A DNA stretch of 64,000 bases from Promethearchaeota archaeon (GTDB taxonomy: Archaea; Asgardarchaeota; Lokiarchaeia; Sigyniarchaeales; SOKP01). Below are positions 1 to 64,000 of the stretch, piece after piece. The first letter of the stretch is position 1. Each line of letters begins with the position of its first letter. The stretch is from positions 38,365 to 102,364 of the forward strand of contig JAEOTR010000062.1 in assembly GCA_016839705.1 (NCBI GenBank). The letters are read 5' to 3'. Below the pieces are notes generated by a model. That model was not told the origin of the DNA and did not search any database. It was given only the letters and a program-made list of their open reading frames with translations. Both the position numbers and the translations under genes were made by a program.

Positions 1-892
1 GGGCTATAATTATTTTTCTAGGACCCATATCCATGGTTTTTAGATATCTGCAACCTACAATCGATTCCTGCATACAAGCATTCACAGCAGTCATTAAGCT
101 GCTGAATAATTGAGGTCTATTAATCCTACTTCCTTTAGTAAAGTCGTAATAATGTAATAAACTTCCTGACGCAGTCTCCATAAACCCGATTGCATAGATT
201 TTGATTGGGGAGGCTATTAAACTTGAAGGGAACCTTACAATTGATAATGATATCAATAACAATCCCCCTAATACAAAAATCAAGAATGAATAAGTGGGAA
301 TAAAATCGATAAGTAAAGATAACACTAAAGCAACACTTGATGAACCAGTTACAATCCAACCGATAAAAAACAATTTTAGATTGTTTTTTACTTTCGGATC
401 TCTACTTGTAAGGAATAACCTATTTGTAAATGATATTAATTCATATATTACAAAAATCATTAATGCTCCAATTAAAAACATCAACGCAGGATGGAAATTC
501 ATCATCCACAGGCCCACATCTGCATTCCATTCAATGTTATAAAAAGTTCCTGTCAAATATAGTGTAACTATAGCACCAAGTAATCCAGATACTATATGAG
601 TGCTAAATTTATACAGGTCTCCCTTAGACAATTTTATTGCTAAATAAAGGAAGTAAATGCCAACCCAAGTAAGAGTAAAAGTAGCGATTTGGATTATTCT
701 TATAAACTCTTCAGCAAGTTCCAAGGTGCCAGCGGTCAATGCTAATGTTGCAAAAATTAAAAAGAAGATACCAAAAAAATAAAGCAGGATTGTTTTAAAA
801 CGCAATCTAAAATATGAATATAAAATTGTTATTGAACAAACTAATATACTTATTGATGTAATAATTCCTATTATGAAGTTTATGTTGATCAT
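1..892 (-). CDS. Partial CDS (runs off left edge): multi-pass membrane protein with cytosolic C-terminal Roadblock/longin-like sensor segment
   Basis: Manual translation from ATG at 892 (minus) is open to base 1: MININFIIGIITSISILVCSITILYSYFRLRFKTILLYFFGIFFLIFATLALTAG...; ends ...IYAIGFMETASGSLLHYYDFTKGSRINRPQLFSSLMTAVNACMQESIVGCRYLKTMDMGPRKIIIA. Absent from ORF track because no stop lies in the window. Confidence 0.8.
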   Translation of the reverse strand, partial: MININFIIGIITSISILVCSITILYSYFRLRFKTILLYFFGIFFLIFATLALTAGTLELAEEFIRIIQIATFTLTWVGIYFLYLAIKLSKGDLYKFSTHIVSGLLGAIVTLYLTGTFYNIEWNADVGLWMMNFHPALMFLIGALMIFVIYELISFTNRLFLTSRDPKVKNNLKLFFIGWIVTGSSSVALVLSLLIDFIPTYSFLIFVLGGLLLISLSIVRFPSSLIASPIKIYAIGFMETASGSLLHYYDFTKGSRINRPQLFSSLMTAVNACMQESIVGCRYLKTMDMGPRKIIIA

Positions 893-1246
893 CAGTTAGA
901 TGTAAAATGTCCCTATACCTATATTAAAATCTGTAATATCCAAGAAATAATTTCTTAATCACATTAAACATCACATTTTAAGTATATATATCTATAGCAA
1001 AATAACACAAATTTAGGATAATGCAACATAAATAAAAATTTTTTATGCAGACCAATAGTTCATATTTTAACATTTCATTTTCAATTATCACCATTACTAT
1101 TCTTAGCTTGTTCGTAATATCATAAATTAATTAGAAAGCCTTCTACTACATTTGAAAATTTTTTTTTCCTACCCAAACATTTATATATGAATACGATTTT
1201 ATATCTTTTACAGTAAAAAAAGTTTTTACCATAAAATAATTATTAT

Positions 1247-1660
1247 TTGATTGATATGGCAAAGAAAATAGAAGAGAAAAAACAAAAGAAAAAACCTATA
1301 TTTGAAAAGGTTGGCATTGTATTTAGAAACCCCGTAAGGGCGGATATTATGCGAGAACTCTCAGAACGTCCACAAAGACCTAAAAATATTGCGGAGAATA
1401 TTGGCATCCAAAAGCAGAGTCTGAACTATCATTTAAACGCTCTTAAAAAAGGAGGGCTAATAAAATCTCATACTGAAGAATTGTCAGAAAAAGAAATACC
1501 TAAAGAAAGAGGGACAAGAATAAATGGAATTGGAGAAGAAGGGAAAATTCAGGTTACTTATGGGGTCGAACTAACTGAAAATGGTAAAGATGTAGTAAAT
1601 CAATATATTGATCCACTTTATGAGGAAGAAAGTGGAGATAAGGAAGAAAAAATAAAATAA
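1247..1660 (+). CDS. ArsR-like winged-helix transcriptional regulator (likely start ATG 1256)
   Basis: FRNPVRADIMRELSERPQRPKNIAENIGIQKQSLNYHLNALKKGGLIKSHTEE wHTH pattern; basic N-terminus. Confidence 0.7.
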   Translation: MIDMAKKIEEKKQKKKPIFEKVGIVFRNPVRADIMRELSERPQRPKNIAENIGIQKQSLNYHLNALKKGGLIKSHTEELSEKEIPKERGTRINGIGEEGKIQVTYGVELTENGKDVVNQYIDPLYEEESGDKEEKIK

Positions 1661-1681
1661 ATAAAAAGGAGGAATGTTAAA

Positions 1682-2740
1682 ATGAAAAATGAAAGTATCC
1701 AATTAGTAAAATCAGTTTTTGAAAATCCCTTAAGTTACTTTAAATTAGGAACAACTCAAGTTCATGAGAATATGACAATTATCCCTATCATTGTTCAGAA
1801 TGAAAAATTTATTGAATTCATTAACATTAAAGAAGCTGAAGAATTAGAATTAGTTGAAATAATTGAAACTGATACAGTAAATCAATTGGAAGTTATTAAT
1901 AAGAGTAATAAGCAAGTTTTAATTCCATTCGGGATGACAGTTCACGGTGGAAAGCAAGACAGGACCATTTGGGAACCAATATTATTACCCGTAGGAGGTA
2001 AACAAAATGTATTCAAGGATGAATATGAAACAATGAATCAAAAACTTATCAGCCCTAATCAAAAATATAATATCCCTGCTAAATGTATAGAGCAATCAAG
2101 ATGGAATTACACAGGAAAACACGGATTTAAATCTACTAACCAGAGATTGCATCCTAATGTCGCATTTGAGTCAATATCTTCAGCAGGTCAAGGTGCAGTA
2201 TGGGGAGAAATACAAGCTCATAGATCAGAAATGAAATATGCGGTAGGTGTTGCTCCAACTCAAAGCTATCTTGATATGACCAAAAATATTGAAAAAGAAA
2301 CGGAAAAAATAATTAAAAATTTCGAAAATGTAAACAATCAATGTGGAGTGGCAGTGTTCATTAATGGTGAACTTATCGGGATTGAATTCTATGCAAATCC
2401 AAACGCATGGAAGACTATGAGCAAAGATATTCTTAAAGCATTTTCAATCGAAGCTCTAAGATTTAAAGATAAACCTAGTACCAATGACATTTCCGATTTT
2501 CATAATGTATTTCTAAATTTATTACACAAATTATCTTTAGAATATTCAACAAGAAAAGGTGTTGGTCTTGGAAATGTTGTAGAATTTACTTCTAAGGATA
2601 ATAAGTGGCGGGGAATTACCTTGGTTCACGAAGAGAATTTAGTACAATTCTATCTGGTCTCAAAAAGAGGAGGTTATCGAGGGGAATCACATTCAGAAAT
2701 ACAATTTCAAACCAATGTAGCCCAAAGATATACAATCTAA
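1682..2740 (+). CDS. ARPP-1-domain-like protein
   Basis: Pattern NMTIIPIIV...VLIPFGMTVHGGKQDRTI...NIPAKCIEQSRW resembles the ARPP-1 family signature (GeeLxGxkQnR ... ipVsCVEqgRW). Confidence 0.65.
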   Translation: MKNESIQLVKSVFENPLSYFKLGTTQVHENMTIIPIIVQNEKFIEFINIKEAEELELVEIIETDTVNQLEVINKSNKQVLIPFGMTVHGGKQDRTIWEPILLPVGGKQNVFKDEYETMNQKLISPNQKYNIPAKCIEQSRWNYTGKHGFKSTNQRLHPNVAFESISSAGQGAVWGEIQAHRSEMKYAVGVAPTQSYLDMTKNIEKETEKIIKNFENVNNQCGVAVFINGELIGIEFYANPNAWKTMSKDILKAFSIEALRFKDKPSTNDISDFHNVFLNLLHKLSLEYSTRKGVGLGNVVEFTSKDNKWRGITLVHEENLVQFYLVSKRGGYRGESHSEIQFQTNVAQRYTI

Positions 2741-2858
2741 ATAAAATTATGTAATTTAAGAAAAATTGATTTAATAAAATTTTTCTCTTTTTTTTTCCAA
2801 GTTCTTTGAGCCAATATTTATTTTGATTTACCTGTGTTCTTGGAATATCATAGATGCT

Positions 2859-3263
2859 CTAACTAATCTGGGTAGCTTTTGTGTGTTTTTTCAAATATAT
2901 TTTTTGGAGAATAAAACGACTTATTAAATAGCAAAGAATGACTGATACAGGTAAAACAATAAACAGTTTTATAATAGGAGAAAGAGGTATAAATGCAATT
3001 CCAAGGGATACAGGAATAACGACGAATGGATAAATGAGGTACATATGGAATGAGCTATCGGCTAAATTCTGTAGTATTTTTCCTTACTTGTTGAATTTTG
3101 CTTAAAAAATCTTAACTAACACAAAAATCATTCCCATACACGCGATATTATCTACCAGTGCAAATATAAGAGCATTCAAATTGCTTCCTCCTAAAAAAAC
3201 GTTAAAATCTGAATCGACCCCAAAAACAACAAAGAAATACGTAAAAAATAATATTTTCTTCAT
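2859..3263 (-). pseudogene. Decayed C-terminal fragment of an acyltransferase-3 (OafA-like) membrane protein
   Basis: One continuous minus frame reads MKKILFFTYFFVVFGVDSDFNVFLGGSNLNALIFALVDNIACMGMIFVLVKIF*AKFNK*GKILQNLADSSFHMYLIYPFVVIPVSLGIAF...; two in-frame TAA codons (3104-3102 and 3086-3084), no frameshift. 'SSFHMYLIYPFVVIPVS' is typical of the acyltransferase-3 C-terminus. Confidence 0.65.
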
Positions 3264-3307
3264 ATAAATTATATAAATTATTTTTTCAAGTTTAAATCTA
3301 TTTACTT

Positions 3308-3901
3308 TTACGTTTCTCTTTTATCTGCCGATCTTACTATAAAGAAACCTATCAGCCCCCCAACGAAGAATGGAATAAGAATTTGTAACCATAGGAGATC
3401 AATTGGCAATAAATAAGTTGGAGGATCATGCTGGATATTAGGAGGGATCGTCCTTAAATAGTAGGAAAATGCAGAAGTAATCCAAAGATAAGCCCATGCT
3501 ATAAAAGTGGCAATTCCTAACCATTTACAATTTTTATATATTAGGGGTTTTTTGAAATATGATAAATACGTTTTCAAAACAATAACTACCAAAATAGCAA
3601 AATTAGGCCATACATGAAAGTTATAACTTAGATTTGCTATTTCAAATGGTGGCTCCCCAAAGAAAATTCCTCCTAAAAAACCGACCATTCCCGCAAATAA
3701 CCCAAGAAAATATAATGTTGTTGCAAATCCCCCAAACGCTCGATGAGATCTAAATAAAATATCGTTAGTTTTTAAAAGAGACCGTTTCTTCTTATAATAT
3801 CCTGCGTAAGTTCCTGTAGCTGCTTGGACCGTCGCACATAAACAACCTAACATTGTTATTATAGTATTGAATTCTGCCACAGAATATGTAAGTCCTGCCA
3901 T
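3308..3901 (-). CDS. Multi-pass membrane protein, DUF4079/cytochrome b561-like (putative haem-binding)
   Basis: About 5 TM segments with conserved-looking His in FRSHRAFGG and YNFHVWPNF. Confidence 0.45.
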   Translation of the reverse strand: MAGLTYSVAEFNTIITMLGCLCATVQAATGTYAGYYKKKRSLLKTNDILFRSHRAFGGFATTLYFLGLFAGMVGFLGGIFFGEPPFEIANLSYNFHVWPNFAILVVIVLKTYLSYFKKPLIYKNCKWLGIATFIAWAYLWITSAFSYYLRTIPPNIQHDPPTYLLPIDLLWLQILIPFFVGGLIGFFIVRSADKRET

Positions 3902-4004
3902 AATATGGATAATTAAAAATTCTATTTGAAATTTAATGGAATAAAGTTTTAATCGGTAAACAATTTATGAAATTAAAATAGTTTTTTTCGTTAAGTGAGT
4001 ACAT

Positions 4005-5342
4005 ATGGTTAGACCTAAGATTATAATACCAGAAAAAGGAATTCCTGAAGAGGCTCTCCTGAAAGAAATGGAAGATCTTCGTGAAGAAGATACTAATTGG
4101 AGAGAAGGTAGGGTTTGGAGTTTAGTATATCATGCAACAGATAAGCATACTGAAATGCTAAAGAAAGCCTATACAATGTTTTTCTCAAAAAATGCCTTAA
4201 GTCCAATTGCCTTCCCAAGTCTAAAGAAATTTGAGACGGAGGTTATATCTATGGCTATAGATTTATTCAGTGGAGATAAAAGGTGTTGTGGGAGTATGAC
4301 TTCAGGAGGAACTGAAAGTATTTTAATGGCTATAAAGACCTATAGAGATTGGGCTAGAGATAAGTTTCCAAATATAAAAGACCCGGAGATGGTATTACCA
4401 AGCTCAGCACATCCTGCCTTTGATAAAGGAGCAGATTATTTTGGAGTAAAAGCAGTACGAATCCCCGTAGATGAAGAGACACATCGAGCAGATGTAAAAG
4501 CAATGGAAAATGCAATAAACGATAATACAATATTAATGGTAGGCTCCGCATGTGATTTTCCTAGAGGGGTAGTAGATCCTATCTCAAAGCTTGCAACGAT
4601 TGCTCAAGAACATAGTATTGGAATGCATGTTGACTCTTGCCTCGGAGGTTTTATGCTACCTTTTGTAAAAAAGCTTGGATATGAGGTCCCCGAATTTGAT
4701 TTCTCAGTTCCCGGGGTTACTTCAATTTCTGCTGATGTCCATAAATATGGTTATGGGGCAAAAGGGGCATCAACTATACTTTATCGAAAAGAAAGAGTTT
4801 GGAAATATCAATTCTCTGTATATACAGACTGGTCTGGTGGTATTTATATCTCTCCAAGCATGCGAGGAACTCGTCCAGGAGGAGCAATCGCAGCTGCTTG
4901 GGCTGCTTTAAGGGCTCTTGGAATGGATGGTTATCTAAACTTAGCAAAAATTGTGATGACTGCTTCAGAAGAATTGATGAAGGGAATTAATACTATACCT
5001 GAACTATACATTATTGGAAAACCCGTAATGAGTGTCTTTTCTTTTACTTCAGACACACTGGATATCTATAATTTAGGAGATCTCATGGATAAAAAAGGAT
5101 GGCATTTAGATCGAATCCAATTCCCAAATGCATTACATATGATGGTAAATCCTCACCATGCGGAAGTTGTGGACACTTTTCTAGCAGATCTTAAATCCGC
5201 TGTTAGTGAAGTTATCGAACATCCTGAACAATCTTCTGACGGAGATGCTGCAATTTATGGTATGGTTGCTAGTTTACCTGACAGAAATAAAGTGAAAGAC
5301 TATATCATTAACTTCTTAAAAAGCCAATATAAAATTAAATAG
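4005..5342 (+). CDS. PLP-dependent decarboxylase family, sphingosine-1-phosphate lyase-like
   Basis: GSMTSGGTESILMAIKTYRDWAR; HVDSCLGGFMLPF; SISADVHKYGYGAKGASTILYR (PLP-lysine motif of SPL/Dpl1 type). Confidence 0.85.
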   Translation: MVRPKIIIPEKGIPEEALLKEMEDLREEDTNWREGRVWSLVYHATDKHTEMLKKAYTMFFSKNALSPIAFPSLKKFETEVISMAIDLFSGDKRCCGSMTSGGTESILMAIKTYRDWARDKFPNIKDPEMVLPSSAHPAFDKGADYFGVKAVRIPVDEETHRADVKAMENAINDNTILMVGSACDFPRGVVDPISKLATIAQEHSIGMHVDSCLGGFMLPFVKKLGYEVPEFDFSVPGVTSISADVHKYGYGAKGASTILYRKERVWKYQFSVYTDWSGGIYISPSMRGTRPGGAIAAAWAALRALGMDGYLNLAKIVMTASEELMKGINTIPELYIIGKPVMSVFSFTSDTLDIYNLGDLMDKKGWHLDRIQFPNALHMMVNPHHAEVVDTFLADLKSAVSEVIEHPEQSSDGDAAIYGMVASLPDRNKVKDYIINFLKSQYKIK

Positions 5343-5388
5343 ATCTATCCCAACTACATAATAAAACAAAAGAATAGAGTGATATCAA

Positions 5389-6219
5389 GTGCGAATGAAA
5401 AATGAAACCGCTATTATAACAGGATCAACTAGCGGAATAGGAAAACATATTGCGGAACTTTTTCTTCGAGAGGGATGTAAGGTAGCTATCTGTTCTCGTA
5501 AGGAAGAAAACGTTCAAAGAACACTTGAAGAATTTAAAAAGAAATATGGAGAATCTGTAATTGGGATGGTTTGTGACGTTACTGAACCATCTGTTATCGA
5601 ATCATTGGTCGATGAAACCATTAATAAATTTGGTTCAGTTCGTATATTAGTGGCTAATGCGGGTGTAAATTTAATATATGGTCCTTTTGAATATATATCA
5701 TTAGAGGAGGCTAATATGAATGCTAAAACGATCATTGAAATTAATTTAATCGGCATTATTAATACCGTAGCAGCGGTTTTACCACACATGCTCAAGCAAG
5801 GATATGGTAGAATAATAACTCTTTCTGGTGGGGGTGCCGAAAGACCGATTGAACACATGACCATCTACTCAGCTTCTAAGGGAGGTGTACTCGCATTTTC
5901 CAGATGCTTAGCAAAGGAGCTTGATAATAACGAAAAAGATATTAAAATTAATATATATAATCCTGGAATGATAGATACAAACTTAGCCACAAATGCGAAA
6001 GTTATTGAAGTTTGGAAAGATAAAGAAACCTACAATCGTGAATTCGAATTACTTAGAACGCATGTGATGACAGATATCGAAGATAGTTGTAGTAAAGTTA
6101 TCCCATATGCATTACCAACATGTAAAGATAACGGGAAATCTTTCAGAGGCTTTTCAGGAATGAAACTTGGAATGGGATTTAACAAAATCAGGAAGGAACT
6201 AAAGAAAATGAATCAATAA
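5389..6219 (+). CDS. Short-chain dehydrogenase/reductase
   Basis: TGSTSGIGKHIA nucleotide-binding motif, NAG, YSASKGG catalytic motif; GTG start, ATG at 5395. Confidence 0.85.
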   Translation: MRMKNETAIITGSTSGIGKHIAELFLREGCKVAICSRKEENVQRTLEEFKKKYGESVIGMVCDVTEPSVIESLVDETINKFGSVRILVANAGVNLIYGPFEYISLEEANMNAKTIIEINLIGIINTVAAVLPHMLKQGYGRIITLSGGGAERPIEHMTIYSASKGGVLAFSRCLAKELDNNEKDIKINIYNPGMIDTNLATNAKVIEVWKDKETYNREFELLRTHVMTDIEDSCSKVIPYALPTCKDNGKSFRGFSGMKLGMGFNKIRKELKKMNQ

Positions 6220-6221
6220 AT

Positions 6222-7484
6222 TTATAAAATTGAGATCATATCTTTAATAGCTCTACTCACTAAATAGAGTTGTATGTTTCGAGCACCTCCTATTATCTCT
6301 TGAACTTTTGCAACTCCTAGTGCTCTATCAATCCTCAAGTTATCAGTAAACGCAATTCCACCACACAATTGTTGAGTTTCATAAGAAATTTTCTGAGCGA
6401 GATTTGATGCGAGATATTTCGTTCCTGAACTAAATGCGGCATTATATTTAACGAATTTTTGCTCCTCAAAGTGTTTTTTCTCAACAGTTTTATCATACTC
6501 TAAAGCTGACCTAAGACCTAATTCTGTTGCAGCCATCAATTCAGTAAAATTCTGTGTCTGTGGAAAAGAAACTCCTTGAAAATCATAAATTGGTCTGTTG
6601 AATTGTGTCCTTAAATTTGTATAGATAAGACCTGTAATTGCAGTTAACCATGCGATACCTAAACTAGATCCAATAATCGCACATCTTTCGGCTACAAGTC
6701 CAGAAAATAAATTTTTGTAGCCTTGCCCTTTAGCTCCTAGCACATTTTTTCGAGGTATTTTAACAGAATCAAAGAGAGTTTGACCAATTTCCACTCGTGG
6801 AACTGATTGTATACCTAGTCTGTTAGTGGTTAATCCTTCAAATTCTCTCTCAGCAATAGCTTGATACATTGATCCCCGAGGATCTGACACATCAGATACT
6901 CCATATACGATAAAATAATCTGCAACTGGACCGTTAGTGGTATATAATTTTTCTCCATTAAGAATAATGTAATCAACTCTATCAGAAACCTTCGTTTCCA
7001 TGTTCACCGCATCAGAACCGTGTTTTCTTTCAGTAATACAGATGCATCCGATCTTTTTTCCCGCCATTATTTGATTTAAGATTTCAAAAATCCTGTCACC
7101 TTTGCCGAATTGAAAAAGTGGATTCGCAAATATAACACCCGTCACCACTCTAGCCAAATCTAATTCAGGATCAACTATGGATATAGCCATAGCTAAAAGC
7201 ATTTCATAGCGCATATTATATCTTTCACCATCGCCATGAGGATTCAATCTCTGAACATAATTTCTTCTCCCTAAGATTGGAAACAGATTATAAACTTGTT
7301 CTTCTAGATTCATCTTAGGTTCGATTTCTTTTAGTAAAAATTGCTCTAATTCCTCTAAAAATTCCCGTTCTTCATCTGTTATGAGGGGAAAAATGAAATT
7401 ATTAAAAATTTTGTAAATGTTTTCGGTCGTTAATTTTTTTTTAATTTCTTCATCTAGAATATCTACACCCGTTATCAGTTTCAT
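6222..7484 (-). CDS. Acyl-CoA dehydrogenase family protein
   Basis: CICITERKHGSDAVNMETKV...YIILNGEKLYTTNGPVADYFIVYG; FDSVKIPRKNVLGAKGQGYKNLF; C-terminal QQLCGGIAFTDNLRIDRALGVAKVQEIIGGARNIQ. Confidence 0.88.
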   Translation of the reverse strand: MKLITGVDILDEEIKKKLTTENIYKIFNNFIFPLITDEEREFLEELEQFLLKEIEPKMNLEEQVYNLFPILGRRNYVQRLNPHGDGERYNMRYEMLLAMAISIVDPELDLARVVTGVIFANPLFQFGKGDRIFEILNQIMAGKKIGCICITERKHGSDAVNMETKVSDRVDYIILNGEKLYTTNGPVADYFIVYGVSDVSDPRGSMYQAIAEREFEGLTTNRLGIQSVPRVEIGQTLFDSVKIPRKNVLGAKGQGYKNLFSGLVAERCAIIGSSLGIAWLTAITGLIYTNLRTQFNRPIYDFQGVSFPQTQNFTELMAATELGLRSALEYDKTVEKKHFEEQKFVKYNAAFSSGTKYLASNLAQKISYETQQLCGGIAFTDNLRIDRALGVAKVQEIIGGARNIQLYLVSRAIKDMISIL

Positions 7485-7905
7485 AATTAAGCCTCTTTTT
7501 AATCCTAATTAAGTCATTAAAACCTTGATCAATTAAGTATTTCATTGAAAAAAAATAATTACTAATTCTAGAAATCAACGAAAATTAATTAGTATAGACA
7601 GTGTTCTAATTATTTAAAAAGGTTTCAATAAAAAATATTTAAAAGGATAAGTAAGAAATCTTTGTTCAAAAAGAAGAACTTTTGCTCATTTAGTAAGCCC
7701 TTTAATTGAAAGAATTCTAATAGGAAAATCTCCCTACTATGAAACCAATTAAAGTTAAAATTATAATTTTTAAATATTATAAAATGAAAAGTTAATTTTC
7801 ATTACTGAATATAAATTTGTTCCAGAAGCAAAAAATTCAGAATTATAGAAAATCTTATTTTAGTGTAAACTAATAATCTTACATCAAAATAAAAATGGAA
7901 TATTT

Positions 7906-9279
7906 ATGGTATATTTTCAGATCAGTCGGTTAGGATTTGATTGTGGTCTTGAGAAGGACAGTTGCAAGGATTATCCTGGATTTTGTTCAGAATGTGTTAA
8001 AAAGCAACTTGAAAAATTCAGTTTAGATGTAAATCAGAACATAAAAATAACACTAATAGATTCTAAAGAAAAGAGAATTCAAATGTTTCAAGATCTAATT
8101 TGGCAAAAGTTTTTAGATGTTCTAAACATAAAACATATCGTCTTAACAGCTAAAAAGTCTGGTTTACTTGTCATTGACTATCCAATCTCAGGAGCAGGAA
8201 TAGATCTTCAATTATTAACGGGATTTATACAAGCAAATATATCGTTTTCAGAAACGGGTAATATTCAAGATAATTCTATCAGTCAAGGGCAAAATATGCA
8301 ATTTTATGAATTCCAGTATCAGAATTTCAGTATATTATTAAAAAATGGGAAATTTGTTCGAATATGCTTGGTGTTAGATCACAAAGCCTCAGATAGTTTA
8401 AAAATACAGGTCTCTGAGTTTTTAAACGAATATGAAGCAAGATACTTTGATAAAATTGTTTCATATATCGAAAAAGGACGACTCGACTTTAAAGATACAC
8501 TTGATTTCATAATTGACATGTTTAACATCAAATTGGTTTTCCCGATGGTATTAACTCATACTTTTTTACCAGAAGTGCTAGAATCAATAGAAAAGAATTT
8601 TATTCAAAAGGCAATAGTAGATTTTGCAAAATTATTATTAGCTTCAAAACAGTTCTTTTTTATCATCAATCTAGTTGATGAAGTACAAAAAATAGTTAAT
8701 ATTGATTCTAACAGGATACTTTATGAAATTCATCAACTTATCGAAAAAAATATTATCATTCCAACCACTATTGAGACCGCTGAGGATAAGATTAGTACTT
8801 TTCAAGAGTCTCAAGCAGCAAGAATAGCTAACAATGAATTGATTTCTCCGATTATAGCAAATGAAGACGATATAAATGAACTAAAAGAAAAAGCAAAACA
8901 TATGAACGAAGAGGAGGTTAAGACTGCGTTAAATTCCTTTATTAAAAAAGCTGAAGTTGCTGAAAAAGGTATGGCATATAAAGAAGCATTAAAAGAGTAT
9001 GAAAAAGCATTATTTTTAGCCAGCGGTTTTGACATGAAGGAGGATATTGGCAGGATCTCATTTCTGATCTTCGAACTTGACAAAAAAAATAAGGAATTAG
9101 AACTCGAATATGCTCTAAAGGTTGGAGAAAAAGCAGAAAAAAAGAAGGATTATATTAAAGCTATTAATTACTATAAAGAATGCTTGATAATCTTAAAAAA
9201 AGATGGCATATTCGAGGACACTGAATCCAGAGTCAGGAAATTGGAAAAAAAATTAGGAAGTCTTCAGAAACAACTTTAA
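7906..9279 (+). CDS. Longin-like sensor protein with N-terminal Cys cluster and C-terminal TPR-like helices
   Basis: C-x6-C-x6-C-x2-C near the N-terminus (CGLEKDSCKDYPGFCSEC); alpha/beta sensor-like middle; EALKEYEKALFLASGF / KKKDYIKAINYYKECLIIL TPR-like C-terminus. Confidence 0.45.
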   Translation: MVYFQISRLGFDCGLEKDSCKDYPGFCSECVKKQLEKFSLDVNQNIKITLIDSKEKRIQMFQDLIWQKFLDVLNIKHIVLTAKKSGLLVIDYPISGAGIDLQLLTGFIQANISFSETGNIQDNSISQGQNMQFYEFQYQNFSILLKNGKFVRICLVLDHKASDSLKIQVSEFLNEYEARYFDKIVSYIEKGRLDFKDTLDFIIDMFNIKLVFPMVLTHTFLPEVLESIEKNFIQKAIVDFAKLLLASKQFFFIINLVDEVQKIVNIDSNRILYEIHQLIEKNIIIPTTIETAEDKISTFQESQAARIANNELISPIIANEDDINELKEKAKHMNEEEVKTALNSFIKKAEVAEKGMAYKEALKEYEKALFLASGFDMKEDIGRISFLIFELDKKNKELELEYALKVGEKAEKKKDYIKAINYYKECLIILKKDGIFEDTESRVRKLEKKLGSLQKQL

Positions 9280-9425
9280 ATCTAAATGAAATCTCCTTAA
9301 TTCTGTTTTTTATAGGATTTTTTTGCATTATAAGGACTTTACAGAAAATTTATGAGCTACTTAGTATTACATGCTATTTATGAATTTAAGTTCAAAAAAT
9401 AATCTAAAATTTCAAAAGAAAAGAG

Positions 9426-10289
9426 GTGGAAAACGGAATAATGGTAGAATATGAAACATTAAAAGTGCAAGAACGGGAAGATGGTATTTCCATTATAACC
9501 TTTAACAGACCTCATAGGTTAAATGCAATTAACTTCCAGTTTGTAGAAGATTTGCAAGATTATCTCAGTATTTTAGAAAATAACCTTAGTATTCGAGTTG
9601 TAATTTTAACTGGTGAAGGCCATTCGTTCTGTTCTGGTTTTGATTTAAAGGATGGGCAAGTTATTTTTCAAAAAAAGGTACCTGAAACAGCTCAGAAATT
9701 CGAATACCTTCAATTCAAAGACAATATTAAAAGAGCTACTATCGTTCAGAAGTTAGTCTCTCAGTTAATGGTAAACCTTAAGAGAATTCCCCAACCCGTT
9801 ATAGCCGCAATAAAAGGAATTGCGTATGGTGGTGGTCTAACGTTCGCTTTGGCATCTGATATTAGGATCGCAGGAGAAAGCGCTAAATTTTGTAATGCTT
9901 TCATTAATATTGGCCTTTCTGGTGCTGATTGTGGAAGTTCTTATTGGTTACCTCGACTGATTGGATTTTCAAGGGCAGCAGAATTTATGCTTACGGGGCG
10001 AGTAATTAATGCTCAAGAGGCGGATAAAATTGGACTTGTATCAAAAATCGTACCTGATAATGAAATTCTTAATGAGGCACTTAACATCGCGAAACAGATA
10101 TTAAGTAAAAACCAGTTAGGTATAAGATTAACAAAAGATGCTCTAAATATGAATGTTGATGCTCCCTCACTCGAAGCTGCTACAAAATTAGAAAATAGAA
10201 CTCAAGTCATATGTGTAAATGCAGAAGATGCTCTTGAGGGTGTTTTTGCTACACTTGAAAAAAGAAAACCAGCCTATGATAAATGGTAA
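9426..10289 (+). CDS. Enoyl-CoA hydratase/isomerase family protein (likely start ATG 9441)
   Basis: ISIITFNRPHRLNAIN, GHSFCSGFDLK, PQPVIAAIKGIAYGGGLTFALASDIRIAG crotonase motifs. Confidence 0.88.
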   Translation: MENGIMVEYETLKVQEREDGISIITFNRPHRLNAINFQFVEDLQDYLSILENNLSIRVVILTGEGHSFCSGFDLKDGQVIFQKKVPETAQKFEYLQFKDNIKRATIVQKLVSQLMVNLKRIPQPVIAAIKGIAYGGGLTFALASDIRIAGESAKFCNAFINIGLSGADCGSSYWLPRLIGFSRAAEFMLTGRVINAQEADKIGLVSKIVPDNEILNEALNIAKQILSKNQLGIRLTKDALNMNVDAPSLEAATKLENRTQVICVNAEDALEGVFATLEKRKPAYDKW

Positions 10290-10384
10290 TAACTCGATTG
10301 TCGAAAATTAATATAATTAAGATTTGATTTTTATTTTTAAACTCATTTTTCTCTATTTTTTCATTCTTTGGGTAGATAAGTTTA

Positions 10385-10398
10385 TGAGTAATCGCTCA
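10385..10398. promoter_or_regulatory. Candidate TetR operator TGAG-taatcg-CTCA
   Basis: Half-sites and spacing match those at 11791 and 11818. Confidence 0.6.
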
Positions 10399-10413
10399 CT
10401 TATTATTCATACT

Positions 10414-11028
10414 ATGCAAGATAAAAAATTTACGCGAAATAAGCAAGAAAAAATAGAGAAAATTTATGATGTCTTTTTTGATCTTGTATTGAAGAGAGGA
10501 TATGATAAAACGAGTACAAATAATGTCGCAGAAGCCGCAGGGTTAAGCATAGGGACCGTTTACAGATATTTTCCAGAAGGAAAAAAAGATATCATTAGAA
10601 AATATTTTGAAAAATCTGTTGAAACAACCATGGAAATTGAAGATTTTAAGAACCTTGACCCAAATAATATACCTTCTGCTTTCCGAGGTTTTATTTCAAA
10701 TTTACTTAGAAATAACTATGCCAGTAAAGGTTATAGCCTTGCATTTAGATCAGCTATTTTATCAGACCACAATCTTTTAGATGCTCATAATAAGAGAGTT
10801 TTTGATATATCTAAAGGTTTTGCGAAGACTCTTATGAAATCAAATGAATTCTTCAAATCTAGAGAAGAAGAAAGACTTATTAGGGGTTTTATTTTTATTT
10901 ACAATCTCTCAAATGCAATCATTTATCACCACATCTTTTTCATGAAATTTTTTGAAAAAGACGAAGATTTAATTGACTATCTTTCAAATCTAATGTTCTT
11001 TACAATTCAAACTTTGTCAAAAATGTAA
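10414..11028 (+). CDS. TetR/AcrR family transcriptional regulator (ORF track begins at TTG 10324; ATG 10414 preferred)
   Basis: YDVFFDLVLKRGYDKTSTNNVAEAAGLSIGTVYRYFPEGKKDI TetR HTH. A palindromic operator candidate overlaps the ATG at 10384, which argues for the downstream start. Confidence 0.85.
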   Translation: MQDKKFTRNKQEKIEKIYDVFFDLVLKRGYDKTSTNNVAEAAGLSIGTVYRYFPEGKKDIIRKYFEKSVETTMEIEDFKNLDPNNIPSAFRGFISNLLRNNYASKGYSLAFRSAILSDHNLLDAHNKRVFDISKGFAKTLMKSNEFFKSREEERLIRGFIFIYNLSNAIIYHHIFFMKFFEKDEDLIDYLSNLMFFTIQTLSKM

Positions 11029-11075
11029 AGTATCAATACAGATTTTGAAGAAAAATAAAAAAAAAGAATAAAACA

Positions 11076-11750
11076 CTATTTTGATTTTTGGATGTAATAA
11101 CCATGCATTACAAGCCACGCCATTATTACAAAATAAGCTAACCATTCGAGTACTATTGCTACGTACCTGAAGCCTTCGAAGATAATTTCAGAGATTTCAA
11201 AGGTTAGAAACATAACATAACTAACAACCACGATAATACCCAAAACAGGTAAATATTTTGGTATGTTCTTCATTCTCAATTCTAACCTTGACACGTTTAC
11301 TTGAATGATGACGACACTGACAAAGTAGATTAAAGATCCAAGCATGTGACCAATTCGAAATACATCATGAGGAAACACAGCCAATGCGATAGAACCGATC
11401 GCACCAAGATAAATAACCTTAGCAGTGTTTTTTAGGGTTTTATTTGATCCTCCTTCGGATTCTAGATATTTTAACAAATACAATCCAAACACCACTCGAA
11501 CTGGGGCTGAAATAATCATGCCTACTGCAAAAACTAAAGATGAATTTCTTGACGCTGCTCCTAGATCACTTATGTAGGTAGTTAGTAAACTAAAAGTAGA
11601 TTCAGAGTTACTATATAACATGGCGGCAATTGTAAGAAAAGTTACTGAGAAAATAAAACCAAAATATGCTACAAGACTCCCATTTACTTTTTCATACCAA
11701 TTACTTAATTTTTCACTATTTTTTCCTTCCCATAATTCTGTTGTTTCCAT
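11076..11750 (-). CDS. DUF998-like multi-pass membrane protein
   Basis: Six TM segments; TYISDLGAASRNSSLVFAVGMIISAPVRVVFGLYLL and FRIGHMLGSLIYF resemble DUF998. Confidence 0.6.
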   Translation of the reverse strand: METTELWEGKNSEKLSNWYEKVNGSLVAYFGFIFSVTFLTIAAMLYSNSESTFSLLTTYISDLGAASRNSSLVFAVGMIISAPVRVVFGLYLLKYLESEGGSNKTLKNTAKVIYLGAIGSIALAVFPHDVFRIGHMLGSLIYFVSVVIIQVNVSRLELRMKNIPKYLPVLGIIVVVSYVMFLTFEISEIIFEGFRYVAIVLEWLAYFVIMAWLVMHGYYIQKSK

Positions 11751-11790
11751 TTGTATTACCTCATTATTAAATTTTTAAAGTTACTATAAA

Positions 11791-11804
11791 TGAGTATTTG
11801 CTCA
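11791..11804. promoter_or_regulatory. Candidate TetR operator TGAG-tatttg-CTCA
   Basis: 41 bp upstream of the DUF998-like start; same half-sites as 10385 and 11818. Confidence 0.65.
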
Positions 11805-11817
11805 TTTATAAACTTTA

Positions 11818-11831
11818 TGAGTTATAGCTCA
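11818..11831. promoter_or_regulatory. Candidate TetR operator TGAG-ttatag-CTCA
   Basis: Second copy, 27 bp centre-to-centre from the first. Confidence 0.65.
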
Positions 11832-12051
11832 TTTATTGAAAACAATATCATTAATAATCCATTACTAGTTCTGTAAGATAAACTAACATTAAATCCTACA
11901 TTAATTAGAACCTTGTTCTTATATTTCAACATTTTTAGAGTAAAAATCTAAAAATAATCTAAGAGTCCATTGAGAGTTCCCATTCTTAAACTATATATTA
12001 AATCCTATCGATATAATAATTATAAGAAAAAACAAAAAAAGTGAAAAAAAA

Positions 12052-12273
12052 ATGACCCAAGCTTATGAAAAAGTAATGGAAATGAACTGTGTTGAAGTTG
12101 AAGAGGTTAAATATTCAGAAGTTCAAAAAGCCACAGAAAATAAGGTTGATGAACTACTTGGAGAGTTAAATACAAGATATTTTGAAGAAGCAACTTCTTT
12201 GAATGAAACCAAAGAGCGAGTTCAAGCTTCTCAAAATTATTCGAATTTTAGTTTCAATACCTATGGTTTTTAA
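12052..12273 (+). CDS. Small hypothetical protein
   Basis: 73-aa ORF from ATG with helical E/K-rich composition, in an otherwise non-coding interval. Confidence 0.5.
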   Translation: MTQAYEKVMEMNCVEVEEVKYSEVQKATENKVDELLGELNTRYFEEATSLNETKERVQASQNYSNFSFNTYGF

Positions 12274-12314
12274 TTAATTTTTTTCTCTCTTATTTTTAAG
12301 TAATTAAGTTTACC

Positions 12315-12704
12315 TTAATACAATGAATTTTCAATTATTCTATCGACTTTTTCTTTGATGTCCAATTTAGCTGCTGAAGGATCTTTTAACACAGGCTTGG
12401 TTTCAATGAAAATATTTGTACTAAGCTTCTTAATTAATGGAAAATCTGCTTCTCCCTCAATTAAAAATACAAAATAAATCGATTTTGTATCACCAAAAAG
12501 TTCCTTAGTTATAATCGTTATTTCATAATTTTCACCGTATGAGATGGTTGCAATCTCCTCCTTAAATATTTGCTTACCTATCACTCCTATAGCAGAAATT
12601 AATCCACTAAAAATTGCGGGATTTATTTCACCCAAACTCTTATCTATTTGTTTAGAATAAAAAGGATACCCTTCAGAATCACAGACTAAGATTGATTTGA
12701 TCAT
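12315..12704 (-). CDS. Longin/Roadblock-like small sensor protein
   Basis: MIKSILVCDSEGYPFYSKQI...FSGLISAIGVIGKQIFKEEIATISYGENYEITIITKELFGDTKSIYFVFLIEG; alternating strand/helix pattern. Confidence 0.5.
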   Translation of the reverse strand: MIKSILVCDSEGYPFYSKQIDKSLGEINPAIFSGLISAIGVIGKQIFKEEIATISYGENYEITIITKELFGDTKSIYFVFLIEGEADFPLIKKLSTNIFIETKPVLKDPSAAKLDIKEKVDRIIENSLY

Positions 12705-12900
12705 ATAGAATTGAGACTCTAAATTTTTTTCTTTAACTTATTCAATTATATTAATAAAAATAAAAGAGTTCATCTTTTTAATTCTGGGTTTATCACCATT
12801 TATGATCTGCTTTTGAAAGAGTTATGAGTAAACTCCAAAATTTTAAATAATTGGAGTTTCTTGTTAGAACTTAAATGATTTTTTAACCAGTTGAGTTTTT

Positions 12901-13290
12901 ATGGGAAAAGAAAAAGAAAAAGATAAGGATAAAAAAGATAAGGACAAAAAAGATAAAGACAAAGATAAAGAAAAAGATAAGGAAAAGGAAAAAGAGAAGA
13001 AAGATAAAGATAAAGACAAAGAAAAGAAAGATAAGGATAAAGATAAAGACAAGAAAGATAAATATAAATATCCGGTTGATCAAGAGTGGAAGTTAGAGGT
13101 AAGTAAAAATCTTGATGCTATAACTCATGCTTACGAAAAAATTACAAACAAGTTTAGGGATGTTGATAATTATATACTAAAAGATGCTAAAACAAAAGAA
13201 GAATTCATAGAGAAAGTTAAAAAACAAGTTGAAGAGTTGCCTGAAGCATCTCAACAGATATTTCTTTCATTTTTACAGTCTATTGAATAG
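12901..13290 (+). CDS. Protein with KDKDKEK low-complexity N-terminus and short helical C-terminal domain
   Basis: MGKEKEKDKDKKDKDKK...YKYPVDQEWKLEVSKNLDAITHAYEKITNKFRDVDNYILKDAKTKEEFIEKVKKQVEELPEASQQIFLSFLQSIE; the ordinary C-terminal domain supports this strand. Confidence 0.65.
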   Translation: MGKEKEKDKDKKDKDKKDKDKDKEKDKEKEKEKKDKDKDKEKKDKDKDKDKKDKYKYPVDQEWKLEVSKNLDAITHAYEKITNKFRDVDNYILKDAKTKEEFIEKVKKQVEELPEASQQIFLSFLQSIE

Positions 13291-13380
13291 CAGATTAATA
13301 CTTTTTCTTTTTTTATTTATGTTCGAATCATCGAAATGGGAGATTGTTTCAAAACAATAAAAATAAACTATGGTTATTGG

Positions 13381-14610
13381 TTAAAAATAATTATCTTCTT
13401 CAGATTCATTTTTTTCTAGTTCTTTTTCATCTTCTTCCTTTTTCCTCTCTGATATTAGTCTAGTCTCATAAGTTGGCTTTGGTTCAGGTTCTGGAGTAGG
13501 TTCTGGAGTAGGTTCTGGAGTAGGTTCTGGAGTAGGTTCATAGACTGGTTGTGGTTCTGGTTCCGATTCAGGAATAGGCTCATAGATTGGTTGTGGTTCT
13601 GGTTCCAGTTTTGGTTCAGGAATAGGTTCATAGACTGGTTGTGGTTTTGGTTCCGATTCAGGAATAGGCTCATAGACTGGTTGTGATTCTGGTTCTGGTT
13701 CAGGAATAGGTTCATAGACTGGTTGTGGTTCTGGTTCCGGTTCTGGAGTAGGCTCATAGACTGGTTGTGGTTCTGGTTCTGGTTCTGGAGTAGGCTCATA
13801 GACTGGTTGTGGTTCTGGTTCCGGTTCTGGTTCAGGAATAGGTTCATAAAATGGTTGTGGTTCTGGTTCTGGTTCTGGAGTAGGCTCATAGACTGGTTGT
13901 GGTTCTGGTTCCGGTTCTGGTTCAGGAATAGGTTCATAGACTGGTTGTGGTTCTGGTTCCAGTTTTGGTTCAGGAATAGGTTCATAGACTGGTTGTGGTT
14001 TTGGTTCCGATTCAGGAATAGGCTCATAGACTGGTTGTGGTTCTGGTTCCGGTTCTGGTTCAGGAATAGGTTCATAAAATGGTTGTGGTTCTGGTTCTGG
14101 TTCTGGTTCAGGAATAGGTTCATAGACTGGTTGTGGTTCTGGTTCCGGTTCAGGAGTGGGTTCAAACTCTTTTATTGCTTTTGATTTTTTTTTTATCGGT
14201 TTTTTATCTATGGCACTAACCTGTAGTATTGTAAAAGGATTATTTTCAGGATTTAACATCTCAGGGCCTAAAAATATCATTTTAGGTTTAACTTTCTTTT
14301 TATTAATTCTTAATTCTAGTGTAAAATTACCCGGAGTTAGGAAATCTAAACCATCAACCTGATTTTTTAACGTAGTTTTCCATTCAATTACGTTATTTTC
14401 TATTTCGTTAATATTATCTCCAGTTTCAAGGTTAAGTTTTCTCGTGATTTTTAATTTATTTTGGCAACTTATTTTACCTTGGGCTGTATACTCTTTACTT
14501 CCTGCAGTAGTCCATCTTAAGTGAAAGCCATCTAATTGTTTCCATAAGGCATAGCCTAAGAATTGTCCGGAATCGACTTTCAAACGTCCCTTAATATTTT
14601 TTACATTCAT
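13381..14610 (-). CDS. Hypothetical protein with N-terminal globular domain and long Pro/Glu ([13 protein letters not shown]) repeat tract
   Basis: ATG at 14610; about 130-aa N-terminal domain followed by tandem Pro-rich repeats and an acidic/basic tail. Confidence 0.75.
13475..14162 (-). repeat. Coding tandem repeat, about 14 units of consensus (P)EPEPQP[VF]YEP[IT]PE[PS]
   Basis: About 14 YEP-centred units of mostly 14-16 aa; [23 protein letters not shown] occurs twice, so there is a higher-order duplication. Confidence 0.9.
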
Positions 14611-14790
14611 AATTTATCTATAAATATTTTTATATTTGTGTCTATAAATTACGAAACAATATGTTGATATATATGTTTATATCCTTCTGAAACCTAAGAT
14701 TGAACTCTAAAAGAGTATGAATCAATAAGGCATAGATAATAACGGAAAGATAATCGAAGATATCTTTTTTGTTATTTTAATTTAAAAAAC

Positions 14791-15600
14791 TTATTTCCTT
14801 TGAGACTTTAAATCTTGAGGTGTAATTTCTGGATGGTGATACCTTTGTGTATTTTTAGTTTCAGTACCAAATTGAATGGATTTCTCAGGGCAATAATTAA
14901 TACAAGCTAAACAAAGTTGACATCTATGCTGCCATTGAGGTTCCCCTTCAACTAAGATTATATTATTAACAGGGCAAACTTCCTCACATATTCCGCAACT
15001 AGTACAATTATCATCAATATAAAATGATTCATCTCTTAAATTAACCTTTTCTCTAAAATTGGCATTAAATTTTTCAGTCTGGTATTTTCCCTCATAAAGT
15101 AAAAATTCTCTTTTCAGAATGTCTGGATCAAGGTTACTTTCTTCATTCTTGATCATTTCAGAAATAACTTCGACTTGCTGAGATGCTTTTTCAAAAAGCA
15201 AATTTTGACGGTCTTCTGGAGTAGTTTTATATGCGATGATGTAGTTAGTTGGCATGACGATTATGTATCCTAAATGAAGCTTTTTAGATTTTGTATTTAA
15301 AATTCTTTCTAACTGCTGAAAGGGGAACTCTGTGGTACCTCCCGCACTCGCTATAACCGTAAAAAAATAGCGGGGTTTACTAAGATCAATTTTAATTACA
15401 AAATCATAGACAATTTTAGGTAACCCTGAATAATAAAGGGGAAAAATAAAGCCAACTTTTTCACTTGTCACCGACAACGTCTCTTCTTTCCATATTTTAG
15501 CAATGGGTGTGAGTTCACAGTCTTCTAACATATCACAAATATCCCTTGCGATTTTTAATGAATTACCTGTTCCTGTAAAATAATAGATTGTAGTTTTCAT
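14791..15600 (-). CDS. EFR1-type flavodoxin-ferredoxin fusion
   Basis: MKTTIYYFTGTGNSLKIARDI flavodoxin N-terminus; two 4Fe-4S motifs CTSCGICEEVCPVNN and CQLCLACINYCPEKS. Confidence 0.85.
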   Translation of the reverse strand: MKTTIYYFTGTGNSLKIARDICDMLEDCELTPIAKIWKEETLSVTSEKVGFIFPLYYSGLPKIVYDFVIKIDLSKPRYFFTVIASAGGTTEFPFQQLERILNTKSKKLHLGYIIVMPTNYIIAYKTTPEDRQNLLFEKASQQVEVISEMIKNEESNLDPDILKREFLLYEGKYQTEKFNANFREKVNLRDESFYIDDNCTSCGICEEVCPVNNIILVEGEPQWQHRCQLCLACINYCPEKSIQFGTETKNTQRYHHPEITPQDLKSQRK

Positions 15601-15657
15601 AAAAAACCTACCTTAATAGATCGTAATAATTTACAAGTACTTTTTAATCAGTTCCTA

Positions 15658-15810
15658 TCACACAGGCGTTAGATTAAAAATCCATTTCACTTTACATTGA
15701 CGGGAACAGAAAAATCGTTTTTCTGGTTTTTGAGCTATGTTGATATGATGATGCTCTTTGTTCCATTTATTACTCACGATGTCTTTTCCGCAGTTTTCGC
15801 ATACAGGCAT
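15658..15810 (-). CDS. 50-aa putative zinc-finger (TRASH-like) micro-protein
   Basis: Manual translation: MPVCENCGKDIVSNKWNKEHHHINIAQKPEKRFFCSRQCKVKWIFNLTPV*; CxxC ... CxxxC. Below ORF-track length cutoff. Confidence 0.65.
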   Translation of the reverse strand: MPVCENCGKDIVSNKWNKEHHHINIAQKPEKRFFCSRQCKVKWIFNLTPV

Positions 15811-15965
15811 TATTTAAATTTTCTTCTTGTCTTACTTATATAAAATAGTCTAATTTTTATAATGCCTTATTGGTAAATATGGTTTTCGGATTTTAATCTA
15901 AATTTTTATAGTTTATACAAAATTACAAAAAGTAATTAAAGTGTATCAGATCAAAAGTTAATCTT

Positions 15966-17705
15966 ATGACGATTTTATTAAATCCTAAAGAGCATAACCG
16001 CTATTACCCCGATGAAAATTCGAGACATATAATGCTAAAAACCATTGAATTCTTCGAAAAGAAAGGTAAAGCTAAAATAAAAGAGGATGATAGGAAAAGA
16101 GTGTGGTATTCCGATTTCATCGAGTTTCAGAAACAACACGAGATTTTTGCCCAACTTTTAACTCCCGAACCTTTTGGAAAAAATGAAAATTATCGCTGGG
16201 ATACCTGGCGGATATGCGAATTTAATGAAATTCTTGGTTTTTATGGTCTAGGTTATTGGTATACCTGGCAGGTTTCAATTTTAGGTCTTGGACCAATATG
16301 GATGAGCAAAAATGAAGAGATTAAGAAAAAAGCTGCCCGTTTACTTAGAGAAGGCGCTATCTTTGCATTTGGTCTTTCAGAAAAAGCTCATGGAGCAGAT
16401 ATCTATGCAACGGAGATGTCACTTACACTACAAGAAGATGAAACATATAGGGCTAATGGAGAGAAATATTACATTGGTAATGGTAATGAGGCAGAAATGG
16501 TTTCAAATTTTGGTAAACTTGCAGATATAGATGGAAACATCCCTCATTATGACATGAAAAACAAGGATCAGTATGTGTTTTTTGTAGCTAATTATAAACA
16601 CAAAAATTATGAATTGATAAAAAATGTAGTTGATAGTCAAAACTTCGTTGCTCATTTTGCGCTCCATGATTATCCTATTACAGAAGAAGAAATCCTTTCG
16701 AAAGGTGAAAATGCTTGGAATGCGGCGTTGAATACTGTAAATGTCGGTAAGTATAATCTAGGATGGGCTTCAATTGGGATTTGTACTCATGCATTCTATG
16801 AATCTATTCATCATGCTGCGCATCGTAGATTATATAATATGTACGTTACTGATTTTCAACATGTGAAACAGAGCTTTGTAGATGCGTATACACGTTTGAT
16901 AGCAATGAAGTTATTCGGATTAAGAACTGCTGATTACATGCGGGTTGCTTCTAAAAAAGACCGGCGATACTTGCTTTATGCTCCTGTAATGAAAATGAAA
17001 ACTACAACCCAAGGTGAAGAAGTTATTAATCTCTTATGGGATGTCATCGCAGCAAAAGGTTTCGAAAAAAACATGTACTTTGAAAGCGCAGCAAGAGATA
17101 TTCGTGCTTTACCAAAGCTCGAGGGAACTGTTCACGTTAATATCGCCTTAATTTTAAAATTCATGATAAACTTCTTTATGAATCATAAAAACTATGAGGA
17201 AGTCCCCCGACAAGATCAAGCAGGAAATGATGCATTTCTATTCAATCAAGGTCCAACTAGTGGGTTGGGACGCGTTCGTCTTCATGATTGGAAACCTGCA
17301 TTTGAAAAGTACGACTTACCCAATGTTAAAATTTTCGTGGAACAAATAAAATTATTTAACCAACTTGGCACTAGAGCAATGCCCAGTATTGAACAACAAA
17401 ATGACATGGATTTCATGCTTTCTGGGATTGGTCAAATTTTTGCTCTAATAGTTTATGCTCATCTTATTATTGAAAATGCCCCCATCTATAATATTGATGA
17501 TGATACTTTAGATCAAATTTTCGATTTTCTTGTACGAGATTTCTCAACATTTGCTTTAAATCTCTATAACAAATCGAGTATCACAGCTCCTCAGATGGAA
17601 TATTGCATTCAAATGATTAAGAAACCTAATGTTGATGAGGAAAGATTCTTGAAAGTCTGGAACCTCGTACATTCCTTAAAAGATGCTTATCAAATGAATC
17701 CTTAG
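15966..17705 (+). CDS. Acyl-CoA dehydrogenase family protein (long form)
   Basis: FAFGLSEKAHGADIYATEM, YRANGEKYYIGNGNEAEMVSNFG, C-terminal helical domain DVIAAKGFEKNMYFESAARDIRALPKLEGTVHVN. Confidence 0.8.
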   Translation: MTILLNPKEHNRYYPDENSRHIMLKTIEFFEKKGKAKIKEDDRKRVWYSDFIEFQKQHEIFAQLLTPEPFGKNENYRWDTWRICEFNEILGFYGLGYWYTWQVSILGLGPIWMSKNEEIKKKAARLLREGAIFAFGLSEKAHGADIYATEMSLTLQEDETYRANGEKYYIGNGNEAEMVSNFGKLADIDGNIPHYDMKNKDQYVFFVANYKHKNYELIKNVVDSQNFVAHFALHDYPITEEEILSKGENAWNAALNTVNVGKYNLGWASIGICTHAFYESIHHAAHRRLYNMYVTDFQHVKQSFVDAYTRLIAMKLFGLRTADYMRVASKKDRRYLLYAPVMKMKTTTQGEEVINLLWDVIAAKGFEKNMYFESAARDIRALPKLEGTVHVNIALILKFMINFFMNHKNYEEVPRQDQAGNDAFLFNQGPTSGLGRVRLHDWKPAFEKYDLPNVKIFVEQIKLFNQLGTRAMPSIEQQNDMDFMLSGIGQIFALIVYAHLIIENAPIYNIDDDTLDQIFDFLVRDFSTFALNLYNKSSITAPQMEYCIQMIKKPNVDEERFLKVWNLVHSLKDAYQMNP

Positions 17706-17827
17706 TAATATTGTTAAAGAAAATAATAACTAAAAATAGATAAAAAATAAGAGGAAAAGTAAAAATTTTGTCAGTTGGATTTAGAGATACTTAATCACAA
17801 ATTGATTTTTACACGCCAATCATTAAG

Positions 17828-17977
17828 CTAATTTTCTTCCTCCTCATCCCACATATCATAATCTTCGGTTTCATCCCATTCATCGTCTTCATCATACGGA
17901 ATATCTTCGTTTGCGTAATCATCCCATTCATCATCAAACTGATTTCTCCTATTTCCATCATAATTGTATCGGTTCAT
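17828..17977 (-). CDS. 49-aa highly acidic Trp/Tyr-rich micro-protein
   Basis: Manual translation: MNRYNYDGNRRNQFDDEWDDYANEDIPYDEDDEWDETEDYDMWDEEEEN*; GGAGG-like motif just upstream of ATG 17977. Confidence 0.6.
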   Translation of the reverse strand: MNRYNYDGNRRNQFDDEWDDYANEDIPYDEDDEWDETEDYDMWDEEEEN

Positions 17978-18302
17978 TTTTACTTCCTCCATATTATCTT
18001 TTATTAAATATAATTGTATTTATGGTATATTATCAATTATATCATATACTTATACTAGTATTTAAACCTTACTAATGAAAGTTGATATCACTAATGTTAT
18101 TCTCTTCTATACCATATCTCGTTAGTATATGAGTAATGGTTTGATATCATTTAGATCAGAACCACTTGGATGAAACTCTCTAATGGAATTATAGAAATTA
18201 GTAACTAAAACAAAAATATCTCTCAATAAAAATCTCAAAATATTATTAAACACTCTTGAATTTAATACCTGAGACTTTATTAAAAAAATTACAATTTTTA
18301 AA

Positions 18303-18821
18303 TTAATTAGTAAGTTTTTGGATGAATAATGAACTATCGGAAATATAGTTAGCTGACGAAGTCCCATAAACTGCTACGGTAACGTTATGCACTCCCGCTA
18401 ATAAATCATACCTTACATCTTGTAATGGTATCATGAAATTTACTGTTCCAACTCCGTTGAAAGTTCCTATTTCAGCATGCTGATCTGTATCAATTACTCC
18501 ATCTACGCGGAAATAAACCCAAATTCTAGACCAAGCTAAAGTAATCCCTTCAGTGTGAGCCCAAGCCATAAAGCTAAAATACACAGATTCATTTACTCCC
18601 AGTTCGAATTCAATAGTCAAACCAGAAAATGTTAAGTATGTGTTGGGGGGATTACATACAAAAGCAGTGTCATTTTCTTTATACCATGTAGTTTGCACAC
18701 CAAAATTTAATAGTTGGGTTTCTAAATTCGATACAGTTAACCAAGCAAAACCTCCTAACCCTATACCCCCTGCTCCTAAAATTAATCCAATTAAACCTAA
18801 TATAGCTCCACCTTTACCCAA
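18303..18821 (-). CDS. Membrane-anchored extracellular beta-sandwich-like protein
   Basis: N-terminal Gly-rich TM anchor (GGAILGLIGLILGAGGIGLGGFAWL) followed by beta-rich ectodomain. Confidence 0.6.
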   Translation of the reverse strand: MGKGGAILGLIGLILGAGGIGLGGFAWLTVSNLETQLLNFGVQTTWYKENDTAFVCNPPNTYLTFSGLTIEFELGVNESVYFSFMAWAHTEGITLAWSRIWVYFRVDGVIDTDQHAEIGTFNGVGTVNFMIPLQDVRYDLLAGVHNVTVAVYGTSSANYISDSSLFIQKLTN

Positions 18822-18945
18822 AATTATCTACCTCCATTAGAAATTAGATTATATGAAATTTTTTTTTGTAAAAATGTAAAAAAGATGTTAAGTTCTTTTA
18901 TCTGCTCTGCTTTAAAAATACATCTCTTCGGGCTAAAAAGGAGAG

Positions 18946-19557
18946 TTAAAACCTTGATTCATTCTTGATGACTTCTTCGAAAACTTCATAGGGTTGAGCA
19001 CCGATCACGAATTGGTTACCAATTAAAAAAGTCGGTACGCCATTAATCCCGCGCCTTCCTAATTCAAACATATTTTTCTTCAACCGATTGACGGGTTCAT
19101 CACTTTCTATATAAGTCATTATCTCTTCCTTATTCAATCCAACGGATTCTGCAAGTTCTATCAGTAGAGAAAGATCTCCAATATCTTTCCCTTCTAACCA
19201 ATAAGATTCAAATACTAATTTGTGAAACTTATCATATAACCCTTTAGTTCGTGCGAATTCAGAGATGAATAATGCTAATTGCGAATTCGGCAACGTTTTG
19301 GTAAACTTTAAGGTAAGACCCTCCTCATCTGCTAACCTTTTTACATTTGCCATAACCATCTCTAAGTAGTCAGGCGGAAATGATAAACCTTCCATCTTAA
19401 ATCCTTGCTTGGGGGTGTTAGGATGAATTTCGAATGGTTCCCACTCTACATCAAGATTATATTCTTCTTTAAGCCTTTCTATTCGGTAGAAACCGATATA
19501 ACAAAAAGGACAGATATAATCGGAGTAAACAATTACTTTCAATTTTTTTTGACTCAT
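18946..19557 (-). CDS. DsbA family / FrnE-like thioredoxin-fold oxidoreductase
   Basis: VIVYSDYICPFCYIGFYRIERLKEEY, GINGVPTFLIGNQFVIGAQPYEVF. Confidence 0.85.
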   Translation of the reverse strand: MSQKKLKVIVYSDYICPFCYIGFYRIERLKEEYNLDVEWEPFEIHPNTPKQGFKMEGLSFPPDYLEMVMANVKRLADEEGLTLKFTKTLPNSQLALFISEFARTKGLYDKFHKLVFESYWLEGKDIGDLSLLIELAESVGLNKEEIMTYIESDEPVNRLKKNMFELGRRGINGVPTFLIGNQFVIGAQPYEVFEEVIKNESRF

Positions 19558-19692
19558 AATTCACTGTTAAGAAGGGAAAACACGTTTTTATACTTTATTG
19601 AATTGAAAAATAGTAAAAACATTGATAAAAAATATTATTCAAAAAGAAGATGTAAATAATTTAGGATTAAAATGAATTTTTTATCCCATTTT

Positions 19693-20295
19693 TTATCCCA
19701 TTCCTTGGTTTATTAGAAATTCTGTTAGGGTTTCAAATGATTTTTCTACATTCTGACCCGTTTTGGTCGAGATTTCACTATAACTAGAGAGGTTATATTT
19801 TTTAGCGATTTCAATTCCCTCTTCTCGATTTAATTCACGAACTTCTTGTGAATCTAATTTACTGCCAATCAACATAATTGGAATATCACTTGCTTTTTCT
19901 CTAACAACTTGAGTCAATTCTGATATTTGGTTTAAAGATTTAGAATTCGTAATATCAAACATGATTATAGCTGCATTTGCACCCAAACAATAAGTCGGTA
20001 TGAGGAACTTAAATCTTTCCTCACCAGTCACTTCCCAGATTTGTAATTTAATTTTCTTTCCTTGTAATTCTATTGTTTTAACATAAAAATCCACCCCAAT
20101 GGTTAACCTTTCTGAGGGATTAAAAATGTCAAAGCAAAACCGATGAGCTAAGGCTGTTTTTTCTACTTCAGGTTCACCCAATAATAAAATTTTAAATGTA
20201 AAATCATAATTAAAAGGCGGTCTAAAGATAACCTTCCTTTTTTTTATGAATTTTCTCTTTTTCCAATTTTTCACTAATTTTGAGATTTTATTCAT
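19693..20295 (-). CDS. Divergent Rab/Ras-like small GTPase with degenerate nucleotide-binding motifs
   Basis: P-loop GEPEVEKT instead of GxxxxGK[ST]; WEVTGEERF for WDxxGQERF; GSKLD for NKxD; overall Rab-like architecture. Confidence 0.8.
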   Translation of the reverse strand: MNKISKLVKNWKKRKFIKKRKVIFRPPFNYDFTFKILLLGEPEVEKTALAHRFCFDIFNPSERLTIGVDFYVKTIELQGKKIKLQIWEVTGEERFKFLIPTYCLGANAAIIMFDITNSKSLNQISELTQVVREKASDIPIMLIGSKLDSQEVRELNREEGIEIAKKYNLSSYSEISTKTGQNVEKSFETLTEFLINQGMG

Positions 20296-20504
20296 CGCTA
20301 TAGTTGATTTTATAATAAATTTAAAATATTACCCTTAAATACGTCTTACCTCAAATGTAAAAAGGTGAACTATCAATATAAATCTTACAGTATTGTCCTT
20401 TTTTCATATGACTTAAAAGAAATTGATTCATTCTTTTCAATATTTTCATATAACTAAAAGGAATTCATCCTAAGTAAACAAAAAAAAATTAGGGAGTTTA
20501 GCTT

Positions 20505-20696
20505 TTATTTCTCCTCTTTTTTAACTATATATGGATATTTATCAGTAAGTTCAAACAAGTGTGGATAATTTAATTTCCATCTACGAGATTTGAGAATTTT
20601 CTTCTTAATCTTTTGTCTGTGAATTACTTTTCTACTAACTCTATTACGTGGATATTTTGTTTTCTTTTTTCTTTGCCTTTGATATAAAATTGACAT
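20505..20696 (-). CDS. Small basic hypothetical protein
   Basis: 63 aa, K/R-rich; no homology recognised. Confidence 0.35.
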   Translation of the reverse strand: MSILYQRQRKKKTKYPRNRVSRKVIHRQKIKKKILKSRRWKLNYPHLFELTDKYPYIVKKEEK

Positions 20697-20940
20697 GCTA
20701 ATCCGTCATATCGAATTAGCCACCTCACAGTCTTCCTTTTACTTTTTTTAATCTTGCTAAAGTGATAAAGAAATCTAATGAAATCTTCTTTAATCTTTAG
20801 AAATTATCACATGATTCTCTATCATGATCTTGAATGATTATATAATCTTTATTTATCTTAAAAACTATTTAAACCTTTCTATTGTTTAATAAACTAATGA
20901 AGATCCAAATCTGACTAATTATTTTTACATAAACCACTCA

Positions 20941-20976
20941 ATCGATAATAAATATCGAATTTTGATATTTATCGAT
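20941..20976. repeat. Inverted repeat ATCGATAATAAATATC-gaatttt-GATATTTATCGAT
   Basis: 13-bp arms with a 3-nt bulge, inside an approximately 600-bp gene-free interval. Confidence 0.6.
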
Positions 20977-21311
20977 GCTTCTTTGATGAGTTACTCTAAT
21001 AATTTATAGTTGAATATCTCATACTTGCGTTTTCCGGAGTAACCTTCAATGGCTACATATATGCTACTGAAAACTATCAGGAAATACGCTTATTGCTCTA
21101 TAAAAAATATAAATGGAAATAACAATTTTCTGCGTAAAATTATTGAGCATCTTTAATCAGTGGTACTAGAAATTAACCAAGAAATATGGATTATTTAACA
21201 AAAATAAGAAAACTTTCATATAATAATTTTCGTGTTGAGGACTCAGAATTTTAAGAAGATATTTTATCAGGGTTCGTTAAATAACAGCTAGAAAAACAAA
21301 TTAAGAAGAAA

Positions 21312-21722
21312 TTACTTACTTTTTTCCTTTTTTAACTCTCTTTCCAATATTTTAATATCTCGGTCGATTAATTTCGTTTTGGTTTTCTTTTCTTTAGCAA
21401 TCGCATTCAATTTTTCATTAAGAGCTTTTTCCTTGGCCTTTTTCAAAGTGTTATACTCGTGTTCTAAGTTTTTTATAACTTGAATTAATTCTTTCTTTTG
21501 TAATGTTAAATCATCGATTTTACTCACAAGCTCATTAAAAATTGCCTGCTTATTCTGCAGTTTTAATCCAATTTCGCTAATTTTAGGATTATATTCTTCA
21601 TTTATTTTATTTTCAATATAAGTATCCTTTTTTTTTGCGGTTTCTTCTATCTTTTCTATTTCAATAGCAATTTTATTAATTTCATCTCTAATCCTTTGTG
21701 CTTTAAGTTCTTCCTCTGACAT
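21312..21722 (-). CDS. Coiled-coil protein
   Basis: Continuous heptad-like K/E-rich helix across the 136-aa ORF; downstream on same strand of the longin-like gene. Confidence 0.55.
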   Translation of the reverse strand: MSEEELKAQRIRDEINKIAIEIEKIEETAKKKDTYIENKINEEYNPKISEIGLKLQNKQAIFNELVSKIDDLTLQKKELIQVIKNLEHEYNTLKKAKEKALNEKLNAIAKEKKTKTKLIDRDIKILERELKKEKSK

Positions 21723-21777
21723 TTTGATTCCGTTTGATTTATTTTTGTGCTACTTGTTAAATAATTTAAAATTTATT

Positions 21778-22572
21778 TTATTGCTTTTCTTCTGTGACTT
21801 CCTCCGCTAGGACTTTCAATAGTTCCTTTTTTCTCTTTTGAGCATCGATATCCGATTCATCGCTGGTGGGTAATAAACCATTTTCCTCCTCAAGATCAAG
21901 GATGGTCATTTTCTCGATAAATCCTTCATATAAATCATTAATAATGGTTTTTAAATTAGTTACAGAATCTTTGATACGAGGGTTCGTTTTGAGGTTATTT
22001 TCATTACTTTCTATCTCCTCACTTATTATTTTTAACTCCTTCGACATGTCTTCTAAGGATTCAAATATATATCTGTCGTTTTCTAACTGTGTTAATTTCT
22101 GTTCCTCTGATTTTTTTCTAGTCTCTTCTATAGTTTCCCAATATAATTCTTTTATCTCATCTTTAATTAATTGTTCATTCTTTTTTATTTTCTCTTTATC
22201 AATTTCATCGTAATTGTTTATGTCATTTATGTAGAACCCAGCATAAATGTTTTCATTCGATTGCATCATTTCAGCAAATTTTTTGCACAAATTTGCGATA
22301 CTTTCCTCAATTTCCGGAGAAAATTGTTGATAAATAATTATTGAAACCATCACCATTTCTCTAAATCCGCGAGCCCAATCTGAAGGAATTTGAAAATAAT
22401 AGTTTAGAAATTTAAACTCTTCGAAAGAATGTATAAAAAATTCTTCCCCTCTCTGCTGAGTCATAACATCATACAGTCTATCTGATATTTCCTCCCCTAC
22501 CTGATCAGGTGGAAATGAACAAAATATCTTCGGACCGATTCTTGTATGAAAAAATGATAGCAGAATGAGCAT
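21778..22572 (-). CDS. Longin-domain-like protein with coiled-coil C-terminus
   Basis: MLILLSFFHTRIGPKIFCSFPPDQV...FEEFKFLNYYFQIPSDWARGFREMVMVSIIIYQQF; 'FFHtrIGPKI' resembles the longin opening of Npr2/DENN-type proteins. Confidence 0.55.
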   Translation of the reverse strand: MLILLSFFHTRIGPKIFCSFPPDQVGEEISDRLYDVMTQQRGEEFFIHSFEEFKFLNYYFQIPSDWARGFREMVMVSIIIYQQFSPEIEESIANLCKKFAEMMQSNENIYAGFYINDINNYDEIDKEKIKKNEQLIKDEIKELYWETIEETRKKSEEQKLTQLENDRYIFESLEDMSKELKIISEEIESNENNLKTNPRIKDSVTNLKTIINDLYEGFIEKMTILDLEEENGLLPTSDESDIDAQKRKKELLKVLAEEVTEEKQ

Positions 22573-22721
22573 TTTATTTCACTCCTTTTATAATCTCTAT
22601 ATGTTTTAATAAGATAATCTGAGCATATAAATAATTATATGTTTTATTATCTCTAGCACTAATCCTTTCAAAAAAAGCGAAGAAAATGTGATTCTTACAA
22701 GATTTTAAAAATAACCGATAG

Positions 22722-23120
22722 TTAATCCTTAATCTTGGATTGAAAATCTAAGGAAATTGAATTAATACAATAACGGCAACCGGTGGGGTTTGGTCCATCA
22801 TTAAAGACATGCCCTAAGTGCCCTCCACAATTACTACAGAGAACTTCGGTTCGTTTCATATCATAGCTCGTATCTATTTGTTCTTTAACATTAGCTTCAT
22901 CATAAGGTTTATCAAAACTCGGCCAACCTGTTCCTGAATCAAATTTCTCCTCCGAAGAGAATAGAGGTGCTCCACAACCCGCACATTTGTAAACACCTTT
23001 TTCATGATGGTTCCAATATTTTCCTCTAAAAGCGGGTTCAGTCCCCTTCTCACGGAGAACACGATACTGTTCTTTGGTTAATTTCTTCTTCCATTTATCT
23101 TCAGATAATTCTGACTCCAT
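22722..23120 (-). CDS. msrB: Peptide-methionine (R)-S-oxide reductase
   Basis: [58 protein letters not shown]. Confidence 0.95.
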
Positions 23121-23270
23121 ATAACTAATAAGAAATTCCCCTTATTAGAATTATTGCCTTATAACCAGTAAACATACCTTTTTCTATGCTTATATAAAAA
23201 ATCTAATTGTCATTTTAGATTTATACAAAATTAAGCTTAGGTTTAACTTTTAGAAATATTAATCTAAGTT

Positions 23271-23750
23271 ATGGAGATTCAAAAAGCAATTTTTGCTGCG
23301 GGTTGTTTTTGGGGTGTAGAATCAAAATTCAGAAAAGTACCGGGTGTCTTATCTACTCGAGTAGGATATACCGGGGGTCAATTTAGCGAACCTACGTATA
23401 AGGACGTATGTTCCCTTAAAACGGGCCATGCAGAAGCTATAGAAATTACGTTTGATCCTTCTAAAGTATCATATGATGAATTACTAGATATATTTTGGTC
23501 AATTCACGACCCTACAACATTAAATCGTCAAGGTCCTGATATCGGTTTACAATATCGATCAGCAATATTCTTCATTAATCACGAGCAAAAAGAGAAAGCT
23601 ATACGCTCAAAAGATAAAATTGATGCATCTAGGCGCTTTAAAAAACCAGTAGTGACCCAAATAGTCCCCGCTTCTGATTTTTGGGAAGCAGAAGAATACC
23701 ACCAGCAATATGACGAAAAAAGGAAAAAACGTTTTATATTCAACATCTGA
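23271..23750 (+). CDS. msrA: Peptide-methionine (S)-S-oxide reductase
   Basis: AIFAAGCFWGVESKFRKVPGVLSTRVGYTGG; GHAEAIEITFDP; YHQQY. Confidence 0.95.
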   Translation: MEIQKAIFAAGCFWGVESKFRKVPGVLSTRVGYTGGQFSEPTYKDVCSLKTGHAEAIEITFDPSKVSYDELLDIFWSIHDPTTLNRQGPDIGLQYRSAIFFINHEQKEKAIRSKDKIDASRRFKKPVVTQIVPASDFWEAEEYHQQYDEKRKKRFIFNI

Positions 23751-23789
23751 AACTTTAAATAAATATCTGCCCTATATTTATGCAGGAAA

Positions 23790-24215
23790 ATGAGTCCATC
23801 AATAGAAATAAGTGAAATTGTTAAAGGCAAATTGGATGAATTCAAAAAAAAAAGCGGTAGTCAATCATATTCAGATACTATAAATATTTGCTTAATTCAA
23901 TTGAAGCTACTTGAAGATAATCAAAAATTAATCACCGAAGTTCGTGATACATTAAAATCATTTAGTCCTATTGCTTCTAAAGATACAAAGATGATTGATG
24001 CGTTAAGAAATTATGTGAATACTGAGGATAACTCAGATAAGTTATCCATGTTCGTAAGATTGATTGATTCGAAAGCCAATTTACATAAACTCTTAGTATC
24101 TCAGGGAAAAGTAAGAGAAGCTCAGAATGTGCATTCTGAATGGAAAGCGTTAGTCGAAGTTGCAAATCTATTGGGTATTGAATCCGAACTTGAAATGATT
24201 AAAAAAGAAGTCTAG
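23790..24215 (+). CDS. Hypothetical protein with ribbon-helix-helix-like N-terminus
   Basis: SIEISEIVKGKLDEFKKKSGSQSYSDTINICLIQL RHH-like pattern. Confidence 0.45.
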   Translation: MSPSIEISEIVKGKLDEFKKKSGSQSYSDTINICLIQLKLLEDNQKLITEVRDTLKSFSPIASKDTKMIDALRNYVNTEDNSDKLSMFVRLIDSKANLHKLLVSQGKVREAQNVHSEWKALVEVANLLGIESELEMIKKEV

Positions 24216-24326
24216 CTTTTTTCTAAAAAAATTATTGTTATTTTCTCAAGAGATCTATTTTCTAAATCTTTTAATTTCAACTAAATCATTTTATATATAA
24301 TCGAAGTATATCTTTATTGAGAGTTC

Positions 24327-24638
24327 ATGTCTGATTCAGATGATGACTTTGAAAATGATGCTTGGGAGTACTTAGATAAAGTAAAGAATGCTCTTAACGG
24401 CTTATTTGAGGTTTTAAATGTAGCGCTAGAGCCAGAAAACATCTTATATAAATGTGGTGTTGATAACTTAGAGGCACTAAGGAAGGGTTTGATAGAATTG
24501 CTTATGAAGGATTTTAACAGCTTGGAATTACAGGATACATTACGTAAGATTGAATTCAATGTTAAAAAATCTTTATTCTTTGAGCCTCCTAAGAAAAACA
24601 AGTTTGACGAAAAAAAAGATGAGGAAAAAACAATCTAG
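24327..24638 (+). CDS. Hypothetical acidic helical protein
   Basis: 103-aa ORF from ATG; no family recognised. Confidence 0.45.
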   Translation: MSDSDDDFENDAWEYLDKVKNALNGLFEVLNVALEPENILYKCGVDNLEALRKGLIELLMKDFNSLELQDTLRKIEFNVKKSLFFEPPKKNKFDEKKDEEKTI

Positions 24639-24665
24639 ACTTCTTATTTAAATTAGAGTTGTTTC

Positions 24666-25490
24666 CTATTCTTTTATATTAATTTGTGATCGTTTTTTAG
24701 GATAGGCTACTTCAGATCTTCTGGTAATAAAAGATTGATCAAGATCATGAGCCATTCGTTTAGCAATCTTAAAGGGGATACCGAGTGATAAATAACTTTG
24801 AGGAAACCAATAATTTCCGGTAGGATCAGTAGGACCAATAATAATACAATTTTTTGGACCATTTTCAGCCATTCCTGCTGGATATGTCACAAAAGAAGCA
24901 CATGAAGGACCCCAGGGGATTTGAATATTAACTCCATTCTCCGGTCGAAAATGTGCTAAGGAACAGAGATTTCTTATTTGTTCAGGAACCCCGAAACAGA
25001 TAAAGGTTTTTACTTTAAGATTTTTATCATTTATGCCATCACATTTTTGCAGTACAGTATACTTCCCAAGAGGTGTAATTTTTCCAATTGATTTTAGCTG
25101 TTTTTCAGCCAAGTTAGGATTGGCTATTAAAAATTCAGCGGCTCCACTTCTAAAATCTTCTGAACCTGTTGATAAAAAATATTTTAGCATTGGGAAAAAT
25201 CCCTTATAACCAAACCATGCTTGTCCTCCTGGACAACAACCCTCCAAATCATCTTCCCCAATATATGCAGTATTGATATTTTCCTGGGCGGATAGGGTAA
25301 AAATAGAGTTCGCAATGCACCGATTAATCTTCTTTATTGGAGTTGCATCAACAGGAATTGTGTCTGAACCGTAAACGCATAAAACACTTGTCATTAACAT
25401 CCCTGCTTTAACTAGCTTGAGTCCAATTTCTTTAATTGTTAAATCTACCATACTTATCCCATATCCATTTTTCTTTTTCCTATTTGTCAT
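24666..25490 (-). CDS. DUF169-like protein
   Basis: DDLEGCCPGGQAWFGY; CFGVPEQIRNLCSLAHFRP; IPWGPSCASFVTYPAGMAENG; IGPTDPTGNYWFPQSYLSLGIPF. Confidence 0.7.
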   Translation of the reverse strand: MTNRKKKNGYGISMVDLTIKEIGLKLVKAGMLMTSVLCVYGSDTIPVDATPIKKINRCIANSIFTLSAQENINTAYIGEDDLEGCCPGGQAWFGYKGFFPMLKYFLSTGSEDFRSGAAEFLIANPNLAEKQLKSIGKITPLGKYTVLQKCDGINDKNLKVKTFICFGVPEQIRNLCSLAHFRPENGVNIQIPWGPSCASFVTYPAGMAENGPKNCIIIGPTDPTGNYWFPQSYLSLGIPFKIAKRMAHDLDQSFITRRSEVAYPKKRSQINIKE

Positions 25491-25710
25491 AAAATTCTCT
25501 TAAAAAATCTTCAGAATTCAAGAAGATCTCACAATCACAAAATCCACCTGAATTTCTACAATTTTCCAAAAATTCTTCTTGTTCATCCTTAGGAATATCC
25601 ATTACTTCTAAAACAATCATTGCATTTGCTAAATTACTTCCGTTACAACCATTAATTTGCATAAGTTGTTCTAAACGTTTGAAGAATGTCTCTAAATCTT
25701 CACTGTTCAT
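25480..25710 (-). CDS. DUF2695-like small protein
   Basis: C-terminal GGFCDCEIFLNSEDFLREFY; short same-strand overlap with the DUF169-like ORF. Confidence 0.5.
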   Translation of the reverse strand: MNSEDLETFFKRLEQLMQINGCNGSNLANAMIVLEVMDIPKDEQEEFLENCRNSGGFCDCEIFLNSEDFLREFYDK

Positions 25711-25778
25711 TTAGTTCATTCCTTCCTTTCATTAATTTAAGAGTGATTAAAAAAATAATTCAAGAATTGAAAAAAAAA

Positions 25779-27314
25779 TTAGTATTTACCAATTTCTTCT
25801 TCGTCAATTTCAATATCCGAACTTTTCTTACCTACCTTCGAAACTTTTTTTATAAACCGATATGGATCAAGTATTTCATCTGAGATATTTGCGACACTGG
25901 TATGAGCACCCTGTGCACGAAGAGTGTCTTGTAATAGATTAACATCCAGATCTTTTGGGCTAATATTTTGCTTTGCAGCGAGAGCCGCTGCGGTTCCAGC
26001 CGCTTGACCCGTGCACATGCTCGGGGTACAATATCTTAATCCTCCATCAGTGAATATTCCGCATGAGATTGTTGTACCTGCTGCTAGTAAATTATGTATT
26101 TCTTTAGACACTATGGAACGATAAGGAATATCGTGAGGAAGAATCTCATATCCAAATCTACCAGTTACCTCCCAAATATCTGGAGGTTGATTATTTATAG
26201 CAATTGAATCACCAAAGGATTTTCCCTCTCGCATTTCCGCTACGGTTACCACGTGATCCCCTAAAATTCTATGCATTGTGGTTACTGGATAATTAGCAGT
26301 TTTCTCAACAAAGCAATTTTCAAAACCAGGAATCTGTTCCTTGAGTAATTTCTGAACTTCGAATGCCTGCCTTCTTAGACTAATTTCAAGATTAGTTTGC
26401 TCTCCAGCCATCCACATATGATTGTCTCCTCGTGGTCCGTACATGGGATTCATTACCCAAATCCTGCCACCCCCATGAACGCTATGTCCTGGAGAGAGGA
26501 TGATACTATCCCCCCTAATATAGGCTCCTTTCTCTCGTGCCTCCCTGACCATTCTATGTCCTCCATACATTTGACCCCATTCATCCATATGGTCTGCTCT
26601 ATATTCTAACCATTTACTAACGTTTACCCCACCAAGGTAAAATGCGGTTAATGAACCCATATTGCGTCCCCTACGCCGACCCATAGGAATTTTATCATCT
26701 AATACCGATGCTCCTGATTTCCATGCAATGTCTCCATCCCCAGTCGTATCTAATATAACTTTCCCTAATACGGCTCTTCGCCCTTCTTTACCTTCAACAA
26801 TTACACCTTTAAGCATGTCTCCTTCTCTTATGACTCCCGCTGCAAAAGAATGCAGAAACATCTTTACCCCATCGTTTTGCATCAAAGAATCAAGAAGATA
26901 CTTGTAATACTCCAGATCAAAGATAGTTTCACCGCCCCACCATCCTACATTGGTATTTAGCAACCTTTTTGGCAGGTTTTCCTCACCGTATCGTCTAATA
27001 AGACTGGCTCTAAAGGGATTCCGACGTTGTCGTTTTTCATCCACTTTTCTCATAGCACCACCTTCCATGAGACGGGAAATAAGTTCTTGTATAATTCCAT
27101 TATGTATCTCCGGATCTACTCGAGAAAAGACTGAATTAAGGCCTTGTGTCTGTTGTCCCCCCAAGCTACCAAAACGTTCTACTAAAACAGTTCTGGCTCC
27201 TGTTCGCGAAGAAGCTAAAGCGGCACCTATACCTGCTGGCCCTCCACCTACGACAATTACATCTACGTTATCAATTACCGGAAGATCTCTAGCCGGTTCT
27301 CTAACGGTTTCCAT
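25779..27314 (-). CDS. FAD-dependent oxidoreductase
   Basis: VDVIVVGGGPAGIGAALASSRTGARTVLVERFGSLGGQQTQGLNS; DTTGDGDIAWKSGA; LAAGTTISCGIFTDGGLRYCTPSMCTGQAAGTAAALA. Confidence 0.88.
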   Translation of the reverse strand: METVREPARDLPVIDNVDVIVVGGGPAGIGAALASSRTGARTVLVERFGSLGGQQTQGLNSVFSRVDPEIHNGIIQELISRLMEGGAMRKVDEKRQRRNPFRASLIRRYGEENLPKRLLNTNVGWWGGETIFDLEYYKYLLDSLMQNDGVKMFLHSFAAGVIREGDMLKGVIVEGKEGRRAVLGKVILDTTGDGDIAWKSGASVLDDKIPMGRRRGRNMGSLTAFYLGGVNVSKWLEYRADHMDEWGQMYGGHRMVREAREKGAYIRGDSIILSPGHSVHGGGRIWVMNPMYGPRGDNHMWMAGEQTNLEISLRRQAFEVQKLLKEQIPGFENCFVEKTANYPVTTMHRILGDHVVTVAEMREGKSFGDSIAINNQPPDIWEVTGRFGYEILPHDIPYRSIVSKEIHNLLAAGTTISCGIFTDGGLRYCTPSMCTGQAAGTAAALAAKQNISPKDLDVNLLQDTLRAQGAHTSVANISDEILDPYRFIKKVSKVGKKSSDIEIDEEEIGKY

Positions 27315-27530
27315 TTTTCACCATTTTCTTACTCTTTTCTATTTTTTAATAATATTAATTAATCAATCTACCTTAAAAATTTAATATTTTGATTAACAAT
27401 GAGTTAAAAATTGGAAATTCTTGTTCTAACAAGGATATTCTTTCAAGCTTTAAGAAAATTTCAAAAAGAAAAAAGAGTTTAAAAAAATTCTTTCTTATTT
27501 AATAATTAAACTTTTACTTTTTGGTAAGAC

Positions 27531-27635
27531 TTATTTTTTAGCACCTGCTTTTTTCTTAGGAGCTGCTTTTTTCTTAGGGGCTGCCTTTTTCTTAGGGGCT
27601 GCCTTTTTCTTAGGGGCTGCCTTTTTCTTTGCCAT
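27531..27635 (-). CDS. 34-aa KKKAAP-repeat micro-protein (histone H1-tail-like composition)
   Basis: Manual translation: MAKKKAAPKKKAAPKKKAAPKKKAAPKKKAGAKK*; 18-bp tandem unit. Below ORF-track length cutoff. Confidence 0.65.
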   Translation of the reverse strand: MAKKKAAPKKKAAPKKKAAPKKKAAPKKKAGAKK

Positions 27636-27849
27636 TAGTTTTTACGACTCCTCAACATTTTTTATATTGATTAAATTTTAAAGATTAGTAAAATAAAATT
27701 TATTTTTTTTTAAAGATTTCTTTTTTCATTTATTATTAATTTCAAGATAGATGAAATCCATAACTATTACTCTCTTAAATTTATTCATTAATCAAAACAG
27801 ATATTATCAGAAAATTTCGGAAAATAATCAAAAATAAATAAAAAGAACC

Positions 27850-28371
27850 TCAATTTCCTGCTTTCTTTATTATTCGATTTGTAAGTTCGAGAAAAGCAGT
27901 TTCCACATTTTCACCAGTTTTAGCAGATGTTTCAATATAGAAACAACCTTCATTTTCTGCATATTTTTCTGCTTCACTCCGATCTACAATCTGACCAATT
28001 TCAGGGATTAAATCGGATTTATTTCCTATTATTACCTTAGGTACGTCCATTTTCATGATACTACGCATTTCTCTAAGCCACGTTTTCATACTTGAAAATG
28101 TATTTTGTCTTGAAAGATCAAATACAAGCAATGCCCCCGTAGCCCCCTCATAAAAGCTACGATGGAGAAATTTAAATCTTTCCTGACCACCAATATCCCA
28201 TATATGGAGTTTTGCATATTTTGTTGGTTGATATTCTACTGTTTTTGTTAAAAAATCAACACCAATAGTCACTTTATATTTCAAAACAAATTGGTTATGT
28301 ACAAATCTGTGTAGTAAACTTGTTTTTCCTACCGCACTAGGACCAACAATTATAACTTTATGTTTATCCAT
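27850..28371 (-). CDS. Canonical Rab-like small GTPase
   Basis: GPSAVGKTSL; TIGVDFLTKTV; WDIGGQERF; GNKSDL; ETSAKTGENV. No C-terminal Cys motif. Confidence 0.95.
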   Translation of the reverse strand: MDKHKVIIVGPSAVGKTSLLHRFVHNQFVLKYKVTIGVDFLTKTVEYQPTKYAKLHIWDIGGQERFKFLHRSFYEGATGALLVFDLSRQNTFSSMKTWLREMRSIMKMDVPKVIIGNKSDLIPEIGQIVDRSEAEKYAENEGCFYIETSAKTGENVETAFLELTNRIIKKAGN

Positions 28372-28482
28372 TCGATTCTACTCTTAATTTTCTCTTCTAA
28401 TGTATAATCGTTTAATGTCTTAATAAATTTAGTCTAAACAATAATTCAAAATTAGAATGCCTAGTTAAAATTTATAGATTAT

Positions 28483-29622
28483 ATGATGAAACTTTTTATT
28501 TCACTTTTTATAACGTTTCTTATGGAAGCAGGAAATGATGATCAAATGGTAGATATTAAATTGCCAAACGATGTTTCTATTATAAAAACCAATGCGTTCA
28601 GAGTCTGGGTAGCACTTCTCATATTTACTTTAATTGAAGTGATCCTCATCTTTTACTTCGAACCTCTCTTGAGACTTAACTTTCCGGCCTTGAATCCTGA
28701 TACGGGTCCCGAAGATTATTATTGGAAATTGAACGTTCGAGACACATTAACCATGATAATCACTTGGACTTTTTACGGAGCACACCAAATTTCCGTGTGG
28801 ATAGTTATTTATTGGGCACATAAAAATTATCGCGAGAAAAAACTCGACAAAACGAAAATTCTTAAGTATACTATGCTGATGTCAGCCATCTTAATAGGAT
28901 TTACACTTCTTCACTTGCTTCAAACGCATATTTGGTATGATGGTCTTGCTCAAGATGTACCAATCTTAACAAGCCAAGGTAGTGTGATTGTAATGCTTTC
29001 GATTCTTTTAGTTATGCAAAATCCCAAGCGTGGTCTATTCTTTGGAAGAAAGGAAAAAAAACTAATGCGACCAGAAGTTGCAAAGACTTTCATGACAAGT
29101 CATCAAATAATTTTCAGTTGGGCATTAGTATATACGTTCTGGTTCCATCCGATGGAATCCTCCCCTGCCTTGCTCAGTGGATTCTTTTTCATGGGACTTT
29201 TGTTTATACAGATGACGTTAGCTTATACTCGCATACATTTGAATAAGTGGTGGGTGTTAATCGTGGAATCATATGTTGTTATCCATGCAACCATCGTAGC
29301 GATTGCTCAATGGATCGATTTTGATGCAGATCCTCCCATGTGGCCAATGTTTTTGCTTGGATTCCTTGCTATGCTAGTATTCACGTACATTCATGGACTA
29401 GGTTTGAAGAATTGGCTACGTTGGTCTATTATTGCTGCTTACTTCGTATTATTGATTTTCATGTATGTCCCCCAACCATTCGGTTTTGGTCGAGAGATCA
29501 CATATTTCCTCAGATTTGAGTTTCTATGGATTCCTATAATCTTGTTCCTCATAGCATTCATTGCTGCTGCTATTGCTCATATCTACTTGATTCTCAAAAA
29601 ACGAAGAGCTGGAAGTAATTGA
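28483..29622 (+). CDS. Multi-pass membrane protein of unknown function
   Basis: About 9-10 hydrophobic segments; no family recognised. Confidence 0.65.
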   Translation: MMKLFISLFITFLMEAGNDDQMVDIKLPNDVSIIKTNAFRVWVALLIFTLIEVILIFYFEPLLRLNFPALNPDTGPEDYYWKLNVRDTLTMIITWTFYGAHQISVWIVIYWAHKNYREKKLDKTKILKYTMLMSAILIGFTLLHLLQTHIWYDGLAQDVPILTSQGSVIVMLSILLVMQNPKRGLFFGRKEKKLMRPEVAKTFMTSHQIIFSWALVYTFWFHPMESSPALLSGFFFMGLLFIQMTLAYTRIHLNKWWVLIVESYVVIHATIVAIAQWIDFDADPPMWPMFLLGFLAMLVFTYIHGLGLKNWLRWSIIAAYFVLLIFMYVPQPFGFGREITYFLRFEFLWIPIILFLIAFIAAAIAHIYLILKKRRAGSN

Positions 29623-29640
29623 TTTATACCTACAAATAAT

Positions 29641-29663
29641 GTTCTCAAATATAATTTGAGGAC
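29641..29663. terminator. Inverted repeat GTTCTCAAAT-ata-ATTTGAGGAC between convergent genes
   Basis: 10-bp stem (one G:U pair), 3-nt loop, between genes ending at 29622 (+) and 29687 (-). Confidence 0.5.
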
Positions 29664-29686
29664 TACAAAATATTATGAATAAATAC

Positions 29687-30547
29687 TCACTGTTTATTTC
29701 TTAATAAACTTGCTTTATTATGTGCGTCTAAAGCACCTTCAAGATCACCCACTTTTTTGAGAATTAAGCTTAAGTCCTCCCATGTTTCATCATCCTCCGG
29801 GTCAAGTTCAAGTACTTTTTTATATGCCTTTATCGCACCCTCAAAATCTCCTTTCTCCTCTAAAGCTACAGCAAGATTATACCAAGCAAGTTCGATGTTT
29901 GGATCGAGTTCAAGTGCTTTATTATACGACTCAATTTCACCCTCATAATCACCGTTTTGCCCAAGTATTAATCCCAGATTGTACCACGCTTTTTCATCAT
30001 TAACATCAATCTCTATCGTCTTTTCAAACGCCCTCTGCGCTTCATCAAATTGTTCTGTCTGAATATAAACGGTTCCCTTGTTGAGCCATGCTTGAGAATC
30101 AAGTGGATTAAGTTCAAGAACCTTCTTGTAGGCTATTAATGCATTCTCGAAATTTTCCATTCTACCAAATGCTACTCCTAGATCAAACCAGATATCGGTA
30201 TCTTCTGAATTGAGCTTTATCGCTTTCTTGTAAGCATCAATCGCTCCCTCAAAATCGCCTGTCTCTTCTAAAACTACCCCAAGGTTGACCCATATTTCCA
30301 TATTTTCGGGATCGAGTCCAAGTGCTTTCTCGTAGGCTTTAATCTCTGCTTGAAAATCTCCATTCCGACCATAGACTAATCCTAAATTAATCCAAGCTAC
30401 TGCTTCTTTTGGATTTAATTTTAAACCTTTAGTGAAAGCCTCAATTGCTCCAGTAAAATCTCCTTTTTCACCAAGTTTTACTCCTAGATCAAATAACTCC
30501 TCAGGATCCTCTGAAACCGCCACTCTCACTAAATCTTGATCTTTCAT
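29687..30547 (-). CDS. TPR-repeat protein
   Basis: Seven to eight 34-aa repeats such as AWINLGLVYGRNGDFQAEIKAYEKALGLDPENMEIW. Confidence 0.92.
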   Translation of the reverse strand: MKDQDLVRVAVSEDPEELFDLGVKLGEKGDFTGAIEAFTKGLKLNPKEAVAWINLGLVYGRNGDFQAEIKAYEKALGLDPENMEIWVNLGVVLEETGDFEGAIDAYKKAIKLNSEDTDIWFDLGVAFGRMENFENALIAYKKVLELNPLDSQAWLNKGTVYIQTEQFDEAQRAFEKTIEIDVNDEKAWYNLGLILGQNGDYEGEIESYNKALELDPNIELAWYNLAVALEEKGDFEGAIKAYKKVLELDPEDDETWEDLSLILKKVGDLEGALDAHNKASLLRNKQ

Positions 30548-30757
30548 TGCTGCTCCCTCGTTCTATTAGGAGTAAAAAAATTTAATACATTATACAATTA
30601 GAATTTTTACCGAATTAATAAAACTTCCATTTTTAGATTATATAGTATGCTGTTAAATTAGGAAAGAACCCAAGGTTGTTTCACTCATTTTACTAAATTG
30701 AGTAAGAAACATTTTAAATTTGATAAGTTAGGACTTATACTTGAATCAAGAATGAGA

Positions 30758-31258
30758 TTAATACATTTTAATTGTATTCAAGATGTCATCAACGTAAAAA
30801 ATATTTTCTTGACTTAGTTCCTCTTTTAATGCATTTGCTAACGAATATCTAAATGCCCACAACTCCACATCTTTATCCAATTCTTTTAATTTTTTTACGA
30901 TAGGAACAAAATCGCCATCTCCAGAAACTAACACCGCTCTATCATAGGCATTTTCATATCCAAGGGAGACAACATCAATCGCAATTTGGATATCAACTTT
31001 TTTCTCAATAGCTCCACTTAAAGCAATCTTATCAAAACTCGCGTTTATCACATATCCACTTTTTTCACTTAACTGGTTATACCACTTTTTCTTCTCAGGG
31101 CTCATAGGATACACGACTCCTTCATATAAATGTATAGCTTGCAATTCTCTGTCTCTGGTTATGACATTCTTCAGTTTTTCGTAGTCCACTTTAATGTTAT
31201 ACTTTCTAAAACCCTGAAAAATGTTGCTATTATCAATGAAAACTGTGATCCGTTCCAA
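30758..31258 (-). CDS. NYN/PIN-like (LabA/DUF88-type) domain protein
   Basis: ITVFIDNSNIFQGFRKY; KKVDIQIAIDVVSLGY; DRAVLVSGDGDFVPIVKKLKELDKDVELWAF. Confidence 0.85.
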   Translation of the reverse strand: MERITVFIDNSNIFQGFRKYNIKVDYEKLKNVITRDRELQAIHLYEGVVYPMSPEKKKWYNQLSEKSGYVINASFDKIALSGAIEKKVDIQIAIDVVSLGYENAYDRAVLVSGDGDFVPIVKKLKELDKDVELWAFRYSLANALKEELSQENIFYVDDILNTIKMY

Positions 31259-31393
31259 TTCAATACTCCTTTTGCTCTTATAATAAGAAAATTAATTATT
31301 GTATATTAAAATAATATTAAAAAAAAGTTAATTGAAGTAATAATTTTAACGATTACAAGATTTTTATTAAAAATTCAATTAATTTTGTCTTGT

Positions 31394-32101
31394 TTATTGT
31401 CTTTTACGGGAAACTTCTCTAACAGAGATAGGTTTTTCAAACATAAGTTCATATATTATATTTGCTCTTCTCTGGATGCTATCCCTTTCAGGAGTCTTAT
31501 TTCCTTGATATTTTTGATATCTCTCTATCGCAATCTTCCTCCATTTCTTGTCCCAAGATGGAGATCCCGTCTTAACATAACGTTCACGATTTGGAAAATC
31601 TCGACAGACCCAATTAAAAGAAATGAAATATCTTTTAGCACCCGCTTCTTCTGTAAGGTTACGAGAAGTTATTCCAAGTTTTCTAAGGTGTTGGATATAT
31701 CTACCTTCCACAGCATTTTGAAGAACACCTTCAATGATAGCAGGTTCGTAATATATATTGTTCTCTTTAAAATATTCTCGAACAAGATTGAAACAATCAC
31801 CTCTACATAGAAGGATCCTATCTCCCTTGCCGTGCTTAAGAGCTTTAAGTCCTTTCTTTACTGCATTTACTATATATTTCTTTGGGGGATCACCATCTTT
31901 ATTGCCTTGCTTATAGAGTGCTACGGGAACGGATTGAAATATTATTTTTCCAGTATCTGAATCCCTAAAGCCAATAAAGGCATCTCCAACGAGATCTCCT
32001 GTCCCAGCGTCATCAATTTCTATTGTTCTTCCCTTCCACTCGCTGGGATTAATAGTGGATTGGCACGACTCATCATCGCCTTTTTCTTTTTTTGTCTTCA
32101 T
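31394..32101 (-). CDS. Hypothetical protein, possibly RNase H-like fold
   Basis: Opening acidic strand EIDDAGTGDLVGDAFIGFRD followed by a strand/helix pattern; upstream of the NYN gene on the same strand. Confidence 0.4.
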   Translation of the reverse strand: MKTKKEKGDDESCQSTINPSEWKGRTIEIDDAGTGDLVGDAFIGFRDSDTGKIIFQSVPVALYKQGNKDGDPPKKYIVNAVKKGLKALKHGKGDRILLCRGDCFNLVREYFKENNIYYEPAIIEGVLQNAVEGRYIQHLRKLGITSRNLTEEAGAKRYFISFNWVCRDFPNRERYVKTGSPSWDKKWRKIAIERYQKYQGNKTPERDSIQRRANIIYELMFEKPISVREVSRKRQ

Positions 32102-32246
32102 TAATTATTAAATATAATTAGGCTCATAAATATCTTGGGATTTTAGTTTATAGATTTTTATGCGTTTAAAACAATTTAAGATGATACCATCATTTAATAT
32201 CTGAAAACCTAAACATTATTAAGAATGGGTATAATCTATTTTAATT

Positions 32247-33224
32247 ATGAAACTCGAAAATTTTGATATTTTCTATATAGTTGGCTTAGCTGGAACCACC
32301 ATTTTTATGATATTGGAACTCATCTTAGGATTTGTCAACTTGAATATCACTTTTCTAATTTTCTTTTGGACGATGAAACTACTTTCCGGCTTTGGGTTAA
32401 TAATAACTGTGGCAAATGGGATTCTTTGGCTTTTAAACCGTTTTACCGAAAAATTAAGTAAAAAAGAAGTCCAAATTCTGGTAATTATCCAAGTGATCAT
32501 TCCCGGAATTTTAGCAGGTTATGCTATATACACTATTGTTTCAAACTTACCTCCCACAGCTCCGTTGACAGGATTCAGCTATTGGATTGATCTCCTTTTA
32601 TTTCTCTATGGTATTCTTTCATTGATACTCTCACTATATATATTTCCTTTAATTCGAGAAGAATTTCAAGATGCGGTAGATCAAGGATTCTTTAAACGCC
32701 TTAAAAAAGGTGGAAAAGGAATCGGTCGAAAGCTTAAAAAAAGATATTTCTCCTGGAGAGGTAAATATGCGAAAGTTCAAATTCAAGACCAAATGTCAAT
32801 CGGGGAAGTACTAGAAATCTGGAGAAATCGATTTGCAGTCTACTTACTTATCCCAATAACAATAGGATCCCTCATTTTTACCCCGGTGGCTTTCATCTGT
32901 ATTGTATACTGGTTAAAAGTAATAGTGTTTGATAAAGGTGAACCGAAAAAATACGAAAGAATTGCTTTGCTAGCATCTATGATATGGATCGCTTTAATTG
33001 CTTCCATTTCTTACATTTTCGACTTAGTGTTCTTTAGTTCAATACAACCATTATTCTGGACAATACAAATATTTTACTTAATTGGAATTCTTATTTCTAG
33101 CGGCATCTTCATTTACCAATTTATTAAGCTGAAGGGAATTACAATAAAGAAAATCAGGGAAGAAATTAAAGAACGAAGGGAAGATAAAAAGGAAGAAGTT
33201 GAAGAATCGGAAAATACAGATTAA
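32247..33224 (+). CDS. Multi-pass membrane protein, unknown
   Basis: About 7 hydrophobic segments, basic cytosolic loop, acidic tail. Confidence 0.6.
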   Translation: MKLENFDIFYIVGLAGTTIFMILELILGFVNLNITFLIFFWTMKLLSGFGLIITVANGILWLLNRFTEKLSKKEVQILVIIQVIIPGILAGYAIYTIVSNLPPTAPLTGFSYWIDLLLFLYGILSLILSLYIFPLIREEFQDAVDQGFFKRLKKGGKGIGRKLKKRYFSWRGKYAKVQIQDQMSIGEVLEIWRNRFAVYLLIPITIGSLIFTPVAFICIVYWLKVIVFDKGEPKKYERIALLASMIWIALIASISYIFDLVFFSSIQPLFWTIQIFYLIGILISSGIFIYQFIKLKGITIKKIREEIKERREDKKEEVEESENTD

Positions 33225-33256
33225 AATTGCTTAAACCTACGTTTTCCTTTTTTTTT

Positions 33257-33859
33257 TTATTTTTTTTTTCCATAAATCCAATATTGATATTCTCCTCCCC
33301 TTTCCAAAACTGCTTCAGAGATTATTGAGAAACCTGCTTTGTTTACGAGATTAAGAGTGGTATTTGGGCTGAAATTACTCCAAAACATTGGAACTCCAAA
33401 AAATCTGCTTGTACCTTCTGATTCGGAGACTCCTGTATTAATCAATAAAATACCACCAGGTTTTAAGATTTCAAAGAATTTTTTGAATATATTGAAATGG
33501 TTTTCCTTAGGAACATGAAAGAGAGCAAAGACACTTATTATCCCCTCAAATGTGTTTTCATTAAATTCTAACTCATTCATATCCATTTTAATGAATTCTG
33601 CATTGGGTACATTCTTTCGAGCTAGATTCAACATTGTATCAGATACATCAATCCCAGTCACTTTAATTCCTTTTTTTACTAAGAATTTAGCCGTAGGAAT
33701 ACCCGCACCGCATCCTACATCTAATACATGAGCATTATCTGAGAGGAGTGATATAAATTTCTCTAACTCATTATTAAATTTGTTTAAATTCCTGTGAGTA
33801 TAATAATCTGCAGCGATTTTATTGTATCCTTGTTCTACTAGTTTACTGATTTCATTCAT
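33257..33859 (-). CDS. Class I SAM-dependent methyltransferase
   Basis: HVLDVGCGAGIPTAKFLVKKGIKVTGIDVSDTMLNLARKN; EGIISVFALFHVPK. Confidence 0.88.
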   Translation of the reverse strand: MNEISKLVEQGYNKIAADYYTHRNLNKFNNELEKFISLLSDNAHVLDVGCGAGIPTAKFLVKKGIKVTGIDVSDTMLNLARKNVPNAEFIKMDMNELEFNENTFEGIISVFALFHVPKENHFNIFKKFFEILKPGGILLINTGVSESEGTSRFFGVPMFWSNFSPNTTLNLVNKAGFSIISEAVLERGGEYQYWIYGKKK

Positions 33860-33966
33860 ATTTCTAATAAAAAAAATAGATCTTAAGTAGGCATTGTTAA
33901 TAATTTATTATTTATATTGACTAAAACAGCTATAAAATTTAATGTGAATAAGTCAAGGATTTATGA

Positions 33967-34434
33967 TTATAAACAAGGGATCTCTTCAACTTTTCCACAA
34001 TTTTCAATTTTATCATATTTATTTCTGTTAGATTGAAAGTGAACTAGAATTTCAGAATCTTTGATTTCTGGCATCTTTTCGAATAAATTTTTATCCCCCT
34101 CTCGAATTACCTGCAAAACAAGCGGTAAATGATGTCTAAAAATTCTATCTCGCAACCCCGCCCAACCAAAACAAAAACCTCCACTAACATGCATAAGAAG
34201 ATGGAGTTCATAATTTTTATTTTTTTGTTGCCATTCCGCTAATACCTCGTCCCTCATAAATCGTGTGTATCGACTTGATATTTGCTCATAATCATAATCA
34301 GCTCCTATTGTAAGGAAAAGATCCCCCGTTGAATCAGAATGAGTTAAGGTATATTTTCGAGGCATAGTTAATTTATACGGATCTACCGAGTCCTTATAGA
34401 CAACGTGTAATTTCTCAGGGTTCAAATCTGACAT
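33967..34434 (-). CDS. STAY-GREEN (SGR) family-like protein
   Basis: MPRKYTLTHSDSTGDLFLTIGADYDYEQ...RDEVLAEW...HVSGGFCFGWAGLRDRIFRHHLPLVLQVIREGD matches the SGR pattern (PRxYTLTHSDxTGxLFLTIG ... RDEVLaeW ... HVSGG). Confidence 0.85.
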   Translation of the reverse strand: MSDLNPEKLHVVYKDSVDPYKLTMPRKYTLTHSDSTGDLFLTIGADYDYEQISSRYTRFMRDEVLAEWQQKNKNYELHLLMHVSGGFCFGWAGLRDRIFRHHLPLVLQVIREGDKNLFEKMPEIKDSEILVHFQSNRNKYDKIENCGKVEEIPCL

Positions 34435-34578
34435 TTTTATGTATTGAGTATTTTAAATAAGCGTTTAAATCTTTTACTTATGAATTATAAATATATTTTT
34501 GAAGCAAATCTTCTCTAAATTCAAATATCAAAATTTAGAAGTACAATTAAATAAATAAAAAAAAAGATTAGATTTTAC

Positions 34579-35385
34579 TTAAGCTGGTTGTAATACTCCC
34601 GCAAATACTAGCCATGCCAAAAGAGTTTTAGACCATAAACTGAGCAAAATGTATCCACGTTCTCCAAATAAATAATCTCTCCATTTTCCTACTTTTTTAT
34701 ATTGAAGGATCATATTGATCGGAAAAGTATTGAAGAAAAACACATAGGATCCAAAGATTGCCCATACAAACCATGGGATTTGAGTAATATTTCCATTGCC
34801 AAATAAATACAAAAGTATGATTATCCAAGGCATAATTCCTGCAAACACACCGATGTAAAAGGCTGTCCAGTTCGTTTTCTCAGTTTTTTGATTATGGATC
34901 TCCATCATTAATCCTAAAAGATTCATGGTGGCGTTGATAGCAAAAATTAGTATTAAACTGGAAAGATCATAGACCCCAAAAAACCATGCAATTAAAACAA
35001 TCATCAGGGATGAGCTTAAAGCATATTCAAACCATCGAAAGTAATTGATGCCCTCCTCCAATTTTCTATTATAGAAATCGTTAACTCTAGGTAATACTAT
35101 TAAAAGATGCGCAATCGCAGAGAGAAATAGAAATATTGAAACGAGAGGACCAACTGGAACTGTTGTTAATTGAATATAATTAGGTTGGAGTATTTCTAAG
35201 ACTTCGTTATATGATAGGTAAGCTGTCGTAATGGGTAGCTCAAAATCTCTTATTTTAGGCACTGTAAGAGCTAAAATCAGCATTATACTGGCTTGAATTA
35301 AATGCAATAATCCCATGATTAAGTTAAATCGTTTTAAATATGGGAAGGTTATGCTAGATTCTGTTCTTTTATTCATAATATTCAT
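34579..35385 (-). CDS. Heliorhodopsin
   Basis: Seven TM segments; FRWFEYALSSSLMIVLIA (candidate counterion E120), INATMNLLGLMMEIHN, TM7 LSLWSKTLLAWLVFAGVLQP (candidate retinal Lys K253). Confidence 0.9.
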   Translation of the reverse strand: MNIMNKRTESSITFPYLKRFNLIMGLLHLIQASIMLILALTVPKIRDFELPITTAYLSYNEVLEILQPNYIQLTTVPVGPLVSIFLFLSAIAHLLIVLPRVNDFYNRKLEEGINYFRWFEYALSSSLMIVLIAWFFGVYDLSSLILIFAINATMNLLGLMMEIHNQKTEKTNWTAFYIGVFAGIMPWIIILLYLFGNGNITQIPWFVWAIFGSYVFFFNTFPINMILQYKKVGKWRDYLFGERGYILLSLWSKTLLAWLVFAGVLQPA

Positions 35386-35614
35386 TTTATGTATAAATTT
35401 TTTAAATTTTGAATAGATACTTTTGTATAAAAAATTGATCTATATAATTTATAAAACTTGGGAAGCAAACTAAATTTGTCCTTATTCTGAGGTTTTTATT
35501 TAGAAGACCGCTTATAGCTTATTCTTATGAATTATTAATGTAAACTATAAAAGATTGGATAAAATAAAAGATAGTAATAACGTTATCGTTTTAAACATAA
35601 TAAAAATCTTTTAG

Positions 35615-36445
35615 ATGATATTCATGACTTCTTTAAAAGACAAAACACTGTTCATTACGGGTGCAAGTAGGGGAATTGGAAAAGCTATTGCTTTGAGAGC
35701 AGCTCAAGATGGAGCAAATATAGCGGTGGTAGCTAAAACCAAAGAACCACAACCAAAATTACCCGGAACTGTCTATACTGCTGTAGAAGATATTAAAAAT
35801 GCAGGTGGGGATGCCATTCCATGTATTACGGATATCCGGTTTGAAGAACAAATCCAGACAGCCATTGATGCGACAATTCATAAATTTGGTGGTATAGACA
35901 TCCTTGTTAATAATGCGAGTGCGATTTCTTTATCCCCCACTTTAGAACTAGAGATGAAGAGATTTGATCTCATGTTTTCTGTTAATGTACGGGGAACTTT
36001 CTTAAGTTCAAAGTTATGTATTCCTTATTTAAAAAAGGCTGAAAATCCTCATATATTAAATTTATCACCTCCCTTAAATTTAGACCCAAAATGGTTTAAG
36101 AATAACGTAGCCTACACAATAGCTAAATATGGGATGAGCATGTGTGTTTTAGGAATGGCTGAAGAATTTAAAAACGACGGGATTGCTGTAAACGCTCTAT
36201 GGCCTCGAACACCAATCGCAACCGCTGCTGTAAAAAATTTGCTGGGTGGACGATCCACAATTAAGCATTCAAGGATTCCGGAAATTGTAGCTGATGCGGC
36301 ATATCTTATTGTCACAAAACCAAGTAGAGAATGTACAGGTAATTTTTTTATTGACGAGGAAATTCTTTTGGAAAATGGAATAACCGACTTAGAAAAATAT
36401 TCTGTAGAACCTAAAGCTGAGCTTTATCAAGATTTTTTTCTCTAA
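35615..36445 (+). CDS. Short-chain dehydrogenase, HSDL2-like
   Basis: TGASRGIGKAIALRAAQDGANIAVVAKTKEPQPKLPGTVYTAVEDI; NNASAISLSPTLE; YTIAKYGMS; LWPRTPIATAA. Confidence 0.85.
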   Translation: MIFMTSLKDKTLFITGASRGIGKAIALRAAQDGANIAVVAKTKEPQPKLPGTVYTAVEDIKNAGGDAIPCITDIRFEEQIQTAIDATIHKFGGIDILVNNASAISLSPTLELEMKRFDLMFSVNVRGTFLSSKLCIPYLKKAENPHILNLSPPLNLDPKWFKNNVAYTIAKYGMSMCVLGMAEEFKNDGIAVNALWPRTPIATAAVKNLLGGRSTIKHSRIPEIVADAAYLIVTKPSRECTGNFFIDEEILLENGITDLEKYSVEPKAELYQDFFL

Positions 36446-36449
36446 ATAC

Positions 36450-37094
36450 TTAGTGATTAAACAACTTGGGAAAAAATCTTCCGGTGTATTTCATATAATC
36501 TCTGTATTCATCTTCGAATGATGATAATAACAAAATTCTCTCTTCATCTAGTGCTAATAGATATAAACCAATCCCTCCGAATAGGTATATAATTAACAAA
36601 ACCCAATCCAATAAGATAAGATTGAATCCTATTGAAAAGATATTAAATGAGAGGTAAACCGGGTGCCTGATCTTGCTGTAGATTCCTGTTTTTACAATTT
36701 TTTTGGTTTTTGTCCCACCATCAATCGGGTAAGCCCAAGATGTCCCTAATTCGCGATAAGAATAAAATAGTATAATGTTACCAATCAGTACTAAACTGAA
36801 TCCCCCGAAATTAATTAGGAAATCCATCGAAAAATGAAAGATTCTTGGTAAAACGGTACTAAACCAATTATAAAAAATAATATTTAAGAAACATAAAATA
36901 ATGAAAATATTCATTACCATTACCCCAATTCTTGACACTAATCGGGGTTTATCAAAATTATCCTTTTGTCCACTAGAATCATTAGGGGAATTATTCCTGC
37001 CTTTAATTTTCTTTTTAATTATATATACTTGATTAAATCCAAAAAATATGAAACCGAAACCAATTAAAGCTTTCACAATAGAAGATTCTAACAT
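36450..37094 (-). CDS. Isoprenylcysteine carboxyl methyltransferase/PEMT-like membrane methyltransferase
   Basis: TGIYSKIRHPVYLSFNIFSIGF and EERILLLSSFEDEYRDYMKYTGRFFPKL signatures. Confidence 0.75.
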   Translation of the reverse strand: MLESSIVKALIGFGFIFFGFNQVYIIKKKIKGRNNSPNDSSGQKDNFDKPRLVSRIGVMVMNIFIILCFLNIIFYNWFSTVLPRIFHFSMDFLINFGGFSLVLIGNIILFYSYRELGTSWAYPIDGGTKTKKIVKTGIYSKIRHPVYLSFNIFSIGFNLILLDWVLLIIYLFGGIGLYLLALDEERILLLSSFEDEYRDYMKYTGRFFPKLFNH

Positions 37095-37283
37095 CTTGGA
37101 TAGTGCGATAGTTTTTCTCCTTAAAATTCTATATCATAAAAATTATGTAAATTAAAATAAGGTAGTTTAATTTTTATCTTTTTATTATTGATTCTATACA
37201 GATATCAATTTAAGCAATTTACAGACGAAAATTAAAAAAAAGAGAAAAAAATTATTTTTAAAATAATATTATTTTTATAACTC

Positions 37284-38069
37284 CTATTTCTTTGCTCTAT
37301 ATGCTGTATAGATTATACCCACAGCGATTAGAATTATGGCAATTATCGCGGTAATTGTAATGGTTAAATTAAGACCTAGCTGTTTGAGAAATATTCCAAA
37401 TGTTGCCCATAATACCACAAGGCTATAAGCATAATCTTTTCTTAAGAATAACATCACAAATGTAATTAATACTGCTACGGAAATAACCAGTATTGTTAAG
37501 ATTTCAGCTAGTAATCCAAAACTCTCTACACCTGCGTTGACTAACACAGCCGTAACATTTGCTATAGTTGCCACTGTTATCCATCCAAGATATATACTGA
37601 AAGGTGTATACACAAACCATTTCTCTTTCCTAGTCACTTCAATCTTGCCAACATCAAGCCTTAAATATATCCATAGTAATGATAACAATATAACTATCAT
37701 TGCTACTATTGAAAGATAGATTAGCCCATAATGCCAGAAAAAAATCCAAAATATATTAGCAATATTACTTAGAATGAAAAGATAGCTAATTTTTTCAAGA
37801 AAAGGCATTTCAACTTTCTCATCTTTAACTACATCGCGAATTTGATATACCACAAATATTCCGAGGAACGCATATATAACTCCCCATATACTAAATGTTA
37901 TTCCAGCGGGTACAAATAAATTAGGATACAAATCAGAGATATAACCAGTATTACCTAGACCTAATGGAACAGAAGCTGCAACATAATTAATTATCACTGT
38001 TAATATTAGTGTTGTTAAATTTAAGACTTGTAAAATCAATTTCTTCTTATCATCAATCATTTTTATCAC
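37284..38069 (-). CDS. TspO/MBR-like tryptophan-rich sensory protein (long form)
   Basis: NTGYISDLYPNLFVPAGITFSIWGVIYAFLGIFVVYQ; NIANIFWIFFWHYGLIYLS. Confidence 0.7.
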   Translation of the reverse strand: MIKMIDDKKKLILQVLNLTTLILTVIINYVAASVPLGLGNTGYISDLYPNLFVPAGITFSIWGVIYAFLGIFVVYQIRDVVKDEKVEMPFLEKISYLFILSNIANIFWIFFWHYGLIYLSIVAMIVILLSLLWIYLRLDVGKIEVTRKEKWFVYTPFSIYLGWITVATIANVTAVLVNAGVESFGLLAEILTILVISVAVLITFVMLFLRKDYAYSLVVLWATFGIFLKQLGLNLTITITAIIAIILIAVGIIYTAYRAKK

Positions 38070-38510
38070 AGATTATTATTTATCGAAAACTAGATTTTAC
38101 CTATATAAATTAAATTTTCTTAAGTATAAGATAGTGTTGATTATAAATTAAAGAGAGAAAAAATATACACATTATAACCTATAGTAAGAATACGAGTATA
38201 GCATAATAAATTATTATATTTAGTTTTGATATACCAGATAACCTACTAGGATATAAAAGTAAAATAACATATAAGTAAGGTTTATTTCTAGTAATTTCTT
38301 ACTCGAAATTTTTTGGAATCGAAGAGTTAAAGAAAGATATACATTTCTGAGATATGTCTTATTCTTGTCCTAATGTTTATTCGAAAATATTTAACAATTT
38401 ATTAACAAGAAAGAATATTCAAATTTTTCCTAATTATTATTTATTCTTTGTAAAATTATTGAATATTTTATTATCTGAAGTCTTAATACTTTTTTTTAAC
38501 CTTTCTATTT

Positions 38511-39800
38511 ATGGTAAAAATAAGTTCTGAATATCAAAAACTCACTCCTCTTTGGATCTCAGTCTTTGTGGACATTCTTGGGTTTAGCATAATATTACCC
38601 TTTCTACCATTTTTTATTGCAGATTTTAATACTTCACCTATCGTGATAGGATTCCTTTTAAGTTCGAACGCTATTTTTGGATTCTTTTTTGGACCAATTT
38701 TAGGTAAACTAAGTGATAAATATGGAAGGAAACCTTTTATGCTAATTTCTCAAGCGGGGACCTTAGTGGGATTCATAATATTGATTTTTGCGAATAATCT
38801 TATTGTATTATTTATCGCGAGAGTGGTAGATGGGATATTTAGCGGACAGTTTCCGATATCTAAAGCAATAATTGGTGATGTTGTCCCTCCTAAAGAACGA
38901 CCAAAACAAATGACAAATATAGGAGTTGCATTTACTCTTGCATTTTTAATTGGACCTGCTATTGGTGGATTTTTATCTCCATTTGGAATAATGGGCCCGG
39001 GTATTGTAGCAAGTATATTAGCGGGATTTACTTTTGTTTTTACGGCATACTATCTGAAGGAGACACTGCCTATTAAGGTAGGCATTCAACATTGGGCTAA
39101 ATTTGAGCTGAATTCTCAATCGACTGAAACTGATAGTATTATTACTAAGGAATTGAAAACGAAAAAATCATCGATTTGGAGAAATGAACGGACTATAATA
39201 CTCTTAATCCAATATAGCATTCTTGTAGTAGCAGCAGGTATTTTTCAAACTACCTTTAGTTTATTCGGAGGACTTCGTTTAGGATTAAATGCTCAAACAA
39301 TTGGAATTCTTCTCTCTTTAATGGGTGTCTTTCAATTAATCTTCCGGACTTTATTCTTTAATAGAATTCGGCAAGGTTTGGGAGACCCTAAAACAGCTAT
39401 GCTGGGCTTGGGTAGTTATATTATCTCTTATTTGTTATTAGCTTTTGTATCCCAAACATGGCAATTAGTCTTAGTTTTGTTCTATATCAGTTTTTCTGGA
39501 GCTACTTCAAGGGGAATAACAATTGGCTTTACTAGTCGTTCAGTTGATTATCTGAACCAAGGAAAGATAATGGGTATCACTTCATCCATCGATAATATAT
39601 CGCAAATACTTGGACCGATATTAGGTGGATTTTTACTCTCATTGACAGGGAATCTTCCATTCGCCTTGATGTTAAGCGGTTTAAGTATCTTACCTTTTAT
39701 AATAAGTTTTCAAGTATTGAAATTTGGTTATGATAATAGAACACATGATAAAAAGAGTAAAATTCCTCAAGTTATAATCGAAGCTCAAACTGAAAAATAA
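38511..39800 (+). CDS. Major facilitator superfamily transporter
   Basis: VDILGFSIILPFLPFF; GPILGKLSDKYGRKPFMLIS MFS motif A; 12 TM-like segments. Confidence 0.88.
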   Translation: MVKISSEYQKLTPLWISVFVDILGFSIILPFLPFFIADFNTSPIVIGFLLSSNAIFGFFFGPILGKLSDKYGRKPFMLISQAGTLVGFIILIFANNLIVLFIARVVDGIFSGQFPISKAIIGDVVPPKERPKQMTNIGVAFTLAFLIGPAIGGFLSPFGIMGPGIVASILAGFTFVFTAYYLKETLPIKVGIQHWAKFELNSQSTETDSIITKELKTKKSSIWRNERTIILLIQYSILVVAAGIFQTTFSLFGGLRLGLNAQTIGILLSLMGVFQLIFRTLFFNRIRQGLGDPKTAMLGLGSYIISYLLLAFVSQTWQLVLVLFYISFSGATSRGITIGFTSRSVDYLNQGKIMGITSSIDNISQILGPILGGFLLSLTGNLPFALMLSGLSILPFIISFQVLKFGYDNRTHDKKSKIPQVIIEAQTEK

Positions 39801-39969
39801 TAATTTTCTTTTTTTTTTATATCATCCCACTTATTAAGTTTGAAATATGATAATTTGAGAGAGTTTGCCATATAGAATATACTCAATTAGTCTTATGAAT
39901 TATTAATAAAAACTATTTAAAATGGGTATAAATAAGCTTATCAGAAGTGATATGAAAATAAGAATTTAA

Positions 39970-40986
39970 TTGAATAATATGATTTTACCACAAGAAAGTA
40001 GAACTTACATTTCCAATGATATAGAAATATGCAGAATTATAAACGGTATGTGGCAAATTTCTGGAGCACATGGACCTATTAATATGGAAAAAGCTTTGGA
40101 AGCCATGGGTGATTTTACAGATAACGGATTCATTACATGGGATTTAGCTGATCATTATGGTCCAGCTGAAGATTTTGTAAAGTATTTTAGAAAACTAAGA
40201 AGAAAAGAACATCAGGAACCTAATCTTAGATTTTTTACAAAATGGGTTCCAAATCCACAACCAATATCAAAGGAGATCGTGAGGAAAGCTATAGATCTTT
40301 CAAGAAGAAGAATGGATATGAATGTTTTAGATATGGTTCAATTTCACTGGTGGGATTATCAGGATAAAAATTACATAAATGCGATTGAATATCTTGAAGA
40401 ATTAAGAGAAGAAGGAATAATATTGAGTCTGGGATTAACCAATTTTGATTCATTACACGTCGAAGAGCTCTGTGAAATGGGCATCAAAATCATTACAAAT
40501 CAAGTTCAATATTCAATAATAGATAGAAGACCCGAAAAGTTTATGACACAGGTTTGTCAAAAATATGGTATAAAATTATTTGCCTATGGTACACTATGTG
40601 GAGGGCTTCTCTCAGAAAAATATCTAGGAAAATCTGAACCTTACAGATCTGATTTAAATACAGCTTCTCTCAATAAATATAAGAATATGATTAATCGATG
40701 GGGAAACTGGGATCTATTTCAAGAATTATTATCTACTCTTAATCATATAGCAAAAAAATATGGTGTTAGTATTTCGAATATTGCAGTTCGATATATATTA
40801 GAAAATCCGATAATAGCTGGAGCGATTATTGGTGTTCGACTCGGTGTTTCCGAACATTTAGTCGAGAATTCAAAAGTTTTTAACTTCTCACTGGAAAGAT
40901 CCGATTTGGATGAAATTGAAAAAGTTTCATCCAAAGCTAATAATCTTCTTGAAATAATTGGAGACTGTGGAGATGAATATAGATAA
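39970..40986 (+). CDS. Aldo/keto reductase family protein (likely start ATG 39979)
   Basis: GFITWDLADHYGPAEDFV; DMVQFHWWDY; LSLGLTNFDSLHVEELCEMGIKIITNQVQYSIIDRRPE; AGAIIGVRLGVSEHL. Confidence 0.85.
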   Translation: MNNMILPQESRTYISNDIEICRIINGMWQISGAHGPINMEKALEAMGDFTDNGFITWDLADHYGPAEDFVKYFRKLRRKEHQEPNLRFFTKWVPNPQPISKEIVRKAIDLSRRRMDMNVLDMVQFHWWDYQDKNYINAIEYLEELREEGIILSLGLTNFDSLHVEELCEMGIKIITNQVQYSIIDRRPEKFMTQVCQKYGIKLFAYGTLCGGLLSEKYLGKSEPYRSDLNTASLNKYKNMINRWGNWDLFQELLSTLNHIAKKYGVSISNIAVRYILENPIIAGAIIGVRLGVSEHLVENSKVFNFSLERSDLDEIEKVSSKANNLLEIIGDCGDEYR

Positions 40987-41160
40987 TCAAATACCCCTTG
41001 TCAGTAACGTGGAAGCTCTCAATAAATCCTAATTTATATATTTAAGCAGTTCTATTACCTTTTTAGAAATAATAACATTTAGTCACCAACTGATGCTGTA
41101 TTTTATAAATTATTATGTAAAATGTCTTTAATTCTTTTTAATTTTGATTATTGAGTAATT

Positions 41161-42147
41161 ATGATACGGAATCAATGGTATGCCGTTCTGGAATCTAATG
41201 AAGTTCCAAAAAGTAAACTAATTGGAGTAATAAGACTTGGAGAAAAATTAGTCTTTTGGCGAAATAAAAATGGAGAATTAATATGTCTAAGAGATAAATG
41301 TGCTCATCGAGGGGCGAAGCTTAGTATCGGAAAAATTTGTGCTAATGGAGATAAGGTGGAATGTCCATTCCATGGGCTAAGATACGATAAATCAGGTCAG
41401 TGTACTTTAATACCCGCAAACGGTAAAAACACTCCAGTGCCAGAACGGTTTAAAGTGGTATCTTACCCAACAAGAGAAAAACACAATTTTATATGGATTT
41501 GGTGGGGAGAACCTCAATTTGAATATCCTCCTATACCATTTTTTGCAAATATTGATAATAAATTTTCTTATAATACTCATACTGAAGTATGGCCGGTTCA
41601 TTATTCTCGAGCAATCGAAAATCAACTTGATGTTGTTCATTTACCTTTTGTCCATCATAATACAATTGGGCGAGGCTATCAAACACTTGTACATGGACCT
41701 TTAGTGGAACCTTCTGAGGATGGAAATGAGTTCAACTTCTGGGTATATAATCAAAAAGATGATGGAAAGACTAAGCCTTTAAAACCTGAAGAATTTACTA
41801 ATGAAATGAAAATCTTTCATCTTGAATTTAAATTTCCACATATATGGCAGAATTATCTTGGGGAAAAAGTTCGGATATTTATAGCTTTTGTTCCAATAGA
41901 TGAAACACACACGAAGTTTTATATGAGATTTTATCAAAAATTTATAAGGATCCCTATTTTAAAATCAATTATTAATTGGTTTGCTAATAAATTTAATCTC
42001 ATTATCCTACATCAAGATAGAAAGGTTGTTCTAACACAGCAACCAATTAAATCTCAATTAAAAATGGGAGAAAAGCTCATTCAAGGTGATAATCCCATTG
42101 TATATTACCGGCGTAGAAGAGAAGAATTAATATTAAATAACAATTAA
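41161..42147 (+). CDS. Rieske non-haem iron oxygenase
   Basis: Rieske CAHRGAKLSIGKICANGDKVECPFHGLRYD; mononuclear iron-site-like ENQLDVVHLPFVHHNTIGRG. Confidence 0.88.
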   Translation: MIRNQWYAVLESNEVPKSKLIGVIRLGEKLVFWRNKNGELICLRDKCAHRGAKLSIGKICANGDKVECPFHGLRYDKSGQCTLIPANGKNTPVPERFKVVSYPTREKHNFIWIWWGEPQFEYPPIPFFANIDNKFSYNTHTEVWPVHYSRAIENQLDVVHLPFVHHNTIGRGYQTLVHGPLVEPSEDGNEFNFWVYNQKDDGKTKPLKPEEFTNEMKIFHLEFKFPHIWQNYLGEKVRIFIAFVPIDETHTKFYMRFYQKFIRIPILKSIINWFANKFNLIILHQDRKVVLTQQPIKSQLKMGEKLIQGDNPIVYYRRRREELILNNN

Positions 42148-42218
42148 TTACCATTTAGTTTTATAACTATAAATTTTAATTAAGCTTTCAGCATCATATA
42201 GAACGTTTGACATTGAAT

Positions 42219-42761
42219 TTATTTCTTTTTACTTCTATATACGGAAAGAATACCAATGATAATATCGCAAGAAATTACACCAAACAACAAAATCCATTTG
42301 ATTAGTGCGAATACTGAATGAGAAATAGCCCATGAATTAGGAAATCCAGTAGAATCTGTTAGCATAGCTAAAATAAATATATTTTCAATTCCGTCGCAAC
42401 ATGCTGCTATTACTCCAGAGATTGCTAAAAGAAGACTAATATGTCCTATTCTAGATGGTATTCCATACCTTCTCGCTATTAACACAGATAAACTAAAAAG
42501 AATCAACCCATAACCCACCATAAATATGTAATCCAGAGATGGAGCAATTCGGTATAATTCAATATTCGTCACTGCATAATATGATTTCATTAGTTCTCCA
42601 CTAAAACTTAGTTGACTTGAAAAAATTTGTGCGGGATATCCAGATAAATCGGTGTAAAACTGCATTACAGGTATCACAATAATACATAAAATAAAACCTA
42701 AAATTATCAGAAATTTCAACTTTCTTGCTGATGGACTTTTAGAAAAATTTTCAAATTTCAT
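42219..42761 (-). CDS. DUF4386-like membrane protein
   Basis: About 5 TM segments. Confidence 0.45.
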   Translation of the reverse strand: MKFENFSKSPSARKLKFLIILGFILCIIVIPVMQFYTDLSGYPAQIFSSQLSFSGELMKSYYAVTNIELYRIAPSLDYIFMVGYGLILFSLSVLIARRYGIPSRIGHISLLLAISGVIAACCDGIENIFILAMLTDSTGFPNSWAISHSVFALIKWILLFGVISCDIIIGILSVYRSKKK

Positions 42762-42783
42762 ATTGTAAATAAAATTTGTTCCT

Positions 42784-43629
42784 TTAAGAGATTTTAATTA
42801 TTTTTCGTTCCATAACCATCGTTTCTAAATCAATTAAAACGTAGATTAAGGAGTCATCATCTTGTTGAGATTGTCCCGGTTGAATAGATATCGTATTGTC
42901 TATTTGGGCATGCCATTTACCTGAAACATTGGGAGATTCGTGAATATGCCCATGAAGTGAAAGTTTCGGTTGACGTTCTTTCAGAAACGCATATTCTGCC
43001 TTTGATCCCACTTTTTGACTATTATAGATTACATCAAGATCTATATTAGCAGGCGGATTATGAAAAATATAAATTGTGTTGTTCATATCAGAAGGTTTTA
43101 CTAAATTCTTAATCTCATCTTCGATTGTGGGGAGATTCTCAACATATGAGAACCAATCTTCAAGTCGTTTAAATCCATTTGGAGTCGAAAGATATTGCTT
43201 CCCAATTTGTTTAGGAAACTCAAAATCTACAGAATCTTTACGTGCTCTATCTTTTAGCCCAAAAGGTAAGTCTGAAACCCAATTCATACCTATAAACTCA
43301 TATTCACTACCCTCAATTCGGAACCTTTTTTGAGCCATATTAGCGACATAAGAATATTTGTCGCACGTTTGCTGAAATAAGTCGTCAAATATTCTCAAAT
43401 CGTCATTTCCCAAAAGACCTAAATAATATATTCCCATTGATTCAAATCTCGAAAAATACTCATCAAGAAATCCAGTGATAAACTTATCTTGATGTAATAA
43501 ATTTCCTTTAAAGGGGAGCATATCGCCACCATTAATTACCACATCTGGCTTTAATGATGATGCTATCTGGAGAATTTCATTATGCTTCCACTCAATCCCA
43601 TGTATATCAGTGACATACAATAGTTTCAT
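42784..43629 (-). CDS. Calcineurin-like metallophosphoesterase
   Basis: LLYVTDIHGIEWK; VVINGGDMLPF; GLLGNDDLR; IFHNPP; LSLHGHIHESP. Confidence 0.9.
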   Translation of the reverse strand: MKLLYVTDIHGIEWKHNEILQIASSLKPDVVINGGDMLPFKGNLLHQDKFITGFLDEYFSRFESMGIYYLGLLGNDDLRIFDDLFQQTCDKYSYVANMAQKRFRIEGSEYEFIGMNWVSDLPFGLKDRARKDSVDFEFPKQIGKQYLSTPNGFKRLEDWFSYVENLPTIEDEIKNLVKPSDMNNTIYIFHNPPANIDLDVIYNSQKVGSKAEYAFLKERQPKLSLHGHIHESPNVSGKWHAQIDNTISIQPGQSQQDDDSLIYVLIDLETMVMERKIIKIS

Positions 43630-43717
43630 AATTATTATAGAATTTTAATAATAATGTATTTAAAATAAAATTAAAACTTACAAGTTCTAATATGTTACGT
43701 TCAAAATTTTACATAAG

Positions 43718-44179
43718 GTGAAAGTCATATTAAATATTCAGGATAAAGATACAATCCTTCACCTCGCAGCAGATTTAGACAACGATTTGGAAAAAAAAGA
43801 TATTACTAAATTATTATACTATTTTTCTGAAGATTGCGAAATCGAATTACTCGGTTTAACATTGAAATCCCACTCTGGGGTAAAAAAATGGCTAAAATGG
43901 TTCTTCCAATTCTTTGAATCAATTAAATTTGAACCAATTGTAATCATAGCTGATAATAATACTTTTTTCGAAGAATTCTTCATCCATGGGATTACTAAAA
44001 ATAATGATAAATTAAACATTAAAGTCTCAGAAGTGTTAATTTATGAAAATTACAAAATAAAAAGCTTGCGATTATATTTCGATAGACTATTATTTGCGGA
44101 TGCGGCTATCACTGGGTTCTTAAGCAAAAAAATTGTTAACCTCATTAAGAAGAAATCGATAGAAGGCTTAGTTGCCTAA
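43718..44179 (+). CDS. SnoaL/NTF2-like fold protein
   Basis: LYYFSEDCEIELLGLTLKSHSGVKKWLKWFFQFFESIKFEPIVIIADNNTFFEEFFIHGITKNNDKLNIKVSEVLIYENYKIKSLRLYFD; GTG start. Confidence 0.55.
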   Translation: MKVILNIQDKDTILHLAADLDNDLEKKDITKLLYYFSEDCEIELLGLTLKSHSGVKKWLKWFFQFFESIKFEPIVIIADNNTFFEEFFIHGITKNNDKLNIKVSEVLIYENYKIKSLRLYFDRLLFADAAITGFLSKKIVNLIKKKSIEGLVA

Positions 44180-44199
44180 TAATTATTACCAATTATTTA

Positions 44200-46065
44200 C
44201 TAATCAATTAATTGTAAATTTTCTAATATTTCAAGCTTTCTCAATTTTATACTATCAAAACTTATTTGTTGTTCAAAGAAGAAATCAAAAGGATCTTTGA
44301 GGTCTCTTAGTAATTCTTTAGAGTAGAGATGTTCATAAAAGTATGCTCCTCTTTTAGTTAAGTTAAGAAATCCTTTTTCTGATAGGAATAAGAATTTCTC
44401 ATCCATTAAGTCATTTATCACTGAAACTACACCTTTCTGCTTAAACAAATATAACCCAAAATAAGCAAACTCAGTGTAAACCTCTTCACCTTGTTTCAAA
44501 GATTTTTGAAAATATTCCGATAATTGTTCTGGTGTGAATTTCAAATCTAAATTATCATTATAAACAGAGAGTATCCACTTAATTATGTATTCTCTAAAAT
44601 TTCTTTCATATTTCATTTGGAATTTCTCAAATTCAATTTCTTCTTCTTTCGAGGTAATTAAATCACGAATAATTTCAATAACTTCTTTAAATATGAGAAA
44701 ACATACAAAAATTGCGATAATTGGATCACAATAATGAAAAAACGTTACCCCGAGAGACGTACCAAGATTGGATAAAAGGGCACCTAAAATGATACTGAAT
44801 GATAATATAATATTTACTTTTGAATCTATTGCACTCGCGATTAGTGAAGAGTTCCTATTTTTTTTCCCTACAAAATTCTTCAAAATACGCATGTAGGTAT
44901 TTAAAAATATCGATAATAGAGCAATTACTACGATATATATTACATTGGAAATGGGATCAGGACCTTCAAATAAAGAAGTAATTGAATTTAGTAAAATTGA
45001 CCCTCCCGTAAAAGCCATTAAGCTTATAATGATTATATTTACCAATCTTTCTTTTTTAAATTTAATACCTATTATAATTAAAATTATAGCGATACAATCA
45101 AGTAAATTTTCGAACCCTTCTGCGAATAATGATTCTGAATTGAAAAATCCTATAAGGATTTTAAGAAGGCTCAGAATAATTAACCCTGTAAAAGACCTTA
45201 TCAAGACACTATTACTATTTAAAATTTTCTTGAATTTCCTCAATTGAGTGTCCAATATTTCATTCCATCGTTTCCCCTCTTGCCTACCTAACTCGTTCAG
45301 GCAAACTTCATTATCTATGATATCGGCAAACCCAAGAGCACAAAGATAATATATGCTAGATTTTGCTGTTTTATCATCAAAATGCACGTTTTCTATAAAA
45401 ATGTTAAAAATTCCATTAATTTGCTTTTTTAATTCCAAAAAATTTATACGATTATCCTCTATCTTTCCTAAATAATATAATGCAGCATATTCTACCCTAC
45501 TAATAGGAAAAACTTCGTATTTTCTTCTATGAAACCCAACCGCGGCTATTCTAATTAAAGAATTTATTGTTAGTAAAATCATAAAAATTAAAGAAAGATA
45601 AAAAATAAAACTAAATTCTATAAAAAGAATGGTTAGATTAACAGTTTGAAGGAATATGTACAATAATATGTAAAAATAAGCAAATGTAAAATAAAAACTA
45701 ATTAAACCCCGATATATTTCTTTAACGTGAAACTGTTTGAAAATAATATTAAAACCACTTGTTAAATAATGTCCTACAAAAAAAAGCGACATTGTTGTTA
45801 AAGAAAAGCTCCAAAGAAAACTTCCTGTTATTATAAATTCTATTACCATTAATGCTGTGGAGAATGTGAAATAGAAAGAAAGGACTTTTTTGGTATCTAA
45901 TTCCCAATTAAATTTATGGGTAAGAACATGCGCATAATTTAATAGTACTCCTATGCAGATTAAGAAACTCCAATAGATTGTTGTAAATAGCAAAAATTCT
46001 ATTAAAAATAGTGAAATTAAGATTATTACTAACACTATGCCAATTACAACGTAACGCCATTTCAT
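44200..46065 (-). CDS. Composite membrane protein: N-terminal TM domain, soluble helical linker, CDF-like TM domain, soluble tail
   Basis: Second membrane half (SLFAEGFENLLDCIAIILIIIGIKFKKER ... SSLIASAIDSKVNIILSFSIILGALLSN ... YCDPIIAIFVCFLIFKEVIEII) matches CDF topology with degenerate metal-site motifs. Confidence 0.5.
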   Translation of the reverse strand: MKWRYVVIGIVLVIILISLFLIEFLLFTTIYWSFLICIGVLLNYAHVLTHKFNWELDTKKVLSFYFTFSTALMVIEFIITGSFLWSFSLTTMSLFFVGHYLTSGFNIIFKQFHVKEIYRGLISFYFTFAYFYILLYIFLQTVNLTILFIEFSFIFYLSLIFMILLTINSLIRIAAVGFHRRKYEVFPISRVEYAALYYLGKIEDNRINFLELKKQINGIFNIFIENVHFDDKTAKSSIYYLCALGFADIIDNEVCLNELGRQEGKRWNEILDTQLRKFKKILNSNSVLIRSFTGLIILSLLKILIGFFNSESLFAEGFENLLDCIAIILIIIGIKFKKERLVNIIIISLMAFTGGSILLNSITSLFEGPDPISNVIYIVVIALLSIFLNTYMRILKNFVGKKNRNSSLIASAIDSKVNIILSFSIILGALLSNLGTSLGVTFFHYCDPIIAIFVCFLIFKEVIEIIRDLITSKEEEIEFEKFQMKYERNFREYIIKWILSVYNDNLDLKFTPEQLSEYFQKSLKQGEEVYTEFAYFGLYLFKQKGVVSVINDLMDEKFLFLSEKGFLNLTKRGAYFYEHLYSKELLRDLKDPFDFFFEQQISFDSIKLRKLEILENLQLID

Positions 46066-46095
46066 GTTTTTACCATTATTACTAAAAGTAAGTTT

Positions 46096-46120
46096 GATTT
46101 GACTCTATTGTATATAATAA
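46096..46120 (+). repeat. Direct repeat copy 1: gatttgactctattgtatataataa
   Basis: 24/25 identical, same orientation, to 50749..50773. Confidence 0.85.
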
Positions 46121-46440
46121 TTCAGTAGATTTTATGTTGTTAAATATTTTATTGTATTTCTAGCTAAAATTTCATAAGTTACACATCTCAGTAATAACCA
46201 TTTTTGAAACTTAAGAATATAAGTTTTAGGATACAACATTTATAGTGTAGTTATAAAAATTCCAAGAAATTGTATTCCAAACTTTTTTAACACTAAATTT
46301 GAATTATGACTTGACAGCAATCGCTATCACTCTTCTATTTAAAGGTCCTCCTCCTCAAGGAGGTTTAAAAATAAATGGATATGGGAAAAATATATCTTCA
46401 TCATAACAACCTCTTGTTGCTTAGATTTCTATCAGTTATT

Positions 46441-46664
46441 TTTTTTGTTTGCTTGCGATCTCATAATTTATAATTGAATCTTTAAATTTATTTTGGGTTT
46501 GTAGATGATGCCCTTTTTTAATAATAGAAGAAACCATATTAACCGCAGATTGAATGCTTTATCACCTCTCGCAGTTATATTTATTACTCATTCCACTTTC
46601 AATCCCGTACCCATTAGTCCAGATGTTTTTGAATTGTTTGATTGCGCTAAATCCGCTTAACCAT
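46441..46664 (-). pseudogene. Possible decayed DDE-type transposase C-terminus (frameshifted)
   Basis: Minus frames stitched: KNIWTNGYGIESGMSNKYNCER / GDKAFNLRLIWFLLLLKKGIIYKPK, reminiscent of the Y..RWGIEt...R...FLLA tail of DDE transposases; stops and a frameshift present. Confidence 0.3.
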
Positions 46665-48452
46665 CTAATTTCTATTAGACGTTTTTGTATCTAAAGAACT
46701 TGTAATTGACGGAAACATCTTGTTAAATATAAAAATGGCAATATAAAAACCGATTAAAAGAACAAAAGGAATCATAACTAACAAAAATTTAACTCCTAGG
46801 ATTGAATTAATAATAATCGTAAAAACTAAGATACAAAAATAAATAGAATATTCTATGAAAAGAATTAGTATCCATTTAAGTGTTCTCCTTTCCGGAAACA
46901 CTTCCTCTATAACATAATGATGTTTCAATTTACCAAAAAAGTAAACTCTCAAATCAATCATTAAAAAGAGAAACATTAGCACAAATGGTAATGCCCCAAC
47001 CGAATTTATTATTGAAGTAAGAAATTTTGAACTATTTATATATATCAAATTAGGTAATAGGACTGTAATTATTTGAATTGAAAACATTAAAAACAATTTT
47101 GCTTTAGCTTGATCTCGAGGAATAAGAGGCATTGATGAGATAATTGAATTTCCTGTATCTTCAATATTAAACAAACTGTACACAAGCATACCTGAAATAA
47201 TGATGTTGAAACCCAAAATTGCGACCCAATTGTATATAAAATCTATATCTAAGGGAGTTCTCCCTCTAATACTACTTAAGTTATAAGTAAACATGAAAAG
47301 AAAACTTAGTATAATTGGCATTATTAAAGACAAAAAAGTTTTAAGGTCTCGAGTGGCTATTAATAAATCTTTGTGTAAATATACTCGAATTGGTTTTCTA
47401 GTTTTAATCGTTATAGGTATAATCTTTTTACCAATATCTTGAATTGAATCTATATTACTTGTTTTAGACTTTGGAATGTAAATCTTTTTTATTGATTTAT
47501 TATAAATCCACCAGATTAGAATTATAAAAAGTCCAGATCCTACGACTATATTAAACCAAATATGTGAAGGAATACGATTTGGGGCAATCATTGATGAAAT
47601 TAAGTAGCTTGGAGCAATAGGAAATGGAATCATACTAATTATTAGAATTAAGAGCCGTGGATAAATAAATTGTTCAAACCAATTAAAAAACATACCCAGT
47701 GAACTAAATGCCCATTGAATCAAGAAGATACTTGCAATAACAATAATTATATACAGAATCATATTATAAATTCGAATATTATGTGTTTTTTTTGATCCAA
47801 TTTCATTTATATTCAAACTATTGGTAAGTTTTTCACCATATATGATAACTATACTAAAGCAAAAGATGGTATTTAATATCGAAACACCAAGACATACAAG
47901 AAAAATTATTAAATTTTGAGTTCCAATCAGCATAACTAAAGGTAGACTAAAAGTTATAACTAAGAGTTGTATGCCTGAACTACGTATAATTGTTAAAAGA
48001 AGCAATTTTCTTATTTTATCGCGTGATATAGGTAAGGTTTCATACCATTCAAAAATTCTACCAGACATTATCCTTGTAATATTTAATGTGGACATAAGAA
48101 AAAAGTTCAAGAAGAGGAGTAAAAAATATAATCCGACTATTAAACTACCTCCTAATAAAATGATTTCTATTAAACTTGAATTATTTATAATATGATCCAG
48201 AATCTGGAAATAGGTTAAGAGGGGAATAATAGGCAGGATTCCGAATATAAAAGCTCCAAGAATTTTACTTGTTATTAGCTTTCTTTTTAGTGTTTTTTGA
48301 TTTGAACTATATATTTTAAATGAACGATACCGAGATTCACCAAGATAATCAAGTTGTTCTTCTACTAATATTTCACGAGTCGTAAGTTTTGCTAACGATA
48401 ATAAATTTAGTTCTTCATCATTATTATGAAAAGACTTTTTTTTAAACAACAT
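46665..48452 (-). CDS. ABC-2-like permease, large form (about 12-13 TM)
   Basis: Two six-TM-like halves separated by a basic cytosolic loop; no ATPase domain; divergent from the NosD-ABC fusion gene. Confidence 0.65.
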   Translation of the reverse strand: MLFKKKSFHNNDEELNLLSLAKLTTREILVEEQLDYLGESRYRSFKIYSSNQKTLKRKLITSKILGAFIFGILPIIPLLTYFQILDHIINNSSLIEIILLGGSLIVGLYFLLLFLNFFLMSTLNITRIMSGRIFEWYETLPISRDKIRKLLLLTIIRSSGIQLLVITFSLPLVMLIGTQNLIIFLVCLGVSILNTIFCFSIVIIYGEKLTNSLNINEIGSKKTHNIRIYNMILYIIIVIASIFLIQWAFSSLGMFFNWFEQFIYPRLLILIISMIPFPIAPSYLISSMIAPNRIPSHIWFNIVVGSGLFIILIWWIYNKSIKKIYIPKSKTSNIDSIQDIGKKIIPITIKTRKPIRVYLHKDLLIATRDLKTFLSLIMPIILSFLFMFTYNLSSIRGRTPLDIDFIYNWVAILGFNIIISGMLVYSLFNIEDTGNSIISSMPLIPRDQAKAKLFLMFSIQIITVLLPNLIYINSSKFLTSIINSVGALPFVLMFLFLMIDLRVYFFGKLKHHYVIEEVFPERRTLKWILILFIEYSIYFCILVFTIIINSILGVKFLLVMIPFVLLIGFYIAIFIFNKMFPSITSSLDTKTSNRN

Positions 48453-48571
48453 GGCAATTTATCTTTTAATTATAAGATACTTATTCAGTAATTCGGACAA
48501 CTATGTGTCTCTAATTAGGCGTAAAAATCATAAATATTAAATACGAAATTAACCATATTTCTTCTACATTA

Positions 48572-50719
48572 TTGTATAGATTTAAATTTTTGTATGAAAT
48601 TAAAATGAAATCAAAAACAATAGCCCTAATAATTTTAGGAATCACTTTTGCTTTCTTTCCTATTTTTACCATTAAATTTAGTTTTATTAGCGGCAATACC
48701 AACAAAAGTGCGGGCTATAACGATAATAATCATTTAGATAATGATGATTTGAAAATCTCAGCAGTATCGGGAAAAATTCATGTTGATAATAATTGGACAG
48801 ATACTAGGGACGCAGGAATATGCACAGGGAATGGGATTTATTCTGACCCTTATGTCATAGAAGATTTGGTAATAGATGGCGGGGATTCGGGAAGTTGTAT
48901 CTTGATTGAAAATTCGAATGTGTACTTTAAAATAGAAAATTGCACACTCTACAATGCAAGCCAGGATAGTGCGGGAATCAAGCTACAAACAGTGAGTAAT
49001 GGATTATTAATTAATAATAATGCTTCAAATAATAACGACCTTGGAATATCTTTGAATTATAGTGATAATAACATTATCTCGGGAAACGTCGCAAATAACA
49101 ACGGTGGTTTAGGGATACAATTATCTTATAGTAATATTAGCACGGTTTCGGGAAATACCGCAAATAACAATAACTATGGGATAGTTATTACATTTTCGGA
49201 GGGCAATAATATCACAGGAAACATAGTTAATAATAATATTTATGGGATGATTTTAGCTTATGGTAATAATAATATAGTTTCGGAAAACACCGTAAATAAC
49301 AATAACCAATGGGGGATATATTGGGGGGGGGATAGTAATAGCATCATTACGGGAAACACCGCAAATAACAACTTCGTTGGGATATATTTGGAGGGTGGAG
49401 GTAAAAGCATCCTTAGAGAGAATAATGCCCATAACAACGATTTTGGGATATATTTGTTGAATAGTGATAACAATAACCTCATAAAGAATAATTCCACTAA
49501 CAATCACTATGGAATACGTCTTGATTATAGCCATCATAACACAAATACTCAAAATATTATAATAAATAACTCTTGGGGTGGGATTTATTTACAGTATAGC
49601 GATTACAATAAGATTACTCGAAATAATATTTCTCATAATAGAATAGGTATATACCTATTTTACTCTAATTATAATTATGTCATAAATAACGATCTAAACG
49701 CTAATGAAATGGATATACAAGAATATTCCAGTCAAGGCAACATATTCGAAGAAGAGGATATTCAATTGGAACTGGTCATTTCTATTATAATGCTCATCAT
49801 TGCTGTATTGATAATATCTATAATTATTAAAAGAGGATCGCCAAGACATAAAGAAATACTAACATTAATTACTAAGACAGAAAATAATCTAAAACGTTCT
49901 AATAAGTATGTACAGGAAGAGAGGAAATTAATTATAGAAGGAGGAGAAGAAGCAGATTCAATAATAGTTGTAAAAGGTTTAAGAAAATACTTCGGAGATG
50001 TGAAAGCGGTAAATGGTATCTCTCTTGAAGTTCGTGAAGGTGAGCTTTTTGGGCTTTTAGGACCAAATGGTGCCGGAAAGACGACTACGATTAAACTTCT
50101 CCTAAGCATCTTAGAACCAGATGAGGGAGAAATAAAAATATATGGATTAAACCCAGAATATGATGAATTTCAAATTAAATGTCGTGTGGGGTATGTTTCT
50201 GAAGAACCGTTAATGTTTAAGTCATTAACGCTTAAGGATCTATTTGATTTTATCATATCGACTAGGAGATTAGAAAAAGTAACTACTTTAAAACGTATAG
50301 AAGACTATTTAGAGAGCTTTGAAATGACTGGATATTATGATCATTTTATTTCTACTTTATCGCATGGTATTTCACAAAAATTAAAATTAATTGTTGCCAT
50401 GTTGCATGAACCTGATTTACTTATATTGGATGAACCTCTTTCTGGACTTGATCCCAAATCTGTAAAGGTTATAAAAACACTGCTGGAATTACATACTCAG
50501 CGTGGTGGTTCAGTTCTATTTTCAACACATATTATGGAAATAGCGCATCAATTATGCGATAGAATCGGAATTATAAATAAAGGGAAGATGGTTGGAATTG
50601 GGACAATTGAAGAACTCCGTCATCAATCAGAAAGTGTTGGTGAGAGCTTAGAAGATGTGTTTTTGCGTCTTACTGAACAAGATAGTTCCGTAAATGAGAT
50701 TGTGAAAAAATTCCGATAA
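48572..50719 (+). CDS. NosD-like right-handed beta-helix fused via one TM to ABC transporter ATPase (likely start ATG 48605)
   Basis: Signal/TM N-terminus; repeated NNxxGIxLxxSxxNxISGNxANNN; TM LVISIIMLIIAVLIISIIIKRG; then VVKGLRKYFGDVKAVNGISLEVREGELFGLLGPNGAGKTTTIKLLL, LSHGISQKLKLIVAMLHEPDLLILDEPLSGLDP, FSTHIMEIA. Confidence 0.9.
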   Translation: MYRFKFLYEIKMKSKTIALIILGITFAFFPIFTIKFSFISGNTNKSAGYNDNNHLDNDDLKISAVSGKIHVDNNWTDTRDAGICTGNGIYSDPYVIEDLVIDGGDSGSCILIENSNVYFKIENCTLYNASQDSAGIKLQTVSNGLLINNNASNNNDLGISLNYSDNNIISGNVANNNGGLGIQLSYSNISTVSGNTANNNNYGIVITFSEGNNITGNIVNNNIYGMILAYGNNNIVSENTVNNNNQWGIYWGGDSNSIITGNTANNNFVGIYLEGGGKSILRENNAHNNDFGIYLLNSDNNNLIKNNSTNNHYGIRLDYSHHNTNTQNIIINNSWGGIYLQYSDYNKITRNNISHNRIGIYLFYSNYNYVINNDLNANEMDIQEYSSQGNIFEEEDIQLELVISIIMLIIAVLIISIIIKRGSPRHKEILTLITKTENNLKRSNKYVQEERKLIIEGGEEADSIIVVKGLRKYFGDVKAVNGISLEVREGELFGLLGPNGAGKTTTIKLLLSILEPDEGEIKIYGLNPEYDEFQIKCRVGYVSEEPLMFKSLTLKDLFDFIISTRRLEKVTTLKRIEDYLESFEMTGYYDHFISTLSHGISQKLKLIVAMLHEPDLLILDEPLSGLDPKSVKVIKTLLELHTQRGGSVLFSTHIMEIAHQLCDRIGIINKGKMVGIGTIEELRHQSESVGESLEDVFLRLTEQDSSVNEIVKKFR

Positions 50720-50748
50720 TTTTTAACAATATTACGATAATTTAATTA

Positions 50749-50773
50749 GATTTAACTCTATTGTATATAATAA
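50749..50773 (+). repeat. Direct repeat copy 2: gatttaactctattgtatataataa
   Basis: Near-identical to 46096..46120. Confidence 0.85.
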
Positions 50774-50954
50774 ATCATTAATCCTTTAATTCTTAGATCA
50801 TTCTCAAATCATCTAATTGTACACTATCTAATACTATAAACAAACAATTTATATTCTAAAGTTAAAAAGTCTATTAACTATCTTTTTTTTTCGTATTATA
50901 ATAAGAACATGAGGAATGAATATTATTTATTTCCAAATAAGCAAGGTTTTTTAA

Positions 50955-52787
50955 TTGTCAAAACGTAAAAACTTTAAACAGTCAAACCAACTTATAGAGT
51001 TTTCTCCAGGTAGAGACTTTTTTGAAACAGCACGGAAAAAAGGAGTGCGAAGCTGGATTCTTTCGCACATTTTTCACAAAACTAATAAGATATTTATTTT
51101 CGTAGTTTTATTTACTACTATCCTTGCTTCAATTTTAGCTTCAGGGATCTCTGTTTTTATTGGTTTTGCTGTTGTGGAATTTCTAAATGCGGATATTGAA
51201 AGTCTTATCTTTTATACAATAACAATTTTGATTCTTGGTTTAATAACTCCCATATTAAGGCTTTTAAATTATAGTTTAAGAGAAGTTCTAGCACAAAGAC
51301 TTGAACGAGATACAAGAAAAGAATTCTATGGAATTTTATTAGGTAAAAGTCAATCTTTTCATGATAAACAACAAATTGGAGATCTGATGGCGAGAGCAAC
51401 TGATGATGTAAGAACTCTAAATTTTCTTATAAGTCCTGCTGTATCTCTTATTTTTGAATCATTCACAACGCTTATAATCCCAATTATTTTTATTTTACTT
51501 TTTTATCCTGTCCAATTAATTTTTGAGCCACTAATTTTTATAATATTGTTTCTCATCTCATTGAGAAATTACACTAAAAAATTAGCACCTGTGACAGGAA
51601 ATTTGAGAATGAATTTCGGCATGATTAATGCCATGTTAAATGAGGCTCTTTCTGGTATTGAAGTAGTGAAGACTTCAACTCAGGAAGCATATGAGCTTAA
51701 AAAGTATTTAACTTACGCTAAAAAATATAGGGATGCTGCCTTAGCTCAAGGAAAAATTCAAGCTAAATATATGCCAATTTTATTCTTAGGTTTAACTATA
51801 ACCGTAGGTTTAGCACATTCACTTTTCTTATTTAATTTAGGTATTATGAATATTGGACAAGTTATTTCCTATATTGGTTTATTAGATCTATTATTCTTCT
51901 CAACCTTTATTTCTATTTTTGTTTTTGCTCTTTTAAAACTAGCAGGAAGTAGCGCCAAACGATTACTTGAGCTTATGAATCTTAAAACAGAAATAGATGA
52001 AAATCCTAATGGAATCCAGAAAGAAATACATGGTGCCATCAAATTTGAAAAGGTATCCTTCAGATATCCTGGAACAACAAATTTCGTTTTAAAAGATCTT
52101 ACCTTTGAAGTTAAACCCGGTCAAACCGTAGCTATTGTAGGAACTACGGGTTCAGGGAAAACAACATTAACCAAGCTGATTTCAAGATTATATGATGTTT
52201 CTGGAGGAAAGATCCTTATTGATGACCAAGATATCCGGGATTTTGCATTGAAGTCGCTTAGAGCTCAGATCTCGTATATTGAACAGGATGTATTCTTATT
52301 TTCCTTTTCGATTTTTGATAATATCACTTTTGGAAGAATAGGTTCCAAAGAAAAAGTAGTCGAAGCAGCAAAGCAAGCACAAGCCCACGATTTCATAACT
52401 GCATTATATAATGGTTATGATTCTAAAATTGGAGAGAGGGGGGCCCTACTGAGTGGAGGTGAAAGACAGAGAATAGCAATTGCCCGAGCATTCCTCGCTG
52501 ATCCGAAAATACTTATATTAGATGACTCTACTTCTGCTATTGATTCAAACACCGAAGATAAAATACAATACGCAATTAAAAATATTTTGAGGAATCGAAC
52601 TACGTTTTTAATTACTCATAGATTAAGTCAAATCAGATGGGCAGATTTGATTCTGGTGTTAAAAGATGGGAAGATCGAAGCTAAGGGAAATCATAATACA
52701 CTTCTTAGAACATCGGAAGAATATCGAAAAATATTTGTTAAGAAGTTTGACCTTGATGAACAAGAATTAATAAAAGGAGTGGTATAA
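50955..52787 (+). CDS. ABC exporter half-transporter (TMD-NBD), degenerate catalytic site
   Basis: Six-TM domain, Walker A VGTTGSGKTTL, signature LLSGGERQRIAIARAFL, Walker B LILDDSTSAID (Asp where catalytic Glu is usual); TTG start. Confidence 0.92.
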   Translation: MSKRKNFKQSNQLIEFSPGRDFFETARKKGVRSWILSHIFHKTNKIFIFVVLFTTILASILASGISVFIGFAVVEFLNADIESLIFYTITILILGLITPILRLLNYSLREVLAQRLERDTRKEFYGILLGKSQSFHDKQQIGDLMARATDDVRTLNFLISPAVSLIFESFTTLIIPIIFILLFYPVQLIFEPLIFIILFLISLRNYTKKLAPVTGNLRMNFGMINAMLNEALSGIEVVKTSTQEAYELKKYLTYAKKYRDAALAQGKIQAKYMPILFLGLTITVGLAHSLFLFNLGIMNIGQVISYIGLLDLLFFSTFISIFVFALLKLAGSSAKRLLELMNLKTEIDENPNGIQKEIHGAIKFEKVSFRYPGTTNFVLKDLTFEVKPGQTVAIVGTTGSGKTTLTKLISRLYDVSGGKILIDDQDIRDFALKSLRAQISYIEQDVFLFSFSIFDNITFGRIGSKEKVVEAAKQAQAHDFITALYNGYDSKIGERGALLSGGERQRIAIARAFLADPKILILDDSTSAIDSNTEDKIQYAIKNILRNRTTFLITHRLSQIRWADLILVLKDGKIEAKGNHNTLLRTSEEYRKIFVKKFDLDEQELIKGVV

Positions 52788-52788
52788 A

Positions 52789-54600
52789 ATGGCATGGGTA
52801 GGACTTGAAGCCGAAGAGTACGATCGGGAGATCAAAGATAGCATATTGTTAAAACGAATTTTCGAATATTTCAGACCTTATAAGAAATACATGACAATTG
52901 TAATTCTCCTCCTCATTCTGTCTTCTCTATCAAATTCATTCGTTCCATTATTTACTTCCATCGCGATCAACATTCTTGCCGTTAGTCCAAATATGTTGAA
53001 TTTTATACTCATAATTGGATTGATATTTTTGCTAAATATACTAGCATATGTTTTTAATTACTATAGGTACATAAACTCAGCTAAAGCAATAGCAAACGTA
53101 GAATTAGATTTAAGGAAGGATGCCACTGAATCAGTTTTAAAACATGATCTATCGTTTTTCGATAAAAATCCTGTAGGAAAGATTGTTAGCCGAATTAATA
53201 CTGACAGTCGTGATTTTGCCCAAACCGTTGATTTAACAATAGAAGTGGTATCGAACTTTATTGTTATGATTATTATAATAATATTATTGTTGTTAATCAA
53301 TGTCATGCTAACGCTCGGAATATTAATTATGATACCAATTTTTTTCATCATTGCTTTATCTTACAGAAAATTAGCAAGGAAAATGACGCTTTTAGGACAA
53401 CGATCTTTAGCCTCTGTTAATGCTTTTGTTAAAGAGAGCTTTTCAGGTATTCAAATCGCAAAAACATTTAGACAAGAGTCTAAATTATATTATGAGTTCG
53501 AGATGGTTAATAATCAATCATACAAAGTAAATTTAAAGAGAGCACTTATTCTAAATGCAATTTTCCCCACGTTATCGATCATCCAAGGAGTTATTTTAGC
53601 TATCTTAGTTTATTATGGAGGTAATTTTTTAATTTTAGGAACGTTTAATGCAGGAGAATTTAATTTTTTCTTCCAAAGTTTGACTCTGCTTTTTTTTCCT
53701 TTACTCACGATCGCCTCATTTTGGCCCCAATTTCAATCTGGTTTGTCAGCGTCTGAGAGAATTTTTGCAATAATAGATAACCTCCCCCTTGTTATTCAAA
53801 CTGATAATATAGAACCGTCAAAATTGCAAGGGGAGATTGAATTTAAGAATTTAGTATTTTGTTATGATGAGAATAAAAAAGTTTTTGACAATTTTTCTCT
53901 AAAGATACAACCTGGAGAATCTGTTGCCTTAGTTGGTCATACAGGTGCAGGAAAGTCTAGTATTGCTAAACTTATAGCTCGATTTTACGAATTCCAAGAA
54001 GGGGATATCATGATTGATGGAATAAGTATTCGAAATTATGACTTAAAAAGATACCGAGGGCAAATTGGACTTATCCCGCAAATCCCCTTTTTATGGTCAG
54101 ACACCGTTGAGAATAATATCAATTATGGGTGTAAAGATGTTAGTTGCGATGATGTTACTGTTGCCCTAGAAAGAACAGGAGGTTCTGACTGGGTTCAAAA
54201 ATTGCCTAATGGGCTTCAAACAAATGTTGGAGAAAGAGGAGTATTTCTTTCTACAGGTCAGAGACAGCTTGTTGTTTTTGCCCGTGTTTTACTACAAGAT
54301 CCATCCATTCTTATATTAGATGAAGCCACTGCATCAATTGATCCCTTTACTGAAACCCGAATACAAGAAGCAATGGAAAAAACCATGCAAGGCCGTACTT
54401 CAATTATTATAGCTCACCGATTATGGACTGTAAGGCATGTAGATCGAATCGTAGTTATTGATCATGGAAAAATAGTAGAACAAGGAAGCCATAATGTCCT
54501 AATGAAGCAAGGAGGGACATATGCTGAACTTTATGATACTTACTTTAGACATCAATCTCTTAAATACGTAGAAGAAATGGGTAATTTCGGTGAGATATAA
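52789..54600 (+). CDS. ABC exporter half-transporter (TMD-NBD), canonical catalytic Glu
   Basis: Walker A VGHTGAGKSSI, signature LSTGQRQLVVFARVLL, Walker B LILDEATASID, H-loop AHRLWT; begins 2 bp after the previous stop. Confidence 0.92.
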   Translation: MAWVGLEAEEYDREIKDSILLKRIFEYFRPYKKYMTIVILLLILSSLSNSFVPLFTSIAINILAVSPNMLNFILIIGLIFLLNILAYVFNYYRYINSAKAIANVELDLRKDATESVLKHDLSFFDKNPVGKIVSRINTDSRDFAQTVDLTIEVVSNFIVMIIIIILLLLINVMLTLGILIMIPIFFIIALSYRKLARKMTLLGQRSLASVNAFVKESFSGIQIAKTFRQESKLYYEFEMVNNQSYKVNLKRALILNAIFPTLSIIQGVILAILVYYGGNFLILGTFNAGEFNFFFQSLTLLFFPLLTIASFWPQFQSGLSASERIFAIIDNLPLVIQTDNIEPSKLQGEIEFKNLVFCYDENKKVFDNFSLKIQPGESVALVGHTGAGKSSIAKLIARFYEFQEGDIMIDGISIRNYDLKRYRGQIGLIPQIPFLWSDTVENNINYGCKDVSCDDVTVALERTGGSDWVQKLPNGLQTNVGERGVFLSTGQRQLVVFARVLLQDPSILILDEATASIDPFTETRIQEAMEKTMQGRTSIIIAHRLWTVRHVDRIVVIDHGKIVEQGSHNVLMKQGGTYAELYDTYFRHQSLKYVEEMGNFGEI

Positions 54601-54745
54601 CATAGGAACTATTTAATTTAAAGAATTTGTTATATTCTAATACTTTATAAGTTGGCAAAAAACGGAATGGATTATTCTAAACCTATTTCTGTATTCTCGT
54701 TTTTTAACAAAAAAATCTAATTATCAATACTTCACGGTCTATTTT

Positions 54746-55132
54746 CTAATCATCATTTTGAAATATTTTTGATATTTCTCGACACGCACGCTCACATTCA
54801 AAAAAGATAAGCCCTAACTTGGTATTCTCCGTAGTAGAAACAGCCAACAGCGCGGGTTCCGCTTCAAAAACTAATAAATACCCCTTAACTCCCTTAATAA
54901 ATAACTGTGTAAATTCACCAATCTTCATGTCCATCACTGCTTTTTCAGATAAGGAAAGCAATGTGGCAACTATCGCAGAAATTATGTTTTCATTGGATCC
55001 TCGTGGGATAATTGAAACAATAGGAAGGCCTTCAAGAGACGAAATTGTCGCTATGATTATACTCGGATTATTTGATAATAATCTTCTTAGAATCAATTCT
55101 AATTTCTCTCGGAAATCTTTTTCTTCAAGCAT
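54746..55132 (-). CDS. Roadblock/LC7 domain protein
   Basis: IIIATISSLEGLPIVSIIPRG...ISAIVATLLSLSEKAVMDMKIGEFTQLFIKGVKGYLLVFEAEPALLAVSTTENTKLGLIFFEC. Confidence 0.9.
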   Translation of the reverse strand: MLEEKDFREKLELILRRLLSNNPSIIIATISSLEGLPIVSIIPRGSNENIISAIVATLLSLSEKAVMDMKIGEFTQLFIKGVKGYLLVFEAEPALLAVSTTENTKLGLIFFECERACREISKIFQNDD

Positions 55133-55172
55133 TTTTCTTTATAATATTTTTTTGAAACCTATACGTTGTATT

Positions 55173-55385
55173 TTAATCTATTCCCAAATCATGTGAATTA
55201 CTTTTTCTATGAATTCTTTTAGCTATACTATTTAATTTAGCTATTTGCTTACGATCTATAGGTATATCCTCAGATGGACTAATTATCTTAAACGATTTTA
55301 TTAAATCTTGACAAAGATCTAACAGAAAGTCAATATCCTCTAAAACATTAGTACCTTTATCTTCGAGAATGCTCATTTTTACCAT
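55173..55385 (-). CDS. Small hypothetical protein upstream of the Roadblock gene on the same strand
   Basis: 70-aa ORF, helical; likely co-transcribed. Confidence 0.5.
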   Translation of the reverse strand: MVKMSILEDKGTNVLEDIDFLLDLCQDLIKSFKIISPSEDIPIDRKQIAKLNSIAKRIHRKSNSHDLGID

Positions 55386-55402
55386 CTTGGATTAAAATTA
55401 AT

Positions 55403-55443
55403 TTGTATATTAAAGTATACTCACTTGTATATCAATTGTATAT
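55403..55443. promoter_or_regulatory. Three direct TTGTATAT repeats (55403, 55425, 55436), spaced 22 and 11 bp
   Basis: Direct reading; further TGTATAT at 55492 and inverted ATATACA at 55511 and 55522. Confidence 0.5.
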
Positions 55444-55676
55444 TTATATATTTAAATCTTTGTGTTTCAGTATCATTTATATGTATATCCCCCCATATTT
55501 AAATATGATAATATACAAATAATATACAGGCTAAAAAAAAAAGAAAATATCATTATTATTAAGATGCAATTATAATGAAAAAAGAGATTGATACTCACAA
55601 TTTTATTTATTATTCGAGACGATTCAGTGAGGAAAACTAAAGATAAGGGTGAGAAATAATCACATTAAATTCTGAA

Positions 55677-56501
55677 ATGGGATTCAGTAATAAAGATCGG
55701 ATATTGGATCTTCTTAAAACTAATTCGTTAACCAGCAATAAAATCGCAGATAAACTCCATCTAAGTAAACAAGATACCCGTACTTATCTTCTACGACTTA
55801 AAAAAGAAGACAAAATTAAAACTCTTGGAAAAAGAGGAAGGCAATATATCTATACTTATAAAGCTTATGAAGCTCCATCTGATACGGAAAAACCTCATAT
55901 TGATACGAATATTCTTGTTGGAGTTTTAAGAGATTATCTTGAATCTGAACCAAGTTTTAAAAAGGAAGTTAATAAGAAGATTGCTGAACTCGAAGCGAAA
56001 CTCAACGCCATAGCTTCCAAAACAAACGAAAATTATAATGAAATAGAAGAAGAGCTTGAAAGGTTACAATATATTGAACCCACTGATAAACGTAGCCTAA
56101 GATCCCCAGAATTCTTATCCCAACAAATGTTTGAATCCCCTGTTTTAGAAAATCTTGACAAAATCCTAGTGAAATTAATAGCTACCATTTCGGAAGTAGA
56201 TGCTGCAACCATTGTTTCTATTGAAGGGGAAATATTAGCTTCGGCTCTTCCTCAGGACGTTGATGAGACAACAATTGCCGTAATGACCGCTGCACTTCTT
56301 TCATTAGCCGAAAGCGCCATAACTAAGATAAAAAGTGGTGAATTTGAACAATTGTTTATTCAGGGGAAACAAGGATACCTTCTTGTTCTCCCCGCAGGAC
56401 CCAATGCAGTATTAACTGTCTCTACATCGAGAAAAGTAAAACTTGGATTAATATATAACGACTGTAAACAGTTTTCTGAACAGATCGCAAAGTTAATCTA
56501 A
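55677..56501 (+). CDS. Winged-helix DNA-binding / coiled-coil / Roadblock-LC7 fusion protein
   Basis: N-term RILDLLKTNSLTSNKIADKLHLSKQDTRTYLLRLKKEDKIKTLGKRGRQYIYT; coiled coil; C-term DAATIVSIEGEILASALPQ...LLSLAESAITKIKSGEFEQLFIQGKQGYLLVLPAGPNAVLTVSTSRKVKLGLIYNDC. Confidence 0.88.
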   Translation: MGFSNKDRILDLLKTNSLTSNKIADKLHLSKQDTRTYLLRLKKEDKIKTLGKRGRQYIYTYKAYEAPSDTEKPHIDTNILVGVLRDYLESEPSFKKEVNKKIAELEAKLNAIASKTNENYNEIEEELERLQYIEPTDKRSLRSPEFLSQQMFESPVLENLDKILVKLIATISEVDAATIVSIEGEILASALPQDVDETTIAVMTAALLSLAESAITKIKSGEFEQLFIQGKQGYLLVLPAGPNAVLTVSTSRKVKLGLIYNDCKQFSEQIAKLI

Positions 56502-56630
56502 TTAACCTTAAGTTAGTTCAAACTTATACTCCCTAAAATTTCAAATTACGCTTGAATAACAATATTCACATTTGATTGTTAAAATATTTGTCTATTAACC
56601 ATCTAGAAACAATTTAACTGAAAGAATTTG

Positions 56631-57179
56631 TTATACTCTAATACTTGGAATTTCGGTTTTCGTAAGCGTCATTCTATCTATCATTAATCGTGTTAATATT
56701 GAGAATGCTTCTTGAACATTTTCACTTGTTTTACTCGAACATTCCATAAAATCATTCAGATCCATCAATTTAGCGAATTTCCTCCCTTCTTTCCAAGGGA
56801 TTTCTCTTATATAATCTAAATCAGATTTACCCCCAAGTAAGATAATAGGAAATTTTTGACCCGTTCTTTGTATTAATGATAACCACTTACTTATATGAGA
56901 AAAAGAAGAATACTCTGATATATCATACATTAAAAATCCCCCCATCGCACCATAAATATATTGGGGAAACATAAAACGAAACCGTTTCTCCCCCGCAAAA
57001 TCCCAGATCATTAATTTTACTTCTTTTCCATCAACATCTATATTTTTAGTCTCGAAATCGACCCCAATCGTCCTACGAGAATCGGATTCAAACACATTGG
57101 TCATAAATCTCTTTCTTAAGGTCGTTTTTCCGCAACTACGCTCACCGAAAATAACAACTTTGAATATAAATTCATACAT
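56631..57179 (-). CDS. Rab/Ras-like small GTPase
   Basis: GERSCGKTTLRKRF; RRTIGVDFETKN; WDFAGEKRFRFMF; GGKSDL (NKxD with Gly); SSKTSENVQEAF. No C-terminal Cys. Confidence 0.92.
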   Translation of the reverse strand: MYEFIFKVVIFGERSCGKTTLRKRFMTNVFESDSRRTIGVDFETKNIDVDGKEVKLMIWDFAGEKRFRFMFPQYIYGAMGGFLMYDISEYSSFSHISKWLSLIQRTGQKFPIILLGGKSDLDYIREIPWKEGRKFAKLMDLNDFMECSSKTSENVQEAFSILTRLMIDRMTLTKTEIPSIRV

Positions 57180-57222
57180 TTTAATCGTCTTTAGTTCTAA
57201 AGAGCTACCTTCTAGATTGATT

Positions 57223-57711
57223 TCAAAAATTTATTAATTCTATTACACATGTAGCCGTAAATGTGATCCTGTCAAATATTTTACCTTTAATCGTCATCTC
57301 ACAGAATTGAGAAGGCTCAACAAGACTATCTATCACTTCGGATCTATCAAACTTAACCATTAAATCAGGAATATCATTATTATCTCTATCACCAATATTG
57401 AATGGCTTTATTTCAGGAGATAAAAATTCATTTAATTTGATTTCCTCAAGGTTAATATCATGCAGATCATATTCTTTAGGTAATTCAATATAAGCTGTGA
57501 TCCATTTTCCTTTACTCTTTAGATTCAATTTGACAGGATGAATATCACAAATAGCTAATATAGTCTCTTTTTTATCCTTACCCTTTTTTGTCCCTTCCTC
57601 ATTAATATCCATTGGAATTGATCCATCAGCTAAAACTAAGGTTAACCCCGGAATGAAAACAAACCCTAAACATAATATAACTGCCCACAACCCTTTTCTA
57701 AAATTTTTCAT
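57223..57711 (-). CDS. Secreted beta-rich protein with Asp-rich motif
   Basis: Signal peptide MKNFRKGLWAVILCLGFVFIPGLTLVLA; LNLKSKGKWITAYIELPKEYDLHDINLEEIKLNEFLSPEIKPFNIGDRDNNDIPDLMVKFDRSEV. Confidence 0.65.
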   Translation of the reverse strand: MKNFRKGLWAVILCLGFVFIPGLTLVLADGSIPMDINEEGTKKGKDKKETILAICDIHPVKLNLKSKGKWITAYIELPKEYDLHDINLEEIKLNEFLSPEIKPFNIGDRDNNDIPDLMVKFDRSEVIDSLVEPSQFCEMTIKGKIFDRITFTATCVIELINF

Positions 57712-58194
57712 GACAACGCCAAATTTGTATAAATTTGATACAAGATATTAAATAAAAACATTAATATTTAAATGTATTGTGATAAATTAACCAGATTGTC
57801 CCATTTTTCGCGGAAATTAATGGAAAATGATATCTTTATGAAACTCTTAGATTATTTTCCTTTTTATCCCATGAATTGAAGGAAAACTTATTTTTGAAGA
57901 ATAGAAAGGATTTACGGGTAAATAAACTATGTGGACACAGTGACGATTGAAAAATGTCTCAGATTGAAATTCTAAATAATCAACTAGCGTTATAAGATGG
58001 CAAAAAACAGAATCGATTCTTCTAAATTTGAATGAGGATGACTTGATAAAATGCATTCTCATGCATAATTTTAATGGTATTAAAAATCTATCACAATTTT
58101 AATGAAATCCTTTTAAATTAAAATAGGAAATTTTAAGATATCAAAATTTATTTGTAGACTGATTATATAGAAATTAAAAAACAAAGAAATTACT

Positions 58195-58368
58195 ATGGAA
58201 AAAAAGAATCTAAATAAATCTAAAAAGAAAGATGGATTAAACAACGACCAAGACTCTTATAATGACAATGGTGACGATTACGATAATGAAGAATATAATG
58301 ATGGAAATTGGTATGATGAAGAGGAAGATGATGTCGAAGATGATGATAGATATCATTCCCACGATTAG
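58195..58368 (+). CDS. 57-aa acidic Trp/Tyr-containing micro-protein
   Basis: Manual translation: MEKKNLNKSKKKDGLNNDQDSYNDNGDDYDNEEYNDGNWYDEEEDDVEDDDRYHSHD*. Below ORF-track cutoff. Confidence 0.55.
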   Translation: MEKKNLNKSKKKDGLNNDQDSYNDNGDDYDNEEYNDGNWYDEEEDDVEDDDRYHSHD

Positions 58369-58426
58369 TTTTTGTTAAAATATCATCAATTTACTACATT
58401 GAACGAAACTTTGTAAAAAAATATCT

Positions 58427-58726
58427 TCAGTCTTTTAATTTTGCAGCTTCAATTAACCTAAACAAATCCCTTGCGAGTTTTTTTATAATCGGAACATGGC
58501 CTTCCATTAGAATTTGATGCTCCATTATGATTGTTGGCGGGATTAATTCACCATACTCTTTTTTGGTATCACTCGAATACACATCTTCGTAGCTCACTTC
58601 GATTTTTTTTTCAAATTCTGGTATCGATGCAAACATGCGCTCAATAATGTTCACAGTTTTGCAACATTTCGCACAATAGTTTTCTTCTTCACTTTTTAAT
58701 AAAACATGCATTACTAGCTTTGACAT
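58427..58726 (-). CDS. Thioredoxin-like small protein
   Basis: VMHVLLKSEEENYCAKCCKTVNIIERMFASIP...GELIPPTIIMEHQILMEGHVPIIKKLARDLFRLI; CxxCC active-site-like motif and cis-Pro-like PPT. Confidence 0.6.
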   Translation of the reverse strand: MSKLVMHVLLKSEEENYCAKCCKTVNIIERMFASIPEFEKKIEVSYEDVYSSDTKKEYGELIPPTIIMEHQILMEGHVPIIKKLARDLFRLIEAAKLKD

Positions 58727-59061
58727 TATATATAACTAAGTCTCAATTATTTCCTTTTCACTTATGTTATTAAAGATTTTATCTAATAAATGATTTCTGT
58801 AAGAAAAGATCTATACAAATATATTTCAAGTTGAATGTTCAATTCTTATGAAAGAAGTCTTATTTATACCTGAATATTCAATTTTAAACTATTATCTTTC
58901 AAATAATCAAATAAGTTAAAACCTAAGTGACTTTTTGGGCATTTTGATAAAATTGACGAAGTCCTTTGAATTATTAATAATAAATTTAATAATTATAATG
59001 GTATAAAAATTCTAAGAACTTTTTTTTATAGAAAGGAATTCATTTGGATTAAGAAAAAACT

Positions 59062-60576
59062 ATGATAGAAGAAATCGAAAAAATCCCTAATTCTTCCATA
59101 ATGAGAGAAGATTTAGATTTTAAATATTATGTGGCTGGAGCATGGAAAAAATCATCTTCGGGGAACACAATAAATATTAAAAATCCCTATGACAATGAGC
59201 TAGTAGGCTCTGTGCAAGCATGTTCCATTGAAGAAGCTAATCAGGCTATAATTGTTGCAAAAGAAAATCAAGAATGTTGGGAAGAAAAAACTCAGAGAGA
59301 ACGATCAGATATATTAAGAGCAGCTGCTCACTTGATGAGGGAATGGGCTAATCCCTTAGGGTATATTATGATGAAGGAAATTGGGAAGCCCCTAAAAAGT
59401 GCAGTGTCAGAAATAACTCGAACAGCCGAGTTATTTGAAGCCACAGCCGAAGCAGGATTGCAACAAGAAGGAGCAGCAATTTACGGAGATGCGTTTAAAG
59501 GTTTTAGTAAAGACAAGATGTCAATGACTTATAGAGTTCCTTTAGGAGTGATCCTATGCATTGGTCCCTTTAATTATCCGTTTAATCTTACGGGATCTAA
59601 AATAGCTCCTGCATTAATGGCAGGAAATACTGTTGTGGTCAAACCTCCTTCCCAAGGAGCAATTAGTCCCTTATTCTTTGGATTAATTTTAGAAAAAGCG
59701 GGAGTTCCTCCAGGAGTTTTTAATATAATCACAGGGAAGGGTTCTGAAATCGGAGACTATTTAGTACAACACCCCATGATCAACATGGTAAGTTTTACCG
59801 GTTCTTCGGAAACAGGCAAGCATCTTGCAAGCATTGTAGGAATGAAACCATTATTGCTAGAATTAGGTGGAAAGGATGCTGCTATCGTTTTAAATGATGC
59901 AGATTTAGAAAGAACAGTAGGTGCAATTGTCTCGGGAGCTTTTTCATATAGCGGACAAAGATGTACAGCTGTAAAAAGAGTTCTTCCAATGCCCAGAATT
60001 GCTGATAAATTAATAGAATTAGTAAAAACGAAAACGATGAATTTATCGATTGGAAATCCCGAAAAAAATGCCACTATCGGGCCTCTCATTAATTCAAAAC
60101 AATGTGATTATGTTCAAGGATTAATCGACGATGCCTTGGAAAAAGGTTGTACCTTACTATGTGGAAATAAAAGGGAAGGCAATATCATGTGGCCAACATT
60201 GTTGGATAACGTTACAACTGAAATGAGAATCGCGTGGGAAGAACCTTTTGGTCCTGTACTACCTTTTATAAGAGTTCACAGTGCCGAAGAAGCCATAGAA
60301 ATTTCGAACAACTCGGAATATGGACTTCAAGGTATGATTTTTACTGAAAACATCGATTTAGCTTTTAACATCGCACAAGAGTTAGACGTAGGAACCGTTC
60401 AAATAAACGGAAAAAGCGAAAGAGGTCCAGATCACTTCCCATTTTTGGGAACCAAATCTTCAGGCTTAGGAACACAAGGCATAAAATACTCAATTGAAGC
60501 AATGAGTAGGCCGAAAGTCACTGTAATGAATTTATCTGAAAAAGGAAGACTAGTAAAATTATGCAAATATGATTGA
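59062..60576 (+). CDS. Aldehyde dehydrogenase family, GapN-like
   Basis: FTGSSETGKHLA; LELGGKDAAIVL; GAFSYSGQRCTAVKRVLP; NGKSERGPDHFPFLGTKSSGLGTQGIKYSIEAMSR. Confidence 0.85.
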   Translation: MIEEIEKIPNSSIMREDLDFKYYVAGAWKKSSSGNTINIKNPYDNELVGSVQACSIEEANQAIIVAKENQECWEEKTQRERSDILRAAAHLMREWANPLGYIMMKEIGKPLKSAVSEITRTAELFEATAEAGLQQEGAAIYGDAFKGFSKDKMSMTYRVPLGVILCIGPFNYPFNLTGSKIAPALMAGNTVVVKPPSQGAISPLFFGLILEKAGVPPGVFNIITGKGSEIGDYLVQHPMINMVSFTGSSETGKHLASIVGMKPLLLELGGKDAAIVLNDADLERTVGAIVSGAFSYSGQRCTAVKRVLPMPRIADKLIELVKTKTMNLSIGNPEKNATIGPLINSKQCDYVQGLIDDALEKGCTLLCGNKREGNIMWPTLLDNVTTEMRIAWEEPFGPVLPFIRVHSAEEAIEISNNSEYGLQGMIFTENIDLAFNIAQELDVGTVQINGKSERGPDHFPFLGTKSSGLGTQGIKYSIEAMSRPKVTVMNLSEKGRLVKLCKYD

Positions 60577-60726
60577 GGAATTTTTCTCTCAACGGTACTA
60601 TATTTTTTAACAAAATGGATACCCTATTATTTTGACTGAAAATTTAGTTTAAATATTATTTCATGATTTTAATTACATAATTAATTTTAGAAGAAAAGCG
60701 AATAATTTTTAAAAAAAGTGAAAAAG

Positions 60727-61398
60727 CTACTTCTTAAGAACTAATTTCATCCAACCATTTGTTAGTATCATATGAAAATTATTTTTGAATTTCGTATGTT
60801 CAAGAAGCTTCTTAACTTTAGTATTATATATTTCCCAATCAAAACCGTGGAATTTTTGGATACGTGTTAAAATTTGGTATTTAAAAAAGCCATACCTTCT
60901 TTTTAACTTGAGGACTTCCTCGTCGGGGGGATTAGAGCATCCATCATAAATCCATGCCTTTGTATTACTCTTCAAAACACGATAACATTCATCGAAAACC
61001 TTAATTGGTTGCTTCCAATGATGAAATGAACCTGTACTAACAATAAAGTCGATTGAATTATCTTTAAATGGAAGCCGAATAGCATTGGCTAATTTGAAAT
61101 TAACATTTTCAAACTCTTTTCCATTACCAGAAGAAATTTCAACCATTTTTTTGCTTAAATCAATCCCATATATTAGGAGTTTTGGGGCTCTTTTTGCTAT
61201 TTCTATTGATAAGAAGCCCGTACCTGAACCCACATCAATCAACACGCCTTCATCTATTGTCTGAACAATGTTCTGAGCAATTTCCATTTCTGATTTACTT
61301 AAAATCCTTTTCACAAAAGCGTTGTAAAAAATAGAACCTAGAGTTGGAATAGACTCTAATCTCACTTGCATATCTTTAATAAATTTCGCAATAACCAT
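60727..61398 (-). CDS. Class I SAM-dependent methyltransferase
   Basis: GVLIDVGSGTGFLSIEIAKRAPKLLIYGIDLSKKMVEIS; IDFIVSTGSFHHWKQPIKVFDECYRVLKSN. Confidence 0.88.
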   Translation of the reverse strand: MVIAKFIKDMQVRLESIPTLGSIFYNAFVKRILSKSEMEIAQNIVQTIDEGVLIDVGSGTGFLSIEIAKRAPKLLIYGIDLSKKMVEISSGNGKEFENVNFKLANAIRLPFKDNSIDFIVSTGSFHHWKQPIKVFDECYRVLKSNTKAWIYDGCSNPPDEEVLKLKRRYGFFKYQILTRIQKFHGFDWEIYNTKVKKLLEHTKFKNNFHMILTNGWMKLVLKK

Positions 61399-61572
61399 AT
61401 TATTTTAACTTTCTTAATAAAAACTTACCCTACCTTTAGGAATTTATGTTACGTATTGAGATAAACTAGTTTATTATAAAAATTTGATTCTAAAATAATT
61501 AAAACTATTCCGAGGGGTAAGATTTAAAAGAAATTTTATATTATATACAACTAAGTATAATCTTATACTTAC

Positions 61573-61589
61573 GGTTCTAAGGCGGAACC
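61573..61589. promoter_or_regulatory. Small hairpin GGTTC-taaggcg-GAACC upstream of the gene at 61639
   Basis: Perfect 5-bp arms, 7-nt loop, about 50 bp upstream of the start. Confidence 0.35.
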
Positions 61590-61638
61590 AAATTTATATA
61601 ACATTTTCAACGTCGTTAATTGCCTTAAAAATAAATAA

Positions 61639-62046
61639 GTGTCAAAAATGGCTAAACCAACTAAAGAAGATGCATCATTGGTACTCCAAATTTTTGCTAC
61701 AGCTATCGCAGATAAGGATTACCAGAAAGCAACGAACTGGTTTGCTTTCGAAGTGAATGAAACAAATTACGAGGATTACACAAAAAAGTATCCTATGGGA
61801 AGTGAAGGCTATAAGAATTTCATGAAGTTTGGTAATTATGGCGAACTTGTAGGTACACTTGTTAACCGTGAACTTATTAGTGAAGACCTTATATTTGAAA
61901 TGTGGGGCGATATGATGTGGGAAAAAGCTAAACCTATTGTGTATGGGTTGCGAAAAGACCTTGCAATGCCCCGATTCTTAGAAAATTATGAAGTCTGTGC
62001 CTTGAAATATCCAAAATGGGCCGAGAATAACCCTCCAAAAGTCTAA
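61639..62046 (+). CDS. Conserved-looking hypothetical protein (GTG start; ATG at 61648)
   Basis: 135-aa ORF with globular composition. Confidence 0.6.
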   Translation: MSKMAKPTKEDASLVLQIFATAIADKDYQKATNWFAFEVNETNYEDYTKKYPMGSEGYKNFMKFGNYGELVGTLVNRELISEDLIFEMWGDMMWEKAKPIVYGLRKDLAMPRFLENYEVCALKYPKWAENNPPKV

Positions 62047-62073
62047 AAAACCTAATTCTTTTTTTTTAAATTT

Positions 62074-63714
62074 TTACTCATATATCTTTCTACGTTTTAT
62101 AACTATAACTAGGATGACAACTATTCCTGCTGAGAGAGGTAAGATCACAATCATTGCAACAGTCAATGGATTTCCTCCATCAGTCAATTGTGTTCCTTCT
62201 AGTGCTGTCACAAATACGTTCATTTCGGTCTGATTCATTGTGGCTTGCAGACCCGCTTCGATCAAAACATCCTTTGATCTCCTTAAATAGGTATGAAACG
62301 ACTCTTGCATTCCCGTGCCACTTTTCGGCACATAATCGGGATCTAACGAAGAATAGGTGTCATAGTCCAGCATAGCAGTTGCCATGAGGACGTTCTTAGA
62401 TGCCCAATAGTCTAATGCCACAGGATCTTGGCTGGCACCGATGATGTCCGTAAAACTTGTGTAGACATAATTGCCCCAAGGCCCACGCTTCATAGAACTC
62501 TCCAAAGGATTGGCGTTGATCCAAATCATGTCAAGAATATTCAATATTGGGGCCCGTGTCTCTACCATTAGAGTTGCCATCCCGCCTTGTGCAATTGAAA
62601 AGTGCTCGTGTGGAGTAGAAGGGTGTACTGACGGCTCAACAGACCCCTGCGGTACTCCCATATAATGCTTGATACAACCAGTCACGCCATAAAACAAATG
62701 AGACTTAAGGACTGGAATATTGATGACCTTTAATCGATCCGAATCGAAACCAGTAGTATTGTCCCATACTCCCTCTTTGAAACTGATATATGTACCATAT
62801 TCAGTCGTGAACTTGGGATAAGACACATAAATCTCTGTAGCTGAGTTCCAAGTTGAGTTTCGAACATAACCATCTGTGAAATCACCGTCATCAAAATCAT
62901 CGACAGTTTTGCTCCGTATCGAGTCCCATAGAAATGTTGATACGTCATAATTGTCAAACGAATTAGCCACATCGGCATTTGACTGAGTGTGGTAAAACGA
63001 GTTTGCTTGAGCATAGTTCATGCTTCCCCTTCCTTGTCCGTTATCAGCGATAATTATCTCCCCAGTGAAACCATCACGATGACCTACTATCACATTAATC
63101 AGGCTTTTTACTAGGTCAGTATTTGTCCCACCATTATAAGGCCATTGGCCATTCACTTTTAGAATCACCACATCATTATGCCCTATTAATCCAGAACTTA
63201 TATTCGCATTCTTGTAGAAGTACAGATCTTGAGCTTCCATAAGTTCGATGAGGGATGAGACGGCTTGATCCATATTTCCTTCTTCCCCTGTAGCATTCTG
63301 AACAAAGAACAGATCTGATGGATCAGACGCGAGTGCAGTTTGTGGTGATAAAGTGAGAGGAACCCGAATTCTATTTTCGGAAAATGTATCAAGGCTGAGA
63401 TTAAATGGATCTCTCACAATAATGAAGGAACTGACTAACAATGTAGACAAGATAAGCATGGGTTTTACAAACTTCGTCGATGTTCGCAATGAGATGATGG
63501 TGGTTGGGATTGGAGCCAATAGAGCATAACGGAATATTTTTATGTTCGCGACTGCAACCTGTTGACAGGGGTATACAATTCTTGTGGGTTTCTTACCTGT
63601 TCTGAGCATTAACCAAATAGCACTCAACACCGCTATAAAGCCAAGTTTCCACAGACCTCTGCTCTGCGTTTTATGTTTCTTCAATGAATGGGGACAATCT
63701 TTATTAGCAGGCAT
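62074..63714 (-). CDS. DUF362-domain protein with N-terminal membrane segments and C-terminal TM
   Basis: NDVVILKVNGQWPYNGGTNTDLVKSLINVIVGHRDGFTGEIIIADNGQGRGSMNYAQAN; INIPVLKSHLFYGVTGCIKHYMG; C-term TM. Confidence 0.75.
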   Translation of the reverse strand: MPANKDCPHSLKKHKTQSRGLWKLGFIAVLSAIWLMLRTGKKPTRIVYPCQQVAVANIKIFRYALLAPIPTTIISLRTSTKFVKPMLILSTLLVSSFIIVRDPFNLSLDTFSENRIRVPLTLSPQTALASDPSDLFFVQNATGEEGNMDQAVSSLIELMEAQDLYFYKNANISSGLIGHNDVVILKVNGQWPYNGGTNTDLVKSLINVIVGHRDGFTGEIIIADNGQGRGSMNYAQANSFYHTQSNADVANSFDNYDVSTFLWDSIRSKTVDDFDDGDFTDGYVRNSTWNSATEIYVSYPKFTTEYGTYISFKEGVWDNTTGFDSDRLKVINIPVLKSHLFYGVTGCIKHYMGVPQGSVEPSVHPSTPHEHFSIAQGGMATLMVETRAPILNILDMIWINANPLESSMKRGPWGNYVYTSFTDIIGASQDPVALDYWASKNVLMATAMLDYDTYSSLDPDYVPKSGTGMQESFHTYLRRSKDVLIEAGLQATMNQTEMNVFVTALEGTQLTDGGNPLTVAMIVILPLSAGIVVILVIVIKRRKIYE

Positions 63715-63894
63715 ATCTTTAAGTCTCTATTCTTGCTAAAATCGGTACAGATATTAATATTTTCTTTTTTTCTCGCAAATTAAATGTGGCAATTTATGTA
63801 TATGTATTTATTATATTTTTTTTCTTATTCTCTTTATTATAAAACTTGAGTGCCAAATCTCACCATGGTACGTGCCACACAAACCCTTATTCTA

Positions 63895-63999
63895 TTAGCC
63901 GAGCGATGCACAGATAAATAGAGCCGCGCATGATGCCAGTAACCAACCGGTACTAGCCTTTTCAAGCGTTTTTCTCCCGAATTTGGCATATATGAACCA
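63895..63999 (-). CDS. C-terminal fragment entering from right edge; possibly phosphatidate cytidylyltransferase/dolichol-kinase-like
   Basis: Manual translation: WFIYAKFGRKTLEKASTGWLLASCAALFICASLG*; 'GrKTlE(k/g)s.aG' resembles the CTP-transferase motif. Confidence 0.35.
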   Translation of the reverse strand, partial: WFIYAKFGRKTLEKASTGWLLASCAALFICASLG

Positions 64000-64000
64000 A

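What the first reader, a model, noticed from the sequence alone, without database searches (positions are those of the whole stretch)
33257..35385. Heliorhodopsin / STAY-GREEN-like / methyltransferase in one same-strand run
Three minus-strand genes are separated by about 145 and 108 bp, consistent with linked expression. Plant SGR is a Mg-dechelatase acting on chlorophyll, and homologues exist in non-photosynthetic prokaryotes. Physical linkage to a heliorhodopsin is unexpected and suggests a tetrapyrrole- or light-related function (inference).
Basis: partly seen in the sequence, partly recalled or inferred. Interest (0 to 1): 0.72.

Follow-up and report, generated by a model that had tools for sequence, protein, structure and literature searches.

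The report
Light-sensor gene paired with chlorophyll-demetallating enzyme
In this Lokiarchaeon a light-sensing heliorhodopsin gene sits beside a gene for the enzyme family that strips magnesium from chlorophyll; the pairing recurs in unrelated archaea and bacteria, often with DNA light-damage repair genes, which suggests that the unexplained prokaryotic versions of this plant enzyme belong to a light-related module.

Summary
In detail: heliorhodopsin (HeR, 34579-35385), a STAY-GREEN-family protein (SGR, 33967-34434) and a generic SAM methyltransferase (33257-33859) run in one direction in a Lokiarchaeia genome. HeR and SGR keep their known key residues.

The linkage is conserved. Fourteen of 38 Asgard genomes with both genes have them within 10 kb, in Loki-, Hodarchaeota and a third family. 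It recurs in Anaerolineae (5 of 10), Dehalococcoidia and Bathyarchaeota. The linked HeRs fall in several separate HeR clades. The two genes co-occur more than expected (Asgard 38/50 vs 26/181; Anaerolineae 10/13 vs 30/333). Of 91 SGR loci, 35 have a heliorhodopsin, rhodopsin, photolyase, UV-endonuclease or carotenoid gene within 7 kb, against 0 of 40 control loci.

A three-gene operon is not supported. SGR and methyltransferase have conserved promoter-like blocks of their own, and a T-tract follows HeR. A 24-bp element shared by SGR promoters of relatives sits upstream of HeR here.

Best reading: prokaryotic SGR is a Mg-dechelatase serving a light-related module on scavenged Mg-tetrapyrroles, with HeR as sensor. 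Direct HeR control of SGR is untested. No held paper reports the pairing. No ring-opening enzyme (PaO) or retinal synthase (Blh) was found.

The parts
34579..35385 (-). heliorhodopsin (HeR), with retinal Lys253 and conserved Glu120
   Evidence: PF18761 E=8.6e-97; NF038020 equivalog; nearest solved 6is6 E=4e-68; Lys in 62/62 Asgard HeRs with the column filled, Glu in 63/63
33967..34434 (-). STAY-GREEN family (Mg-dechelatase) protein, R26 Y28 T29 T31 H32 D34 T36 R61 D62 E63 R95 D114 all present
   Evidence: PF12638 E=5.6e-47; 7y5y E=2e-45; alignment A1, residue counts
33257..33859 (-). class I SAM methyltransferase, substrate unknown; follows SGR at about 110 bp in 16 Lokiarchaeia genomes
   Evidence: Pfam, NCBIfam all below cut-off, neighbourhoods
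35615..36445 (+). SDR oxidoreductase (NF006133 family), near SGR in 10 Lokiarchaeia genomes and usually divergent from it; here divergent from HeR
35525..35548 (-). 24-bp conserved element ATAGTTTACATTAATAATTCATAA between SDR and HeR; in relatives it lies about 44 bp before SGR
34461..34490 (-). promoter-like block kept in front of SGR (TTATAATTCATAAGTAAAAGATTTAAACGC), matching relatives without HeR there
34557..34565 (-). run of 9 T just after the HeR stop, possible archaeal terminator
   Evidence: sequence; inference
33860..33966 (-). SGR-methyltransferase spacer with conserved TTAA.TT.TATAA and TAATAAAATATTA blocks
   Evidence: 17-row alignment
39893..39916 (-). second copy of the 24-bp element (1 mismatch), upstream of the aldo/keto reductase
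   Evidence: these are the only two copies with <=1 mismatch in the genome
39970..40986 (+). aldo/keto reductase (c20); near SGR in five Asgard loci, window included
38511..39800 (+). MFS transporter (c6); family also near SGR in Chloroflexota
37284..38069 (-). TspO/MBR-related membrane protein (c124); family next to SGR in Anaerolineae, Dehalococcoidia and Bathyarchaeota
   Evidence: A2; TspO_MBR matched by 5 of 8 members, best 3e-7, but not by the window member alone
41161..42147 (+). Rieske oxygenase (c139, VanA_C type, not PaO); family near SGR in G057, L198, L225

Best explanation
The HeR-SGR pair is part of a light-related gene module. SGR is a working Mg-dechelatase that removes Mg from scavenged chlorophyll-type tetrapyrroles (the cell makes none that could be shown). 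It is co-regulated with neighbouring oxidoreductases, and its native job is tied to light exposure (photosensitiser or pigment handling), with HeR as the light sensor or regulator of the same response. Shown here: intact known key residues, recurrent linkage and co-occurrence with HeR, enrichment of photolyase, UVDE and TspO-like neighbours, and a shared upstream element. Inferred: the Mg-dechelatase activity of this protein, the substrate, the direction of regulation and the benefit.
For: Key residues identical to the assayed Anaerolineae enzyme (PMC8531759, PMC11006732). Linkage within 10 kb in 14/38 Asgard genomes with both genes and within about 3 kb in 5/10 Anaerolineae, plus Dehalococcoidia and Bathyarchaeota, in separate HeR and SGR clades (at least 9 and 13 changes of the linked state). 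Co-occurrence p=3e-16 (Asgard genomes), 0.003 (Asgard genera), 3e-8 (Anaerolineae). A light gene within 7 kb of SGR in 35/91 loci vs 0/40 control loci. In Hermodarchaeota without HeR, SGR sits with a type-1 rhodopsin, photolyase, CrtI and phytoene synthase. TspO/MBR-related family beside SGR; tetrapyrroles are reported TSPO ligands (PMC4926414, listing). Shared 24-bp element. HeR regulating the product of a neighbouring gene has precedents (PMC9769723, PMC11109279).
Against: Removing Mg from chlorophyll gives pheophytin-type products, which are themselves phototoxic, so detoxification needs later steps; PaO is absent in 53/53 genomes. No Blh retinal synthase was found, so the HeR chromophore must come from outside or from an unrecognised enzyme. 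Most SGR loci (56/91) have no light gene within 7 kb, and 12/50 Asgard genomes with SGR lack HeR (some MAGs are incomplete). In most Lokiarchaeia g1 genomes HeR is elsewhere in the genome. A BchH/CobN-like protein in 11/42 genomes, a partial one in the window's own genome among them, leaves endogenous Mg-tetrapyrroles possible there. Neighbour profiles were trained on Asgard loci and genomes are related, so p-values are optimistic.
Confidence: 0.55

Rival explanations
1. HeR binds SGR (or its membrane-bound substrate complex) and gates its activity by light, as reported for HeR with class II photolyase, glutamine synthetase and an ABC transporter.
For: HeR directly upstream of SGR on the same strand in Loki g1, Hodarchaeota, Anaerolineae and Dehalococcoidia; precedents PMC9769723 and PMC11109279, the latter citing the glutamine synthetase work.
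Against: No interaction data; many genomes have the two genes unlinked; other arrangements (divergent, convergent, several genes apart) also occur; no co-folding tool was available.
Confidence: 0.2
2. SGR serves phytodetritus use: the cell takes up chlorophyll and carotenoid debris, SGR starts chlorin breakdown for Mg, carbon or phytol, and HeR takes retinal from the same debris; light itself is incidental.
For: No retinal synthase and no chlorophyll synthesis shown; SDR, AKR, Rieske oxygenase, methyltransferase and MFS genes nearby could process and move products.
Against: Does not explain photolyase, UVDE and type-1 rhodopsin neighbours; no pheophytinase or PaO identified.
Confidence: 0.3
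3. SGR and HeR merely share a loose genomic island of light-stress genes; the adjacency has no direct functional meaning.
For: Gene orders vary; HeR is elsewhere in most g1 genomes, often beside UVDE and a PPOX-like flavoprotein.
Against: HeR is the commonest cross-lineage neighbour of SGR with a specific function (7 lineages), and HeR-SGR co-occurrence holds also at genus level (p=0.003).
Confidence: 0.3
4. The SGR homologue acts on a tetrapyrrole other than chlorophyll (for example a Mg-, Co- or Ni-chelated cofactor precursor), so that the light link is indirect.
For: Prokaryotic SGR has broad substrate range and unknown physiology (PMC8531759, PMC11006732); BchH/CobN-like protein in some Lokiarchaeia.
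Against: 31/42 SGR genomes show no BchH match at E<=0.001; residues identical to the chlorophyll-active enzyme.
Confidence: 0.2

Closest known systems
AbSGR-h, Mg-dechelatase homologue of Anaerolineae bacterium SM23_63 (PDB 7y5y; PMC8531759, PMC11006732)
   Same: Same family over the full length (phmmer E=2e-45); every residue shown by mutation to matter is identical.
   Different: Here linked to HeR; activity of the Lokiarchaeal protein untested.
Heliorhodopsin neighbour groups: photolyase (TfHeR-TfPHR), glutamine synthetase, ABC transporter OmrDE (PMC9769723, PMC11109279)
   Same: HeR next to a gene whose product could be light-regulated; photolyases and SDRs occur in the same neighbourhoods.
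   Different: SGR is not among the ten neighbour groups listed in PMC11109279; no interaction shown.
Plant STAY-GREEN (SGR/NYE1) chlorophyll breakdown pathway
   Same: Same Pfam family and presumed chemistry.
   Different: No PaO-family enzyme in 53 genomes tested; pheophytinase and RCCR not tested; organism not photosynthetic as far as shown.
TspO/MBR tetrapyrrole-binding membrane proteins (PMC4926414, PMC4677103)
   Same: The window family has weak but significant TspO_MBR matches in 5 of 8 members.
   Different: About 260 aa with extra helices; the window member alone does not reach significance; fold search inconclusive (4uc3 only rank 27).

Membership tests
STAY-GREEN (PF12638) | Full-length match over the curated cut-off | tested here: met
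   159.7 bits vs 27, positions 2-146/147
STAY-GREEN (PF12638) | Catalytic D34 and D62 with H32 | tested here: met
   Present in the window; H32 and D34 in 47/47 Asgard rows with the column filled, D62 in 48/49
STAY-GREEN (PF12638) | Mg-dechelatase activity | not testable with these tools
   needs an enzyme assay
Heliorhodopsin (PF18761) | Equivalog-level match | tested here: met
   NF038020 310.5 bits vs 100
Heliorhodopsin (PF18761) | Retinal Schiff-base Lys in the last helix | tested here: met
   Lys253; 62/62 aligned Asgard HeRs with the column filled
Three-gene operon HeR-SGR-methyltransferase | Short spacers without promoters or terminators | tested here: not met
   144 and 107 bp spacers, conserved promoter-like blocks, T-tract after HeR; no transcript data
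HeR-partner gene pairs (known kind) | Recurrent HeR adjacency on one strand across taxa | tested here: met
HeR-partner gene pairs (known kind) | Physical interaction and light-modulated partner activity | not testable with these tools
   needs ITC and assay
Pheophorbide a oxygenase (PaO) for the window Rieske protein | PaO C-terminal domain PF08417 | tested here: not met
   VanA_C instead; PF08417 in 0/53 genomes
TspO/MBR for 37284-38069 | Match to PF03073 | tested here: inconclusive
   5 of 8 family members match, best 3e-7; the window member does not
BchM (Mg-protoporphyrin methyltransferase) for 33257-33859 | TIGR02021 over cut-off | tested here: not met
   47 bits vs 158.9

The most novel reading that the evidence does not exclude
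Heliorhodopsin directly gates a Mg-dechelatase: a two-gene light switch in archaea and Chloroflexota that controls removal of Mg from photosensitising tetrapyrroles, giving one HeR group and prokaryotic SGR their first native function.
Probability: 0.18. Interest if true: 0.9.

Novelty: new variant of a known kind. Interest (0 to 1): 0.74.

Why it matters
The native role of prokaryotic SGR is described as unknown (PMC8531759), and HeR function is open outside a few partners. A recurrent HeR-SGR pairing across Asgard archaea, Bathyarchaeota and Chloroflexota makes both questions testable with purified proteins, and bears on how a non-photosynthetic light-related enzyme could have become the first enzyme of plant chlorophyll breakdown.

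Tried and rejected
PaO identity of the Rieske protein: rejected. BchM identity of the methyltransferase: rejected. sigma-70 promoter and stem-loop terminator scans: no more than shuffles give. Fold search for the TspO-like protein: inconclusive. Endogenous chlorophyll synthesis: BchH/CobN-like match ambiguous, because archaeal control genomes also ring. No paper holds both 'heliorhodopsin' and 'dechelatase'; supplementary tables of earlier HeR neighbour surveys were not readable, so an unhighlighted earlier listing cannot be excluded.

Full report
OBSERVATION. The three genes exist as described, with spacers of 144 and 107 bp. Identity is firm for HeR (PF18761, NF038020) and SGR (PF12638); the third gene is a generic class I methyltransferase. 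The genome carries one copy each of HeR and SGR. Same-genus relatives are Lokiarchaeia MAGs.

RESIDUES. The nearest solved SGR is 7y5y, the Anaerolineae homologue. The window protein shares its numbering and all residues that mutation work found catalytic or structural: R26, Y28, T29, T31, H32, D34, T36, R61, D62, E63, R95, D114 (PMC8531759). HeR keeps the retinal lysine.

CONSERVED LINKAGE. In 231 genomes of the phylum, SGR occurs in 50 and HeR in 64, both in 38. Fisher p is 3e-16 for genomes and 0.003 for genera. Within 10 kb: G000, G123 (genus 1), G135, G136, G141, G146, G149, G150 (genus 8), G046-G049 and G053 (family f15, named Hodarchaeota loci), G057 (family f17); expected about 0.2. 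In 346 Anaerolineae genomes, SGR is in 13, HeR in 40, both in 10; five pairs lie within about 2 kb, HeR upstream on the same strand (p=3e-8 for co-occurrence). Dehalococcoidia (L190, L203, L222) and a Bathyarchaeon (L227) add to this. HeR and SGR trees place linked genes in several separate clades, with at least 9 and 13 changes of the linked state. Relatedness of genomes means that genome-level p-values overstate the evidence; the genus-level test and the second phylum are the safer numbers.

NEIGHBOURHOOD. In an unsupervised count of gene families within about 8 kb of SGR, HeR spans 7 lineages, equalled only by generic ABC ATPases. Class I and class II photolyases, UvdE, CrtI and phytoene synthase, DUF523/DUF1722, an MFS family, a TspO-like family and a Rieske family follow. 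In Hermodarchaeota (G068, G070), where no HeR was found, SGR sits with a type-1 rhodopsin (PF01036), fasciclin, peroxiredoxin, photolyase and carotenoid genes. Light-related genes lie within 7 kb in 35/91 SGR loci and in 0/40 control stretches of 16.4 kb from the same lineages. Per-family tests are significant for HeR and class I photolyase, borderline for TspO-like and DUF523/1722, and not for class II photolyase, UvdE or Crt alone.

THE WINDOW SURROUNDINGS. The SDR, TspO-like, MFS, AKR and Rieske genes at 35.6-42.1 kb all belong to families found near SGR elsewhere. The Rieske protein is not PaO. The TspO-like family matches PF03073 in 5 of 8 members, but the structure search did not settle it.

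REGULATION. In Lokiarchaeia genus 1, SDR and SGR are usually divergent, and a 24-bp element lies about 44 bp before SGR. In the window and G123, HeR lies between element and SGR; in the window SGR keeps a promoter-like block of its own. In the whole genome, copies with at most one mismatch exist only here and before the AKR at 39970. The SGR-methyltransferase spacer is about 110 bp in most of 16 genomes, with conserved TATA-like blocks. A T9 tract follows the HeR stop. So shared regulation is plausible; one transcript is not supported.

MECHANISM. Shown: families, residues, linkage, co-occurrence, element. Inferred: SGR removes Mg from scavenged chlorophyll-type tetrapyrroles, HeR reports light, and the nearby oxidoreductases and MFS process or move products. 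Weak points: pheophytin products are themselves photosensitisers (own knowledge), PaO is missing in 53/53, Blh is missing over cut-off in 53/53, and BchH/CobN-like proteins occur in 11/42. Direct HeR-SGR control is possible by analogy with HeR-photolyase and HeR-ABC transporter pairs (PMC9769723, PMC11109279) but untested.

NOVELTY. HeR-partner pairs are a known kind; SGR is not among the ten groups listed in PMC11109279, and no held paper has both 'heliorhodopsin' and 'dechelatase'. I file it as a new variant of a known kind.

Noticed in passing
L098 11571-12182 and L097 (G068, G070, Hermodarchaeota): Type-1 rhodopsin gene (PF01036) in one cluster with fasciclin, peroxiredoxin, SGR, photolyase, PPOX, CrtI and phytoene synthase, in genomes where no HeR was found.
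   Followed up: partly
L113, L117, L118, L119, L139, L146 (Lokiarchaeia): HeR not linked to SGR lies beside or close to a PPOX-like flavoprotein, often with UvdE and with DUF6512 or nitrilase genes, a second conserved HeR neighbourhood.
   Followed up: no
window 22722-23120 and 23271-23750: Divergent msrB-like and msrA-like genes with a weak (5 mismatches) copy of the 24-bp element between them; may be chance. MsrA-like genes also lie near SGR in Dehalococcoidia and Bathyarchaeota.
   Followed up: no
window 48572-50719: One ORF that reads as repeated beta-helix-like (NosD-like) segments followed by an ABC transporter ATPase; an unusual fusion, seen by eye only.
   Followed up: no
L069 and L068 (G126), L070 and L071 (G125): Two SGR copies per genome; one G125 copy has an internal stop.
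   Followed up: no
window 13381-14610: Long Pro-Glu repeat protein with overlapping open frames on both strands, probably a low-complexity effect.
   Followed up: no
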